NCBI RefSeq assembly: GCF_047663525.1
Contig: NC_092607.1
Coordinates: 5,923,001 to 5,987,000 of the forward strand
Length of the DNA: 64,000 nucleotides
From: Anas platyrhynchos
Lineage: Eukaryota; Chordata; Aves; Anseriformes; Anatidae
Direction: 5' to 3'
Below, one piece after another: positions 1 to 64,000 of this stretch. A program made the position numbers and the translations under genes. The notes under the pieces were generated by a model. That model had not been told where the DNA came from. It made no database searches and saw nothing but the letters and a program-made list of their open reading frames with translations. How positions within the stretch are numbered: the first letter of the stretch is position 1; every line of letters starts with the position of its first letter.

Positions 1-1557
1 ATTTAGGTCCATTGATCTGGAGCTGCGGAGCCTCCTGTTTAAACTCGGGGAGATGGAAGAAGCCTAAAGCTAGTGCACAGGATTTTCTTTGCATTGCTTA
101 GATTAAAGGACACGAGGCTGAGTGGTGTGTGTGATGATCAAAAGATTCAACACACTCTGCACCTGTCACAGGTACGAGCTCAACTCCTTATAGATAAAAA
201 CAGAGTGGAGCTGGCATAGCATGAGAGACTTACAGGAAGGGATGTGCAGGGAGTATATTTTAAACAGGCTGAATATAGGATTAAATGCCAGTATTATATG
301 AGAGAATGCTAATTTTCCTTAATTAGGCCATTTCTAGCATGAAGTTCCCGTTGATCAGAGAACTCTCTAGCAGATAAAGAGGGGGATCAGGAATTGTCCT
401 CATAGAAACATGAGAAAGTTTCTAAATACTGACTTGGAAAGAAAAAAAAAATAGTAAATGGCTGTGTAGCTTAATGCCATTGGCACCGAGGCTCCTCAGC
501 CTGAACAGAATGAAGGAAATGGAGGAAAAATTCCTATCCCAGGCGAACTTGCAAGCTGCAATATGAGAAGTGAACCTCCCTAAAAAGGAATCCTTTGTTA
601 AGTGATCTCCTTATGCTAAATTTACATTTCTACATGCTCACGGCAAGTCAAACATAAATAAATTAAGTATAACAATTAGGCAATTAAACAACACCCAGAT
701 AAAGATGGAAACCGGCGCGATGCCAAGGAACAGGCTGCAGGGAGATGCTAATTTTGCAATACCATTGCTTTTTATACTATTTCTTTCTCATCACACGTGT
801 CACATCAGGCTCACTGCCTTGTCACATCCGTGGTCCCCGTATCCATCAAAAGGCACTAACGGGGACGGGAAGGACGAGCTGGCAATGAGAGGAGGTGCAG
901 GTGCAGCGCCTTGTGCTCAGACCATGGCCAGTGTTTTCCTTTTCTACTCAAGGACACTTGAATCGGCCCCGAAGTTTTTGTTTCTCTAAAAATTAACTCC
1001 TTAAATACCAAACCCTTAAATTCATTAGAATTAGAACTGGACACAAAACCCCTCTTAAAAGACAGGTTTTTTTAAAGGAGTAAAATGTAGGAAGGGGCTG
1101 CGTGGGGCACTGGCACAAAGCAGAGGACTTGGGCTGACCCAGCAGGCCACCTCCTGCCTGCATCTGCACAGACCACCCTGTCTCGTTGCCTTTCTGTGCA
1201 CAGTCTGGGCTCAGCCTGCGCCCAGCTCCTCCCCACCCCAGGGTGTGCAAGAGTGCGTGGCAGCACACAGCAGCCCCTTCCCTCCTGCTGGGATCTCATT
1301 GCAGGTCCCAGGCTGTGGATCCCAGCTTAGGAGGTGGCTGAGCTGTAAGCCACCACAATGAGGTTTCCCTGTTCTGGTTTCAGCAGGTGCTTCACCAAAG
1401 AAACATATTTCAGGCAGAAATCCTGCCTCTGGTCAGCCCTCAATGCATGACTCCGAATTATAGCACTTCACAATCTGATCAGCACACCCAAGCAAAGTGG
1501 ACAGATAATTTCTGCCTGGGTGTCAGCCTCCAACAAGCAAGTTCACAGCCCTCTGCA
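1..1557. other. Intergenic DNA, no gene recognised
   Basis: I see no splice-flanked open frame with a recognisable protein. The stretch is mixed GC with a short AT-rich patch near 600-700 that carries homeodomain-like cores (for example CAATTAGG and CAATTAAA near 672-688). The open frames at 705-989 and 993-1299 are short, overlap on both strands and resemble nothing I know. Confidence 0.6.
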
Positions 1558-1813
1558 GAATCACAGAACCATCTAGGTTGGAAAAGACCTTCCAGATCAC
1601 CAAGTCCAACCATCAACGTCCAAGATCACCAGCCATTACTAAACCACGTCCCTTAGTGCCACATCCACATGTCCCTTAAACACCTCCCGGCATGGGGACT
1701 CCACCACCTCCCTGGACAGCCCCTTCCAGTGCTTGACCACCTTCTCTGTGAAGAAATTCTTCCTAATATCCAGCCTAACTGCCCCCCAGCCTGGCACAAC
1801 CTGAGACCACTAC
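1558..1813 (-). mobile_element. CR1 LINE 3' tail, 5'-truncated
   Basis: Read on the + strand, the segment begins with the antisense of the CR1 terminus (AATCACAGAACCATCTAGG, then 'ttggaaaagacc'). It continues through the familiar antisense landmarks 'caagtccaacca', 'cccttaaacacctc', 'tggacagccccttccagtgcttgacc' (given here in part) and 'gaagaaattcttcctaat'. The element therefore lies on the minus strand. Only the 3' portion remains, with no reverse-transcriptase coding sequence, as is usual for avian CR1 copies. The inner end near 1813 is approximate because the similarity fades gradually. Confidence 0.85.
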
Positions 1814-3127
1814 AGGGTCATAAATAGATGTCAGAAACAGCCACAGCTCTGCCCAGCCACTGCAAGCACCCGAGCACATGTCACGGGCAGCCTTCATCAC
1901 TGGTAAATAAAACCATCCCTCTGCTGGGCCTGGAAAGGGTTATTCTTCATAGAGAAAAAAAAGAATATTTAAGACTGCAAAACTTCCTTTGACAGGGCTG
2001 TCTTTTAATTACCCTGTGGAATGATAAAATCCCAGCACTGAAAATGTGTCTTTACAAATCTCTAGCTGGAGTAATTAGTCCCGTGCCTGGCTCTCCTGAG
2101 AGATTATTGCTGCCTTCTTTTCAGATTACTTACCCAAATAGAAGTGGAATCACTGCTATGTTTGACAGTGAGATATAAAATATCAGATAAAGCTGTTAAA
2201 ATACTGTTTCACACGCTGCGTTTCTGCAGAGTAAGGAAGCATCTGCTCTCAGTATCAGCAGCAGAGCTGAGCAAAAAAAATCACAGCTGAGGGCTGAGAA
2301 GACGAATCTCACTTCTTTTTTTGTTCCTGGTCATTCCTGGAAGTAATCAAGAATTTAGACATTATTCAAGTGACTCAAATAGCACAGTTTGCAGCTTGTG
2401 TCCATTTTAAGGCCCAAACATGCTCACAAGGTTTTAGGTCTGATGATTCCTCTGCTATGGTCTGAGGAGCTTGGCTGCAAATACTTCTGAGACAAAAGCA
2501 AAGTTACTTGGTGGTGACACCGAACTCTGAGAAATCCAGGTTTTATAACACCCTGCAGAGGTGTTGGGTGGGTACCTGTGTAAAAGCATCTCCCTTTATA
2601 CTTATATATAGGGGATGCAAAATGCAGGTGATGCACCTTCTATCACACACCTACCGGCGTGAGCTCAGAAGGAAGTTTTCATTTGATATGGCACAGATCC
2701 ACAGTGACATTATTTGGAAGCTCCTCTATTTTCCAGTGTCTGTTCACCTGGCTGTGGTAAGATCTTGTAGTGTTAGGACAAGTCACCTCGAGGGCTGGGA
2801 GAACAGCTCTTGTAAAAGGGTAGCGGCCAGCTGGCTCTTGGAGCCATGAAATGAGGGAATCTTACAAAAATCTGGGTCAGAAGTGCGCTATGAAGGTCTC
2901 TTCTGCAGCCTCTTGCTCCAAGCAGGTCCATTTAAAACAGGTCCCCCAGGGCCTAGTTCAGCTGGGTTCAAAGTATCTCTGGGATCGGAGACCCTGTTGT
3001 TTCCCTGAGACTCTTTTCCAGTGCCTCAGCACCACGTGGTGATAAAATCCTGCCTCCAGCTTCCCCTGCTCCACCTTGTGCCCATTGCCACCATCAGTCT
3101 GGTGTCTTCCTCGTCCTGCAAAGCCCC
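1814..3127. other. Intergenic DNA, no gene recognised
   Basis: No recognisable coding exon. An open frame at 2508-2849 (+, 113 codons) has no motif I recognise and no convincing splice or start context, so I do not call it. A perfect 12-bp palindromic E-box, CACCACGTGGTG, lies at 3030-3041. An AT-rich patch near 2090-2250 carries GTAATTAG and GATAAAGC-type cores. Confidence 0.6.
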
Positions 3128-3131
3128 AAAA
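3128..3131 (-). terminator. RNA polymerase III terminator of tRNA-Glu
   Basis: On the minus strand the first TTTT run after the tRNA 3' end lies here, 28 nt downstream of the discriminator base. This is a normal distance and length for a vertebrate Pol III stop signal. Confidence 0.7.
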
Positions 3132-3159
3132 TGGGCACAGCAATATGAAATATTAGGGT

Positions 3160-3231
3160 TTCCCACACCGGGAGTCGAACCCGGGCTGCCTGGGTGAAAA
3201 CCAGGAATCCTAACCGCTAGACCATGTGGGA
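3160..3231 (-). tRNA. tRNA-Glu (anticodon TTC)
   Basis: The minus strand reads as a complete 72-nt tRNA. The acceptor arms TCCCACA (3231-3225) and TGTGGGA (3167-3161) pair perfectly, followed by an A discriminator at 3160. The D arm contains TAGCGGTTAGG. The anticodon loop holds TTC at 3198-3196. The T arm CCGGG/TTCGACT/CCCGG matches the Pol III B box GGTTCGACTCC exactly, and the A box (TGGTCTAGCGG) is also present. No intron and no encoded CCA, as expected for a nuclear gene. It closely resembles the standard vertebrate tRNA-Glu(TTC) I remember and shows no mispair in the stems, so it is probably functional. It stands alone, with no second tRNA recognised in the window. Confidence 0.97.
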
Positions 3232-6200
3232 GCTGTGGTGCTGGGCTGGGTGCCTGGCCCTGGGCCTACAGGGCCCGCTGGCCCTGCTCCTGGGCCTGGG
3301 GCCCTGTGGTGACCCTAATAGTGACCCCATCCTTTTCTTTCCTGCTGCCTCTTTCCTGGGAAAATCAGAGCAAAGTGGAAAAATAAATAAATAAGTGAAT
3401 GAAAAAAGCAACATCTGATTTTCCTGGGTCCTGCTGGGGCTCTGCTGGGACCCTCCTGCAGCTCCCCCTCAGCGATGTGCGGCCCCACGTTGGGACATGC
3501 AGGGACAGAGCTGGGGCAAGCCCGGTGCCAGGGGTGTGTTGGTGGCTGTCCCCAGTGTCTGCCCTCCGGCAGGATCTCATGGATCTTCCCAGGGAGTTAC
3601 GGCACTGCCCAGCTGCAGCGAGGTCCCGCACGGGGCCACACGGTGTTATTAGCAATAATTAGTGGCAGAGCGTCGCAGGAGCTAATTCCATCCATCACGG
3701 AGGCACGCTTCCCCTTTATTTTATTTGATTACACTTTTTTTTTGCTGTTGTTTTTGCATGATTCCCTCCAGTAAGTATTTCATAATTAACAGAGGATGAA
3801 TAACATCTCTGCCACTCTGCGTATTAACTTTTCCCACAACAAATGAAAACATAATTGCCATCACGCAGCACCCTTATCTGAGGAAGCACGCTGCAGTTGG
3901 GGTGATGGAGATTTACTGATAGGCACACGCACTTTGGCTACTTAGAGAAGAAAACAGAACCTTTGTGATGGGCTGGGGCTGCTCTGCACCCCGAAGCAGC
4001 TTCCTGCAGCACCTCCCAGCCCTCGCCCCCACCGTGGGCTTGCAGCCAGGATGGCAGGGGACAGCTCCATGGAGCTCCTGTGGAGCAAAGGACAGGGTGA
4101 GGATGCCCAGTAGGTGATCTGTGGGACATGGTCCCTCTTTCCCCTGCTCAGGGAAACCCTAAAACTGGTGGCGTGAGCAAGGTCTGAAGGGAACCTTCCC
4201 AGGAGCCTGGTATAGGCACATCCTCCTAGCAGAGGAGATGCTGAGCAGGGCCAGACCAAAAGACTTGAACGACCTGAAGCTGCTTCCCTCAGCCTTCAAA
4301 ATAATCAAAGTTTTCTGAGCTCATCCCAGCTGGAAGCGTGGAGGAACATCTGATGGCAGTGTGTGATGTTCACAAGATGCTCCCTTTGATCTTCTAAAGC
4401 TCTTGTCCAGCATCAGGCAGGGCAGAATTGTTCATAGCCATTCCCAAACACCACATGCCTTCCTCTTCCTCTTCTGCTGCTACTGAGCCTTGGAAAGGCT
4501 GGTCTTTGCTCACTTTTCCTTCCTTGGTAGCTTTAGGTGAAATACAGCCTCTGCACCCATGTCAGCTCTGCCCTGGCTGAACCTGGGCCCTCTCCAAGGA
4601 CATTTATAAAGCTTCCCCAGAGACAACAACCTGGAGCACTTCTTGGTGTCCTGCTGTTCTTTTTTGCTCTTGTAGCAGCCCAGGCTTCCCAATTGCTGTC
4701 ATAATGCTGGTGTAGCATTGCAGACAAAATGTTCAGGGAGGATGTAATTGCCAGTTGCTTCATGTGTTGCCTCCCAACTTATTATCTGAACTTCTTGAAA
4801 GTGGGCTTTCATCACAGAATAGGAGAAATGAGTTTCTGAGAACAGACCTGTCCTGGCTGTACTTTCTGAGCAAATGGGGGCACAGAATAGAGACATGGCA
4901 GAAAATCCTGAACTGTACTGACATGTTTCAGAAAAGAGCCTGATCACCCATGCGCTGGGTGTAATTAGTACTCATTAGAGCCACTTATCATACAGACGCT
5001 CCCAGAGGCCCTGCCAGGATTTCTGCTGGGCACTGAGCAAATCCATGGAGAGACACTCTCTGCTCCCAGGCTGTCTCAAAAGGAAATCTCCCAAGGGCAC
5101 AGAACAAAGCTAGTGTTACGGTGGATCTTGGTCAGCTCACCAATGTGACACACAACAGGGCTTCCCAGAGAAGCAGAAGACAGGAGCTGGTGTCATGGTG
5201 CTCCTTTGCTCCAGTTCTTCTCCAGACCCACTAGGCTGATTGTTTGGCCTGGCCTGTTACCTATTCCCAGGCCAAAAAGTGTTTCTTGTCACAAAAGCTG
5301 TTGGCCCCATTGCTCTACATCCAGTAGAGCATCCCGTCTGGGATCCCATCCCCTGTGCTCTACAAGAGTTACCCTGGCCCCTTGGAGCAATTGTGGGTGA
5401 GTGGACAAACACCCCCTATATTCACATGAAACGATGCAAGCAGAAGAGTTGCAGTAGCCAGAAAACTGCACTGCAGCCTCAGAAAGCAGCCCAGGGTTGA
5501 TCCACAGGCACCTCTGCTCTGAGCTAGCTCATACCTGGCTCAGCAACGAGGCTTATAAAGGGCTGCTGGAGGTCCTGTGCCACCACAGCTCGTGTCCTTC
5601 CAGCAGCATCCCACCATGCCTCCTGCAGGTGAGCTCTGCACACAGGGATGGCTCCTGAAGTTTCCCTGGACATACAGGAAAATAACCACTCGTTTAACAT
5701 TTTTGAAGCTTTGTTGGAAGCCTGATGTCATCTCTCAGACAAGTCTGCTGCATGCTTTTCTGCTCGTAGTTTTTAGGCTGGATTAGAAATAAACAGAAAG
5801 GTATCAGAATAAACTTCGTTGCTCTCAGTGCTTTATTCTGGTGCGAGTGCACATACTCCAGGCTATGCCTCTGTGCAACGAAACCAAGCACATTGCCTTG
5901 GGAGGGTGCCTGCCAGCCCCCTACCAAAAGCTATTTCATTTTTATTTGTCAACCGCAAGTGATGAGCTGGAATCCAAATAAAACACAAATGAAAACCATC
6001 CCTCCCAAAGGGATTTACAGCCTTTCAAAGATTTAAAACAGATCTTCCAAAATGTTCTGAGGGCTGGGAGCTGAATAATTTTCTCCTCACATAAACTTTC
6101 AGGATTAACACGCTATTTTCAGCATGGTCGCAGGCTGCAGAACAGCAGAGGGAGTGGCAGATCTTCAATGATAGCCTTTCAGTGCTGCAGGGGTACACCC

Positions 6201-6290
6201 TGTCCTCAGCAATTTGCATGTGGATCTCATCAAAAGGCTCCCACTGCATGTCAGTGAAGTGGCAGTCTCAGGACATGTCACAATGAAGTA
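3232..6290. other. Intergenic DNA with an AT-rich regulatory-looking island
   Basis: No coding exon recognised. Positions 3640-3860 form an AT-rich island with repeated homeodomain-like cores (AATAATTAG at 3654, CTAATT near 3682, ATAATTAAC at 3782, ATAATTG at 3851) between GC-richer flanks. Another pair, GTAATTAG and CATTAGAG, lies near 4958-4979. A perfect small inverted repeat (TGCTCTAC, loop of 5, GTAGAGCA) is at 5311-5331. Confidence 0.55.
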
Positions 6291-6740
6291 CTCTTTCTAA
6301 TTAAAAGAGAGATCTCTCTGCTTTTGGAATAATACAAGAGCACCTAGGAAGCCAGAAGCAAACAAGAAATTGTCCAAGATCTTTTGAAAATGAAGAATTC
6401 TCTTGATAAATAAATCTCTTAATGAAATACAAGCAATTAAACTAAAAGCCCTATCGAATACTGCTTGTCACTCCACACATTGACATTTAATTGAATTTTT
6501 TTCCATCCCCTGGTCCCTTTTCCCTGATAAACAAATTCATTCACAACGGATCAGGTTTCACTAACCCAGAAACCAGATGATAGTCAATCAACTAATTGAC
6601 ACAACAAAGACTTTTATATGAAAAAAAAAAAAATGTCTAATTAAAGCTCAAATGAAATTTAATGATACACAGACGTCTCATAATAATGAACAGTCTTCTT
6701 ATATTAATTACTCTGTTCTTAACCCTTTCCCTTCTTCTGG
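6291..6740. other. AT-rich island with many TAATT cores
   Basis: Within about 450 bp I count repeated AATTA-type cores: TCTAATTAAAAG near 6296, CAATTAAAC near 6434, TTTAATTGAA near 6486, ACTAATTGAC near 6590, CTAATTAAAGC near 6637 and ATTAATTAC near 6701, plus an A13 run at 6621-6633. No open frame of interest. The density of homeodomain-like sites in an otherwise GC-rich neighbourhood suggests a developmental enhancer or conserved noncoding element. That is inference from composition only. Confidence 0.35.
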
Positions 6741-8699
6741 TCACCTAAACTGTGAGGAGGAGGATGGAAGCACAGGCAGGGCTGTTGGACCCAACCAAGC
6801 GTTTGCACCATCACCGCTGGGAGATGCTCCAGATAGAGCAGGATGTGCCTGGGTGACCCAACGGCCTTTTGCCCACACCTGGTTGAATCGACAAGGGCCA
6901 TCACCACCTCTTCTTCCTCTTGACCTGCTGCCCTGGGCAGAGCAACTGTCCCTCTGCTTGCTCCATGCACCCACGGTGCTCTGGCCTGGTGGTTTGGGGC
7001 TTGAAGGGGCAGCCCAGCTGGGTGGAGGGAGTGGGAGACCCTTTGCTCCCGCTGCTCCCTCTCCCCATCCCACCCTCTGCCCCTGTCCCGATGCCTCTCA
7101 GCATCTAAACTGAAAAATGCAAGAGCTAAGCAGATAAAGGGAAGCGCAGCAGGTATTTCATCCCTAACTTACTTCAGATCTTTGAAAAAAACGTGGGGAG
7201 GTGAAGACGTGGCACCCAGAGGGGTGGCAGTGGTGCCTGGTGGGGCAGCAGCACACAGCCCTCAGCCGGAGGGAATCTTCGCCCACATCTTTCCAGGGCC
7301 CAGTTTCTGGGTGCTCCCAAGCCACATGCACTCAGTCCTGATCAAAGGAAGAGGGAAAAGCGTTCCGAAAATAATGAGCAGCCGTCTGATGAAGAGTCAA
7401 CTAGAAGGAAGAGAGAAAAGCTCACCAAAGGGAATAGGAGTTACATTTCTTAAAATGTTTAATTGCTTGTGCAAGCTGAACCCACGAGAGATGTCAAGTG
7501 CCTTTTCCATTCCAGTTCTCTGCATGCAGTGCTCTGGCCCTTCTTGCTGCTCTTGGCTCTCTCATTAAGAAGTAGCTATTATTTTCACAATCATTTTCTA
7601 GTGCACTTTGTACCATTAACGGAGCAAGCTGTTGTGAATGGTCATTTTGTTTGCAAGCAAGTTTGGACACAAACAGCATCCAGCTCTTTCACCAGCTGAA
7701 AACACACTGGGCTCCTCTCCGCACACGAGGGCTCAGATACCCGCAGAGCTTGTCAAGTGCCCAGGGCAATCCCGAAACACGCTGCTCGCTGGGGCATGCC
7801 GCTGCCGTGAGAACTCAATTATGCTAAACAAAAGCTAATAGGGCACCAGAGGGAAGAGGAAAGGGGAATTAGCAGCCCTGTCAGACTCCTCCAGGTAATT
7901 ATGGTTTTTCTGTCTAAAAATTACAACTACTCTGGAAATTCTGTTTTGTTATGCCGGTGCTTTTGGCATAAACATGAATGGGAGAAGAGTTGGTTCTACA
8001 ACAAAAACATTTATCTTCGAACACATTTGGCAAAGGTAAAATTACCACAGAACTGATTGCCAGCAGGAAGAAATCAGCTTTTGGTTGTTGCCCGACCCCT
8101 GAGCACACAGAGCCCTTAAATAGCTGGATGAAATCCTGCCTCACCATCCCAAAGGGGAAGTCCTCCATCTCCCCCCCTGAGGAGTTCAAAGCTGTGTAGC
8201 CTGGATAGGAAGTAAAAATGACACTGCTGAAGAGGAGAGAGTGGTGATGCAGGGAAAGCATCCACAGAAAGAGCCCAGCAGCCTTTTTTCAGAGCCCTTG
8301 ATAAGCAGGACAGCTTGTCCTGGTCCCCACACACTGTCAGCCCTCTCCAATGAACCTCAGCCCCTGTCCTAGCAGAGGTTCCTGGGCCCATCCATGATGT
8401 CCCCAGAGGTGGCACTGGGACATGTCAGGAGGAGGACTCATGCTGCCAGGCAGAGACCTGCAGCCATGGCTGGTGGCTGAGTTTGATGATGCCCCCCAGG
8501 AGCATGCCAGAGGTGCCCAGCACTCAGGGGTGCTCCTTCCAGCACCATGGGGAGGTCCCCTGGGGAGGAAAATGCCAGCGACAGGGACTGCAGTGCTCGT
8601 CTGCAGCACAGTTGAATTTTCCCTGGAATATTTAAACCCCTTGCTTGGCATTCGTGGAAGTGGCAGCCTGACAAATGCTAGTACTCTAAGGGTTAAGCT
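6741..8699. other. Intergenic DNA, no gene recognised
   Basis: GC-rich sequence with overlapping open frames on both strands (6652-7113, 7182-7568, 7914-8261, 8116-8651). This pattern comes from GC richness rather than coding. None shows a recognisable domain or a clean exon boundary. Confidence 0.6.
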
Positions 8700-9080
8700 C
8701 TTTTAAATGTCTTGGGAGTTATTTGTAAAGCTATTACTTCTGAGTTTGTTAATAAATCAGGATTTAATACACCTGAGTTACATTATCTCCCAGTTCTAAT
8801 GTATAAATCCTGTCACTAAACCTTCAGCCCCAAGTGCTGTGTGCTTTTAGTCTTAGATTTAGCTACCTGGTTTCTAAAACATCAGATTGTTTCACAAGTC
8901 AAGAGATGGATTTTTAAATCCTTCAAATCTCACAGCAAGTATACAAATCTGTGTCTGGAGTTACAAATCCGATCAGAAGGTTTGTAAATCCTACAAAAGA
9001 TTTATCTGAAAAAGTTTTCATTTACAAATTCTTGCTTTGCCTTTGGGACATGTAAGTGACTTATTTACAAAGGAGGATTC
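8700..9080. repeat. AT-rich island with ~20-bp-phased AAATC repeat
   Basis: AAATC occurs at 8754, 8805, 8916, 8925, 8945, 8965 and 8986. The last four start 20, 20 and 21 bp apart, and a related AAATT lies at 9026, two periods later. Aligned units begin TTCAAATC, TACAAATC, TACAAATC, TTGTAAATC and TACAAATT, so this may be a decayed 20-bp tandem repeat or a phased array of binding sites. No coding potential seen. Confidence 0.45.
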
Positions 9081-10320
9081 GGCAGGCCTGCCGCCGTTTG
9101 GGTTGGATTGAGAAATCCTTCTCTTCCATCGTCACACGCGACACGGGATAAACCCTCATCCAGCCGGCCCGCAGCCGTCTCCCAGATGAAGCCTGGGGCT
9201 TGTAATGAGCTCGGAGAAGTCAATGGAGAGGAACGGCGGCTCCGCAGGGGTGGCAGCCTCCTGGCTCAGGCGCCATGTCGGACACCCACGCTGTGGAGGT
9301 GCCGCCCCTCCACAGCCCCCACAGCGGGACAGGGACAAAGCACTCGCAGGAGAGGCCCCACAGAGCGGCCTCAGCCGTGCCCTCGATGTGATCCTGCTGT
9401 GCTTGGCCTGAGGATGTCGGTGGCACCCCCACAGGGGGGTCCCCCAGCCATGGACACGCTGGGTGTCACTAGGCCCAAGCTGCCAACCCACAGCAGTGAC
9501 CATTTCCCTCACAGTGCAAGGCTGGGCAAAGTCACCCAGAGCACAAACCCAGGTTTCTACCCCCAAAGCCAGGCTTCTTCCTCCATGGCTTGGCTCTTGC
9601 AAAGTAGAGGCTGCACGCACATGAAGTCAGGCCAGGGATGGACACACAGGGTGTAAAAGCGGGGCTGCAGCAGGATTTCTGCTCATGCATCCAGCCCATC
9701 TCAACCCCAAAGCAAAAACCCTTGTGAGGCAGGCTGGCAGAGTGGTGTATCTCACTTTGCAACTGAGTCAGTTCCTACAGCTCAGTCATTTCTGTAAGTG
9801 CTTGGATCAGCAGTATGCACCAACACAGGTAAAGGAAGCAGGAAGATCAGTTTGGGTTAGCTGAAGTGCTAGAGGGTTTCTTTGTTTGTTTGTTTTTCTG
9901 TGCTGCTTCCCCTTCTGGTTTCAGGCCCTCTCATTTGTCCTAGAAAACATTGTTAAGACATGGACCTTGGATGACATGAAGACAAATACAAAATGAGAGG
10001 AAAAAAAATGCAGGAAGGTTTTATCAAAGTAGATCACATTAGACTAATTTAATATAATTTTAATAGGAAAACAGACAGGAGCAGAGGAGCTAATCTGTCT
10101 AGGTTTAAACAAAATATTGTATACGGGGTCTGATGGGAAATTATTATTTCAGTAGAGATTCTGGGAATGAAGGCAGGAGTTACCAGGTGGATGTGGGTGC
10201 AGTTAAAAGAGGTCGTGCTGAATGAAGCTCCCAGGCCAGAGAGCAGCACTAAGTGCTGCTGCTCAGGGGCAGGATGTGCAGTGCACTCTGTCTCTGAGCT
10301 GTAGGAGACCAAATCCAGGG
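9081..10320. other. Intergenic DNA, no gene recognised
   Basis: Positions 9081-9400 are CpG-richer than the surroundings, with open frames on both strands (9108-9656 + and 9156-9620 -) that have repetitive, proline- and arginine-rich content and no known motif. From about 9880 the sequence turns AT-rich, including a TTTG-rich stretch near 9880-9898. Nothing here can be assigned to a gene. Confidence 0.55.
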
Positions 10321-10428
10321 ATGCTGGGAATGCTGGGGATGCTGGGGATATTGGGGATGCTGGGGATGGTGGGGGTGCTGGGGATGCTGGGGATATTGGG
10401 GGTACTGGGGATACTGGGGATGCTGGGG
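10321..10428 (+). repeat. 9-bp minisatellite (ATGCTGGGG)n, G-quadruplex prone
   Basis: Twelve head-to-tail 9-bp units with consensus ATGCTGGGG; variants include ATATTGGGG, GTGCTGGGG, GTACTGGGG and ATGGTGGGG. Eleven of the twelve end in GGGG, so a run of at least four G recurs every 9 bp with about 5-nt spacers on the + strand. The array makes a spurious open frame on each strand (Met-Leu-Gly repeats on +, Pro/His-rich on -). Confidence 0.95.
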
Positions 10429-13400
10429 ATGCAGCTGCCCATGGTGCTGCCTCCCCATGTCCTGGGCTGTCTGAACACAGCATCAATAAAGACCAGTCCA
10501 TCTGCATCCCATCGTTCAGCTCCACAGCAATAAGGGTGGCCTAATATAACACGGTATTTTTAATTACTGGATCACCAACAGCAAGTAAAAGACATATTAA
10601 ACCTTCCAGGAACAGATGCAGCTTTAAACTTTGGCTTTAAATTAAAATAAAAAATAAAAAATAAACGCAAAAAGCTAGTTCAGTGCTGCTTCTCTGTGTG
10701 CTTGAAAATCCGAAATGTCTCTGCCGTCTCATACTGCTTCTGTTTGTCCATTCTTCCTGTCTCTGTTTTCATGTTTTCATTTTTCTATGGCTATGTGGAA
10801 CACATTTCTCAGTTAAGTACTTGCTTTTGAGAGTTGTTGCCATAACAACCGTTTCATTCCACGATATGCACACTATCTCTGAAATACAGAATTTCTCCTT
10901 AAAGGAGCATGTGCCACACACATCAAAGAGGAATATGGACTCATTATTTTTACATTATTTTGTGGGCAAATAGATGTTTTCCAATGCATTTTTTTTCTAA
11001 CTGGATTTTCTTGTTCAGTAGAACTATGGCGGCTTTTTTTAAGCATTCCTATCTTATAGTATAATTTTTGCCTGAAACCCAGAGCATTAAGAGACAAGAA
11101 TCTTTATTGTAGTTTCTTTTCTCCAAAGGTCTGAGGTAACTATGCTGCAGTTAATGCATTTAAAGCCCATCTTAATAGACAGAAGAATTATGTAAATAAA
11201 ATCTATTAAAAATGCACAGCTCTTGAAGGAAAACCTCTACTGTACAAACTGGTGGTAATAGGAAAGAGGGGGCTGAGCACAGGGAGGTTTGCTGCATTTT
11301 TCTTCTTCTTGCTTTCGGTGGTCCCTGCAAGGCACATTACAGACGCAGCAGAACTGCAGCTCTTTCCAAAAAACTCCCCTCTCAAACTTTTTTGGGTCAG
11401 AAAGACCCAAAGCCCAGAGTTTTGCAAAACAGCAGGACTTCACTGCAGGGGCTCCCATTGGCTCTCAGTGCAAATATGAGCCTGAGGCTGGCCAGGAGCC
11501 GCCTGGGCTTTGGGACAAGGGTTTGGGCAGATGGCTTGGCTCTACCCTTGTGGTGCATGCACCAGGGTGGTGGTGCTGGGTGTTTGCTGCCCCCAGGGAC
11601 GCAGACACTTCTGCCTGGGGGAAGCCCCCTGCCAAAGGGAGTGGGGTGGGCTGCAGGCTGAGCCAAGACCAGCCGAGCTCACAGAGGGCTCTGCTATCAG
11701 GTGGTGCTGCTTGGGCTTGGATGAGACCATGGAGAAAGGCACCCCGAGATGTGCCGCTCAGACACGAGTCCTTGGCATTTGGTTTGCTCACTGACAAGGC
11801 ACAAGGCTGTGAGCACCAGACTTAATTTTGACTTATTCACTAATTTCTACCATCCTTCAGAAATTCAAAGGCTTCAGACTACAAACTCAGGGAGATCATG
11901 GCCACAGGAGCAATGCAGGGCATGCATCCTATGCCCTGTGCTGGAGGACCTGGGGCTGGTGGATGGCTCAAGCTCTGCAAGCAGTGTGCTATGGCCCAAC
12001 CATTTGCCAGCCAACGTCCCCACTGGACCCGTGCCCGTGGTCACACAGAGAACCCACTGATGGAGGAGAGTGGTCCTGGCAACCCACCACCTCTACCCCA
12101 TCCATCCCTTCACCCACCACAGACGGACACTGCGGTGCCACCACGCTGCTGAGCACCATGCCCCTGATGCCAGTCCCCATGAAGGAGCCGTCACAAACCA
12201 TCACCATCTCGCCACGATGACCTTGTGTCCTCCAGCATCACCATCACTTCGTGGTGATGGCACGGCCGTGGCAAATGCCCACAGTGTGGGTACAGCCCAG
12301 GGCCACGTCAGCCAGCCAGTGTCACAGCCACTCACCGTGACAGTGCCACCAGCCTGTGTTACGATTACGGGGGGCAGCTCAACTGCAACTCGTGGAGCAC
12401 GGCCCAACAGCACGGTGAAGGCAATGCTCTCCCAATCTCAAAGCCTTGCTGCTGTGCCACGGGCAGGATCAAGGAACTGCAGTTCACACCAGTCTGTATC
12501 TTAGGATAGCCAGGCTGAAAATCCCAACAGAAAGGATGCTGTAGCTAAAACTGCTGCCAGGAAGGGAGCTCTTCAGAAGCACGGAGACACCCAGGATGTA
12601 CTGAAAAGGTGTTTTGCTCTGCAGGCAGTGGCTGCCATGGAGGGGAGGGCAGCCAGAAAGCACCTTTATTTCTGTCCTTAGCTGGGCCTGCCCCCAGCAA
12701 ACTCGGGCAAAGATCAGGGATCTGCAACCCACAGCTAACTCAGGACAGGGGCAGCTTGCCAGCTCTGTGGTAAAACCTCCCAGGGGTTCTGTGAGGTCCC
12801 CACGTGGGACAGGGGAGGGCTCTTCAGGGGCCCACTTGGTCCCCTGGGTGTGCAGAAGGTCCTGCAGACAGAAACCGTCTCAGTCCATCAGGTAAGCGGC
12901 AGCAGAAGAGCAGAGAGACCACTGAAGGGAGGCGCCAAGAGGGGCAGTGAAAGTTCAGTCAATTATAAGAAAATTTACGTTTATAAAGGGACATTTCACA
13001 GGTCCTTCTGGCATGCCAAGCCCTGTGTGTGTCTTCTAAATTTCTGCCTCCCGTGACCCACAGCATTTCTCCAGCTGTCTGCCAGGCTCGGAGACCTCTG
13101 TAAAGAGACCCCTGGAGACCCGTGGCTGCTGGACACCAGTGGAGACGTTGGTATCCCTGGGTGGCCCATGGTGTCCTCACCACCCCCCCAGAGGCACAGC
13201 CACCTCCCCCAGCAGCCTGAGATGCAGCCACCTCCTCTGGCAGCTCACCAAGAGCTTCTTTGAACCCGCTGCCAACACGAACATTTCATTGATTTATTAA
13301 TGAAGGGTGCTCAGAAACACGTTTGGGAGCTCTATGGAATAGCCTTTAGCTTTTGATGATTACTCATGTTTTACATCAGACTGATGTTTTCTAGATGCAT

Positions 13401-15879
13401 TTCAATCAATACAATAGCTTTTTTAGCACGCATTACTGCTTGCCTTTGGCTAACCAACCATCACATTTCTTTTCAAGTGCCCATTTGCATCAAACTAACC
13501 CCAAAGATGCATCACATCTCCCTTGACTGTCACCTGAGCCTTGGCAAACACTCCCATTTAGGTTTCAAAATGCCCTGCACGCTCCAGCTTCATTTCTGAG
13601 TGCTTCAGACAAGACGCTGGATATGTTGTGTCACTCATGTCAGACAGGAATTCTCTGCACAACTTTCCTTGCCATGGCAGCATGAATATTCAGGCTTACT
13701 CTTTTCCCCAGCCTCATCGCTAGCCCACGCGGCAATCTGGGGGTTAAGGCAGCTCAAGGAGGTAAGCCCAAGAAGTAAGCTGACAGTAGGGGAAACATCT
13801 CGAGCGAGGATGTGCTGAGTTGCATGCTGCTGTGGTTTCACTGCTTTTGGTGCCCATTTCCAGGCCAGCTCAGATCTGGCCTCAGCAGCTGCTTTTGTCT
13901 CCTTCCCTCGGCACAGGCACGGTAACCTCTGGTCTTTTACCGCATCCAAGGTCTTCATTGCAAAGCAACTGTTATGAGATCTGAATGACCTTTAGAAATT
14001 TAGTAGCAATAAAGATATGTTTTTTTGGTTTGGTTTGGTTTTTACTTTGGATCACTTCTTTGAATAACCACCGATCCTTAAGGTTTGCCGTTGTTGCAAT
14101 ATGTGGCAAACAGCTCAGCGTAGTCGTCCGTTTGATCATCACTCAGCTTAGTCAAGCCAAACCCAACCATCCTTGCCACCGACCATATTTTTAATGCTCC
14201 AGCTGCACTTTTATTGTTTGGGTCGTTCTGTCCAAAGCTGCAATTCCACTTCTCGCTGGAAGGGCACGCAGCATTTTGCATGTTTTTAAGGACCGTTCTC
14301 TGTTGGTAGTAAAACGCACTGTTAAATATCACAGCTGTTGTCTTCATTTGCTCAGTGGTAAAATCAAAGCAGAAGTTAATGCAGTGGAGGGAGGGGGAAG
14401 GGACCTTCTTCTGCTGATGTTGTGTGTTGTGGACCAAGTGTGTTGGGCATGCCCAGCACTTCCTTCGTTAGCTGGTGACTTTGGTGAACTCCTCCAGCCA
14501 CAGCTTTGGGGCCTGTTGGCATATATTTAAACCCAGCAGCCCCCAGTCAGAGTGACAACAGCCCAAGGACGGTGGCATTCCTGCTTCTCCCTCCCACCTC
14601 CACTACATCCATCCCCACCACGGACCCCGGCCATCCAAGCCCATGCAACCTGCTCCCACCGAGCTCCTGCCTTCTCTTTGGCTTCCAGAGAGGACGTGTT
14701 AACACCTTACACCTGTGTAATGTGCAGTGGGTGTGCTGTAAGGTGACCCTGGGGTAGGACTATGGTCAAACGCTGACCTAAGCTATGAGTGGTTTGAAAG
14801 AATATCCGAGAGTGTCTTGGCAACAGAAATACTCTTGCAGGGAGGCTGGACTGACGTGATGAGGATGGATTAGGAAGCTGTTGGCTGACCCGTTGTGCAG
14901 TCAGTTCATGTCGTGTTTCCAGGCTTCTTCATCACCTTTGTCTCCAGCCTGTTGCTCTTCCCCAGGAATATATCAAAGGAGGAGAGCTTCACCTTTTCCT
15001 GCCTTTTGGAGCATCTTCCCCAGGAAGCAGGGGAGTGTCAGTACCTGGTCTCAGGGCTCATCCAGAACATCCCTCTGCCTTGGTACCAGAGCTAAGCTTA
15101 TGACTAGAACCAGTTCTTTCTCAAGGTTTTCCATGCAAGTTTTCCTTCAGACCCCAAGACAAGAGGAGGGTGAATATTCCTGCCTCCCCAGACTGCTCTG
15201 AAACAAGAGCCAGTGCTCCTCTTTACTCCACAGAGCTCCCAAGCATTCCCTGTGTCAGTGTCTCCACGGGATGCACTGTAGCAGCCAGATGTTTGAGGCC
15301 CTTAACCCTTGGAGATGCTTCTGCTGTGCAGGGGTATTTGGGACCATGACCCTAACACAGGTGCATCCTTCTTCTCCGAGCCCAGTAGAGGTTTCTGGGG
15401 AGAGGAGTTCAAGCCGTGCTTCCACATGCATGGCACATGGACGATACAGAGGATATGTTAAATATATTTTTACTCCATGGAGAGGGTGAAAAGAAAGACC
15501 ACGTCCATTACTGGTGGGCTCTCAGCTTGGGCAGAGCCCCCCTACCCACAGCCCCAGACGTGCTGACCAGCAGTGCCATTCACCACTCACTCTGGTGAGC
15601 TTCCCCTGGTTTCTGCAGCGATGCAGCTGGTTCCTATGGGCCTTTTCTCCTGGAGTTGCTCCGGCCTCCACACAGGCCCTGGTTTCCTTTCCTCGGCCCG
15701 AGCTGCACAGTGCTCCGTGCTGAGACAGAAGGAGTGGGGGGCTGAGGGCTGGCAGGGCTGGGAGCGGGAGCCCGGAGACCCCAGGGTGGGGTCAATGTAT
15801 TTCTGGATGCAACAGGTGAGCAGCGTGGGGCTGCAGTTCCTCCAAGGGGAACGGGATGACCAAGAGGGTCTCTTCTAGC
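10429..15879. other. Intergenic DNA, no gene recognised
   Basis: Alternating AT-rich (10540-11230, 13260-13560, 13980-14340) and GC-rich (11300-12480, 14500-15880) blocks. Open frames up to 178 codons occur only in the GC-rich blocks, overlap on both strands and carry no recognised domain. An A-rich run (AAATAAAAAATAAAAAATAA) sits near 10645-10664. No gene, RNA or transposon can be supported. Confidence 0.55.
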
Positions 15880-16185
15880 CCAGAGCACTTGTCGTTGCCC
15901 TGCACACCACCAAAACCACTGACTTCAGAGGGAATGAGCTGGCCCACAAATTCCAAAAGCTCCTGCAAATCCAGGTAGGGGCTCTGTCAGCAGGGAGGAC
16001 TGGGATGGCTATCAGCCACAGGGTTAGAGCTGGGAATAATGAGATAAGTTGAGAAAAGGAAAATGTGAGGTGAGTAGCAGGAAGCATTTCCCAGAGTGAG
16101 ATCTAACAGCTGTCGAAATAATCTCTCCAGGGAAACGGTGGCAGGTCCATCACTTTAGAAACTTAAACTAAATAAAGCACAAGGC
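15880..16185 (+). mobile_element. Possible degraded CR1 LINE relic, sense orientation
   Basis: The part at about 16075-16165 ('agcaggaagcatttcc', 'ataatctctccagggaaacg', 'gtggcaggtccatcacttt') resembles the sense strand of the conserved CR1 3' region, where an acceptor-like phrase 'ctcccagggaggtggtgg' is usually found. It is far more diverged than the other CR1 tails in the window. Both boundaries are uncertain, and the 5' part (15880-16070) is only weakly suggestive. Confidence 0.4.
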
Positions 16186-18511
16186 AATGCAGAGGGAAAA
16201 GCTCACGCTGGATGGTGAGGTACCTGGCAGTATTTCTCTCTCACTCCCACACTTTCCCTGGTACCACATTTTCACCACACTACCAACACGGTGTCCGAAG
16301 TGCCTGGCAGTCCCGGACAGCAGCAGCGTGGGGCTGGCATCGCCCTTCCAGCAGCTGCTGGCTCCACCAAAGAGACTGCACCCGGCCAAGGACCGGCCCC
16401 AGGGGGGTGAGTCGTAGGGTGAAAGATGCTCAGGGGCTGAGCTGATCTGTGAGAGCTCTGCCCAGCCAGAACTGTCTTTATTTCTCTGCTCCCAGGTTAA
16501 AAGAGCTCCCCTCAGTACGTGGTGAAAAGCTGCCTCCTCCATCTCTGTCCCCTGGGAGTGCCAGCCCTCGTGCCTCTGTCCCTAAATGCTCTCCCTGGAG
16601 GCAGGCACTGGGCTTGGGACCAAAGGAGTCAGAAACTGAGCCCAGCTTCTGCCCAGCCCCACCACCCTGCAAACCAGGGGTCTGGGCCCAAGGTCCCAAT
16701 TCCAGCCCCAGTGTCAGCCCCTCCTGGCGCTGGTCCCAGGCTCTGTGCTGCTGCTGCTACCTGACGTTTTCCACTTCCAGTTCCTCTTGTAGATGAAGAG
16801 GAAAAAGCCATCTCCCTGGAGGCCAAGATGAGCACTGCTGAGCTTCCAGGCTCCCAGGAAGGTTAACACATGAATTATTTTACCTGCTGAACACGGAGCC
16901 TGAACCCATGTTTCCAGCTATGGTGAAGAATTCACTTTGGCATTGTTTTTTTTGTTGTTGTTGCTGAAAATAAGACTGAACTGAGGGCAGGATGTTGTCT
17001 CTAACTAGGCTGAGATGACTAATTATTAAACTCATTTTCTAAAGGTTACCGTATACAGAAAAGCAATTATACAGATTAAAACAAGTTCAGAAACCTGATT
17101 CATTCTGAAACTATGGTAAACCCAAATCTTGTACTATTTCTGATTTTTAATGACCTCAGGAACATTTTATTTAACTTAGATGTCAGAGACAGCTCCAAAA
17201 TGAGAGACTAAATATATTTCATGCCCTTATTTTCCTAACACAGTGCAGTGCACGAATTCCCGGTGCCAATCCTGTCAGCAGATTCCAGCAGGCTGGATGC
17301 AGAGCGGTGCAGGGAGGGACAGTCCTGGCTAACCCCTGCGTGCCAGCACCGCTCCGGGACACCCAGCGGGGTCCTGCACCTTCCTGCAGTGCTGGCACAG
17401 CCCTGGGTGGGGTATGGGGCCGTGCTTTGGGATGGGGGGTGGAAAGCGAGGTGGGTCTGGTGGTGTTTCTTCTCAGCGGTGCTCCCTGCCTGTCCTGCCA
17501 GGGCGCAGCTCCTGTGCTGGCTCCGTGCTCCCAGGTGGGCTGGGGGAGCACAGGAGGGAGGTCTGTGTGTCCCACGGGGTGCTCTTGGGCATCTTTCCTC
17601 GGTGGGTCTCTGGAGGAGGATGGGGAGGGGATTGCCGGGTTGTCCCGTGTTAATGCAGCTCCGTGCTCCCTCCACAACACAGGAGCTCACAGGAACAGCA
17701 CCGTGGCAGATCCTGCAAGAGGACAGACATCGTGCAAAGGCAGACAAACACCTCTAGGTGCTCCTCAGGCTCCCACCCTACCGCCACACAGAGACAACAT
17801 CCCTTTCTGCACCAGAAAAGAGCAGGCTGACAAGGCCAGTCCTGCAGAGGGTGCCGGGGTGATGCCCTGCAGATCCCCCAGGACCCAGCAGATCTCCCCA
17901 CAGCTGTGCCACCAGGCATGAGGGGCCCAGAGGCGGCTCATGAAACCTGACATTTCCCAGCTGCAATGTCCTGGGTTAAACAAACTGGGGTCCCCTGGGA
18001 TCTCCGAAGCTGTAGGCAGCAGCAAGCCCCAGCTTGGCACGAGGAGAATGCCGGGTGGCTTGCACCCACCTAACCCCATGCAGGAGGATGTGGCACGGGG
18101 TTATACGGCACCCCGGCTCTCTGCCATCAGCTGCCCTGGGGCAGCCCGGTGAAGATGCCTATTTCTGGGTAAGCAGAATACCTTCTAGTGAAGAGGTTGT
18201 GAATGGGAAGACAAAAACATTCCTAAGAGGAGGAAAGAAAACACTTTGGAAGCCTGGTCTCACAAAAAATGAAAGCAGCTGAGCAATAAACAAGGTTTGA
18301 TGTGATATCAGCTGTGAAGGAGGAGCTCCCCAAACACAGCTGCATTAAGGAGGCGATCACACAGCACAGAGCACATCCCAGTGCTGCTGCCTGTGCCTCC
18401 AGCCACCGACCTGGGACCCCCGGGGGGAGTCTGGGGCTGGCAGGGAGCTCCAGCTCAGATGTGCTCATCACAGGATATATTTTAAAAAGCTTCACGTTTC
18501 ATCTTGAGAAT

Positions 18512-18516
<5 letters not shown>
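16186..18516. other. Intergenic DNA, no gene recognised
   Basis: GC-rich segments (16200-16860, 17220-18200) surround an AT-rich island at about 16870-17220 that contains GACTAATTATTAAACTC near 17017. Open frames of 153-204 codons at 17219-17921 exist on both strands at once and come from low stop-codon frequency. Nothing recognisable as a gene. Confidence 0.55.

Positions 18517-18542
<26 letters not shown>
18517..18542. repeat. Poly(A) run, 26 nt
   Basis: Uninterrupted A26. No retroposed sequence with target-site duplication could be recognised immediately 5' of it, so it is recorded as a simple repeat rather than a retrocopy tail. Confidence 0.9.
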
Positions 18543-19256
18543 GGTTCTGTTACTGCTTCAGAATGGACTTGTAGGGAGAAAGGTGCCTCAGTTTGCTGCT
18601 GGCGATGTCAGGATGAAAGCTGCTGCAGAACAACATGAAACTCAACGTTGTAACCTAAGCCAAGCCTCACGATTGCCTCGGAAGCTGACTTTACTTTTTG
18701 GGACCGTCCAGAGCTTGGCATTTAGGGCACAGCCGGAGCAGCAGGCAGGCAGTTGTCTGCCTCTGCCCACCTCCAGCCTGGAGCTCCAGAGCCGGGTGCG
18801 GGTGGTGGGAAGGGATGGGGATGCCGGTCCCCAGGCTGTGACCGTGCTCCAGGATCTCGCAAAAAGTTTCCAAGACTACAAAGGGCCCGAGGCTGGAAGG
18901 TTTTCCCCATCCTGACACGCTGCTAATGCTGGGTCCCGGCCAGCACCGCCTGTGCAACAAGCCCCCTCCTCGCAGCAGGTTCCCAATTAGCGCAGCGGGC
19001 TCCGCATTCAAGGCGCACACTGGCCTCTAGTGGCGCACAGCCGAACCCCGTGCGATGTAACTCGGTGGGTGGCAGCACGAGTGGTATGGATGGCGTTGAT
19101 ACAGATATATACGTGTATATCTCTGTATTTGTTCATGTATTTATACATGGACACATCTATGACATGTATTCTCTGCGTGTCAGGCACAACTGCGGGGCAC
19201 CCTGGCATGCAAGGATGTCAAAACTGGAAGCAATTTTGGCCTGAGCTTATAATGCT
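18543..19256. other. Intergenic DNA with a CTCF-like motif
   Basis: No coding exon recognised. On the minus strand, 19021-19035 reads CGCCACTAGAGGCCA, which fits the core CTCF consensus CCASYAGRKGGC at all but one position. Just 3' lies a (GT/AT)-rich stretch around 19100-19160. Confidence 0.45.
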
Positions 19257-19302
19257 GAAACAAAACAAAACAAAACAAAAACACAAAACAAACAAACAAA
19301 AA
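19257..19302. repeat. (CAAAA)n/(CAAA)n simple repeat
   Basis: Irregular CAAAA and CAAA units with a few extra A residues; simple low-complexity DNA directly before the large purine tract. Confidence 0.85.
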
Positions 19303-19376
19303 GGCACCTTTTCCTGTGAAATTCAGGACAAACAGCACTCTGATGAGGTAGTATTTAAGGTTTTCAGAATAACAGT

Positions 19377-19684
19377 GGGAAGGGAAGGGAAGGGAAGGGA
19401 AGGGAAGGGAAGGGAAGGGAAGGGAAGGGAAGGGAAGGGAAGGGAAGGGAAGGGAAGGGAAGGGAAGGGAAGGGAAGGGAAGGGAAGGGAAGGGAAGGGG
19501 AGGGGAGGGGAGGGGAGGGAAGGGGAAAGGGGGAAAAAAGAAAAGAAAAGGGTAGAAAAAATGAAAAGAACAAAGAAAAGGGAAGGGGAAAGGGAATGAA
19601 GAAGAATGCAAGAAGAAAAAAAGAAAAAGAAAAAGAAAAAGAAAAAGAAAAAGAAAAAGAAAAAGAAAAAGAAAAAGAAAAAAG
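19377..19684 (+). repeat. 308-bp purine tract: (GGGAA)n, (GGGGA)n, (GAAAAA)n
   Basis: About 24 copies of GGGAA (19377-19499) pass into GGGGA units (to about 19520), then an irregular A/G stretch with a few pyrimidines, then about 12 copies of a GAAAAA hexamer (about 19613-19684). Positions 19377-19552 contain no pyrimidine at all (176 nt). This creates spurious open frames on both strands (Gly/Lys/Arg/Glu-rich and Phe/Pro/Ser/Leu-rich). Homopurine mirror symmetry of this length can form triplex (H-DNA), and length polymorphism or assembly collapse is likely. Confidence 0.97.
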
Positions 19685-22600
19685 CTCTGGTGGGAGGGCA
19701 TATTCAGAGCCCTCTCCTCTCTCAGCACATCCTGGCTAGACAGGTCAAATTTCAATTTTCTAACACTTGGTTTTACTTCTTACTTTTTATCTCCCTATTA
19801 AACATTTTCAGACATTGGCCTGAATCTCCTAATATTTTTGCCATGGAACTAAATTGGCAAAGATTCTTGGGTTCCCTTTCTGAGTTGGACTTTACAGCTC
19901 ACAGCCACACAGAGACGGCGCCATGCTAAGACCTCCAAGCCCATTCCTGTCATTCTCACAGAGTCCAAAGCCAGAACTGACCTCGTATCCCTAAACCTCT
20001 TTCTTGCAGTGTTTTCCTGACATTAAGCTAGTTTCAGGTGACTCCTGCAGAGATGCTGAGGCTCCCTCGGTATTTGTTGAGCTCTTCTCCGGGGGAACAC
20101 CCCCACCCCAGCCCCAACATCAGCTTGCAGCCAGGGCTGTGGCAGCACCGGAGGCAGATTTGGGCACAAGTGCTCACTTCCCACGAGCCTGGACAATGCA
20201 AGCTGAAACATGAGCAGAGGACACGATCTCCAGGCCAGATTTCCTCTGCATAACTTCTCCCCTTACCTGTGGTGTGAGGACAGCACACCCCGGGCAGCTC
20301 CATAACCCAGGGCGGCGCTGCCTTCCTTGCTGTACCCGGCTGGTACCAGGCTGTGTTTGCTCTTTTCCTCCTGTTATTGTGCACACATCGAGATGTGCCC
20401 TGGCCACCTCCTCCCCAATGCCCTGAGGTGGTGTTTTCGGAGTCCTTTGCCTTGTCCCCTGCTTTGCAGGACTGTCAAAAGAGTGAAACCCCCTGGAGCT
20501 CTGCGCTAAGTGTGTGCAAGGGGTTTTTGGGCTGGCAGGATGGCGTCGGGGCTGAGCTCAAAGGCTTTGCCCAGCTCCTCTGGGGAGCTCACCAACACCA
20601 GGCCCACCTGGCGGGGGGCTGAGGCACAGGACACATCCAGCAAGAAGAAATGTGGTGGATGTGGAGCAGGCAGAGCGGCTCTGGCACTCTCCCAGACACT
20701 GCAGACTCCCCCCGTGGCAGGAACATCTCAGTGCCCTCCTGCTCCACAATGGGAGCTCAGGAGAGGTGATACAGGTCCAGCCTGAGAAATTAAAAGATAT
20801 CTTTCAGACCACAGCACATTAGTCTGGATATCATCATGCCAAGTAATTAACCTTATTAATCAAAGATAATAAACTTCATATGGTCTACCTCTAATTGCTG
20901 CTGAGAGGTATCTACATGAACATTTTTCATATCTATGCATGCTTCGGGCTTCTTCTCATCACCTTCTGGGTACCAAGCCTTTAAACTACATCCAGATCTC
21001 TTTGTGCTTTGATCTGCAAACATCAGGACACAGAGGTGATGCAGAATAGAAAGTGAATCTTTGTGGTGCATGCCAGCTTGGATGCTTTAGGAACGAACCA
21101 TTCTAGTTCCCAAAAATGCTGCAGTTCTGATGGACCGAAAATTTAAGGTTCTGTTACCACCAGAGAGTTTTGTGCAGAAATATTCACCAAGCTCTACCGC
21201 ATTTTTTTCTTCAGCTGCAGATGGATTTTTGGTACACTTACAGCTTCAGGAGCTGCAGCTATAAGAAAAATACTGGATATCATGAAGATCACTGGACAGT
21301 TCAGGAATTCCAAGGACCAGGTATAACAGGTAGGATAGAGGGGCTGTTTGCTAGGGGTTCATGCTCAAAACTCCTGTCACATCACCATGGTCCATGGGCA
21401 AGCTGCAGTTCATCAGAAGGCGATCTGCCAAACCACTGAACCCCCTGAACACTAGAGACAGTGGAGAAACATTTGTGGGTCTCTACAACCTGTTGACTAT
21501 TAAAGTAGGCTTGAAATATTTGTAATTCTAGCAGCCAAAGGTGGCAAAACTTGAGCTTTGCTCACCTCAACGCAGAGGTTTCACCTTTATTGTCTCAGTC
21601 CCGACCTCCCCGCAAGGTGCACGGAGAGGCTGTGGGTTTTGCTTCAAGGGCTGGGTGTTCACTTCAAAACCGAGCTGAGCTGCAGCAGCCATGCACCCCC
21701 CGGCCCTGGGGATGTGAGGCTGGAGGGGACACCCAGCAGGGCTCCATCCTGCCATGGGGTTCGGTAACCACACGTCATTATGGGCAGAAACTCAGGGCAA
21801 AATGCTGGGCCCTGCGCTTGTCGGGACTTCGTGCCTCCAAGGCTTTGGGCAAGTTGGCTGGGAATTAGTCATTGGGCTTAAAAGCTCGGTGGGGGACTGA
21901 CAGACAGATGGCAGAAAGACAAATAGGCAGCTGGCACCACTGCAGCGCTTTGTCACCTCAGAAAAGCAGAAAAAAAATGGGATGTGTGTTGGCCTGAGGC
22001 TTTTTAGAAGAGGCTTGGTGCAGCCAAAGTGGTGGTGGGGAGCTGGACCACGACCGCAGGGATCGGCAGCACTTGAGAGGATGGAAAGAGCTGGGACTGG
22101 AGAGCCAGACAGGTTGTGGAATATGAAAGGCTTGGAAAACCCAAAAAAATTGCTTGGGAAAAACCTCCAGGAGGTGCAGGGCAGACCAAGGACTGGAGCA
22201 AACGGACACAAAGAGATTTCCTCTGGCTTCTTCATCCTGCAGGATGCCGTCCTATGGGATGAGAAGCCAAAGTGAGACAGCCACAGAGAGGGAGGCTCAC
22301 AGCAGAGGACCTGACCCCAGATTAAATCTGCCTCCACGAAGTAGATTTGACCAGCTAGCGAGCCACAGGCATTGTCACAAACACTCCTACTTAGCGGCCA
22401 AGAAAAAAGTGAGCAGCTGTCCTTGATTCAAGCCCTGCAAGGACAGGTTTGTTGTTGTGCTTTTGGTGTTTGTATTTTTTCCCCAGTGAAACAGGGCCAA
22501 AAATCCGAAAATGTTTTGACTCCCATGGAAACATTTTGATTTTCCCCAGAGAAACTCCCATGCGGTGCCTGGGCATTATTTGAAACCTGCCGGCGTGCCT

Positions 22601-24100
22601 TCGTAGTTTGAGCTCACACGTGCAGGTGCCGTCTCTAAACACAAGCGGGAAGGTTTTGCTTTGGAGACTTTGAACCATTTATTTTTTATTTTTTATTTTT
22701 GTCAACTACCAAGTGAAACATTTTGTTTAAAAAATGCCTAAACACAATATTTTGACATTTTCAAAATGTTCTCCTGTTCCCTTTAGCCAAAACATGCTGC
22801 TATATTCAAAGCAAATTTGCAGATCCCTTCAGCCCTCCCAAAACACACAGGTTTTGCTGAATTTCACAAAAACTGCTGCTGGGCAAGGGGCAGGGAGGAG
22901 CAGGAGAGCCAAGATGGGGCTTTAAGAAGCAGGGAGAAGGAGAAACGAGGGGGAGCAGAGGTTTTTGGGGTGCTAGGAGAGGGGTGGGAGAGGCTGGGAG
23001 GAGCGGGCAGGGGCGAGGGGCTCCTGGTAGGGATGGAGGGAGCCTGGGAGCCGGGCAGCACCATGGATGCAGGGCACTGGGGAGCACAGGGGAGCAGAGG
23101 GGCTTGCCCAAAATGGGGCCAGACACAGAGGGGCTAAGACACAGCTCTGATGCCATCACCCGCGGGATGATGCGGGATGATCCCTGCAGCCACACAGGCA
23201 CCCACGCTTTGTCGTGCACCCTGGGCTGTGAGGCCCTTTCTCATGGCGCACCCAAACTCGCAGCTTTCCCCTGGGAGGGAAAAAAAAAAAGATAAAAAAA
23301 AAGAAAAGGAGAAAAACAAAATAACCACATCTGAGAGGCTGTAGCGATGCTGCTTACCGGCAGCCGTGCCTTGCCACCGCCCGCGGCACCGGCACAGAAA
23401 CTGTGTCAGTGGCAGCGAGCCGCCCCGGGAAGGGTCCCCAGTGCCCCGGCCTGCAGCCCCTCCATGAGGAGGGATGGAGGAACGGAGCTCCAGGCTCAGC
23501 AGGGCTGTTGGGGCTGGGTGGAAGCTCTCTGAAGTCCTCCCCACCGGTCCTGTGCAGCCTGAGCTCAGGGGAGAGGTACCCGCAGGGTGTTCGCCCCGTT
23601 GGGTCCCATCCAAACCTGCTCCCAGGGCAAAGGGCCGAGCACGGTGCGTGCTGTCAGCACAGTCAGCAGTGGGGCGACATCTCAGTATGCCGATATTTCC
23701 TGTTATTTTACCGGTTACATTTGGATTCAGAGGTGATTCACGGGGTTCGTGACCTTCTCAGATGCTACATTACTGGGGACACTGTGGGCGGCTGCTATAA
23801 TTGGCAGCTAATTTCTTGAATTCGGCAGCACGAGCAACACATTGCCCTCCCAAGCCAGTCGGCTGCGTGCAGACCACGAGGTGGGTTGGCCAGAGGACAC
23901 TCCAAATCCCACCTCTAGTGTCCCTGCTGCACAGCATGGCTGTAGGGTCACACGACAGGAGGGTGCTATGGGGCTGCAGGACCCCCGAAGGGCTCACTTC
24001 CAGAGCCACAACCACCTTTTCTAGCTCTGCTCTCATCACGGCTGGGGCTGTCCTGCCCCAACGTACAGCACGCAGCAATGACGACCTACACGTGGCCAGC
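19685..24100. other. Intergenic DNA, no gene recognised
   Basis: Mostly GC-rich with AT-rich patches, for example 20820-20900 with AAGTAATTAACC. A possible but unsupported exon-like segment at 21215-21320 is discussed in the findings. A-rich runs occur at 22680-22700 (ATTTTTT units) and 23280-23324. Open frames at 21792-22337 (-), 22806-23219 (-) and 23134-23613 (-) have overlapping frames on the other strand and no recognisable domain. Confidence 0.5.
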
Positions 24101-24138
24101 AGCCCCATGGCAAAGCAGCCCCATGGCAAAGCAGCCCC
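24101..24138. repeat. Perfect 16-bp tandem duplication
   Basis: AGCCCCATGGCAAAGC is present twice in perfect tandem, with 6 bp of a third copy. Short and probably a recent slippage product. Confidence 0.9.
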
Positions 24139-24178
24139 CAGAGGTGGAGAGACCACAGAGAGGTGACGTAAAACAAAC

Positions 24179-24195
24179 AAAAAAAAAAAAAAAAA
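24179..24195. repeat. Poly(A) run, 17 nt
   Basis: Uninterrupted A17 followed by GAAAAGAAG; simple repeat with no recognisable retrocopy upstream. Confidence 0.85.
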
Positions 24196-27100
24196 GAAAA
24201 GAAGTTTGGGGAGGATATTGGGATATCCTTCTTAGTTTTGCAGCATCACCACTGGAAGACGATTTGGAAGCCCAAAATTTGGCTCAACTTCATCCCAGGA
24301 TGGCTAACAAAGATGAACCAGACTGAGAGCTGCAAATAAAAGATGTAAAGTCTGCTGAAGTGTCTGACTGAAGACAGCCACTGTCCCTTGAAGGTTGTGG
24401 AAAACTCCCCGTTGGCCAGGCCAGATCAAGGAGGCTCTGCAGGAGGCTCTCAGCCTTCCTCTGGTGCAGACCATGAGCCAAGAAATGACCAGGTGGGTCA
24501 TCCTCAAAAGCATTAAAGTGACCCAGATTCCCAGAAAACACAGAGCTGACCTCTAACCCCTTTACCTGGGGTCACCCAGCACCACCAGCACCTCCCATAG
24601 AACAGGGCAGGGGAGGGTGATCTCCTAGGGCAGACTCAGCAGCTCTCCATCCCAACCATGCCACTCCTAGGCCAGCTTCCCCAACAGAAATTCTGGCCCA
24701 ACAGTTTATCCTCACATCAACAGCACAAAGCTGCACAGATGGAGGATTTCAAGGGGAAATTATTTAGATAAGAGATTATCAGGTATACTTCGATGTCAGC
24801 TGAGCTTCTGGGCTTAATGCAGAATGATGGATCACCCATCCAAATACATATTATTTTCCCTGGAGGCACTGCCCTGTGAAATTTATTTCCCTCTGAAGGG
24901 CCTTGTAAATCATTTGTAACAAATAATCCACAGCATTGCCAAGCCCACATGCTCAAAAACCTGGAGTCATGTGTTAGGAGATTGGCCTAAAAATCATGAG
25001 AGTTTCCTTTTCTAGCAGTTTAGAAGGTGGACCTTCCTCTGCCTTACGACTCTTTCTTGTTCATTTGCCTCTTTCTCAAGCTTTCCTCTCCACCCTCTAT
25101 TCCTGGCAGCGTATTCCCATACGTTAAATTCAAGCTGGGGTCTACTTCAGACCTCTTAACTCCCATACCTGGACCTTTCAAGCATGAGCACCACCACGCT
25201 GCTTATTCACTGCTGCTCTCAAGGGGCTGGAGAACACGGTTTGCCCCAAAGCGTTTGTCATCCAAACCCAGGCATCAAATCAGTCCTGCCCCAAGTGTTC
25301 ACCTTGACCTTGGTATCACCCTTCCCCATGATAGCTCCTGGACTTGCAGACCGGTGGTGGTCTCACATCCCGCATGCACCTGAAGTGAGAGAGCAGAAAG
25401 TTTCCTGGCCGAGGTGCTGCAAACGTTCAGCATTTCAATGGGCATCACCAGAGGATGCTTCGTGCTGAGCAAGGGCTGCGGCAGTGTGCTGCCCCTATCT
25501 GATCATCTCCCACGACCGGCCCTCAGCCCTATCTGATCCTGCAGTTATTGAAAACTCAGCTGGGTGTGACTGGGATCATTTTTCAGGGTTTTCATGTTGT
25601 TGTTAGACCACAGTGAAAATTAAAGAGCCAGGAACAGGAGAAAGCGCTGTACTTTCACTATGATACTTTCTGGTAATGAGATATTTATTAATGTTCATTT
25701 CTTCTTAAAGGAAACAAACCAAACCCAATCCCTTATCTCTCCCTCAGTGTTTAAGTTATGAGTAACACAGGAAGCTATTAAGCCATGAGACAGCAAATAC
25801 ACCCTGCTCAGGAGCCTGTGGGTGTAGGAGATACAGTGATAAAACCAAGATATATCTAATCACTCCCAGTTACCTTGAGCTTTCTGCAACTCTTGAAATG
25901 ATGTAGGGATCTAAAGATGCTTTGTCTTCTTTATGAGAAAAGCAGCTGTGATTTAGCAGTTTAATCACTTTTGTCACAAAGAAATGCAAAACAAAACACA
26001 TCACCAGGATATATTATTTTTTCAAAGCTGCACTTTGTTTCCCATCAGTAAGGAACAATTGTAACACCTAACGGTGGGTTGAGATAGATGCACGTTCCAT
26101 AAAGCTGATACAGAGGCCAGGCTTAGATCAGCTCTCCGAAACTGCTGACCCACTGAGGGCTTAGTAATGACGGCCACAGCCAAAATCTACCGACTTTGGG
26201 TGCTCAGCAGGTCTTGAGAGGCAGCTGGCTGACTTGAGGGTACTCGCCACAGTATGAGGAGCTGTCTCAGAACCAAGCAGGATTTGTCTCACAGGATTTT
26301 TTCATCCCATGTTGACTTCCAAGCAGCCTTGTTGGACCTGCAGGACTCGAGCCATGCTGCTGCAGCTCTTGCCTTCACCGACGGTGCAGACGACCCACGC
26401 TCCAGCAGGCTGGGCTTCCTCCCACACTCTGGATGTGCAAAGCTCTCCCCGCTCTGCTAACGGGCACCAGGGTGTGAAGAGATGGGTTTCTGAAAAAGAG
26501 AATGCAGTGAAGTAATTATTTCCTTTGTCATTATAATCACACCCATGTGGGTCATTAGCAGGGCAGGAAACTCCGCCGAGGAAGCTGCAGGTCCCACCGA
26601 ACCTCGCCAGCACCGCTCCTGCCCCAGCCCCAGCTCCCTTACCAAACAACATCCCAGCTGCCTGGCTCCAGCCCCAGCTCCCCACAGGCTTTGGGATTTT
26701 TTTCTTCCACCCCTTCCTACATCTTCTTCCCTGCTGTGGCCCAGCTCTCCTGCTCGGTACCCAGGAAAGGGCCAGGAGCACCCATGGGAGCCCATCTCCC
26801 AGCCTTGGCCAATGCAGGCAGGAGCCATGGAGCTTTTAACTGCTGAATTATTGCCGAGCCCCCTGCTGAGTGTATGCACAATGTGGTTTCCCCAAAGGCT
26901 TGTGATACAGCCAAAGTGTGGCATGTTTCTATAGGAAAAGCAAAACATCCCCATAGCAAAATGACTACCCCTTTCCAGGCTCCAAAGCCTTGCCGAAAAT
27001 GCCCAAAGAAAGGGCCACCAGTTCATTATGGTTTTGTAATGCATCTTTTACTCCTATACCTTAGACACAGTGGCTCATAAGCTGCTGCCAGCCCATTATA

Positions 27101-30100
27101 CAGGATCCAAAAGCTTCGTTTCCTCAGTAGCCATTTTCAAAACCGATTTTGTGTTTCATATTTGCTGGCTTTGATGTACGGCTGTATTTCCCTGCATCAC
27201 GCCATGGCAGTGCGATAAAAGGTCTTGGTGCAATGGTTGCTGGACACATGTCCAGAGAGACTCGGGACAAAGACTGGAAGAGGGAAAAGTCTTTGCATGG
27301 CTTTTGATGAAAATTCACCCTCTGACACTTCTCCTCAGTGGCCAGTGAGGGATTCCCACCTGGGCACCGGTCAGGTTGGCCATCGGTCCCCAAGTCATCC
27401 CTTGTAATAAGGGGACAATGGTCCCAAACCAGTCCCTAAACACCCTGGTCCCTGCCGGAGCAGACCTCTCATGGGCTGCAGCAAAGTTTGGAAATGAACA
27501 GCAAGGACTCTTGGAAATGACCAGCATGGCCTCTGCAGCCACAATGAGTCATGGACGTGTTTCAGCTCAAGTCCATGTGAAGGAACAATGATTTGCAAAC
27601 AAATCATCCCCATTCTTCCTCACTCACTCCTCTCCTCATCACTGGTGATGTTTTCTGCAGCTGCACCAAGGGGACATACCTATCTAAATAATCTGACCTT
27701 TTCAGAAGCCCAGGTCGGGCAGGACAATTTGTGTGGTTGATGGTTACAAACAAAGCGGGTCATGGCACCAGTCCCCGCAGTGCCACCATCCAGAGACAGG
27801 CCATGGCACGGCTGGCCACAGCCGCACACTGAGGTTGGAGGAGCCTGACAGCAGCCATGCTCTGAATGGAATAAACATGCAAACCCAGGACTTTCTATTT
27901 TAGTAAGACCAAGCAAGGTGAAGCCAAACGGGAATTTCCTAATTACCCTGCTTTGAGGTTTTTGAAAGCATTACTCTATTTTGGAAAGCATGGATTTTTT
28001 ACAACCGGATTTTTTTTTAAACCTGTGATGCACTAAGTTTTCTGAAATTTGTGTTGAAAAAAGGTTTCTCTGGTCTGAGAAGACAATCTGGTTAAAGTCA
28101 GAAACAAAATCACTGTTGCTTAGAGGCCCTCATTACGGAGGCTGGTGACCAAGTTTGAGCTGACTTCTCCAGCAAAAGAGCATTTACCTCTTTTTGTTAA
28201 TGACACGGAGAAACTGGAGGCCCTCACCACAGCACGGGCTTCACAGGGGACTTGGGGAGCACCAGATGAGGATCCCCTGGTTCCTGGTGGGTCTGGAAGG
28301 AGGCAGGAGACCCGCAGGAGGCACAGCCCCAACCTGGCCACTGGCCGTGCTGTGGCTGGAGCGGGCAAGTCGTGCTTCTCATGAGAAAAGTCAGAAAGAC
28401 ACGTTTCCACCTCAGCCCATCACGGGAAGGCGTCTGATATCTCACGGGTGCTGCAGGGCAGAATAACCGTTCCTCACCCCCCGCCCGCGGTGCTGCATGG
28501 AGCACGAGCACCTCTGATCTCTATCGCTGCCTCGCTTCGCTTCCCAGCGCCGCGCAGCAATGACAGCAGTTGTGAGATGAGCTGGCCAGGCTGCCCCAAG
28601 ACGCTGCTGCAGCTCCAGTGGTGGCAGGTGTGACACGGCTATGGGACAGTGTAGGTGACACCAGCTTGCACCCAAAAAGTCCCGGCTCCAAGCCCTGTGG
28701 GGTGGCAGTGCTGCCCCGCACATCACGGCGCCTGGTTCTGGATGAGGCCCAGGCAGTGTGCCGTGCCCCAAATTGCTGCTGCCTTGGGCAAGTACCAATA
28801 GTTCCCGTGAGACTGGCTTTGTTTCCTAAAATCTCAGCCCTGTGGGTCAGTCAAAATTATCATCTGTCAGTAAGGAAAATGTTTTATTTCTAGCACTGAG
28901 GGTAGCAATAGAAAGTTGGACAAGTTTCAGTCTGACCCTTCAACACTCTGAAACAAGGAGACAAAGAGGATGAGCTCAAAAATTTTAAAACTTTGTAATT
29001 TTGCAGCCCATCGCCTGATTTCAAAGTCCCAAAGCCTAAGGATCATTTATCATCAGCTCAATATAGCCTACTAGGAGCTCTTCTAGAACACAGTTGGGGC
29101 TTTCTTCGACTACAGGTTAGCAGATCCCTCCTTCAGCCTCAAAAGAAACTCTCAGAGTGTTTTCCATTTGACTTTTTATTTTTATTATTTTGGAGAGAAG
29201 GGGGAAGTTTCAGAGTTTTGGAGAGGTCATATTTTCCCCTTCCAGCTATGAAAACTGCTCTTTCACCTGAATACATGTATACAAATACAGAAAGTATATG
29301 TTGGTGCACGATACTACCCACAAAGGCTTGTTAGATAAAAATCTAGATAAGCAGCCAAGCTTAGTCAGCTGAATTTTAACTACATTTCACTAAGCTCACT
29401 ACATTTTGAGAGTGAATGATACAAAAGATGTTCTCCAAAATGCCTTTAGAGCATCCAAGCATGGTTCAGTAAAGCCCTAAGCCATTTCTAATGTTAAGCT
29501 TCACAGAGTTTTGACACATCATGAGAAAACAAGAAAGAGGAAGACAGGAAACGAGCCCCAACAACTAGGTCTCATAATGAGCAAAAATCAATTCAGATCT
29601 GCTGGCAGAATCCAAAGAAACCTGGTCCCAAAATTGCAGTGTATTTTTGCAGTAGGCTGGTATGTTGTTGTCGTTATTTGCTCGTTGGTACTCATCCAAC
29701 AAGTCTGAGAAATCACAACCAAAAACTTGAAAGACAGAAGCCACAGTGCTAATACATTTGGCACGGAAAAACAGATGAAGCACGGGCTTAAATGGGGACT
29801 TCACGAATGCAACAGCTGATCAGGTATAAATGCATTGCACCCTCAAAGTGCTGCAGAAAGGTTCTGTGCACCAACTGCCCACAGCGTCCTCTGCCTGCTC
29901 TGAGATTCAGACACCCATGCCATAATGGAGGAGAAGCTGGGATGCCCCCTTGTACCACTGTTGGTGTCTTCACCGTACCCAGCTCAACAAATGGTTGGGC
30001 TCACCGTGGATGAGAAGCTCAGAGGCAGGTGGTGGTTCTGTCTTCTGCTCAGTCACGTCCAGAGCCACGGCCCACCTCTGGATGTCAGATCTTCGGCTGT

Positions 30101-31955
30101 GCTGACATCAACAGGAGCCTGCTTCTGTTTCAGTGGAGCTGGGAGGTCATGGCCAGGGGTTCTGCATGGCCCTGCACACTGCCAGCACATCATCTTCCCA
30201 TCGGGAAGTCTGTCTTTTCAAAGCTCACTGCCAGTGTGCCACCTCGCTGTCTCAAAGTTGCTCTGCAGCTGGAGCTGGAAAGGTGCCTCAAAGCATTTTG
30301 TCTGAAGGGAAAGCAGAGCCAGCACCTGTCTGTGAGCCTCTCTAGCAGGCTCTAGGAAAAACATCAACAGAGTAGAAATAAATCTTCAAATGGGAGAGGC
30401 AGGAGCCCTTCAGCCCAGTGACACCTGAGGATGCAGGCAGCAGCAGCAGAACTGCCATGAAAACAGGCCTCTTGTGACACGGAAGTGATCAGACCACTCA
30501 TAACAACAACAAATGCACATGGTCTTCTTTAAAAATAATTTCCACCTTGACAGTTCTGGTGGCTGCCTGAGCTCTCTGCAGTGCTGTGGCTGTCCCTCCG
30601 CACACAGACAGCGGCAGATCAGGCTGTCCCTGCGGGAAGGGAAGAGAAGAGAAGAGCGCAGGGCCTAGCGAGAGCAGTGATGCGCCCATGGGCCAGAACA
30701 TGAAGAGCCCAATGGTCACTGCCAACACCCAAGAGCACAAGCACTACTCCAAAGAGATACCAGGTCCAACTGGAGCACCCACAGACCGGCGTTACACATG
30801 CCCAACGCTTGTGCTTCAGAGGAAGCTAAAATGAACAGCAGTTGCCAAATCATCCTTCCATGAAAGAGTCTGAAGGCAACCAGCAGAGCCGAGGCCAGGC
30901 CCTGCCAGTGGAAGCATGCTCGATTTCTACCAGTAATATCAAACTAACAACTGAGAACTGAAAGTTTTGTTTTTAAAGTGAACTTTTCATTCTTTCTGTT
31001 TTCTATAAGCCACCAAGTGTGGCAGAGAGCTTTCAATGTAAACATCTTTGTGAGCAGCTCACTTTCTGGCAGGCACCTCTGTCCAAGCTGCTGCAGAAGT
31101 GGCCAATTCTGGGCGGGTTCTGGCCATCGAAATCTGTCCTTGTCCACAGCTTCGCCAGGCAGCATGAAGAAAAACCCCTGTGGGAGAGTGCTCCATTGAA
31201 ACCTGTGACAAAACCCTGCAGACCTCAGCAGGGACAGGGCTTCCCTCTGCTCTGATGTCTACCTGCAAGCCACCCCACTCCCAAGCACCACAGGGCAGTC
31301 GCTTCTGCTGATGACCACTTATGGAGACAAATCATGCTGTCTTCACAGTAATTTGAGCGTCACAAAATTAGCAGTTATTTAATACCAAAGTGATTTTCAC
31401 AGAGAATACAACCAGGGAGGAGCTTCCTATTCACTCCTGTCAAAAAACAGGCCTAGCAACAGAAGGCAGCCATCAGGTTGCCACCTGAGCAGCCGTGACA
31501 TAACCGGTGTCGTGGCAATGAAGTAATTTTAGGCTGAAAGCAAAAACAGGAAATCGAAAAGGAGAATGCTGGACAGAAGTGGCTCCAGTCCCCAGGAATC
31601 CCCAGGACAAAATTCGCATTTCTCCAGCCCCTACAGCAGCTCCAGATCCATCTGCCCTGGCTTCCCAGCCTCAGGCAGCATTACCCACTCATGCACGTGG
31701 TCCTTGTCTCCTGCTTTGAAAAACAAACTTACCTTTGTTCTGACCTTTACCTAACAGCAGGAGCCCTCTTGTTCTGTGACAAGTTTCAGTGAATTTGTTT
31801 TACATGGTCGTAAACTAGGGAATAAAATGTCTCTGCAATCTCTCCATGTTTCCAGACACGGAAGGATTTACTCATTGCTTCTTGCCAGCTGTAAACTCCA
31901 TCTTTTTTACCACATTCAACATGTGAATGTGAAAGCTGGGTGACTTTCCCAGACC
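24196..31955. other. Intergenic DNA, no gene recognised
   Basis: About 7.8 kb without a supportable gene. AT-rich patches occur at 24720-24930, 25600-26100, 26510-26545 (GTAATTATTTCC, CATTATAATCAC), 27900-28080 and 28960-29500. The remainder is GC-moderate with short frames on both strands. A short direct repeat, CCCTATCTGATC, occurs at about 25493 and 25528. I recognise no metalloprotease, MHC-like or other exon on either strand. Confidence 0.5.
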
Positions 31956-31975
31956 AAAAAAAAAAAAAAAAAAAA
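31956..31975. repeat. Poly(A) run, 20 nt
   Basis: Uninterrupted A20. On the minus strand it is translated as a phenylalanine run inside a 171-codon open frame (31786-32301), which makes that frame less believable. Confidence 0.9.
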
Positions 31976-34900
31976 GTGTTTTGAGCTTCTAGGTCAAAAT
32001 CCCAGCTGCACTGGAGCTGATAACCAAACTGGATTTCCCAACCATGTGTGGAATAAGGCTGAATTTCTATAGTCTCAAGGCTACTTTTTTTTTTTCTATC
32101 TTTGCTGACCACAGGCAGCCCCATGCCTCTCCCTGATGGTCGCATCACTTGGGAACATGATGAACTGATGTAGAAGGGAAATGCAGTCTGTCCTTTGCTT
32201 TTGCCTATCTGCATTCCACAGACACCAATCACCTCAACACCTCTAAATCTTTCTGGTAAAAGAATATCAAAGCCACAATCCCTATGGGAAAATCCTAGCA
32301 CTCAGATTGAGAAAATGAAACCTCAGTCGCACAAGTTGGCAGCTTTGGATTTTATCAATGTCATGTAACACAGGTGCCATAAATCCCAACACTAAAAACC
32401 AAGACACATTGATGTTAACTCCATTTTATTTTTGCTTTCTCACTTGTCAAAATCCCAACAGTAAGCCAGACTTGCATAAGATATTCAATTCTATATGGAG
32501 CCATCGTTCTTTGTGAACACAGTACAAACAGCTCCTGCACGAGCCTGTTTGGAACAGGAGCCCTCACTGCATTAATTCTCTGCTTGCTGCCCACCAACAG
32601 CTTCTGCAACTACATGTCAGTTAAGTTAGTTAAGATAGTTAGCGAAAAAAAGAAGCAAGGATGGGGAGATTTAAAGAAAATGAGCTGAAGGCAGGGAAGA
32701 TGCACAGTGGAGTGCTGCAGCATCAGCTCACCTTTTCTCATCTTTTGCTGTCATTTCTAAATGCCGTCTTGGTGGGATGTTCTCTGTTCACCTGCCTGGG
32801 AGTGTGGAGCTGCGTAGCACTGCGACACCTTGCCAGTCACAGCTAGAGTTCAGATCCCAGATCTTTCTTTTTGAATTTGCAGCATGACTTGACATCACAG
32901 TGCCAAGAGGAAGGACAGAAACCTGGCAGCCTGTGAGTTTTCTGTCTTCTATTTGGCCGTATGTCTTCTCTCTTTTATTATGTTAGTCAGGTGCTAAACA
33001 AATAAAATCAATTCTGAACTTATAAAAAGCAATTGGAAATGTCTAGTCTTTTATAGTGAAATCTCAACTGCAGCAGCCCACAGCACTTGGAGAAAAATCA
33101 ATCATCGTTTCCATCCCACTATGTGTGCTACTAAAATTAAGAATTGATGTTTGGTTGCAAAGGAAAATTATTTCAAGAGAACCACCTTAGCAACAGTTTT
33201 CAGTGTTCATAAAACCCCTGTTTATGTTTCTTCTCATAACAGACAAACTCCTACCTTCCACTCCGAATTATAAATATTAATGGCTGATCCTGATTTACAT
33301 ATAGTTTCCATCTTAATGGGCATCAAAATTGCAAGCAGGGCAACAGCACTACTTACAGTAATAGCAAGTAGTAAACAAGTCGTCATCCTGAAGATGTCAT
33401 AAACCCTGTGTTAAACGCCCCTATAATTACACTCTCCCCCACATCCAAATCAAACTTTGTATTATTTTGCCAGTGGCCTTTTCATAAAGACTGAATGCCT
33501 GATGAGCAGGAGACATCTGAAGAAGCACTTATCTCTGATACAGCCTAAATATTTTAACGTGCTACGTCCATTTGAAAGCACCACTCCCCACATCTCCAAT
33601 TTGTGGCATGAAGGCCGACATAACTTGCATGATCTGAGGAAATATGCATACCACGTTAATATTCCTCTAGTATATGCTACGGCCACTTCAGAAACCACCT
33701 ATTCCTACAAGTAATTTCTGTTCTACCAGCTGTATTTGTGTTTATTTACATGCAGGTGCTTGCCACAGTGCCAGTTTATCCCAAGCAGAGGGGCCATGCA
33801 GCATCTGCTGCCCAGGCTCTCCAACCCAGCCAGCCCCAGCACAAGGCGCTGTTTCTGGAAATGGGAGCTGCTCCTTCCCAGCCCCCCACAGACACTTTTC
33901 TCAGCCTCTGTATTGCGGAGCTTGTGGTGTAACAGCACATTCCCCTTGCTCCAGTGGGGCTTGCAGTGAAGCTGCAGCTGTGTCAAGAGACAGAACACCA
34001 AGGGCGAACAAGGAGATAGCTCCCTCTGCTTCCCAAATCTGCCCCGGGGTGTGCAGCAGCCAGAAGTGCTCTCAGAAGAGGAAGGTGATGAGCACTGCAC
34101 TAAACGGGGCTTTTTCACAGCCAGCTTGATTTCGATCCAGCTGGTTCTCTCAGGCACTGCCCATCGGTGTCCCTGGAGCAGGGACAGCCTCGTTTGCACC
34201 GTTCTCTGCTCATTAGGGTCATGGACACCCACTCGCCCTCACAGGTTTAGAGACAGAAAGCTCTTTCGTGATTGTCTGCTCAAATCTGTTATAGTTAGTA
34301 TCCAGATATGCTTTTTTCCATTAAAACATGTTCCAAACACTTAGTGGGGTGCAGTGACTCATCACCAGGCTTCAGTTAGTGCCCATAATGTGGCACCCAT
34401 GGAATTTACCTACCCAGTGGCCACGGTGGCAGCACACTCCTGCCTTCCCTGCCCTCTCTCTGAAGCTGGTGGAGGCACGCACAGCTCTGTCCTCCTGTTT
34501 TTCTTTCAGCTCACATGCAGTATCTGTTTCAAAAACACTTCAGTCAACTTTTAGAATCCAATAGCTGACTTTGATAGAGAAATTACTGTTCCAGTATATG
34601 GTAAATGACAGTGGTCTAGAACACTGTTAAATTTAAGTCTGGAAAATGAACTTTAATAAAATGTGCTCCAATAATGTATTGTGACAGCTCTTAGTGAAAT
34701 CAACTCCAATACTTTGATTCTCCCAGGAAGGCAGTGAGATAGATATACTCCAGCAGCCTTGAGCCATGGAATAAGAAAGCAGACAGCTTTATGATAAATG
34801 GCCTTAGAAACCTAAATTACAGCTGCAGCAAACGAACAATATATCGAAATTACTCCGTGGCTTTTCGTTGCAGCCACCCGGCAGAGCCGAGGGCAGCGTG

Positions 34901-35721
34901 GCGGTACACGAGTGTGCACTGACACCTAGTGGGATAGCCCCGGGCGAGGAACCAGCCCCACTCTGCCCTGGAGCCACCCTGCAGGGAAGGCTGTACCCCA
35001 AAGAATTTGGTGTAGGAAGGCCCCTGGCTCCCACTACCTCACCAGCGTTTTCTGTGCAGCACTGCCTCGGGATAAAGAGGTTTTCTTTTGCTAAAGAACA
35101 TCAACTACAGCCCTCTGCCTTGCTAGATGCCAGCATGAGGTGGCAAAGTGTTGGGTTATTTGTGTCCCTTCTCCTGTGAGAGGCTGGTTACAGCTTTGAC
35201 TTCTACATGCTGCACCTTCGCCAGCCTAAGGCCTCACCTCTCACCTTCCTCACCTTCCCCCTGCCAGGGTCCTGCCTTGCTGCCCCCAGCCCTCAGATAC
35301 AAAGGGGGGAGAGAGGGACAGACTTGTTGTGAATCAAAGCCTAACAATGTTGGAGCAGAGAGAGCTCTGCAACCCCAAAGAAGAGACAAAGGACGTTGTA
35401 TGTAACCAGTTGGTGCAACAACAGCACGGTCCTAAACCGTGTCAGCTAGTCCCACTGGCACTGGGTGACCCACAGCAGCACCCTGAGGTGGAAGGGTGAC
35501 ACGGCCCCATTTTGAGGCATCTGATGCCCCACACAACTCCTGGAAAACAGGGCTGTAAGTCAGAGGAGGAAGAGGCTGGGGGCAGTTTGCCAGGAGGAGG
35601 ACTGACAGACCACCAACAGCTGCTCTGTAGGATTTTTGCACCATTCCCAGCCTCCTTTCCAGTCAGAACAAGGGACTGGCAGCACCTCCCCACAGTGCAG
35701 CCGTGACCTGTCCTGATGGCA
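31976..35721. other. Intergenic DNA upstream of EDEM2, CTCF-like site
   Basis: No gene can be supported. AT-rich DNA from 32270 to 33720 includes an 85-codon stretch open on both strands (33457-33714). On the minus strand, 34919-34932 reads CCACTAGGTGTCAG, 13 of 14 positions of the CTCF core consensus CCASYAGRKGGCRS. It lies 1.2 kb upstream of EDEM2. Confidence 0.5.
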
Positions 35722-36002
35722 ATCACAATCCCAGAATGGGAAGGGACCTCTGAAGATCACCCAGTCCTGCCAAGCAGCATCATAGAGCGCGTTGCACAGG
35801 AAGGCATCCAGGCGGGGTGTATCTCCAGAGAAGGAGACCCCACAACCTCTCTGGGCAGCCTGTCCCAGCGCTCTGCCACCCTCCCAGCACAGAAGTGCCC
35901 CCCCATATTGAGCCAGAACGTCCTGTCTCTTGACCGGCTCCATCCCCCCGACCTCCTCCCCTCGTGTATCTCCGCACATCCATAAACTCTCCCCTCAGCC
36001 CA
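35722..36002 (-). mobile_element. CR1 LINE 3' tail abutting the EDEM2 promoter
   Basis: The + strand begins with 'aatcccagaatgggaaggg', the antisense CR1 terminus. It continues through 'cacccagtcctgcc', 'ctctctgggcagcctgtccc', 'atattgagccagaacgtcc' and a 'catccataaactctcccctc' segment, all matching antisense CR1 landmarks in order. The element is on the minus strand. Its truncated inner end merges with the GC-rich DNA about 120 bp before the EDEM2 start codon, so EDEM2 transcription may begin at or close to CR1-derived sequence. Confidence 0.85.
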
Positions 36003-36122
36003 CGCAGCCTCCGGCCCCGGGGCGGCGCAGGGCGGCGGTGCGGAGCCGCGGCCGGGCGGAGCCCGCTGAGGCGCTGCCGGCGCAGGCGCTGCCCGCCCTG
36101 CACAGCCCGGCCCGGCGCGGCC

Positions 36123-36235
36123 ATGTCGCTGCTGCGGGGCCTCGGTGCCCTGCTCTGCCTCTGCGCCCTGCGGCTCCCGGGGCCGCCGGCGGGCACCGCT
36201 GTGGCCGCACGGGGGCTGGACATGGCTGCGTACCG
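36123..36235 (+). CDS. EDEM2: EDEM2 exon 1 (coding part)
   Basis: Encodes residues 1-37 and two bases of codon 38. It carries the signal peptide: Met-Ser-Leu-Leu-Arg, then a Leu/Ala/Cys core, then a Pro/Gly turn, with likely cleavage near residues 25-29. Donor CG|GTGAGT. Confidence 0.93.
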
Positions 36236-39200
36236 GTGAGTGTGGGGTGAGGGTAGGGGTAGGGGTATTGGGGTGTGAGCAGGGTGAGCCGTGCCCTATC
36301 GCTCCGAGCCGCTCCGTGCTGTGCCGTGCTGCAGGGAGCGGGTGCGTGCCATGTTCTACCATGCCTACGAGCACTACCTGGAGAGCGCCTTCCCCTACGA
36401 CGAGCTGCGGCCGCTGACCTGCGACGGGCAGGACACCTGGGGCAGGTAGGGGCAGCCGGGCTGGGCTGGGCTGGGGCTGCCGCAGGGCCTCGCCTCACTC
36501 AGCCCTCTTCCCGCACAGCTTCTCCCTCACGCTGATCGATGCCCTGGACACGCTGCTGGTGAGTAGGAGCCGGCCCCGGCGGGCAGGAGCTCGCTGCCCC
36601 GACACCTCCTTGCTCTGGTGCGAGGGCCTGTGGCGCTTCAGGATGGGGTGAAGCTGCTCGTCTGGTGTCACCTGAAGACAACTCTTGCACAAAACCCTGA
36701 AACAAATCTAATGTTGGCCCCTAGTGTTAAATTCCACCGTTGTTTTCCGTGCTTTGGGCGCTGAGCCTTGTTCTCTTGTGGCCCCGCTGCAGATTCTGGG
36801 AAACGTTTCGGAGTTCCAGAGAGTCGTCACCGTGCTGCAGGAAGGGGTGGATTTTGACATCGATGTCAATGCGTCCGTCTTCGAAACCAACATTCGAGGT
36901 GAGGCATGGTTGTGCGTTGTGGTTGTGCTGCTTTACCTGTCTGTGCAACTCTCGGGATTGTAGGCAGGGGTAACGCAAGGCAGCGGTCAGAGGGAGATTG
37001 TAGTGCAGTGTAATACGGCATGGAAATGCACAGAAAAAAACTAAACAAGTGTCACTTCCTTTTTGTCTTTGTCCTGCACCTTTCTGCTTCCTGCCCCAAT
37101 ATAAACGGATGCAGATGTGGCGCTTTCAGTATTCTGGTGCCACGTTTTTAGCCTTTGAACAGATGTATTTTTCTGCTGAGATGGTACAAAACTAATGCTC
37201 TGTTTTCTTTACATGCTGTTTTGAATCAGAGATTATTAATTTATTTCTTAGGCTCTGTAAAATAAAAGTTGTCTTCTTATTTTCTCAAAAACCACAAAGA
37301 CCTTTACCTGCAGCGGGGAGGAATCTTGTACCCTAATCTTGTACCCTATTGAGCACCTCACTGCCTTGGCACCGTGCAACGCCAAAACACAAGCAGTGAA
37401 CACAACTGTCAGTTACGCTTTTTTGTTTCTCCTTTCAGCCACTGCTGAAACTGTTTTTGCAGCACTGTAATTTCTCTCTTCCTGCTTGTTATGCAACAGC
37501 AAACAAGGCTGTGCAAAGAATTAAAACTCCTTGCCTCTGTCAGTCACACTAAAATTCTTGACTCTGACCTAGGCGTTTTCCCGTCAGGAATTAGGAAGGA
37601 ATGCTGTATTACATTACAGAAGCATGGCATTAAGCTGTCTGGAAGAAATGAAACGCAGTTTCTCTCTTAGAGGTTCATGGTCAGTATATTTATAGCTTGT
37701 TTTGATTGTCTGCAGAACAGTGCAGGTGTATGAGGGCAGATAGGGTCTGAAGTGCATACTCTAATGGCAGTAATATACCTGCAAACAGGCAGGAAGAAAC
37801 AAATGACTCTTCTTCTGAGGCATATTGAATTATGCCATTAAAGATAAGCCATCTCACTTTTCTTCTCCATGAACGTTGTCCTTGCATCACAATAAAATAA
37901 ATCTGGTTTTGGATTTTGTTCCCCTCCCAAAATGTTCTTTAATGGGCTTCTTGCTTGCCTTCCAGTGGTGGGTGGTCTCCTCTCTGCTCATCTGCTGTCA
38001 AAGAAGGCTGGCATTGAAGTGGAAGTGGGATGGCCGTGCTCTGGACCTCTCCTGCGGATGGCAGAGGAAGCAGCTCGCAAACTCCTGCCAGGTGAGAACT
38101 TGTCTGCTTTGTGCTGCTGTGTTGTAGCTCCTGAGGTAACTGGTGCATCTGAGGAAGATGGCACTGCCTGATGTGTACGTGCACACAACAGTCCTGTGTT
38201 CCCTGAGATCAAAGAAAATTCAGCATGTGGGAAAGCATCGTGGAAGCACGTAACACCACTTGTCTGCATGCGTGCCAAGTGTTGTTTGTGCTTAACACAT
38301 CAATTTGCTAATTGCTCATTGGGGGGAAATATATTTTATATACATGATAAATAAAGGCTTTGAAACAACCGCTTGTAAAGACAAGACTGCCCCTCTGTGG
38401 GCTGCTGCTAGGATGTTTGCTCTGATAGCATGACACCGTTTCCATGTCTGTTGTGAGCCCTGGGCTACCCCTGAGTAATCGTGAGCTCAGTGTTTTTATG
38501 CTGTTGACCAGCCTGTGCAGTTGTCTGTTTAATTTGACTACTCTGCTTGTGCTGGAAACAAAGTAAGGCTGCAGTCCCCTGCACTGAACAGGGGGGAAGA
38601 GATGGAAGATATCAGTGACTTCCCAGGATTGCGTGTGTAGTTTGAGATACCCCCTCCTCTGGCCCCTGCAGGATCACGCTGGACTTCTCATTTGCAGTTG
38701 CTGCAATTGCTCCATATGTTGCCACTGTAGGTGCGGGGAATGCGAGGCACAGGTACCTGGCAGCTTGTCAGATCTAACAGTGGATGCTCTCGTGTGAACC
38801 GAAAACTTTGTTTCAGCTTTTCAGACTCCCACTGGGATGCCATACGGAACAGTGAACTTGCTGCATGGAGTAAACCCTGGGGAGACCCCAGTTACCTGCA
38901 CTGCTGGGATCGGTACGTTTATAGTGGAATTTGCCACTTTAAGCCACCTTACTGGTGACCCGGTGTTTGAGGATGTTGCCAGGAAGGCTCTGAAGGCACT
39001 GTGGAAAAATCGCTCTGACATTGGACTGGTGAGTGAGGAAACAGACTCTGAACTTACAGGCTACTTTTTGTAAAGTCTTGAGGGATGCAGTTTCAAGTGT
39101 AAAAAGTACAAAGAGAGGAGATAGCACCGTGTTTGTTTATCTAGTTCTGATAGCTGGGCTGTACATTGTGTGTTTGACATTGTTCCTGAGCACCTGCAGC

Positions 39201-42200
39201 ACGCACATCTCCGCTTTAGTGATACGAACCAACATCATGCCATTGTTCTGTTCTGTAACAGATGTGGCTGGGAGACAAATGCCTTGTACTGGGCAGTGCA
39301 GTTTTTGTAGCAGCAGCTGTATGAGATTAAATAAAAGGTCTGTCTAATGCCTGTGTGACAGTGGCCTACAGAAGACAATAGGAGCATAGCAAGTGTACCA
39401 GGATATTTCAAGCCTCTACAGCTTTGGTGTTTGGGGGGTATCCAGAGCTGGAAGTGTCAACTCTGTGTTGACTTTCTTTCGGTCAGTCTTCCTTCAGCTG
39501 ACGCACCTAGCTGCTTTTAGAACTTATGTGAGCTAGGGTGTTGCATATGTGAGGTGAACAGATGTATTCATGCGCTATATAAAGAAGTGTTTCCTTCTGA
39601 TTGCTTTGGTATCTGTTTATTTTTTTTTTTGCCCTCTTTTTTTTTTAACTGGAAAGAAAATATTTTTTGTTGTTTTGTGAGTTTTTTTTTCCATCTTTAC
39701 AAGGCAAGTAGCAATTGTGTATTGAATTCTCCATCAGCTGGGCACCTTTCCAGGCTGAAGAGTCCCAGGTGTGAAGGATCTATTTAAATATTAACATGGC
39801 AGCTGTCTCATGCCTCTGACAACCTTGGCATCCTTTTCTGTATCTGTACCTCTTCATCCTTCTCTATGCTTTTGTAACTTGGGAATGGGTACCAGATGCA
39901 TCATGTTGAAATAGTGGATTTTTACAGTAGCATAATGGTATTTTGTTTTGGCCAGTGCAGTGTTTACACTGGAAGTGTAAAATCCCAGAGTGACTATTTT
40001 CTATGGTTTACACTTCTGTGGTACTGATAAAGATGTCTTGTACTAAAGAAAATGCTCATTGATATGGTTATGCTGAGTCTGTTCCCCTGAAAAAGGTCAG
40101 GGGTTTCTTGTGTGGTGGTGGTAAGGGATTTTTTTTATCGTTTAGATGATGAGCTTTATTTTAACTCCGTCTTTCCTTCTTTCCGTGCTTTCTCCAGGTT
40201 GGTAACCACATTGATGTGGTAACTGCCAAATGGGTGGCCCAGGATGCTGGCATTGGGGCAGGAGTGGACTCCTACTTTGAATACCTTGTTAAAGGAGCCA
40301 TTCTCCTGCAGGACAAGGAGCTGATGTCCATGTTCCTAGGTGAGCAGAGTTTTTCCTGTGTGAGGGGTCCCAGTAATGCCTCCTTGACTACACCTGTAAA
40401 AGTTTCTTATTTTCCTACTGTGTGGGGCATTCAGAGAAGGAAGAAAGTGTGAGACATTCATTTGACACGGCTCAAGTGAAACAGGGACTTCTCTCATCCT
40501 TAAAAGATATTTTTTTTGGCTTACCTACCCACCTATGCTTTTTTTTTTCCCCTCTAATAGAGTATAACAAAGCTATCAAAAATTACACAAAGTTTGATGA
40601 CTGGTACCTCTGGGTTCAGATGTACAAAGGAACAGTGTCCATGCCTGTTTTTCAGTCGCTGGAGGCTTACTGGCCAGGCCTACAGGTAAGAGCTGTCATA
40701 CCAGGAGGCATAGAGTGATTTTGTTCATCTGTCTTAGGTCAGTCTTTAAAATAAAAATTACAAATTCTGTGCTAGTTTAAAAGTTTGTTCTGATCTCTGA
40801 TAAAATCTGCAATATTCTTGAGTGTAAAAGAATAAATGTTGACTCCATCTATAGTCTATTAAAAAAAAAAAAAGTCATCATAACATGGCAAGAGCATTTT
40901 TTTTTTTGTAGCAAGCTCTACTTATAGTGATCTCATAATCCAGATGTGAACCTAAAGGAAAAATAAAATGTAGCTCTCTTACCACCACCACAGCATACAT
41001 ACTTTCTTTTTGTGAATACTTTCCATCAAAATACACTTAGAGGCTTGCTTTCCCATCAGTGCTTGTGTTTGGTCTGGGACTTGGTTGTCCCCACTAAAGC
41101 AGAGTGGATGTCATGACTGACTAAGAAACATAAACTGAAGAAACCCAGCTTTCCGTACACTAAAAATCAAGGCGATTTCATGTTATTTCATGTGTACAGG
41201 ATGTAATAAAACAGAAAAGTGGCATGTCACTCCTCTTTGGTACTACCTATCATCATGCCTAAATACTAATCGTACCATTCAGACTTCCCAAACAACCCGT
41301 TTCACCACGCCTTGCTTTGTCTATGGCAGTGTTATTGAATCAATTCTTATGTTGTTTCTTTTTCTCCCTGATGTTGCCCTTCTTCCAGAGCCTAATAGGG
41401 GATGTAGATAATGCCATGCGGACCTTCCTCAACTATTACACTGTCTGGAAGCAGTTTGGTGGGCTGCCTGAGTTCTACAACATTCCCCAGGGCTATACAG
41501 TGGACAAGAGAGAAGGATATCCACTCAGGCCAGGTAAGGAGAAATGAAATAAAAAGGAACATAGAGTTCTGCTTTTGCTCTGATGGTGAGGTCAGACATT
41601 AGCGGTAACTGCCCTCCAAAAGCTCCTCCTCAGTTTTGCTTTGGCTTAGTTCCTGCATGTATTTTACCAATGATTTCCATGGTCAAAGCAAAATGTTTTG
41701 GTTTCTGTCATTCACAAAGGCACAGTTACCTGTTAAAGGACGCAAACATTAGTGTTACTATATAAAGGGTTCTTGTTAGTGAATTGTGTTCACAGTGTGG
41801 GATTTGGCAAGTTTGTGTTAGATTTTCTGGTAAAGGGATGTTTTTAAAGTCACGTGAAATGTTACTGTGACTGTTTGTATCCTTTAAATTTAGGAAGTGA
41901 AAATGAGAATGAATAGACCACTCAAATTCTTCTGAGTTTCTGAAATAAACTAATTCCAGTTACACTAGTAGAGTTCAATATGTAATTGGATTAATTATGT
42001 CTGTGAGACTGCAATGAAATTATCCTTTTCCTGTTGTGCTTTTTTTTTTCTGACAAAAAAAAATCACACCTGGTTATTAGGTCAGTAAAGCTTTGTAATG
42101 AGCATAAATTGATTTCCTTTCCCTCTTTGAGTGTTAAGATGAAATGCACATTGGACACTTCCAGCAAAAATACTCATTAGTGTTAACAGCATCCAAAAAA

Positions 42201-44103
42201 AATCTTAAAGAAAACACAGTGTACGTGTCACCTACATAGAGTATTTCCTTAGTGCTTGTTTTCTTGGTGTTTTAGATACCCCTGTTTGAGAAGCTTATAG
42301 CACTGCTTAAAGATTATATTTGGGAGCTTGAGTTTTATATTTGTTATCCTTTCTAGAAGTATCCTTGTTTGCTAATTTTAACAACTGAATTCCCTCAGTT
42401 GCTCAGAGTTTCTCTGTTGCTCCTCTTGCCCTTCTTGAATGTGGAGGGATTGAGCATTATTCAGTCTTGCCTGAGTTGATGAAACATTGTTAGAGTGATT
42501 TTCTTTGTAACACATCCTCAGTAAAAGTCTGTTTGTGTTCTTTGAACCAGAGGAAACGCAAGGCAAACCAGATTACTTACCTGCTTTTATTAAAATAGTA
42601 TTGTTAAATGAATTCAAGGAGCATCTTTTCTTCACCATATATGTGGTTGATAATATATATGCTTGCAACTATCTTCTGTTTTTTGTGTTTTTCAGAGCTA
42701 ATTGAGAGTGCAATGTATCTGTACCGTGCTACACGAGATCCCACGCTCTTAGAACTGGGAAGAGATGCAGTGGAGTCAATAGAGAAAATCAGCAAGGTGG
42801 ACTGTGGGTTTGCAACTGTAAGTGTGGCTGCTAAGTATCAGCTTTTAGGTAGAAAGGCTTCTCATGAGTGATGGTTGATGGTTTTGCCATTAAGTTAAAT
42901 GATCACATGATCACTTCAGCTACAGTGTGGCTTTTTTTTTTTTTTTTTTCAAAGAAATCTTGCTTTCCTCTGAAGCTGATCTGGTAATTACTGGTCATGT
43001 TTCTGGGAGTAACTTCTCCTACAGCCTGAAAAGTGGGCCAGAATCTACACTTGACTGTCACACCAGAGCCCTAAAACATGAGAAAGCATCAGAATCTTCT
43101 CTACTCTCATTTATCTTGGTAGATATGAGGTGTCCCAGATTAGCAGGAAGGCTCATGTGCCCTGTAGAAATGCAGAGATTCTCTGCCTGTCAGTTGTGTA
43201 ATTCTGCTTTCCCATTATACTTTGAAAATCTGATCAAGCGCAAGAGATCTGCAGTAAGGGATTTCTTTAAAATCTGTTAATAGAAAATTTCAAAGATGCT
43301 ATCAAGCTCTCTTTTAAAAAAAAAAAAAAAAAAAAAAAACTTATAAATATTGGGAAGGCCTTGTGATTTGGGAAGTAGGTAAAGCCTTCTTCTGACTTAG
43401 TCTAGTGATTCGGTACTGAAAAGTATGCTAATTCAAAACATAGGAAAACTTGAAAACTTGATGTACTTGCATACAATCACTTAAAATATGGAGTGAATTG
43501 ATATTGTACTCTGTTGTTTGACTTGAGTAAATTGCAAGCTGATTTTACTCTTTCCCCAAAGTTCATAATTCCTTGAATTTGATATAACTGTAACCCACTG
43601 GTTGTCTTTTCCTGTAGATCAAAGACTTGAGAGATCACAGACTGGATAATCGTATGGAATCCTTCTTTTTGGCTGAAACGGTGAAATATTTGTATCTACT
43701 GTTTGACCCAGACAACTTCATTCACAACGATGGCTCGGACTTTGATGTGGTGATCACACCATATGGGGAATGTGTCTTGAATGCTGGAGGGTACATCTTC
43801 AACACCGAAGCTCATCCCATTGACCCTGCTGCACTGCATTGCTGTAGGAAGCGGAAAGAGGAGCAGTGGGAGGTGGAAGACTTGATGCGGGAATTTTACT
43901 CACTTAAGAAAAACAAGAAATTTACTTTAAAACAAGCGTCTGAACGTGATGAAGGAGAAAGTACAAAAGATGCCACAGATGCCTCTTCAGGTGGAGAGAA
44001 AAGAAACTCTAAGAAGAGCTCACACTCCCTCTTGAGTTGCCCCAGTCAGTCTTTTAACTCTAAGCTTGCAGTACTGGGACAGGTGTTCCTAGACAACACC
44101 TGA
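36123..44103 (+). CDS. EDEM2: EDEM2, ER degradation-enhancing alpha-mannosidase-like 2
   Basis: Eleven coding exons (36123-36235, 36335-36445, 36519-36558, 36793-36898, 37966-38091, 38817-39028, 40198-40339, 40561-40685, 41389-41533, 42696-42817, 43618-44103) join in frame to 1728 nt, 575 residues plus TGA; human EDEM2 is about the same length (578). All introns are GT-AG. Residues 1-28 form a signal peptide, and about 35-485 the glycoside hydrolase family 47 domain. GH47 active-site motifs are intact: Glu119 in VFETNIR, Asp260 in [10 protein letters not shown], Glu374 in RPELIES, and Thr477 in NTEAHP (calcium site). In other vertebrates EDEM2 starts trimming of Man9 to Man8B on misfolded glycoproteins in the ER lumen, bound by a disulfide to TXNDC11. 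Cys67, Cys410 and Cys555 match the positions I recall as human Cys65, Cys408 and Cys558. Sequons lie at Asn92, Asn114, Asn230 and Asn291. No KDEL-type tail. The start has a purine at -3 and no upstream in-frame ATG within the CpG island. Confidence 0.97.
36244..36273 (+). repeat. G-quadruplex motif in EDEM2 intron 1
   Basis: Five G-runs (GGGG, GGG, GGGG, GGGG, GGGG) separated by TGA, TA, TA and TATT begin 9 bases into the 99-bp intron 1, on the sense strand. They resemble interspersed telomere-like GGGGTA units. Confidence 0.85.
36335..36445 (+). CDS. EDEM2: EDEM2 exon 2
   Basis: Codons 38 (split) to 75 (split). Starts the GH47 domain with [15 protein letters not shown] and [18 protein letters not shown]. 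Contains Cys67, the likely equivalent of human Cys65. Introns 1 and 2 are only 99 and 73 bp. Confidence 0.93.
36519..36558 (+). CDS. EDEM2: EDEM2 exon 3 (40 nt)
   Basis: A very short exon encoding [13 protein letters not shown] (codons 76-88 plus the end of split codon 75), the conserved GH47 'LIDALDTL' segment. Flanked by CACAG| and |GTGAGT. Its small size makes it easy for gene finders to miss. Confidence 0.92.
36793..36898 (+). CDS. EDEM2: EDEM2 exon 4, catalytic glutamate
   Basis: Encodes residues 89-123 plus one base. Contains sequons NVS (Asn92) and NAS (Asn114) and the GH47 motif VFETNIR with Glu119, the equivalent of the catalytic acid Glu117 reported for human EDEM2. Confidence 0.94.
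36899..37965 (+). other. EDEM2 intron 4
   Basis: 1067 bp, GTGAGG...TTCCAG. Mixed composition with no embedded gene. A small imperfect duplication (ATCTTGTACCCT twice) lies at about 37323-37348. Nothing else notable. Confidence 0.8.
37966..38091 (+). CDS. EDEM2: EDEM2 exon 5
   Basis: Residues 124 (split) to 165 plus one base: [16 protein letters not shown] through [16 protein letters not shown], the conserved helical hairpin of the GH47 barrel. Donor CCAG|GTGAGA. Confidence 0.94.
38092..38816 (+). other. EDEM2 intron 5
   Basis: 725 bp, GTGAGA...TTTCAG. No embedded feature recognised. Confidence 0.8.
38817..39028 (+). CDS. EDEM2: EDEM2 exon 6
   Basis: Residues 166-236. Includes [13 protein letters not shown] and the [15 protein letters not shown] motif typical of GH47. 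Contains sequon NRS at Asn230, which I do not recall among the human EDEM2 glycosylation sites. Ends in phase 0 at GLV. Confidence 0.94.
39029..40197 (+). other. EDEM2 intron 6
   Basis: 1169 bp, GTGAGT...CTCCAG. T-rich runs near 39615-39695 and no embedded gene recognised. Confidence 0.8.
40198..40339 (+). CDS. EDEM2: EDEM2 exon 7, catalytic aspartate
   Basis: Residues 237-283 plus one base. Carries [14 protein letters not shown], in which Asp260 aligns with the GH47 catalytic base (Asp463 of human ER mannosidase I). Confidence 0.94.
40340..40560 (+). other. EDEM2 intron 7
   Basis: 221 bp, GTGAGC...TAATAG, with a T-rich polypyrimidine tract before the acceptor. Nothing else seen. Confidence 0.8.
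40561..40685 (+). CDS. EDEM2: EDEM2 exon 8
   Basis: Residues 284 (split) to 325: [19 protein letters not shown] then the [10 protein letters not shown] motif shared by EDEM proteins. Sequon NYT at Asn291. Confidence 0.94.
40686..41388 (+). other. EDEM2 intron 8
   Basis: 703 bp, GTAAGA...TTCCAG. Contains an A-run at about 40860-40873 and a T10 run near 40900. No gene seen. Confidence 0.8.
41389..41533 (+). CDS. EDEM2: EDEM2 exon 9
   Basis: Residues 326-373 plus one base. Includes the FGGLPEFYN segment and the start of the PLRPE motif. Donor CCAG|GTAAGG. Confidence 0.94.
41534..42695 (+). other. EDEM2 intron 9
   Basis: 1162 bp, GTAAGG...TTTCAG. AT-rich, with no embedded gene or transposon recognised. 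Confidence 0.8.
42696..42817 (+). CDS. EDEM2: EDEM2 exon 10, RPE glutamate and Cys410
   Basis: Residues 374 (split) to 414: [16 protein letters not shown] completes the GH47 motif RPE..ES with Glu374. Cys410 in VDCGF is the likely equivalent of human Cys408. Confidence 0.94.
42818..43617 (+). other. EDEM2 intron 10
   Basis: 800 bp, GTAAGT...CTGTAG. Contains a T18 run (42932-42949) and an A24 run (43316-43339), both simple repeats. No gene recognised. The open frame at 42927-43280 has no known motif. Confidence 0.8.
43618..44103 (+). CDS. EDEM2: EDEM2 exon 11, calcium motif and C-terminal tail
   Basis: Residues 415-575 and the TGA stop. Begins [20 protein letters not shown] and ends the GH47 domain with [10 protein letters not shown] (Thr477). 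A Lys/Ser/Glu-rich tail of about 85 residues follows. It is likely disordered and contains Cys555, 20 residues from the end, like human Cys558. Where I recall a human Asn450 sequon, this protein has Asp452. Confidence 0.94.
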
Positions 44104-44229
44104 TTCTATTTTTAATTGTCAGTTTAAATTATTGAACTTGATTCAGACTCTGGGAATATATTTTTATGGTTTCATAATGGAAAAAGCCGTACCCCACAAT
44201 GTGAATTGTATGAAGTGAAACAGCTTCCC

Positions 44230-44235
44230 ATTAAA
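44230..44235 (+). promoter_or_regulatory. EDEM2: Likely EDEM2 poly(A) signal ATTAAA
   Basis: ATTAAA lies 127 bp after the stop codon, followed by a T/G-containing stretch (CTGCTGCTGTTGG). No AATAAA occurs nearby, so this is the best candidate for 3'-end formation, giving a short 3' UTR. Longer alternative ends cannot be excluded. Confidence 0.5.
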
Positions 44236-44259
44236 TTCTGCTGCTGTTGGTTCATAAAA

Positions 44260-47200
44260 TGTGATTCAGACATCAGCTGTTAATGATGTAGAGTTGCTAG
44301 CCTCAATCCAACTGGTTGCCTGAATAACAAACACGTGTTCAGAAAGAAAGCCTCTCCAGGGCTGAGAGGTGCTGTGTTTAATTCATGGTGAGTTTGAAAT
44401 TTTACAGACTTGTGCAGAGTTCACAGCTTACCCTGCTCCATAAAAATGAGCCGAGGTGGCTCCCTGTTGTTAGGGAAGAAGCACGGGATTAGTAGCTCTA
44501 GTTTTAATTCTGAGACTACAAGTCTCCTCTGTGATATGCTCTACTTTTATCATTGGCCTCTTTGTGAATATGTGGTTAGCCTGAGAAGATTCATGATTAG
44601 TCAGGAAAACCTTGTGATTCACGAGGTGAAGGCTCAGATTTGTAAATCTGCCATATCTGCTGAGCATGGTGGGAGGAAGGGACGTGTGACACAGGAAATT
44701 GCTGGGTTCCTCTGTACATGGCATCAGCATGGATCAGTGCCACCTGCCTGAAACAGTAAGCATCCAGGTAATGCCTCTGCAAACAGAGCTGGAGCATGGA
44801 CTAGCACAGTGATTTTACCCTGCAGCAGAGCTTGCTCTCTTCTTACAGAACCTGATAGGCTTTTTCTGTTTCCTTCCTCTTTGAAACTTCCCTTTGGGGG
44901 CTCACTCACATAACTCCGCATCAGCCACCTCAGCCAATGAAGTAAGCCTCAGAGCGTGCCTGCTGAGCTGTGTGTAGCACCTGTGAGGGAAAAGTGGAAG
45001 GAGACTTGAGTCAAACTGAAATGCAACTCGCCCTCGATGCAGGAGACAGCTGAACACGAGTTTAGGAGCTGCTCCCTGCAAGAGGAAGTGAGAGAGCTGC
45101 TTTTGCTCATTCCTGTAATGGAAACCAAGCTGCATTTCCATCACTGCTGCAACAGGTGAAAAGCATGAAAACTCCTGGCATTCAGCTGACTTGGCAAATC
45201 GAAACTAGTGTTAGTGTCTGCTTTCAACAGGTGCATGCAATGATGAGAGAGCAAATTTAGTAGTGATGTGAAGAGGTTTTTCTTTTTTAAAGAGAAGAAA
45301 AAAAGGGCAGAAGAATGATGGTCTTTCTCCATGCCTGCTGGATCACAAGCAGCCTGGAGCAAGCGTAGAGAAGCTCCAAGCTGGCAGTTTGAAGACAATG
45401 TATGGACCACTATTAAAGGGGTATCTGCTGGCCTTACAGAGGTTTTTGCATAGATTAGTACTTAGACAACCAGGAAAGTCCTGTGCCTCCCTGTGTGCAA
45501 GCCAATACTGCCTTACTGCTGTCTGCATTACAGCTGTTTCTTCTGTGGCTTTAAAATGCACCCCCGGCAGCCCAGGAATGTTGGGTTTTGCATCTAACAC
45601 TATTTTTTTTTCCTCCTCTGTGTTGTCTATTACAATGCTGTCAGTCTGGCATGGCTGTGTGAGGTGTATTGTAGCCTCTTATCTGAGTGGGCTAGGTACA
45701 GGATAAGTAAATCCATCTGGCCAGTGAAATACTGAAATGTACCTGAGTCAGGGCCCAGTCTTTGCTGGTGGGGCAGGATTACTGCTCTGGGGAGCAATTG
45801 CTCTTGCCTCTGGCAGCACTGGTGCTATAAAGTTAGATAAAACCTGAACTCCTACACTGAGATTGGAAATCCTGTTGCAGTTATGAGTAAACTACAGTAA
45901 GAGGCATTTCCATTTGTGGACAGACGGAAGATGTATTGGATGCATTGGTAACTTCTACAGTCCCTTCTAGTTGTGTGCTTCTCTTTTCAGCAGGTAGGAC
46001 AGCTGCCCTTCTAGAAATACTGCATGCAACTGCTGCAGGCAGGTACGGAGGTACTAAGAGTGGAGCACCCTAAAACATCGTTAGACAAAGATGGAGCTTT
46101 TGCTTGTGGCTCCTCACTGTAACCACAAGGTTATATTTTTATTTTCCAGCTGTTCACATTTCTCACTGTTCACTGCCCAGCTTGTAGAACAACAAAATAC
46201 AGGTGTTCTCCAACAGCTTTGCTCAGTCCTGGTTCTCAGCATTGCCCCACCCTGAGCTAGGGGAAAATGAAGGTCTTGGAGGGTAGGCTGCAGATTACCA
46301 GCACAGTAGATGTGTGTTAACAGTGGAATTTCGGTACCCTCACCTAAAAGGCTCCATATCTGATGCATGGGCTAATAGCCTTAGGAGGTGAGATCTTTGC
46401 TCAGCACAGCTGCAGCTGAAAGAATTAATCTGTCCATAGATGTTGTTCTACTGTGAGTAATGAGGTCTTGATTAGTGTTACAGGACAGATGTGTTCGAAT
46501 AATACAGCCTCAATTTTGGCATGCTCCAGTTTGGAGTGACTACCATCTTAGTAAAACTTTGTTTTAACAAAAAGTTCTCTGATGTGGTTTTGTAGGCTCC
46601 TTAGTAAACCTCTTAGCAAACCTTTTCTTTAACTGGAAAACTGTCTGACTTGGCCTAGCTGCTGGAGGGTAGGCAGCATGCTCGGACCTTGCTGACGTGC
46701 AAGTTGTACTATTTCGTAGGCAGGGTGATGAAGGACAGATGTTTGGAAACCCCTCCCTAAGGGATGGCAGGATGAAATGGCTGGTGGCTCGCTGTCCCAC
46801 TAGAGGTCAGATTCCATTCCCTGTATGCGGAGCTTGAGAGGTTCTGCGCTTAGTGAGAGCAGGATTCTGAATTAATATCACAAGGCAGTTAAAAAAGAAG
46901 AAAGATGCAGCTTGTGGCGTCCTGCTGCCTTTCCTTCCAGGAGCCTCACGATGGAGGACATCTGTGAGAGGAGACGGCAACTCTGTTTTGGCATATTCCA
47001 GCTGGAGGGAGAGCTCCAGTCAAGCAATATGGTGCGCACTTGGTCACGTTAGCAGAACGTGGAGGAGTTTTGTCAGGAATCCAAAATGAGATGTGCATGA
47101 AACACAGATGGGTAGCGGCAATTCTGGAGGGCTTCCAAGTGAGGCAGGTCAGAACTCAGAAGGTCCCACCTACAGTGCATGCTCCTGGCAGCTGTTGAAA

Positions 47201-48176
47201 GCTGGAAGGAAACTGCGGATTTGGTTGAGCCTGTGAAAGACAGCACAGAGACCAAATTTAGCATTTGTTATTGATGTTGCCCTTGTAATTGTCTTATTAT
47301 TTTTCTCCACTGTAGGCAGCCTGCAAAGCTTAAGGCCAGATTTTTTAAGGTATTTTGAAAGCAATTGTTGGGATTTGGAGGGGCTGAGCATGTGGCAGGA
47401 TTGATGAAAGGTCAGAGAAGCATCTTGTGAAAGACTATTTTAGCGGAGCTAACCAAGGAGAAGAAGAAGGAAAATGAGTCAGACCTTAGCATGCATTCCT
47501 GGCAAATGGCAAAAATGTATGTTTGTTTAAAAAATAAAATAAAAAAAGAAAGTAAGGAAGGGGGAAGGGAAGTAGGGGAAGCAGTAAGAAAGTGGACTGA
47601 GAGCTGCCTTTTGTAGCTATGAAGCAGCGAGAGTTAAGTAGTAAGTGAAAAGATTACTGTGCTTGCATTTCTTCAAGTGCAGTGCTCAGCGTTTTTCTGT
47701 GAACAGCAATTTATGCAAACAGCAAGTCATCCATTAGCAGATCGTGCGTTTTACCAATAAGTGTGATCAACAGCAGGCCCACGGGTTACTCACGTTGGTG
47801 ACTAGTGAGGTAAGATGTGATGCTGTAAAACTTTAAAATACCTCACTTGGATCTCACACCACTGGTCAGACAATGCTGTTAAGCAATATGTTAATCCCTG
47901 GTGTTCTTACTTTCTATTGTTCTTTGTACACCAAGGGCAAGTTAAACTGCAATCCTTGCTGTCTCACAAGAACCCCGTCTGGGCTGCTCTACTGGGCAGG
48001 AGACAGCAGCAAAAGTCTAGGAGAGGCTGAAGCAAAGGAAGAGGGCAGCTGATCTTGGGGACCATAATCAGGAGCTGCTGTCTGTATGCGAGTCAAGAAC
48101 ATGCTTTCAATGTCTGCCTTTGCAAAGTGCTGGGACCTCTGGCTTGTTTTTGCTTGCTTTGTTAACCCTCGGGTAT
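44260..48176. other. EDEM2-TRPC4AP intergenic DNA
   Basis: No gene recognised. CCACTAGAGGTCAG at 46797-46810 (+ strand) fits the CTCF core consensus at 13 of 14 positions. An A/G-rich simple stretch lies at about 47527-47580. Open frames on either strand are short and anonymous. Confidence 0.55.
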
Positions 48177-48530
48177 TTCAAAGAGTGATAGAATGGGACC
48201 TCAAAGATCGTCTAGTCCCAACCTGTGCCATAGGCAGGGATGCCACCCACTAGATCTGGTTTGCCAGGGCCCCATCCAGCCTGGTCCTGAACACCCCCAG
48301 GGATGGGGCACCCACAGCCTCTCTGGGCAGCCTGTGCCAGGGCCTCACCGCCCTCAGAGTGAAGAACTTCTTCCTAACGTCCAATCTAAATCTCCCCTCT
48401 TTCAGTTTAAAACCGCTCCCCCTTGTCCTATTGTTATCTACACAAGTAGAGTCCCTCTCCATCCCTTTTTCTTGCACCTGCTTAGCCGTATGTGAGAACC
48501 CAACTTTTCCCCTTTTCTTCCAGGGGCAGA
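48177..48530 (-). mobile_element. CR1 LINE 3' tail, 5'-truncated
   Basis: The + strand starts with antisense CR1 end sequence ('gatagaatgggacctcaaag', then 'gtctagtcccaacctg'). It proceeds through 'gccccatccagcctggtcc', 'ctctctgggcagcctgtgcc', 'gaagaacttcttcctaacgt' and 'ccccttgtcctattgttatc', so the element is on the minus strand. It is longer and less diverged than the copy at 1558. The inner boundary, somewhere between 48490 and 48535, is approximate. Confidence 0.87.
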
Positions 48531-48880
48531 GCAGCTTTGCCATGAACCTTACGGTCTGGGCTCTTTGAGGTGCTAGATTGTGCTTGAGTCAAGAAGCTCC
48601 TTGGGTGCTGCACTATGGACTTCAGTCCCGTGTCTGAATTGTTCCCCTCAGCTAATAGCAGGGAAGCATGTGGGTAATTTAATGGAAATAAACATGTTAT
48701 TGCAACGTGGCCGGGCTGTTCCTGATATTACTTTATTCACAGGGACTGTTCACTATGTGCTTATGCCGTAAGGATATTAGACTGTCAGAAAGAAACGTAT
48801 CAAAACGGGACGTGTGTAAGTTGTGGCCAGCTCTGTAGGATGGCAGTGACAGCTTCACAGGGTGTGGAGCTGCTGTGGTG
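48531..48880. other. Intergenic DNA, no gene recognised
   Basis: 350 bp with no recognisable feature between the CR1 tail and the hairpin. AAATAAA near 48686 has no gene to serve. Confidence 0.6.
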
Positions 48881-48974
48881 ACAAAGGTGGCATCCCTCAC
48901 CCTGACCCCTCTGGGTGCTGTGCTGAATGAGGCACAGCACCCAGAGCGGTCAGGATGGGGAATCCCACCTTTGT
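48881..48974. repeat. 94-nt imperfect inverted repeat (hairpin)
   Basis: Left arm 48881-48923 (begins ACAAAGGTGG, ends CTCTGGGTGCTGTGC) and right arm 48932-48974 are reverse complements at 38 of 43 positions, separated by an 8-nt loop (TGAATGAG). In RNA one mismatch becomes a G-U pair. The size and the small symmetric mismatches fit a pre-miRNA-like or foldback element. It lies 250 bp upstream of the TRPC4AP start codon. It is not a microRNA I recognise. Confidence 0.9.
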
Positions 48975-49082
48975 AGGGCTGACAACCAGCCCCTACATCA
49001 CGACCCAGGGCAGATTTGTGCTTCCTGGGCGTTATTTACACCCAGCCCCCCCCGCTCGCTGTGGCTCCCTCACAGCCCCGGG

Positions 49083-49101
49083 ACTACATTTCCCAGCATC
49101 C
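49083..49101 (+). promoter_or_regulatory. ZNF143/Staf (THAP11) binding motif
   Basis: ACTACATTTCCCAGCATCC closely matches the long ZNF143 consensus ACTACAAYTCCCAGMATGC (two or three differing positions). It lies about 140 bp upstream of the TRPC4AP ATG, a typical position for this factor near transcription starts. Confidence 0.75.
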
Positions 49102-49223
49102 CCCGCGGCGCCGCCATTCCCCTCGGGCAGCCCGCGCGGGGGCGCCGCGGAGCGCGGCTGGGCGGGGGGGGCGGGGAGGGGAGGGGGCGCTTCCTGTTTG
49201 TCTCGGCCGAGCGGGGCAGCGCC

Positions 49224-49400
49224 ATGGCGGCGGCGGCGGCAGTGGGGGGCGGCCCGGGGCCCGGTGGCGGCGGCGGGGCAGGAGGAGGAGGAGTAGGAGG
49301 AGGAGGAGGAAGGAGCCGGCGAGCAGCGCCCACCACCAACATCCTGGCGCAGCTCCGCCGCGGGCAGCTCAGCGGCCGCGGCCTCACGAGGGGGGCGCAG
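49224..49400 (+). CDS. TRPC4AP: TRPC4AP exon 1 (coding part)
   Basis: Residues 1-59, phase 0 donor CAG|GTACCG. GCG and GGN triplet repeats encode a poly-Ala start (MAAAAA) and two glycine-rich runs. The last 22 residues (NILAQLRRGQLSGRGL onwards) are the conserved part. Confidence 0.92.
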
Positions 49401-52400
49401 GTACCGGGGTGAGGGGGGGCGCGGCCCGGTGGGGCCTGGCGGGGCCTGGCGGGGTTCTGGGGGTACGGGGGGGATGTGGGGGGCTTGGTGGGACCCCCCC
49501 GGGCTTACCGGGCATCCCCCGGGGCTACCGGGCCTCTCCTGTGGTTACCGCCCCCCCCCCCCCCCCGAGGCGGCCCCGGGCCGTGGGGGAGGCCCCACGC
49601 CGGGTGAGGCGGCGGGGCCGTTTGGGCCCCGGTTGGCACCGAGGGAGGGGGGGGGATTTATCCGGCTCCGGAGGCCGCCTGGCTCCGAGGGTTGGTGCTG
49701 GTGGTTTTCCACGGAGCCGGTCCAGGTCCCTTGGAAATCGGTCGTCTTTCCCAGCTGATGCTGTTGGGAAATGCCCAGGAGTGAAATCGGCTCGGCTCCC
49801 AGCGCAAGGAGCTTTTTGGAAATGCTGGTGGTGGGTACCGGGCTGGGCTCTTCTCACGAGGAACAGCTGGCCTTTATTTTAAAGGTTATGCGTGAAATGG
49901 TGCAAGGAGTTGGAAGCTGGAGCATGGGATAAAGAATTTACGTTTTGGTGGTGATTCAGTGAGCTAAAGTATTATAAAAGGGTTGAAATTTAATTTTTTT
50001 AAAAAAAGGGATTTATGTAGTTTTCATTAGTACAGACAACAGAGTATTTTCCTTGATTAACAAGGATTCCGAGCAATTTCTCCGAGAACACTTGCTCACC
50101 CAAATAAGCACCCATACCCGTAGGTGAGGTAGGTGAAAGAGCAGGGGGGGATTTTTAACTGCTCTTTTTGCCCTGGTTGTGCCACTCACTCAGGCACTGT
50201 GTTGGTAAATACTTCAGAAAAAGCAAATCTGCTTGAATTTGACCCCATTACTCCCAGTTTTTTAGGAATCTCTTTCTGTAGGATTGTTCCAGGAATGTGT
50301 TTTGCAGGGCAGGCAGACACAGCAGCGTGGTGCCTGCCCACCTTCATGGGCTTGCTCGCTCCCATAGCGATTTAAGCCAAATAAACCTGTAACAATGTCG
50401 TGTGCCTGCTGCGTTCGCTCCAGGCTTTGTTTTGCTCAGGAAGCACAGTGGTGCTGGGTTTTAGTTTGGGGCTTTTGTGAATTGTTTGAAACAACTGCTG
50501 AAGCAAACGACAGGGCTTTCACAGGAATCAAGGAAACTTCTGCCCGCTCTGGCCTGCTTCTCCTAAGGCCCTGGTTTGGGGTGGATTTTGTTGCTTTGTT
50601 TGTTTGCTGTGTAAATTTCAGTGCTGCTATGCTTCGCTGAGAGAAGCTTGGACAAGCTGGGCTCCCAGCGCTTCTTAAGTGCTGTGGGAATGCATTTTTA
50701 AATCACTGACACTGAGGGAAAAAAAAAGTCAACTCCTTGAACGATTTTCAACTTTGTAAATTGTCTCTGTACTGTTACCTTGAAGCAGTTTTTTGTTTGT
50801 AGAAGGTCTAAATATAAAACACTTTGACGTAACTTTTAAAGAAGTACAAGGCAGGTTGGGGTACTTTCTTTTCTGAAGTTTTATTTTTATCGCGATGTTA
50901 ACAGTTTTCCTTCTGTTGACTCCTCAGTAGCAGCGTGGAGCCCTTGCTTAAGGTTCTCAGCTCATTTGTTCCTGAAAATTATGAGAGCAGATTGAATTTC
51001 CAAGCTGCCGTGTTGGGGTCTCCAAGAACAAGTCAGGAGAATGCCCTTCCAGCTCTGTCGTACTGTTCTTTGTAGGGAAGTTCTGAGTCACCAGCTGCGT
51101 GAACTGCACCCCTGGCATCTTGTGAGGAGGAGAAACTCTTCAAAATCTTCAGAGAGATTGGGAAACACCATTCTGTATCGTGGTGCTGCCATCTGAGTCC
51201 TGTTCTCCTGCTCTATTGTCACTGTTTCAGCATCTAGTCTCTGAGAGGCAATTAGTGCTTCTGTAGGCAACAGTGCTAATTGTTTTCTAGTGAAGCTCGG
51301 AGTACTAACTTCAGGTGATCCATTTTGTGAGGAAAAAAATCCATTTTGTGAGGAAAGTAGGGGCTTATCCTCAACATGGTAAGGATAATTCTTGACAGGC
51401 CTGTATCGGAACGTTCGTCAGTCTCATCTTAGAAGGACACAAAAATAGTTTGGACAACAGCAGCCACCTGAAGGTCTGGCAGTTTTGAAGCCAGCTAAAC
51501 CTCTAAAATCTGTGTCTTTGTTGTGTGTTCCTGCTGTGCTCACCTACCTGAAGTCACGGCTTTCTTGTCGGTTGGGCTGTCTGCGTTAGGGCTAAGAAGA
51601 CTGACAGATAAAACAGGTTTTAGTGGACGTTGCCATTATCTGTTCATATATCCATTTTAGCCATATTGCTAGCATCAGCGGCTGCCCTGGATGTAAGCAT
51701 CAATCACCGGTATCAGATTGTGTAACCTTGTGCTGAGCACAGAGCAAGTGAAAGAGGCTTTTCAGATACCGGTAAACTAGAAGTGGGCCAACTTCCCAGA
51801 AGTGACACGCATTTTCTAATAAGGAAAAACACTGCTTGGGAGCTGGCTGGCCTGGCACAGCTGTGCTGAGAGACATGGTGGGGTTTATGCCACTGCTCCG
51901 TGAAAGCAAAGGAATGTTTTGGTTCACCTGGTCGAGCTGAAAGCAGGATTTCATCCCTGTGGCAAGAGGGCACAAACTTCATCTGCTGCAAGGCGACTGT
52001 GAAAAGCACGTATATGACATGAAACCAGAAGATATTTAGGTGCAGCTACGCGAATCCCTGTGGAGAAGTAGTATAATGACGGATTAGCCAGAGATTTGCT
52101 GGCAAATTAGCATGCTTCTGGTGCAGCCCCAGGAGCAGGTCGCCAGCGCTGGTCTCACAGTCTCTCAGGGCTGCCAAGGCTTAGCTGAAACAATCAGAAT
52201 GGAAAAAGAGTCCATTTTTCCAGCTGCGTTTCATGATGTGCTATTCCTGGGAGTAGATGCTTCCCTTAGCAGCGTAGTCCCTAACCACTCTGAAAGATCT
52301 CTCTGTGAAAAGGAAACATTTTCCACCTCATCGTTCAGATTTCCAACTCCTACCACTATAAAGTATCAGTTCTATGGAGTCGTTCCCCTCCGAGCCCACG

Positions 52401-55400
52401 AAAATACTTAGCTTTCTAATCAATTTTGTTTTTTTCCTGGCAACAACAACAGCAAACATTCACGTGAATATAATCCACTTTAGTAGCTCTAATTGTATGG
52501 GTCTTAGCAGGCTTATGGCTCTTGAGGAGAGGACAGCTAGCTGGTATTGAAAGCCTGGACACGCTCCTTGTGTAACAGGGGCAGGAGCTCTGTCTTACAC
52601 TGGAAATGTTCAAAAGTGCTGGTGTTAGACTTGGGTAACATTGTTTTGATTGACTGAAGATCAGTGGGAAGAGAACTGCTGCAGATGTGATAGTTCCTTG
52701 CTTTGGTGTTTTTGTAGCTATCCTTAAGATTTTTATTTTATTTTATTTTCAAAATGAATTTTTTTAAAAAGCAGCTTTGGAAGCTCTAAGGAAAGAGGGA
52801 TCACCGAGAAGTTAATATAATTTTACATACTCGTTGATTTATTTTTCTGTGAGTGTAAGATGGTCAGAACAAACGCCAGCAGCCTATCCAGGAAGTTCTG
52901 AAGAACTGCTGCTGCTGATCTGCTCCCAGCATGATGCTGATGCTCTGCTCGCAGGACTGCAGCTCCCTGGGATTCACAGACCTGTCCTGTCTTGGTAGGC
53001 CAGCTCGTCCTGCAGTGCCAGCAAGTGGCACGCGACTTGGGGATTGCAGGGACGCCTACACCTGGCTGGCAGCTGCAGCAGGGCTTGTCCTGGGGCACGG
53101 TGCTACCGGGTTCATCCCCTGCTTTTGGGGTGGCCAGAGAAAGGCCTTTGGAGAAGTGGTGGTGATGGGAAGCTTGAGCTGTGCTTTGAGGGGTCTTGGA
53201 GCTGGCAGGAGGCTGGCAGTGGGGGTTCTTGTGTGGATTTTCACTGTGTTAATCCACCTGCACAGGGTTTCTTTTTGGAAATAAGTGTGGGGGCCTCTTA
53301 CTTGTTCGTATTTGGAGCTTTGTGCAAAGGACCCGGCAGGTACCTGGCAGCGGTCACTGTCCTGCAGCTGCAGGGTGACCACTTCTGCCTTACAGCACTT
53401 CCAGAATCGCTGTGGCAGCCTGCAGTTGTATTCCTGTGTTAACGTGAACATTGGGGTGGGGGCTGCCTTGATTCTAGGCTTCTCTGTGAAATGTCACACG
53501 AGGAAAGAGACGGCATAGCCAAACGCGTGGCTTTTACTGACTGGGAAGGAAAATATAATAAAGAACCAAGGTGACTGGGCAGTCCCCGAAATCCTGAATA
53601 ATCCTGTTCCTGGCAGTGTGTCAGAGACAACTTCCTCAGTTATTAATGTTCTGAGGAAAATTGAATATTTAATTGCACAAATACTAGTTTCCTGTTTTTA
53701 TAAAGGTGCAGCCCGAAAGATTTAATGGAAAGGGGATAGAAAGGCTTTGATTTTTGTTAACATACAGAGGCCACGCGCTTGCATGTTCCTTGGGATCCAG
53801 AATCATACACCTCATTTCCTTGTAAACTTGCAGAACTTCTGAATGCGCTTCACAAGCGATCAGGAAGAATACTGGGGATGGAAGTTCTGCTTTTTTTCCT
53901 TAGAGAACTTCTGATCTTAGCATAATGAACAACAGCAACAACAAAAAAGAATTTAAAAAATGACAAATGATGTGCCTTGGCTTGAAAATCTGTCCCAGAA
54001 CGAATGCTGTAGCAGTGTGGAGGATGCCTGGACACCTGAGTGAACTTTTTTTTCCTTTTCAGAGATCAGCCTCTCAGAAGACACTGTTAGAATGCTCTCC
54101 TGTACTGAGCATTGAGTCAGACAGTGACGTTTTTGAAGGGTAAAACGTGAAATCAAGACATGATTTTATTAGAAAACTGTTACCATCCCTCTGGAGAGCA
54201 AAGGGGCTGGCTCACAGCGCATCTGGAGCTGCTGTCGTGGGCTCCTCAGCATCTGCAGGAAGGTGTGGATGTGTCCCTGACTGCAGCTCAGAAACGTGGC
54301 AGAGGCCAGGTTAGCAAAAACCAGGGCTGCTTTTGTTGGGCAGTGAAAATCATCAGAGGAGAGGAACACAAACAGAAGGGAAAGTTGTTGCTGGAAGGGG
54401 AAGCAGGCGAGAGACCTTAAGCTGGTAACAAAAGTTTGAGCACATGGTGCAGCTCTGTGCGTGTGCGAGGGCGCTGGCACAAAGCTGCAAGTGCTGTAGC
54501 TGCGGGTGAGAGGAAGGCGTGGATTTAGGTAAATTTTAACAGGGAGCTGCATATGGCTTGGTGAAGGTCTCAGCGTTGTCTGTTACTTGTTGTCCATTAG
54601 GAACTGCTCATGGATGCTGGATTTGCCTTAATCCTAATGGATAAAGGATTTCTAGCACAGGAGGAGTAAAAAAATTAAAACAGGTACACTCATCTACAGT
54701 CTCAGTGTTGAGTTCTTTGTATACTTCGAGGAAAAACTATGCACAACAATCAGGTTAAACTCTGCAGTGTTCCTGCTACAGCTGTCGGGCTCTGGAATAA
54801 TCCCCTGGAGGTGCAGCCCTGTGGGAGAGGCTGAAGAGAAAAGGCTCTGTGTGCTCTACCTGCAGGCATGGGTGGACGTGCCGACCATTTCAGCTCCCTG
54901 CTTGAATCTTCTCGGCAGTCGGATCCATTGTGTCCTCCCAGTGTTCCCATACTGGCTTCAGGAGGAACGTGGGGTGGCTGGGGTGCATCCGCCCGCTGGG
55001 GAACCTCCAGTGTCCAGCCAGCTCGGCGCAGGCAGTTCTAGGTAGTTTGGCAGCTGGGTGCTCAGGCTTGAGCTGGTGTGTGGCACCTCGTCCCGGAGGC
55101 TGCCCAGAACAAAACCTCTCCGGGAGCTGGAAAACACCAGCCCCACACACCTCGGGGTGAGCTCGGGGTCTGCGGCTCTGAGCTGGGATGAGTTCTGGCA
55201 AACTTCTGGGAAACGTGCGCTGCCCGGGTGTTGGTACCAGTTTGGTGAACTGTGCGTGGGTGGCAGGGAAGTTTTGATGTTGTTTCTTCTGTTTTCCCAG
55301 TAAATTGATACTTTGCTGTCTCTTCCCGCTGCCGGTAAGGCCTGACAGCTCATAGCCCCTACCCACAGCCTCGAGTAAACCTTTTACTTTACCCGATGCC

Positions 55401-58400
55401 GCTTCCAGCCAGGTTTCTGCAGCCTCCTCTTCGTGCTAGCTGGGACCTAACTTCATGGGCTTCGTGTGCAGGATCTCTGAGGTTTTCTCCACAGCTGCTC
55501 GGTGAGCGAAGAAAAGTCCTGAAATATCGCTGTTGGATTGGGCTTATTCCGCTTGGGTGAGACCAAAAAAATGGAGAGAGAAGGGGGCCCCAGAAGACCC
55601 CGCTGCCAATTCAGTGTGTGTTCGCTGCTGTCCACCCAACAGGAGAGCAAGAGGGAGACCAACTCTGCTTCTAAATGAAAACTGGTGACTCGCTGCTCTT
55701 ACAGAACTCACGAGATGCGGATCTTAACCAAGATGGTTGCAGGGAAAGAGAGCTCCATCCCATTTAATTGAATTTGAATCCCTCCGCAGAATCCAAAATC
55801 TTTCCGCTGGCAAATGCCGCCCCGCCACAATGGAAACACTCTGAGCCAGGGCAGCCTCAGAAGGACCACAGGCTGGAGCTTGCAACGAAACCAAAGACGG
55901 GCATTAAATCAAGAGAAAGAAAAGCTTAAAAGCTTAGTTTTTTTTATTTTTTTTATTTTTTTTTTTTTAAAGCAGTTACAAGGAGATGAGAGCAAGGAAA
56001 CATTTACTTCAGTCTTTCAGAATTTGACGTCTGGAAGTTTTCTGCAGCCCAGCACAAGTGGCTGCGTATCAGAGGCCAGGATGGGGAGAGGAAGCCTGGC
56101 TGGTAGAGAAATGAGGACGGAGACGGGTTCTGCCCCACACCAAGTGTGTGTTTGTGTGATTACCAAAGGCAGCATGAAGCCCAGGACAAAGTTACGCACC
56201 AAACAGCACTGAAGGGCTTTTGGCCTGTTCTGAGAGCACTTGGATGCTGAACTCTGTGCTGCACCGCTGGAACCTCAGGCTGCAGCCCGCTCACGTCATC
56301 GCTGCCTGTGGTATCTCCCACATCAGCTGGAGCCAGATAGTTGGATCCTGGCCCTGGCGTTTTGCTGCTTGTTCTTTGCACTTTACCCAGCAATTAATCC
56401 GGTTCCTCCTGCAGCTCGTGGGGTTGTGTGCTCCTCCCATGGCGGGGACCGGGTAGTGGCAGAGCTCCTCGCCCTCTCTGTGCTGGGTGTTACAGGGAGA
56501 GCTGGGGATTGGTGACTTCAAAGAGGCTGACCCATTACTCACATGCGAAATGAAGCGAAGCCATTTCGACTTTCTGGTTTTGTCCTGCCATTTCTTGTAA
56601 GGGCGGCCTCCACAGAAGGAATTCTGCCACATCAACCAGCATCGCTGGAGAATGACTCTTACTCCAAAGTCAGAAATTAGAGAAAAGTTTAAAACTGGAG
56701 GGAGCGTTACGTGCCAGGCTTGCTCGGATTGCTTCAGTCTCTCCTTGTAGCAAGAAAAACTGGTGCTTAAGAACCTTGAAATTCTTAAAGTATGAATTTG
56801 AGTATTTCATCAGGAAAAGAGCCCTAAAGATCTGGGAAGCTAGGACAGGAGAGGACTCGTAGGAACTAGTGTCAGTCTGAGGTTTTCATGTGCTTGCATC
56901 AGTTTCCTTGCCTTCCTGTATGCTGTCTTACAAGCCTAGAAAAGGGTTAAATTCTCAGTCAGAAACAGGAGGATATTTGCATATAATTGTCTAATTGGAA
57001 CTGAATGGCCCATCCCTTTGGAATGGTAGCTGAGGTGTAGCTGAGAAGGATGTCTTGGCTGAAACAATAAGGAAGGTGATTTCCTGGCTGTTAACTATTA
57101 ACAATGAGCATTAAAGCAGGCTGGAAGGAAACAATGCGGGTTAACTGACCCAGAGTGAGAGCAGCTGAGAAGTGTGGCTCCAGGAGTGAGGGAAAATTCA
57201 CCCATGTGGCACTGAAGTAAGGTCTTGCTGGCCTGAGGATTGGCGTTTTTTAAAAAAATATATTTTATTTGAAAGGTATATAAAATTTTGTAAAACCAGC
57301 CAGAGGTCTTGCTGGGTTTAATTAATAAGTCTCCTCTGCCCTTCTCTACAAGGATAAATCCTCACTTAAGGTTTGTCTGGGTACCTGCAGTGAGGTCACG
57401 CTAAGCAGAGGGGCTAAGTTCTGGTTCATGCTACCTGGGCTGGGGGATTGATGGAGAGTTCCTCCCTTAGAGCATCCCCTGGAATTAACCTGCAGCGTTC
57501 AGCCTCTGGAGATTTTTCAGTGCTCTAAGCAGAATATTCGCTAGTCTTGTGCTGCTGCTTCGTTTGTGTAGGGGTAAAATACTGGGGAGGAGGAAGAAAA
57601 TTGGAGGACGTTTGCAAACTGCAGTAGCAAACGCTGAGGTGTTCTTTGTGGCTGCAGCCTGCCTCCCGGGGTAGCAGCGGTGCTGTTGTGCTGCTGCTGC
57701 TGTCGGTCTCCAGTTCCAAACAGCCCAGGACTGCAGGAGGGGTCTCACCGGGGTGTTGATACGTCCCTCAGGAGTGCTTGTGAATCTTGAGGCTTTGGGC
57801 CAGTGCTAGGACCAGCAACGCTTTTAGGGACTTGGCTGAGGAAAGGCTCGTTACTGGTTGAACGTAACGAGTAATGAAGTCTTTCTGTCTTCAGCGTGTG
57901 CTCTCTACGTCAGTCCAGTGTTGTTTGTGATAGTGTCAGGGTCCCCAGTTTCCTCCTTCAGTGACCTGTCAATCAGAGGTACACTCTTGGAATTATTTAG
58001 AGATGATTATGTTTCCATACTAACTAATAACTAAGTAACTTCAAATAAGTATTCAAAGTGGTAACATCTGCCTTAAGCCCAGTCCCTGATGAGGTACATG
58101 GACCATCTGAAATTCTGCTGCTGCCAGTCCTGGATAGATTGCTGCTTGGGAAAAGGTGCTGTGCTCTCTGATGGTACAGTCTACAACACGTGATTTTCTG
58201 TGATATTCCAATATTGGGATTGTGGGCAGGCTGTTTTCCCGGGTGTCATGCACTGGACACGTGGGAATTATATTCGTCTTTCGTTGCAGATCACAGAGGC
58301 CTTGTTAAAGGAAAGAGATAAACAAGCAAAGTGGAATGGGATTCCCTTACTGTTGCAAAAGCTGTACGAGCATAGCCACCCAAACAGCGACTTCTCCCAG

Positions 58401-61400
58401 TGCCAAAGCATCTTAAAGGTATTGTCTGCTGTCTTCTCCTGGAATGGGGTGGGTTTTTTTGTTGTTACTTTCTCTAAAGACTGGTATGATGATATACTGT
58501 GACTTTTGAAAGTGTGTGCATGATAGTACCTGTGAACTGGATGCAAATAATAGCTAGGAATGCATGTAATTAATTAGTCACCAGATCACATGGATAGTCT
58601 GAGAAAGTTGTGTTTATACTGATGAATAGTTTTCTCTATGAATCATCTCTTTTTTTGTTTTTTTGTTTTTAAACTGCATACAGGAAATTTCTCCACTTCT
58701 CTCGATGGAAGCCATGGCATTTGTTACAGAAGATAGAAAAGCTGCTCAAGAGTCCACTTTCCCAAACACGTACACCTTTGACTTGTTTGGAGGAGTTGAT
58801 GTAAGTGTGGTTGGTTGTGCTTTTGTTTCTTTTTGTTGCTGTTTTTTTTTTCTTTTTTCTTCCTCCAAAGACACCAAGAGATTTCTGCATGGTAGTCATG
58901 CCGTTGCTAAATCTGTAAATGACACCTTTGAGACTTGTGAAGTTTCTAAATGCAAGCAACAGAAACATTTTACTGTTTTGATGTTAGTAATTACATTTGT
59001 GTCTATTTGAGTTGTTCAAAATGTTAAAAAAAAAAAAAAAAAGTTTTTTTTAATGTATTACATCATCAAAAGCAAAATGCTGGTTTTTATGTTGTAAATT
59101 TGATTTTCTTCAGGTAGCCTGCTTGTACTTGAGAGACAACACCTCTAGGGTCTTCAACGGTTTCAAATGATTTCTAGTTGTAAGGTTAAATACTACAGTC
59201 ACTACTAGAGCAATAAGAATGACACTTACTGAAGGGAATGTCTTTGTTTTTAAGCACACTAGGACACTCCTGGCAAGGTTGTCCCTTTATTGCTGCCATG
59301 CAACACACACTGCTTCATCTGTGGAAAAATTTTTAAGCTGGGCTGCTAGGTTTATGTGTAGATGTTTTGGCATTTTATCTTTTTTGTTTGTCTGTTATAA
59401 TTTGACATTACAAATATACCCAAGTTTGTTCAATTTTATTGTGACAGACAATGGGATCTTACTTTTCCTTAGAAATGTATGATTTGTGTTTTTCAGGCGA
59501 CTGATTAACTTTTTTTCTTCTCTAGCAGTCTTTGCTACTTCTCTCTTGTTACTCTTAATGGGCCTTTATTCCAACAAGACATCTATTTAGGATATATTAT
59601 TTTGAAAATAACACTCGCTTAGTTGCTGGAGTCATGTCACTTGAGGACAACATTCTTCAGCTACCCAAGCAATTTAGAACATAGTATGAAAATGTTTAAA
59701 AACAATACTTTTTATTTTTAAACAGAAAAAGCGATGTTTTCCATTAAAGTGCTTTTACCATAAGAATGCACTGAAAAAAGCCTTGTTTCATATTTAAATG
59801 AGTATGTATATTTGTTTTTGTGATAGTCAGGGGGAGTGATTTGGTGGTTTGTTTTTTTTTTGGTTGGTTGTTGGTTGTTTTTTTTTCAGCTTGCTTGGGT
59901 AACAGTCAGCTTTCTGACTATAACAATAGATACCTGGTTCCTAATTACCTGGAACTGTGGTGAGAGATTTAGCTGGTCCAAGTGGGTTTAATCTGGTTAA
60001 AGGTAGTGTTAGAAGGCAGCGGTAGGTGTTTTTGAAAGTCCTGCTTTAGGACTTGAGAGACAATTAGTCTGATCTACTAGTTCTGTGTGTGCCACGTACT
60101 GATTCTGTGTTGGGATATTTCAAACCACGAAGTATCAGTAATTTAGGAAGACACCAGATTTGCAGTGTACTCCGTAGCATCGCACTATAATGTGTGATAG
60201 CATATTGGTGTAGGTACTTTCAGATTCAGACAGCCTTTACATCAAGGAAGAAGAAAAGCACATTTATGCATCATTCCTTTGTAAGAATTATTGTAAAATG
60301 CTGCCTGAGAGTACGAGCATGTCAATTAATACATGAGCTTTAGGGACTTTGGACATGAATGCAAGCCCATTTCAAGCAATTAGATCTCATAACTCCATTT
60401 CTGTGTTTTGTTTGTTTTGTTTTGTTTTGTTTTCTGGGTAAGTGAGGCACCCTCTTACCTATTCTCTCTCTGCCTTTTGGCCTCTTGCACTTCTTGCTGC
60501 ATATTGTTGCGGTTTCAGTAGGATGGCTGAAGAAAGCCCTCTCCAAGGAGTGTCTGACACCACTGCAGTCCAGTCCCTGGAGTGTATGTGCGAAGCATAC
60601 CAGTGCTCAAGGATAAGATGATAACTACGTGGTGGGTTATAGTACTGACAAAGAAAAAGAGATAGGGTATGCTTCTGTGGCAGGATAGAAGAGATCTTTA
60701 CTGCAGCCACTCTTAAAAGACTCACTGCTTGCAGTAGATGTTCTTTCCCAGAAGAAGAGCAGGTGGCCTGCATCCCAAGTGTTCATGGATATCTTTGTGT
60801 GCTTATCTCGGGTACGTGGCTTTGAGGTGTGCATTCTCCTCCTAAAAATTAAGCTGTTAATCTGAGCACTACATTAGTGCTGCTGTCATTTTTACTTCCC
60901 TATTAATTCAACAGTTGCTCTAACAAATACTGAAAAATGTATTTTCTTCTTTCAAGTTGAAATACATTTTGAAATCCGGCAGGATTTAGGAAGAGCCCTT
61001 TCAAAATCTGCATTTCTTTGCAGATTATTGCTAAAGATTCATTATTTTGGGAAATATGCGATAGTCGTCCTTGATGTTATCTGGATATGTGTGAAAATAC
61101 ATTCTTTGCTGACTTGTGCTTAAAAACTTGCCAGTGGGAGCCTATTTTATACATATGTTATTTTTCTGCAGGGTAAATACACCTATTTTTTGTGAATGTA
61201 ATTTTGACACCACTGGGTTTTTGATAGTAAAATTCCCATCAGTCATCTTAGTGACTTCAACAGAGATGGGTCTAAGTTCGAATTTTTTGCTGACAAATTA
61301 ACTGGTTATTTGTGTCCCAGTGATTATTCCCGTAATTCTTTATCTATTGTTTTTCAGCTTTTAGTAGAAATTCTCATGAGACCAACTCTTATGACACAAA

Positions 61401-64000
61401 AGAAGAAACAAAAAAGTAAGTAAATAGGTCTGCTCATTTTTTTTCCATTTTTGCCTTGTACCCTTCTTGAAGCAGGAGTTATTCTATTTTTCTGTTGCTC
61501 TTTTCCTTCTATACCAAGGATTTCGTGTTCCAAAATGAATCATTGGTTTCTTTGTTCTCTGTAGTACTGATTTATGTTGAGAATTAGGATAGTAACCTGC
61601 TGCAAAATCAGGAGTATTCATGCTGTCAGCAGAACATTTCTCAACACAGCAAATCTGTAGTCACTTGAAACTTCACCTTACTGTGGCTATAGCTACTGTT
61701 AACAATTACTAACAACAGTCCACAAAGCATTGTTTATGTAATAGGAGTTACAGAGATCGTGAGATATGAAAAGTATGCTGTTTTCCTGACCAAGTCACAA
61801 TGACTACTAATTTCCAAATTGTTGTAAAGAGAACTTGCTAATGGGGAGCAGTAGCTTCAGGTCAGCTTTCCTGCTGGAGCAGCTTCAGTTTAGTGTTTCC
61901 ATTTCTCTTGTCTGTGATTCTTCTGACTCCCTACAACTCTCCCGAGGAAAGGAAATGTCATGGTATGCGCCGTGGTCCCTGCCCACCAGCCAGGGAGCTT
62001 CAAAGGTGAAGTAACTTGAAGTTGAGCTAGAGGCAGCTGTTCTGTGCCCATATGTTTTTTAAATATTAAAATGCTGGAATAAATCAGATTGAAAGCTTTT
62101 CTACCAATTCCTGATGCTGCCTGGAGAAAAACACATGAACTAAAGACTGACTTCTTTTCACGTTTAATAATTGGAACTAATTTGTTTATAGCATTTTTTC
62201 CATATTGACAAATTTTGAGTTGATCTATGACTTCTTTCCTTCTCTAAAATACTGTTTACAAACCCTGTAATTTTGCATGTGTGACTAAGTGTGCTAGCCC
62301 TCAGGTACATCTCCATCTGCAGTCCTAGGCGGTAGTTTTGGAAGAAGGTAAGCAAACAGAGCAGATACAGAGTGATTTTATTGTGTTTTTTATCTGCAAG
62401 ACATTTGCAGGTATGATCCAAGTCAGTAGTTAGCCTGAAATTCTCACTCAGTTTACAGCTATTAATTTCGCTACTGTGGACATCACTGATCAACGTTACT
62501 TGTTAAGATGAGGCTAGTGAATGTCTGTTTTCTCCTTTGCAGTAAGCGATGACCTCATCAAGGACTGTTTAAGCATACTGTACAACACGTGCATATGTGT
62601 AAGTGCAACTGCTATGAAAATGTGTTCTGGCTTGACCAGTGCATCTGCTGGGTATGGGCTTCATGTGACGGGATTGTTTTATACTTGACGACAGACTCTT
62701 AAACATAACTTAAAATGACTCTGAAACTTTTCGTTAGAATTCCTTTAGTTAAATGTGGGACCACCCTACATTTTGGATTGTTGTTCAAATAATTTGTGTT
62801 TTCTTAGGCACATTGTTACGCTTAATCTCTCTTGGTTGGATCTTTGTGTATCTGTGTTCCCATAGGAAATTCATGTCAGCGTTTGTTGTGTTGAAGCTTA
62901 AAATTTGAAACTAAATGGATGCCTGCAGTCTAACCCAAGCTACAGCTCATCTTGTTCAGTAACAGTGCTGGCAAACTCTTTAAGTTTGATCCTGCAGATT
63001 CTTTGTATGTTGAATACCAGTGCAGTTGTGCATTGATGGCAGATCAGTGCCAGCTATTGAAATAGCTTCAGAATTGTAATGGAGAGCTAGAAGGGCATGC
63101 CTCTGATTATGCTTACAGGGAACATCCTCACCATTGTTTAGTTAATCACGCAGTTTATTAGGTCGTAACCTAGGGAGCATTGTTTAATGAAAAAAAAACA
63201 AGTTGATAGTCACTGGACTGGAGCTCTTCCAAAGACATCAACCTTATCTGGAGAGTTTGAGTACTAAGTATCTGTGTACAGATGGGAAGGAGAACAGAGG
63301 GAACACCACCGCCTGCTTGACTTAATAGGATTTTATTTTGTTCCTTAAACCAGAGGTAATGCAACTTTTGCAGACTGTGATTATTGTAATAGCAAAGGAA
63401 CAAGTTTGCATTTTTTTGGATTAGCTGCTGTTTGACTTGCTTCACTTCATTATTACCACTCATTTGAATGAGAAATGTTCAGGATCACAGAGGTCTTCTG
63501 TGTGCAACATAAACTGTTCTTATACTTATCTGTAAATATTTAGGAAGTATGTAAGCTAGTCTATTTCTGTGAGCAGTGGTGATAGGTCAGTCACAATAGC
63601 CAACTTTGCAAGCACTGAGGATGTAGTTTGTTACATTTAATTCCAGAAAAGAGTGTCCGTGGTGTCAGCAGAGATCAGAGCGTGAAAGCTAGCATTACTT
63701 AACTCTGTGATGAACCCAAAAGTCGTGCCTTAGTGTGCTGTAGCATGACTGATGTGTTCATCACTGAATTCATTAAGGCTGAAGCGTGATTCTGGTTGCT
63801 TGGACTCTGCCCAGCTGAGAGCAATGCTAACAGTTAAGGAGGAATCTGGGGACTGCATTTGCATATTATGAAATGGAGCTGATTATAATTTGTATGGGAA
63901 ACTAGAGATGAGCCTCTCTGACATGTTTCCAGGCATTCAGTGTTTACTCTTGATTTAAGCAAGTAAACGACTCTGCCTTGAGTGAAGGTTCTCATCTTGG
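49224..64000 (+). CDS. TRPC4AP: TRPC4AP (TRUSS), 5' part; gene continues past the window
   Basis: Five coding exons are present: 49224-49400, 58290-58418, 58684-58800, 61358-61415 and 62543-62598. They join in frame to 179 codons, and the remaining exons lie beyond 64000. Exons 2-5 encode the well-conserved N-terminal block of TRPC4AP (KERDKQAKWNGIP, EISPLLSMEAMAFVTE, FDLFGGVD, LVEILMRPT, KDCLSILYNTC). TRPC4AP is a cytosolic, armadillo-like helical scaffold first found with TNF receptor 1 and TRPC4. It also acts as a DDB1-CUL4 substrate receptor, reported for MYC family proteins and C-degrons. The start codon has a strong Kozak context (GCCATGG). The first 34 residues are an Ala/Gly/Arg-rich low-complexity stretch, longer in glycine than the mammalian proteins I remember; homology starts at about NILAQLRRGQLSGRGL. 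It lies about 5 kb downstream of EDEM2 on the same strand. Confidence 0.95.
49551..49566. repeat. C16 homopolymer
   Basis: Sixteen uninterrupted C residues (G16 on the minus strand) in the CpG island, prone to i-motif/G-quadruplex structure and to sequencing error. Confidence 0.9.
51319..51356. repeat. 17-bp direct duplication
   Basis: TCCATTTTGTGAGGAAA occurs at 51319-51335 and again, identical, at 51340-51356, separated by AAAA. Confidence 0.9.
55938..55968. repeat. T-rich simple repeat
   Basis: T-runs interrupted by single A residues (T8 A T8 A T14 pattern, approximate). Confidence 0.85.
58290..58418 (+). CDS. TRPC4AP: TRPC4AP exon 2
   Basis: Residues 60-102, phase 0 at both ends. ITEALLKERDKQAKWNGIP then LLLQKLYEH and CQSILK, the conserved helical start of the scaffold. 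Donor AAAG|GTATTG is slightly unusual but has the invariant GT. Confidence 0.94.
58419..58683 (+). other. TRPC4AP intron 2
   Basis: 265 bp, GTATTG...TACAG. A T-rich tract precedes the acceptor. Nothing else seen. Confidence 0.8.
58684..58800 (+). CDS. TRPC4AP: TRPC4AP exon 3
   Basis: Residues 103-141, phase 0. EISPLLSMEAMAFVTEDRK and TYTFDLFGGVD, among the best-conserved parts of the protein. Donor GAT|GTAAGT. Confidence 0.95.
58801..61357 (+). other. TRPC4AP intron 3
   Basis: 2557 bp, GTAAGT...TTTCAG. Contains an A17 run (59026-59042), T-rich GGTTGGTTG-type sequence near 59850-59890 and a (TTTTG)n repeat at 60404-60433. No nested gene recognised. Confidence 0.75.
61358..61415 (+). CDS. TRPC4AP: TRPC4AP exon 4 (58 nt)
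   Basis: Residues 142-160 plus one base: LLVEILMRPTLMTQKKKQK, then a split Ile codon completed by exon 5. The A-rich exon end (CAAAAAA|GTAAGT) leaves little choice of donor. Confidence 0.92.
61416..62542 (+). other. TRPC4AP intron 4
   Basis: 1127 bp, GTAAGT...TTGCAG. AT-rich, with no embedded feature recognised. Confidence 0.8.
62543..62598 (+). CDS. TRPC4AP: TRPC4AP exon 5 (56 nt)
   Basis: Completes codon 161 (Ile) and runs to codon 179: SDDLIKDCLSILYNTCIC, matching the conserved TRPC4AP block. Phase 0 donor TGT|GTAAGT. Too short to stand out as an open frame. Confidence 0.93.
62599..64000 (+). other. TRPC4AP intron 5 (continues past the window)
   Basis: 1402 bp visible, starting GTAAGT. 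I found no further TRPC4AP exon before the edge. No nested gene or transposon recognised. Confidence 0.75.

Follow-up and report, generated by a model that had tools for sequence, protein, structure and literature searches.

The hairpin at positions 48881-48974 of the duck (Anas platyrhynchos) DNA analysed here, hereafter the window (64,000 nucleotides in all), is best explained as a one-off inverted duplication that template switching during replication probably produced in the EDEM2–TRPC4AP spacer, and we would put the probability of this reading at somewhat under 0.6. The hairpin is real, lies at the coordinates given by the first-pass annotation, and is unusual, but of an ordinary kind. 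Its stem may provide the starting material from which a young microRNA could evolve.

Geometry, folding and genomic surroundings of the hairpin

The inverted repeat is made up of the following parts:

48881-48923, no strand assigned: left arm, 43 nt
48924-48931, no strand assigned: loop of 8 nt that separates the arms
48932-48974, no strand assigned: right arm, 43 nt, of which 38 positions are complementary to the left arm
48881-48974, minus strand: the whole hairpin in its more stable reading, with 40 of 43 arm pairs when G–U is counted (-79.9 kcal/mol vs. -72.5 kcal/mol on the plus strand)

Recomputation of the repeat returned the arms, the 8-nt loop and the pair counts of the first-pass annotation without change. 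The arms are 88% complementary, with 38 Watson–Crick pairs out of 43 and one further G–U pair on the plus strand (39 in total), and their alignment confirmed the uninterrupted runs of 10 outer and 15 inner pairs that had been described. The five mismatches are found at arm positions 11, 14, 17, 20 and 28. Beyond the arm ends, pairing drops sharply to 9 of 40 further positions, which is about the level of chance. The repeat is also rare for its surroundings. When scanned without gaps (match +1, mismatch -2, loop 3-60), it scored 28, compared with a maximum of 11 in the rest of the window and a maximum of 18 (mean 11.7) in 40 dinucleotide shuffles of the window. Furthermore, 18 inverted repeats were detected in the window under a distance limit of 300 nt, and this one tops the list.

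RNA folding of the 94 nt yielded z-scores of -11.3 for the plus strand (-72.5 kcal/mol) and -11.9 for the minus strand (-79.9 kcal/mol), with none of 200 shuffles as stable in either case, so that the minus strand is slightly better folded than the plus strand, a point on which the first-pass annotation is silent. The stem was still predicted on both strands when it was embedded in contexts of 250 and 500 nt, and its MFE index reached 1.43 on the minus strand and 1.29 on the plus strand. As DNA, the hairpin is a near-palindrome, and folding with DNA parameters gave -40.1 kcal/mol (plus strand) and -45.5 kcal/mol (minus strand).

A second, weaker hairpin was observed at 63691-63780, apparently in an intron of TRPC4AP, with 38-nt arms that are 76% complementary and stand 14 nt apart. 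Its folding z-scores are -3.2 on the plus strand and -4.0 on the minus strand, and the Rfam search returned two weak matches only, both to MIR4387 (best 22.5 bits vs. a curated score of 84). The plus strand of this second hairpin includes the letters GTGATGA and CTGA, which we take to be C-box-like and D-box-like motifs, respectively.

The annotated features of the window outside the two hairpins are as follows:

3160-3231, minus strand: tRNA gene (Rfam, 61.6 bits)
43618-44103, plus strand: open frame whose first part matches glycosyl hydrolase family 47 at its C-terminal end; part of the upstream gene, taken as EDEM2 from this family and the published gene order
49224-49400, plus strand: presumed first coding exon of TRPC4AP (no Pfam match)

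EDEM2 and the presumed TRPC4AP share one strand, and the hairpin is located in the spacer that separates them. The upstream gene is read as EDEM2 because three plus-strand frames (38798-39070, 42608-42868 and 43618-44103) match glycosyl hydrolase family 47 in Pfam, as EDEM2 would. The frame from 49224 is taken to be TRPC4AP by its protein sequence; Pfam gave no family for this presumed first exon, and among three frames further downstream two had no match and one had two weak matches below the cut-offs. The presumed name also rests on gene order, as EDEM2, TRPC4AP and MYH14 are reported in tandem in the chicken (PMC3716903). From the end of the hairpin to the presumed ATG at 49224 there are 249 nt, in agreement with the earlier estimate of about 250 bp.

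The hairpin lies just outside a CpG-rich promoter. The GC content is 0.59 and the CpG observed/expected ratio 0.24 at 48801-48950, changing to 0.61 and 0.39 at 48951-49100 and to 0.85 and 0.94 at 49101-49250. An AATAAA is present at 48687, some 190 nt ahead of the hairpin. The sequence ACTACATTTCCCAGCAT at 49083-49099, located after the hairpin and ahead of the presumed TRPC4AP start, resembles the ACTACAnnTCCC promoter element, which is presumably bound by ZNF143.

Probable origin by inverted duplication

The hairpin consists of a sequence and its adjacent reverse-complement copy with sharp ends, the arrangement expected from template switching. The equal length of the arms, their lack of gaps and their abrupt ends are as left by a single reverse-complement copying event. 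A recent inverted duplication had been listed in the first-pass annotation as an alternative to a pre-miRNA, and it fits at least as well. Stems of this type have been described at mammalian microRNA loci, with MIR633 as a worked example, where they are reverse-complement copies consistent with template switching and the mismatches follow a perfectly paired phase (PMC8794818). The duck hairpin is similar to MIR633-type hairpins in having one reverse-complement copy beside its source, and would likewise derive from an initially perfect stem that gained single mismatches; a difference from the duck hairpin is that the MIR633-type loci have a reconstructed ancestral state and a microRNA annotation (PMC8794818).

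According to the proposed mechanism, a 43-nt stretch would have been copied back, at a distance of 8 nt, as its own reverse complement; a single template switch during replication of the EDEM2–TRPC4AP spacer is the most plausible event. The arms would have diverged afterwards by five substitutions. Any RNA crossing the hairpin, such as an upstream antisense transcript from the CpG-rich TRPC4AP promoter or read-through from EDEM2, would then fold into a stable pre-miRNA-like stem. If transcribed, this stem would be a plausible substrate for Drosha/Dicer or ADAR, which might act on it by accident. On this reading, the hairpin would probably serve no selected function.

The differences between the arms comprise three C/T transitions and two C/G transversions. 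Both transversions break pairing on either strand. As RNA, the transitions appear as two G–U pairs and one C–A on the minus strand, and as one G–U pair and two C–A on the plus strand; about half of the transitions are expected to leave G–U when pairing is not under selection. These five changes give no clear sign of selection for pairing, although such a small number carries little weight and is too low to exclude it. The mismatches are mildly clustered, all of them within 18 of the 43 positions (p about 0.07), and this clustering, which spares the 15 innermost and 10 outermost pairs, leans weakly toward constraint. Under an inverted duplication, the GT and AG that border the hairpin, described below, also have no explanation other than chance.

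The avian neutral rate is 1.9e-9 per site per year. At this rate, five changes in 86 arm positions would correspond to an age of about 31 million years (Poisson range about 10-71), so the hairpin, if unselected, would be specific to a subset of birds.

The hairpin as a possible microRNA gene

A lineage-specific canonical microRNA gene (or a short-hairpin siRNA gene) is unlikely, but it would account for several properties of the stem. The transcript would more probably come from the minus strand than from the plus strand, judging by stability; Drosha would cut about 11-13 bp from the base, Dicer would remove the loop, and one arm would guide Argonaute. The hairpin resembles a canonical animal pre-miRNA or pri-miRNA stem in its size of about 94 nt and in its stable single stem of 43 bp with small, scattered mismatches and room for a 20-26-nt duplex, and the MFE indices and z-scores of both strands point in the same direction. 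The pre-miRNA look claimed in the first-pass annotation is thus borne out as far as size, stem length and stability are concerned, but a recent inverted duplication fits these properties equally well. The 43-bp stem also exceeds the usual length of a canonical pri-miRNA stem, which is roughly 35 bp.

Motifs used in microRNA processing can be found on both strands. If a cut is assumed 11 nt inside the base on the minus strand, a CNNC is situated 17 nt from it, but this is one of seven CNNC that begin in the first 20 nt; on the plus strand, a UG precedes the stem base. The CNNC and UG rules are easily satisfied by chance. Together with the nearby promoter, which could yield antisense transcripts, these motifs are suggestive but weak pointers to a microRNA.

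At gathering scores, Rfam 15 matched the whole window only at the tRNA at 3160-3231, and no family reached its curated score at the hairpin, consistent with the earlier remark that the arms were not recognised as a known microRNA. A permissive Rfam search of 651 bases gave 21 matches, 17 of them rows from 15 microRNA families and four from others. The best of these sub-threshold matches, mir-3179 (44.4 bits vs. a curated score of 90, E 2.4e-07), could speak for a microRNA; however, the matches are spread over 15 families, with mir-769 and mir-1286 on both strands. As mir-3179 has only 24 of 84 letters in common with the hairpin, the scores are read as reflecting the shape of the stem.

The literature has also been searched. 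Fragments of the arms had no relevant match in the main text of papers; lists of novel microRNAs are frequently placed in supplementary tables. One 14-mer of an arm occurs in an anti-tuberculosis plant-extract paper (PMC7523293) and was judged unrelated. Concerning chicken microRNAs, the sole chromosome 20 entry in the main text of PMC3107184 is placed at 10.9 Mb, as against 2.58-2.61 Mb for MYH14, the gene in tandem with TRPC4AP, in PMC3716903, which uses a different assembly. The non-coding RNAs of 48 bird genomes have been annotated with Rfam models and miRBase (PMC4378963). Drosha-independent microRNAs located at transcription start sites have been described as well (PMC8675727). With about 250 nt between it and the ATG, the hairpin does not fit this class well; it would do so only if its edge coincided with an unseen start site.

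Nothing found here demonstrates that the hairpin makes a microRNA. Some small-RNA function, either canonical or as a mirtron, would have a chance of roughly one in five. A young small-RNA gene, specific to a bird lineage and formed complete by a template switch next to the TRPC4AP promoter, is conceivable but distinctly improbable. Such a gene would be either a canonical microRNA carried by an antisense transcript of the promoter, or a mirtron in which the hairpin and the splice edges of the 99-nt intron (48878-48976, plus strand) were gained together.

Cis-acting, transposable and mirtron alternatives

We regard as quite doubtful that a cis-acting DNA or RNA structure, such as a cruciform, an insulator or an aid to transcription termination, has been selected between EDEM2 and TRPC4AP. 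The location between two same-strand genes and beside a CpG-rich promoter would suit this role, as would the strong fold obtained with DNA parameters, but the differences between the arms carry no clear sign of selection.

Very little probability is assigned to a small foldback or MITE-like transposable element, the other alternative raised in the first-pass annotation. The hairpin shares with these elements two inverted arms around a short spacer. However, its flanks, GTGGTG and AGGGCT, differ by eye, in accordance with the earlier remark that no target-site duplication is visible, and there is no second copy in the 64-kb window. BLAST of the hairpin and its arms against the window (E up to 1) gave only 11-14-nt matches elsewhere (E 0.007-0.41), and the 620-nt region around the hairpin had only four short weak matches (E 0.40). 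The nearest recognised repeat, at 48181-48470, is over 400 nt away.

This repeat, at about 48181-48470, is presumably a CR1-like retrotransposon fragment, and the window has partial matches to it at 1655-1786 and 35825-35871. Eight comparisons of the arms with the fragment were made. A 12-nt match of one arm was equalled by 1 of 500 shuffles and a 16-column match of the other arm by 8 of 500, the remaining six comparisons being unremarkable. Because both matches lie in different, non-collinear parts of the fragment, they do not indicate one continuous origin.

Searches were extended to microbial collections, which are uninformative on birds. Phage sequences showed short weak matches only, in 58 records, with a best E of 0.1 and no coverage of 80%, and the plasmid collection had no match at E 0.01. 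The inner-stem and arm patterns were without a match in viral contigs, as was the 12-bp inner-stem pattern in microbial genome contigs. A 22-letter degenerate arm pattern was found in two bacterial contigs and was taken as chance.

The least probable explanation is a mirtron on the plus strand, a possibility that the first-pass annotation had left out and that the edges of the hairpin weakly suggest:

48878-48976, plus strand: hypothetical mirtron-like unit of 99 nt, with a GT three bases before the hairpin and an AG directly after it; mediocre splice scores

The unit would be an intron of a 5'-extended TRPC4AP transcript or of an EDEM2 read-through transcript, and its spliced and debranched form would be the hairpin itself, bypassing Drosha. 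The GT at 48878-48879 and the AG at 48975-48976 would leave tails of 3 and 2 nt, and no AG occurs on the minus strand within 5 nt after the 3' base. With both strands counted, the window offers 127400 placements of a 94-nt unit. GT and AG stand at such edges in 13517 of them; the summed score is equalled or exceeded in 1591 (about 1 in 80, by a test devised once the edges had been noticed), and both scores individually in 540. By an approximate splice matrix, the donor score of -0.24 is near that of the presumed TRPC4AP exon-1 donor (-0.02). However, both sites are mediocre, as 462 of 3430 plus-strand GT and 1046 of 4856 plus-strand AG do at least as well, and the scoring was done after the GT and AG had been seen. 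In addition, the sole yUnAy branch-point-like motifs are 70 and 76 nt before the AG, which is unusually far, and no exon or transcript was seen upstream of the promoter. Canonical pre-miRNAs of the mouse are reported to measure no more than 82 nt, whereas those of conventional mirtrons are longer than in other classes and in some cases exceed 100 nt (PMC4556696). The plus-strand stem is similar to conventional mirtrons in its GT/AG flanks with short tails and in its length of about 99 nt, within the long range of the class, but differs from them in its mediocre splice scores, the lack of a close branch-point motif and the lack of a visible host intron (PMC4556696).

An inverted duplication by template switching is the reading that we prefer among those considered. 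Should orthologues reveal that the hairpin was born in one step, and should small RNAs arise from it, it would exemplify a microRNA or mirtron whose de novo birth next to a gene promoter can be dated. Otherwise, the hairpin would serve as a reminder that microRNA status needs more than hairpin shape.
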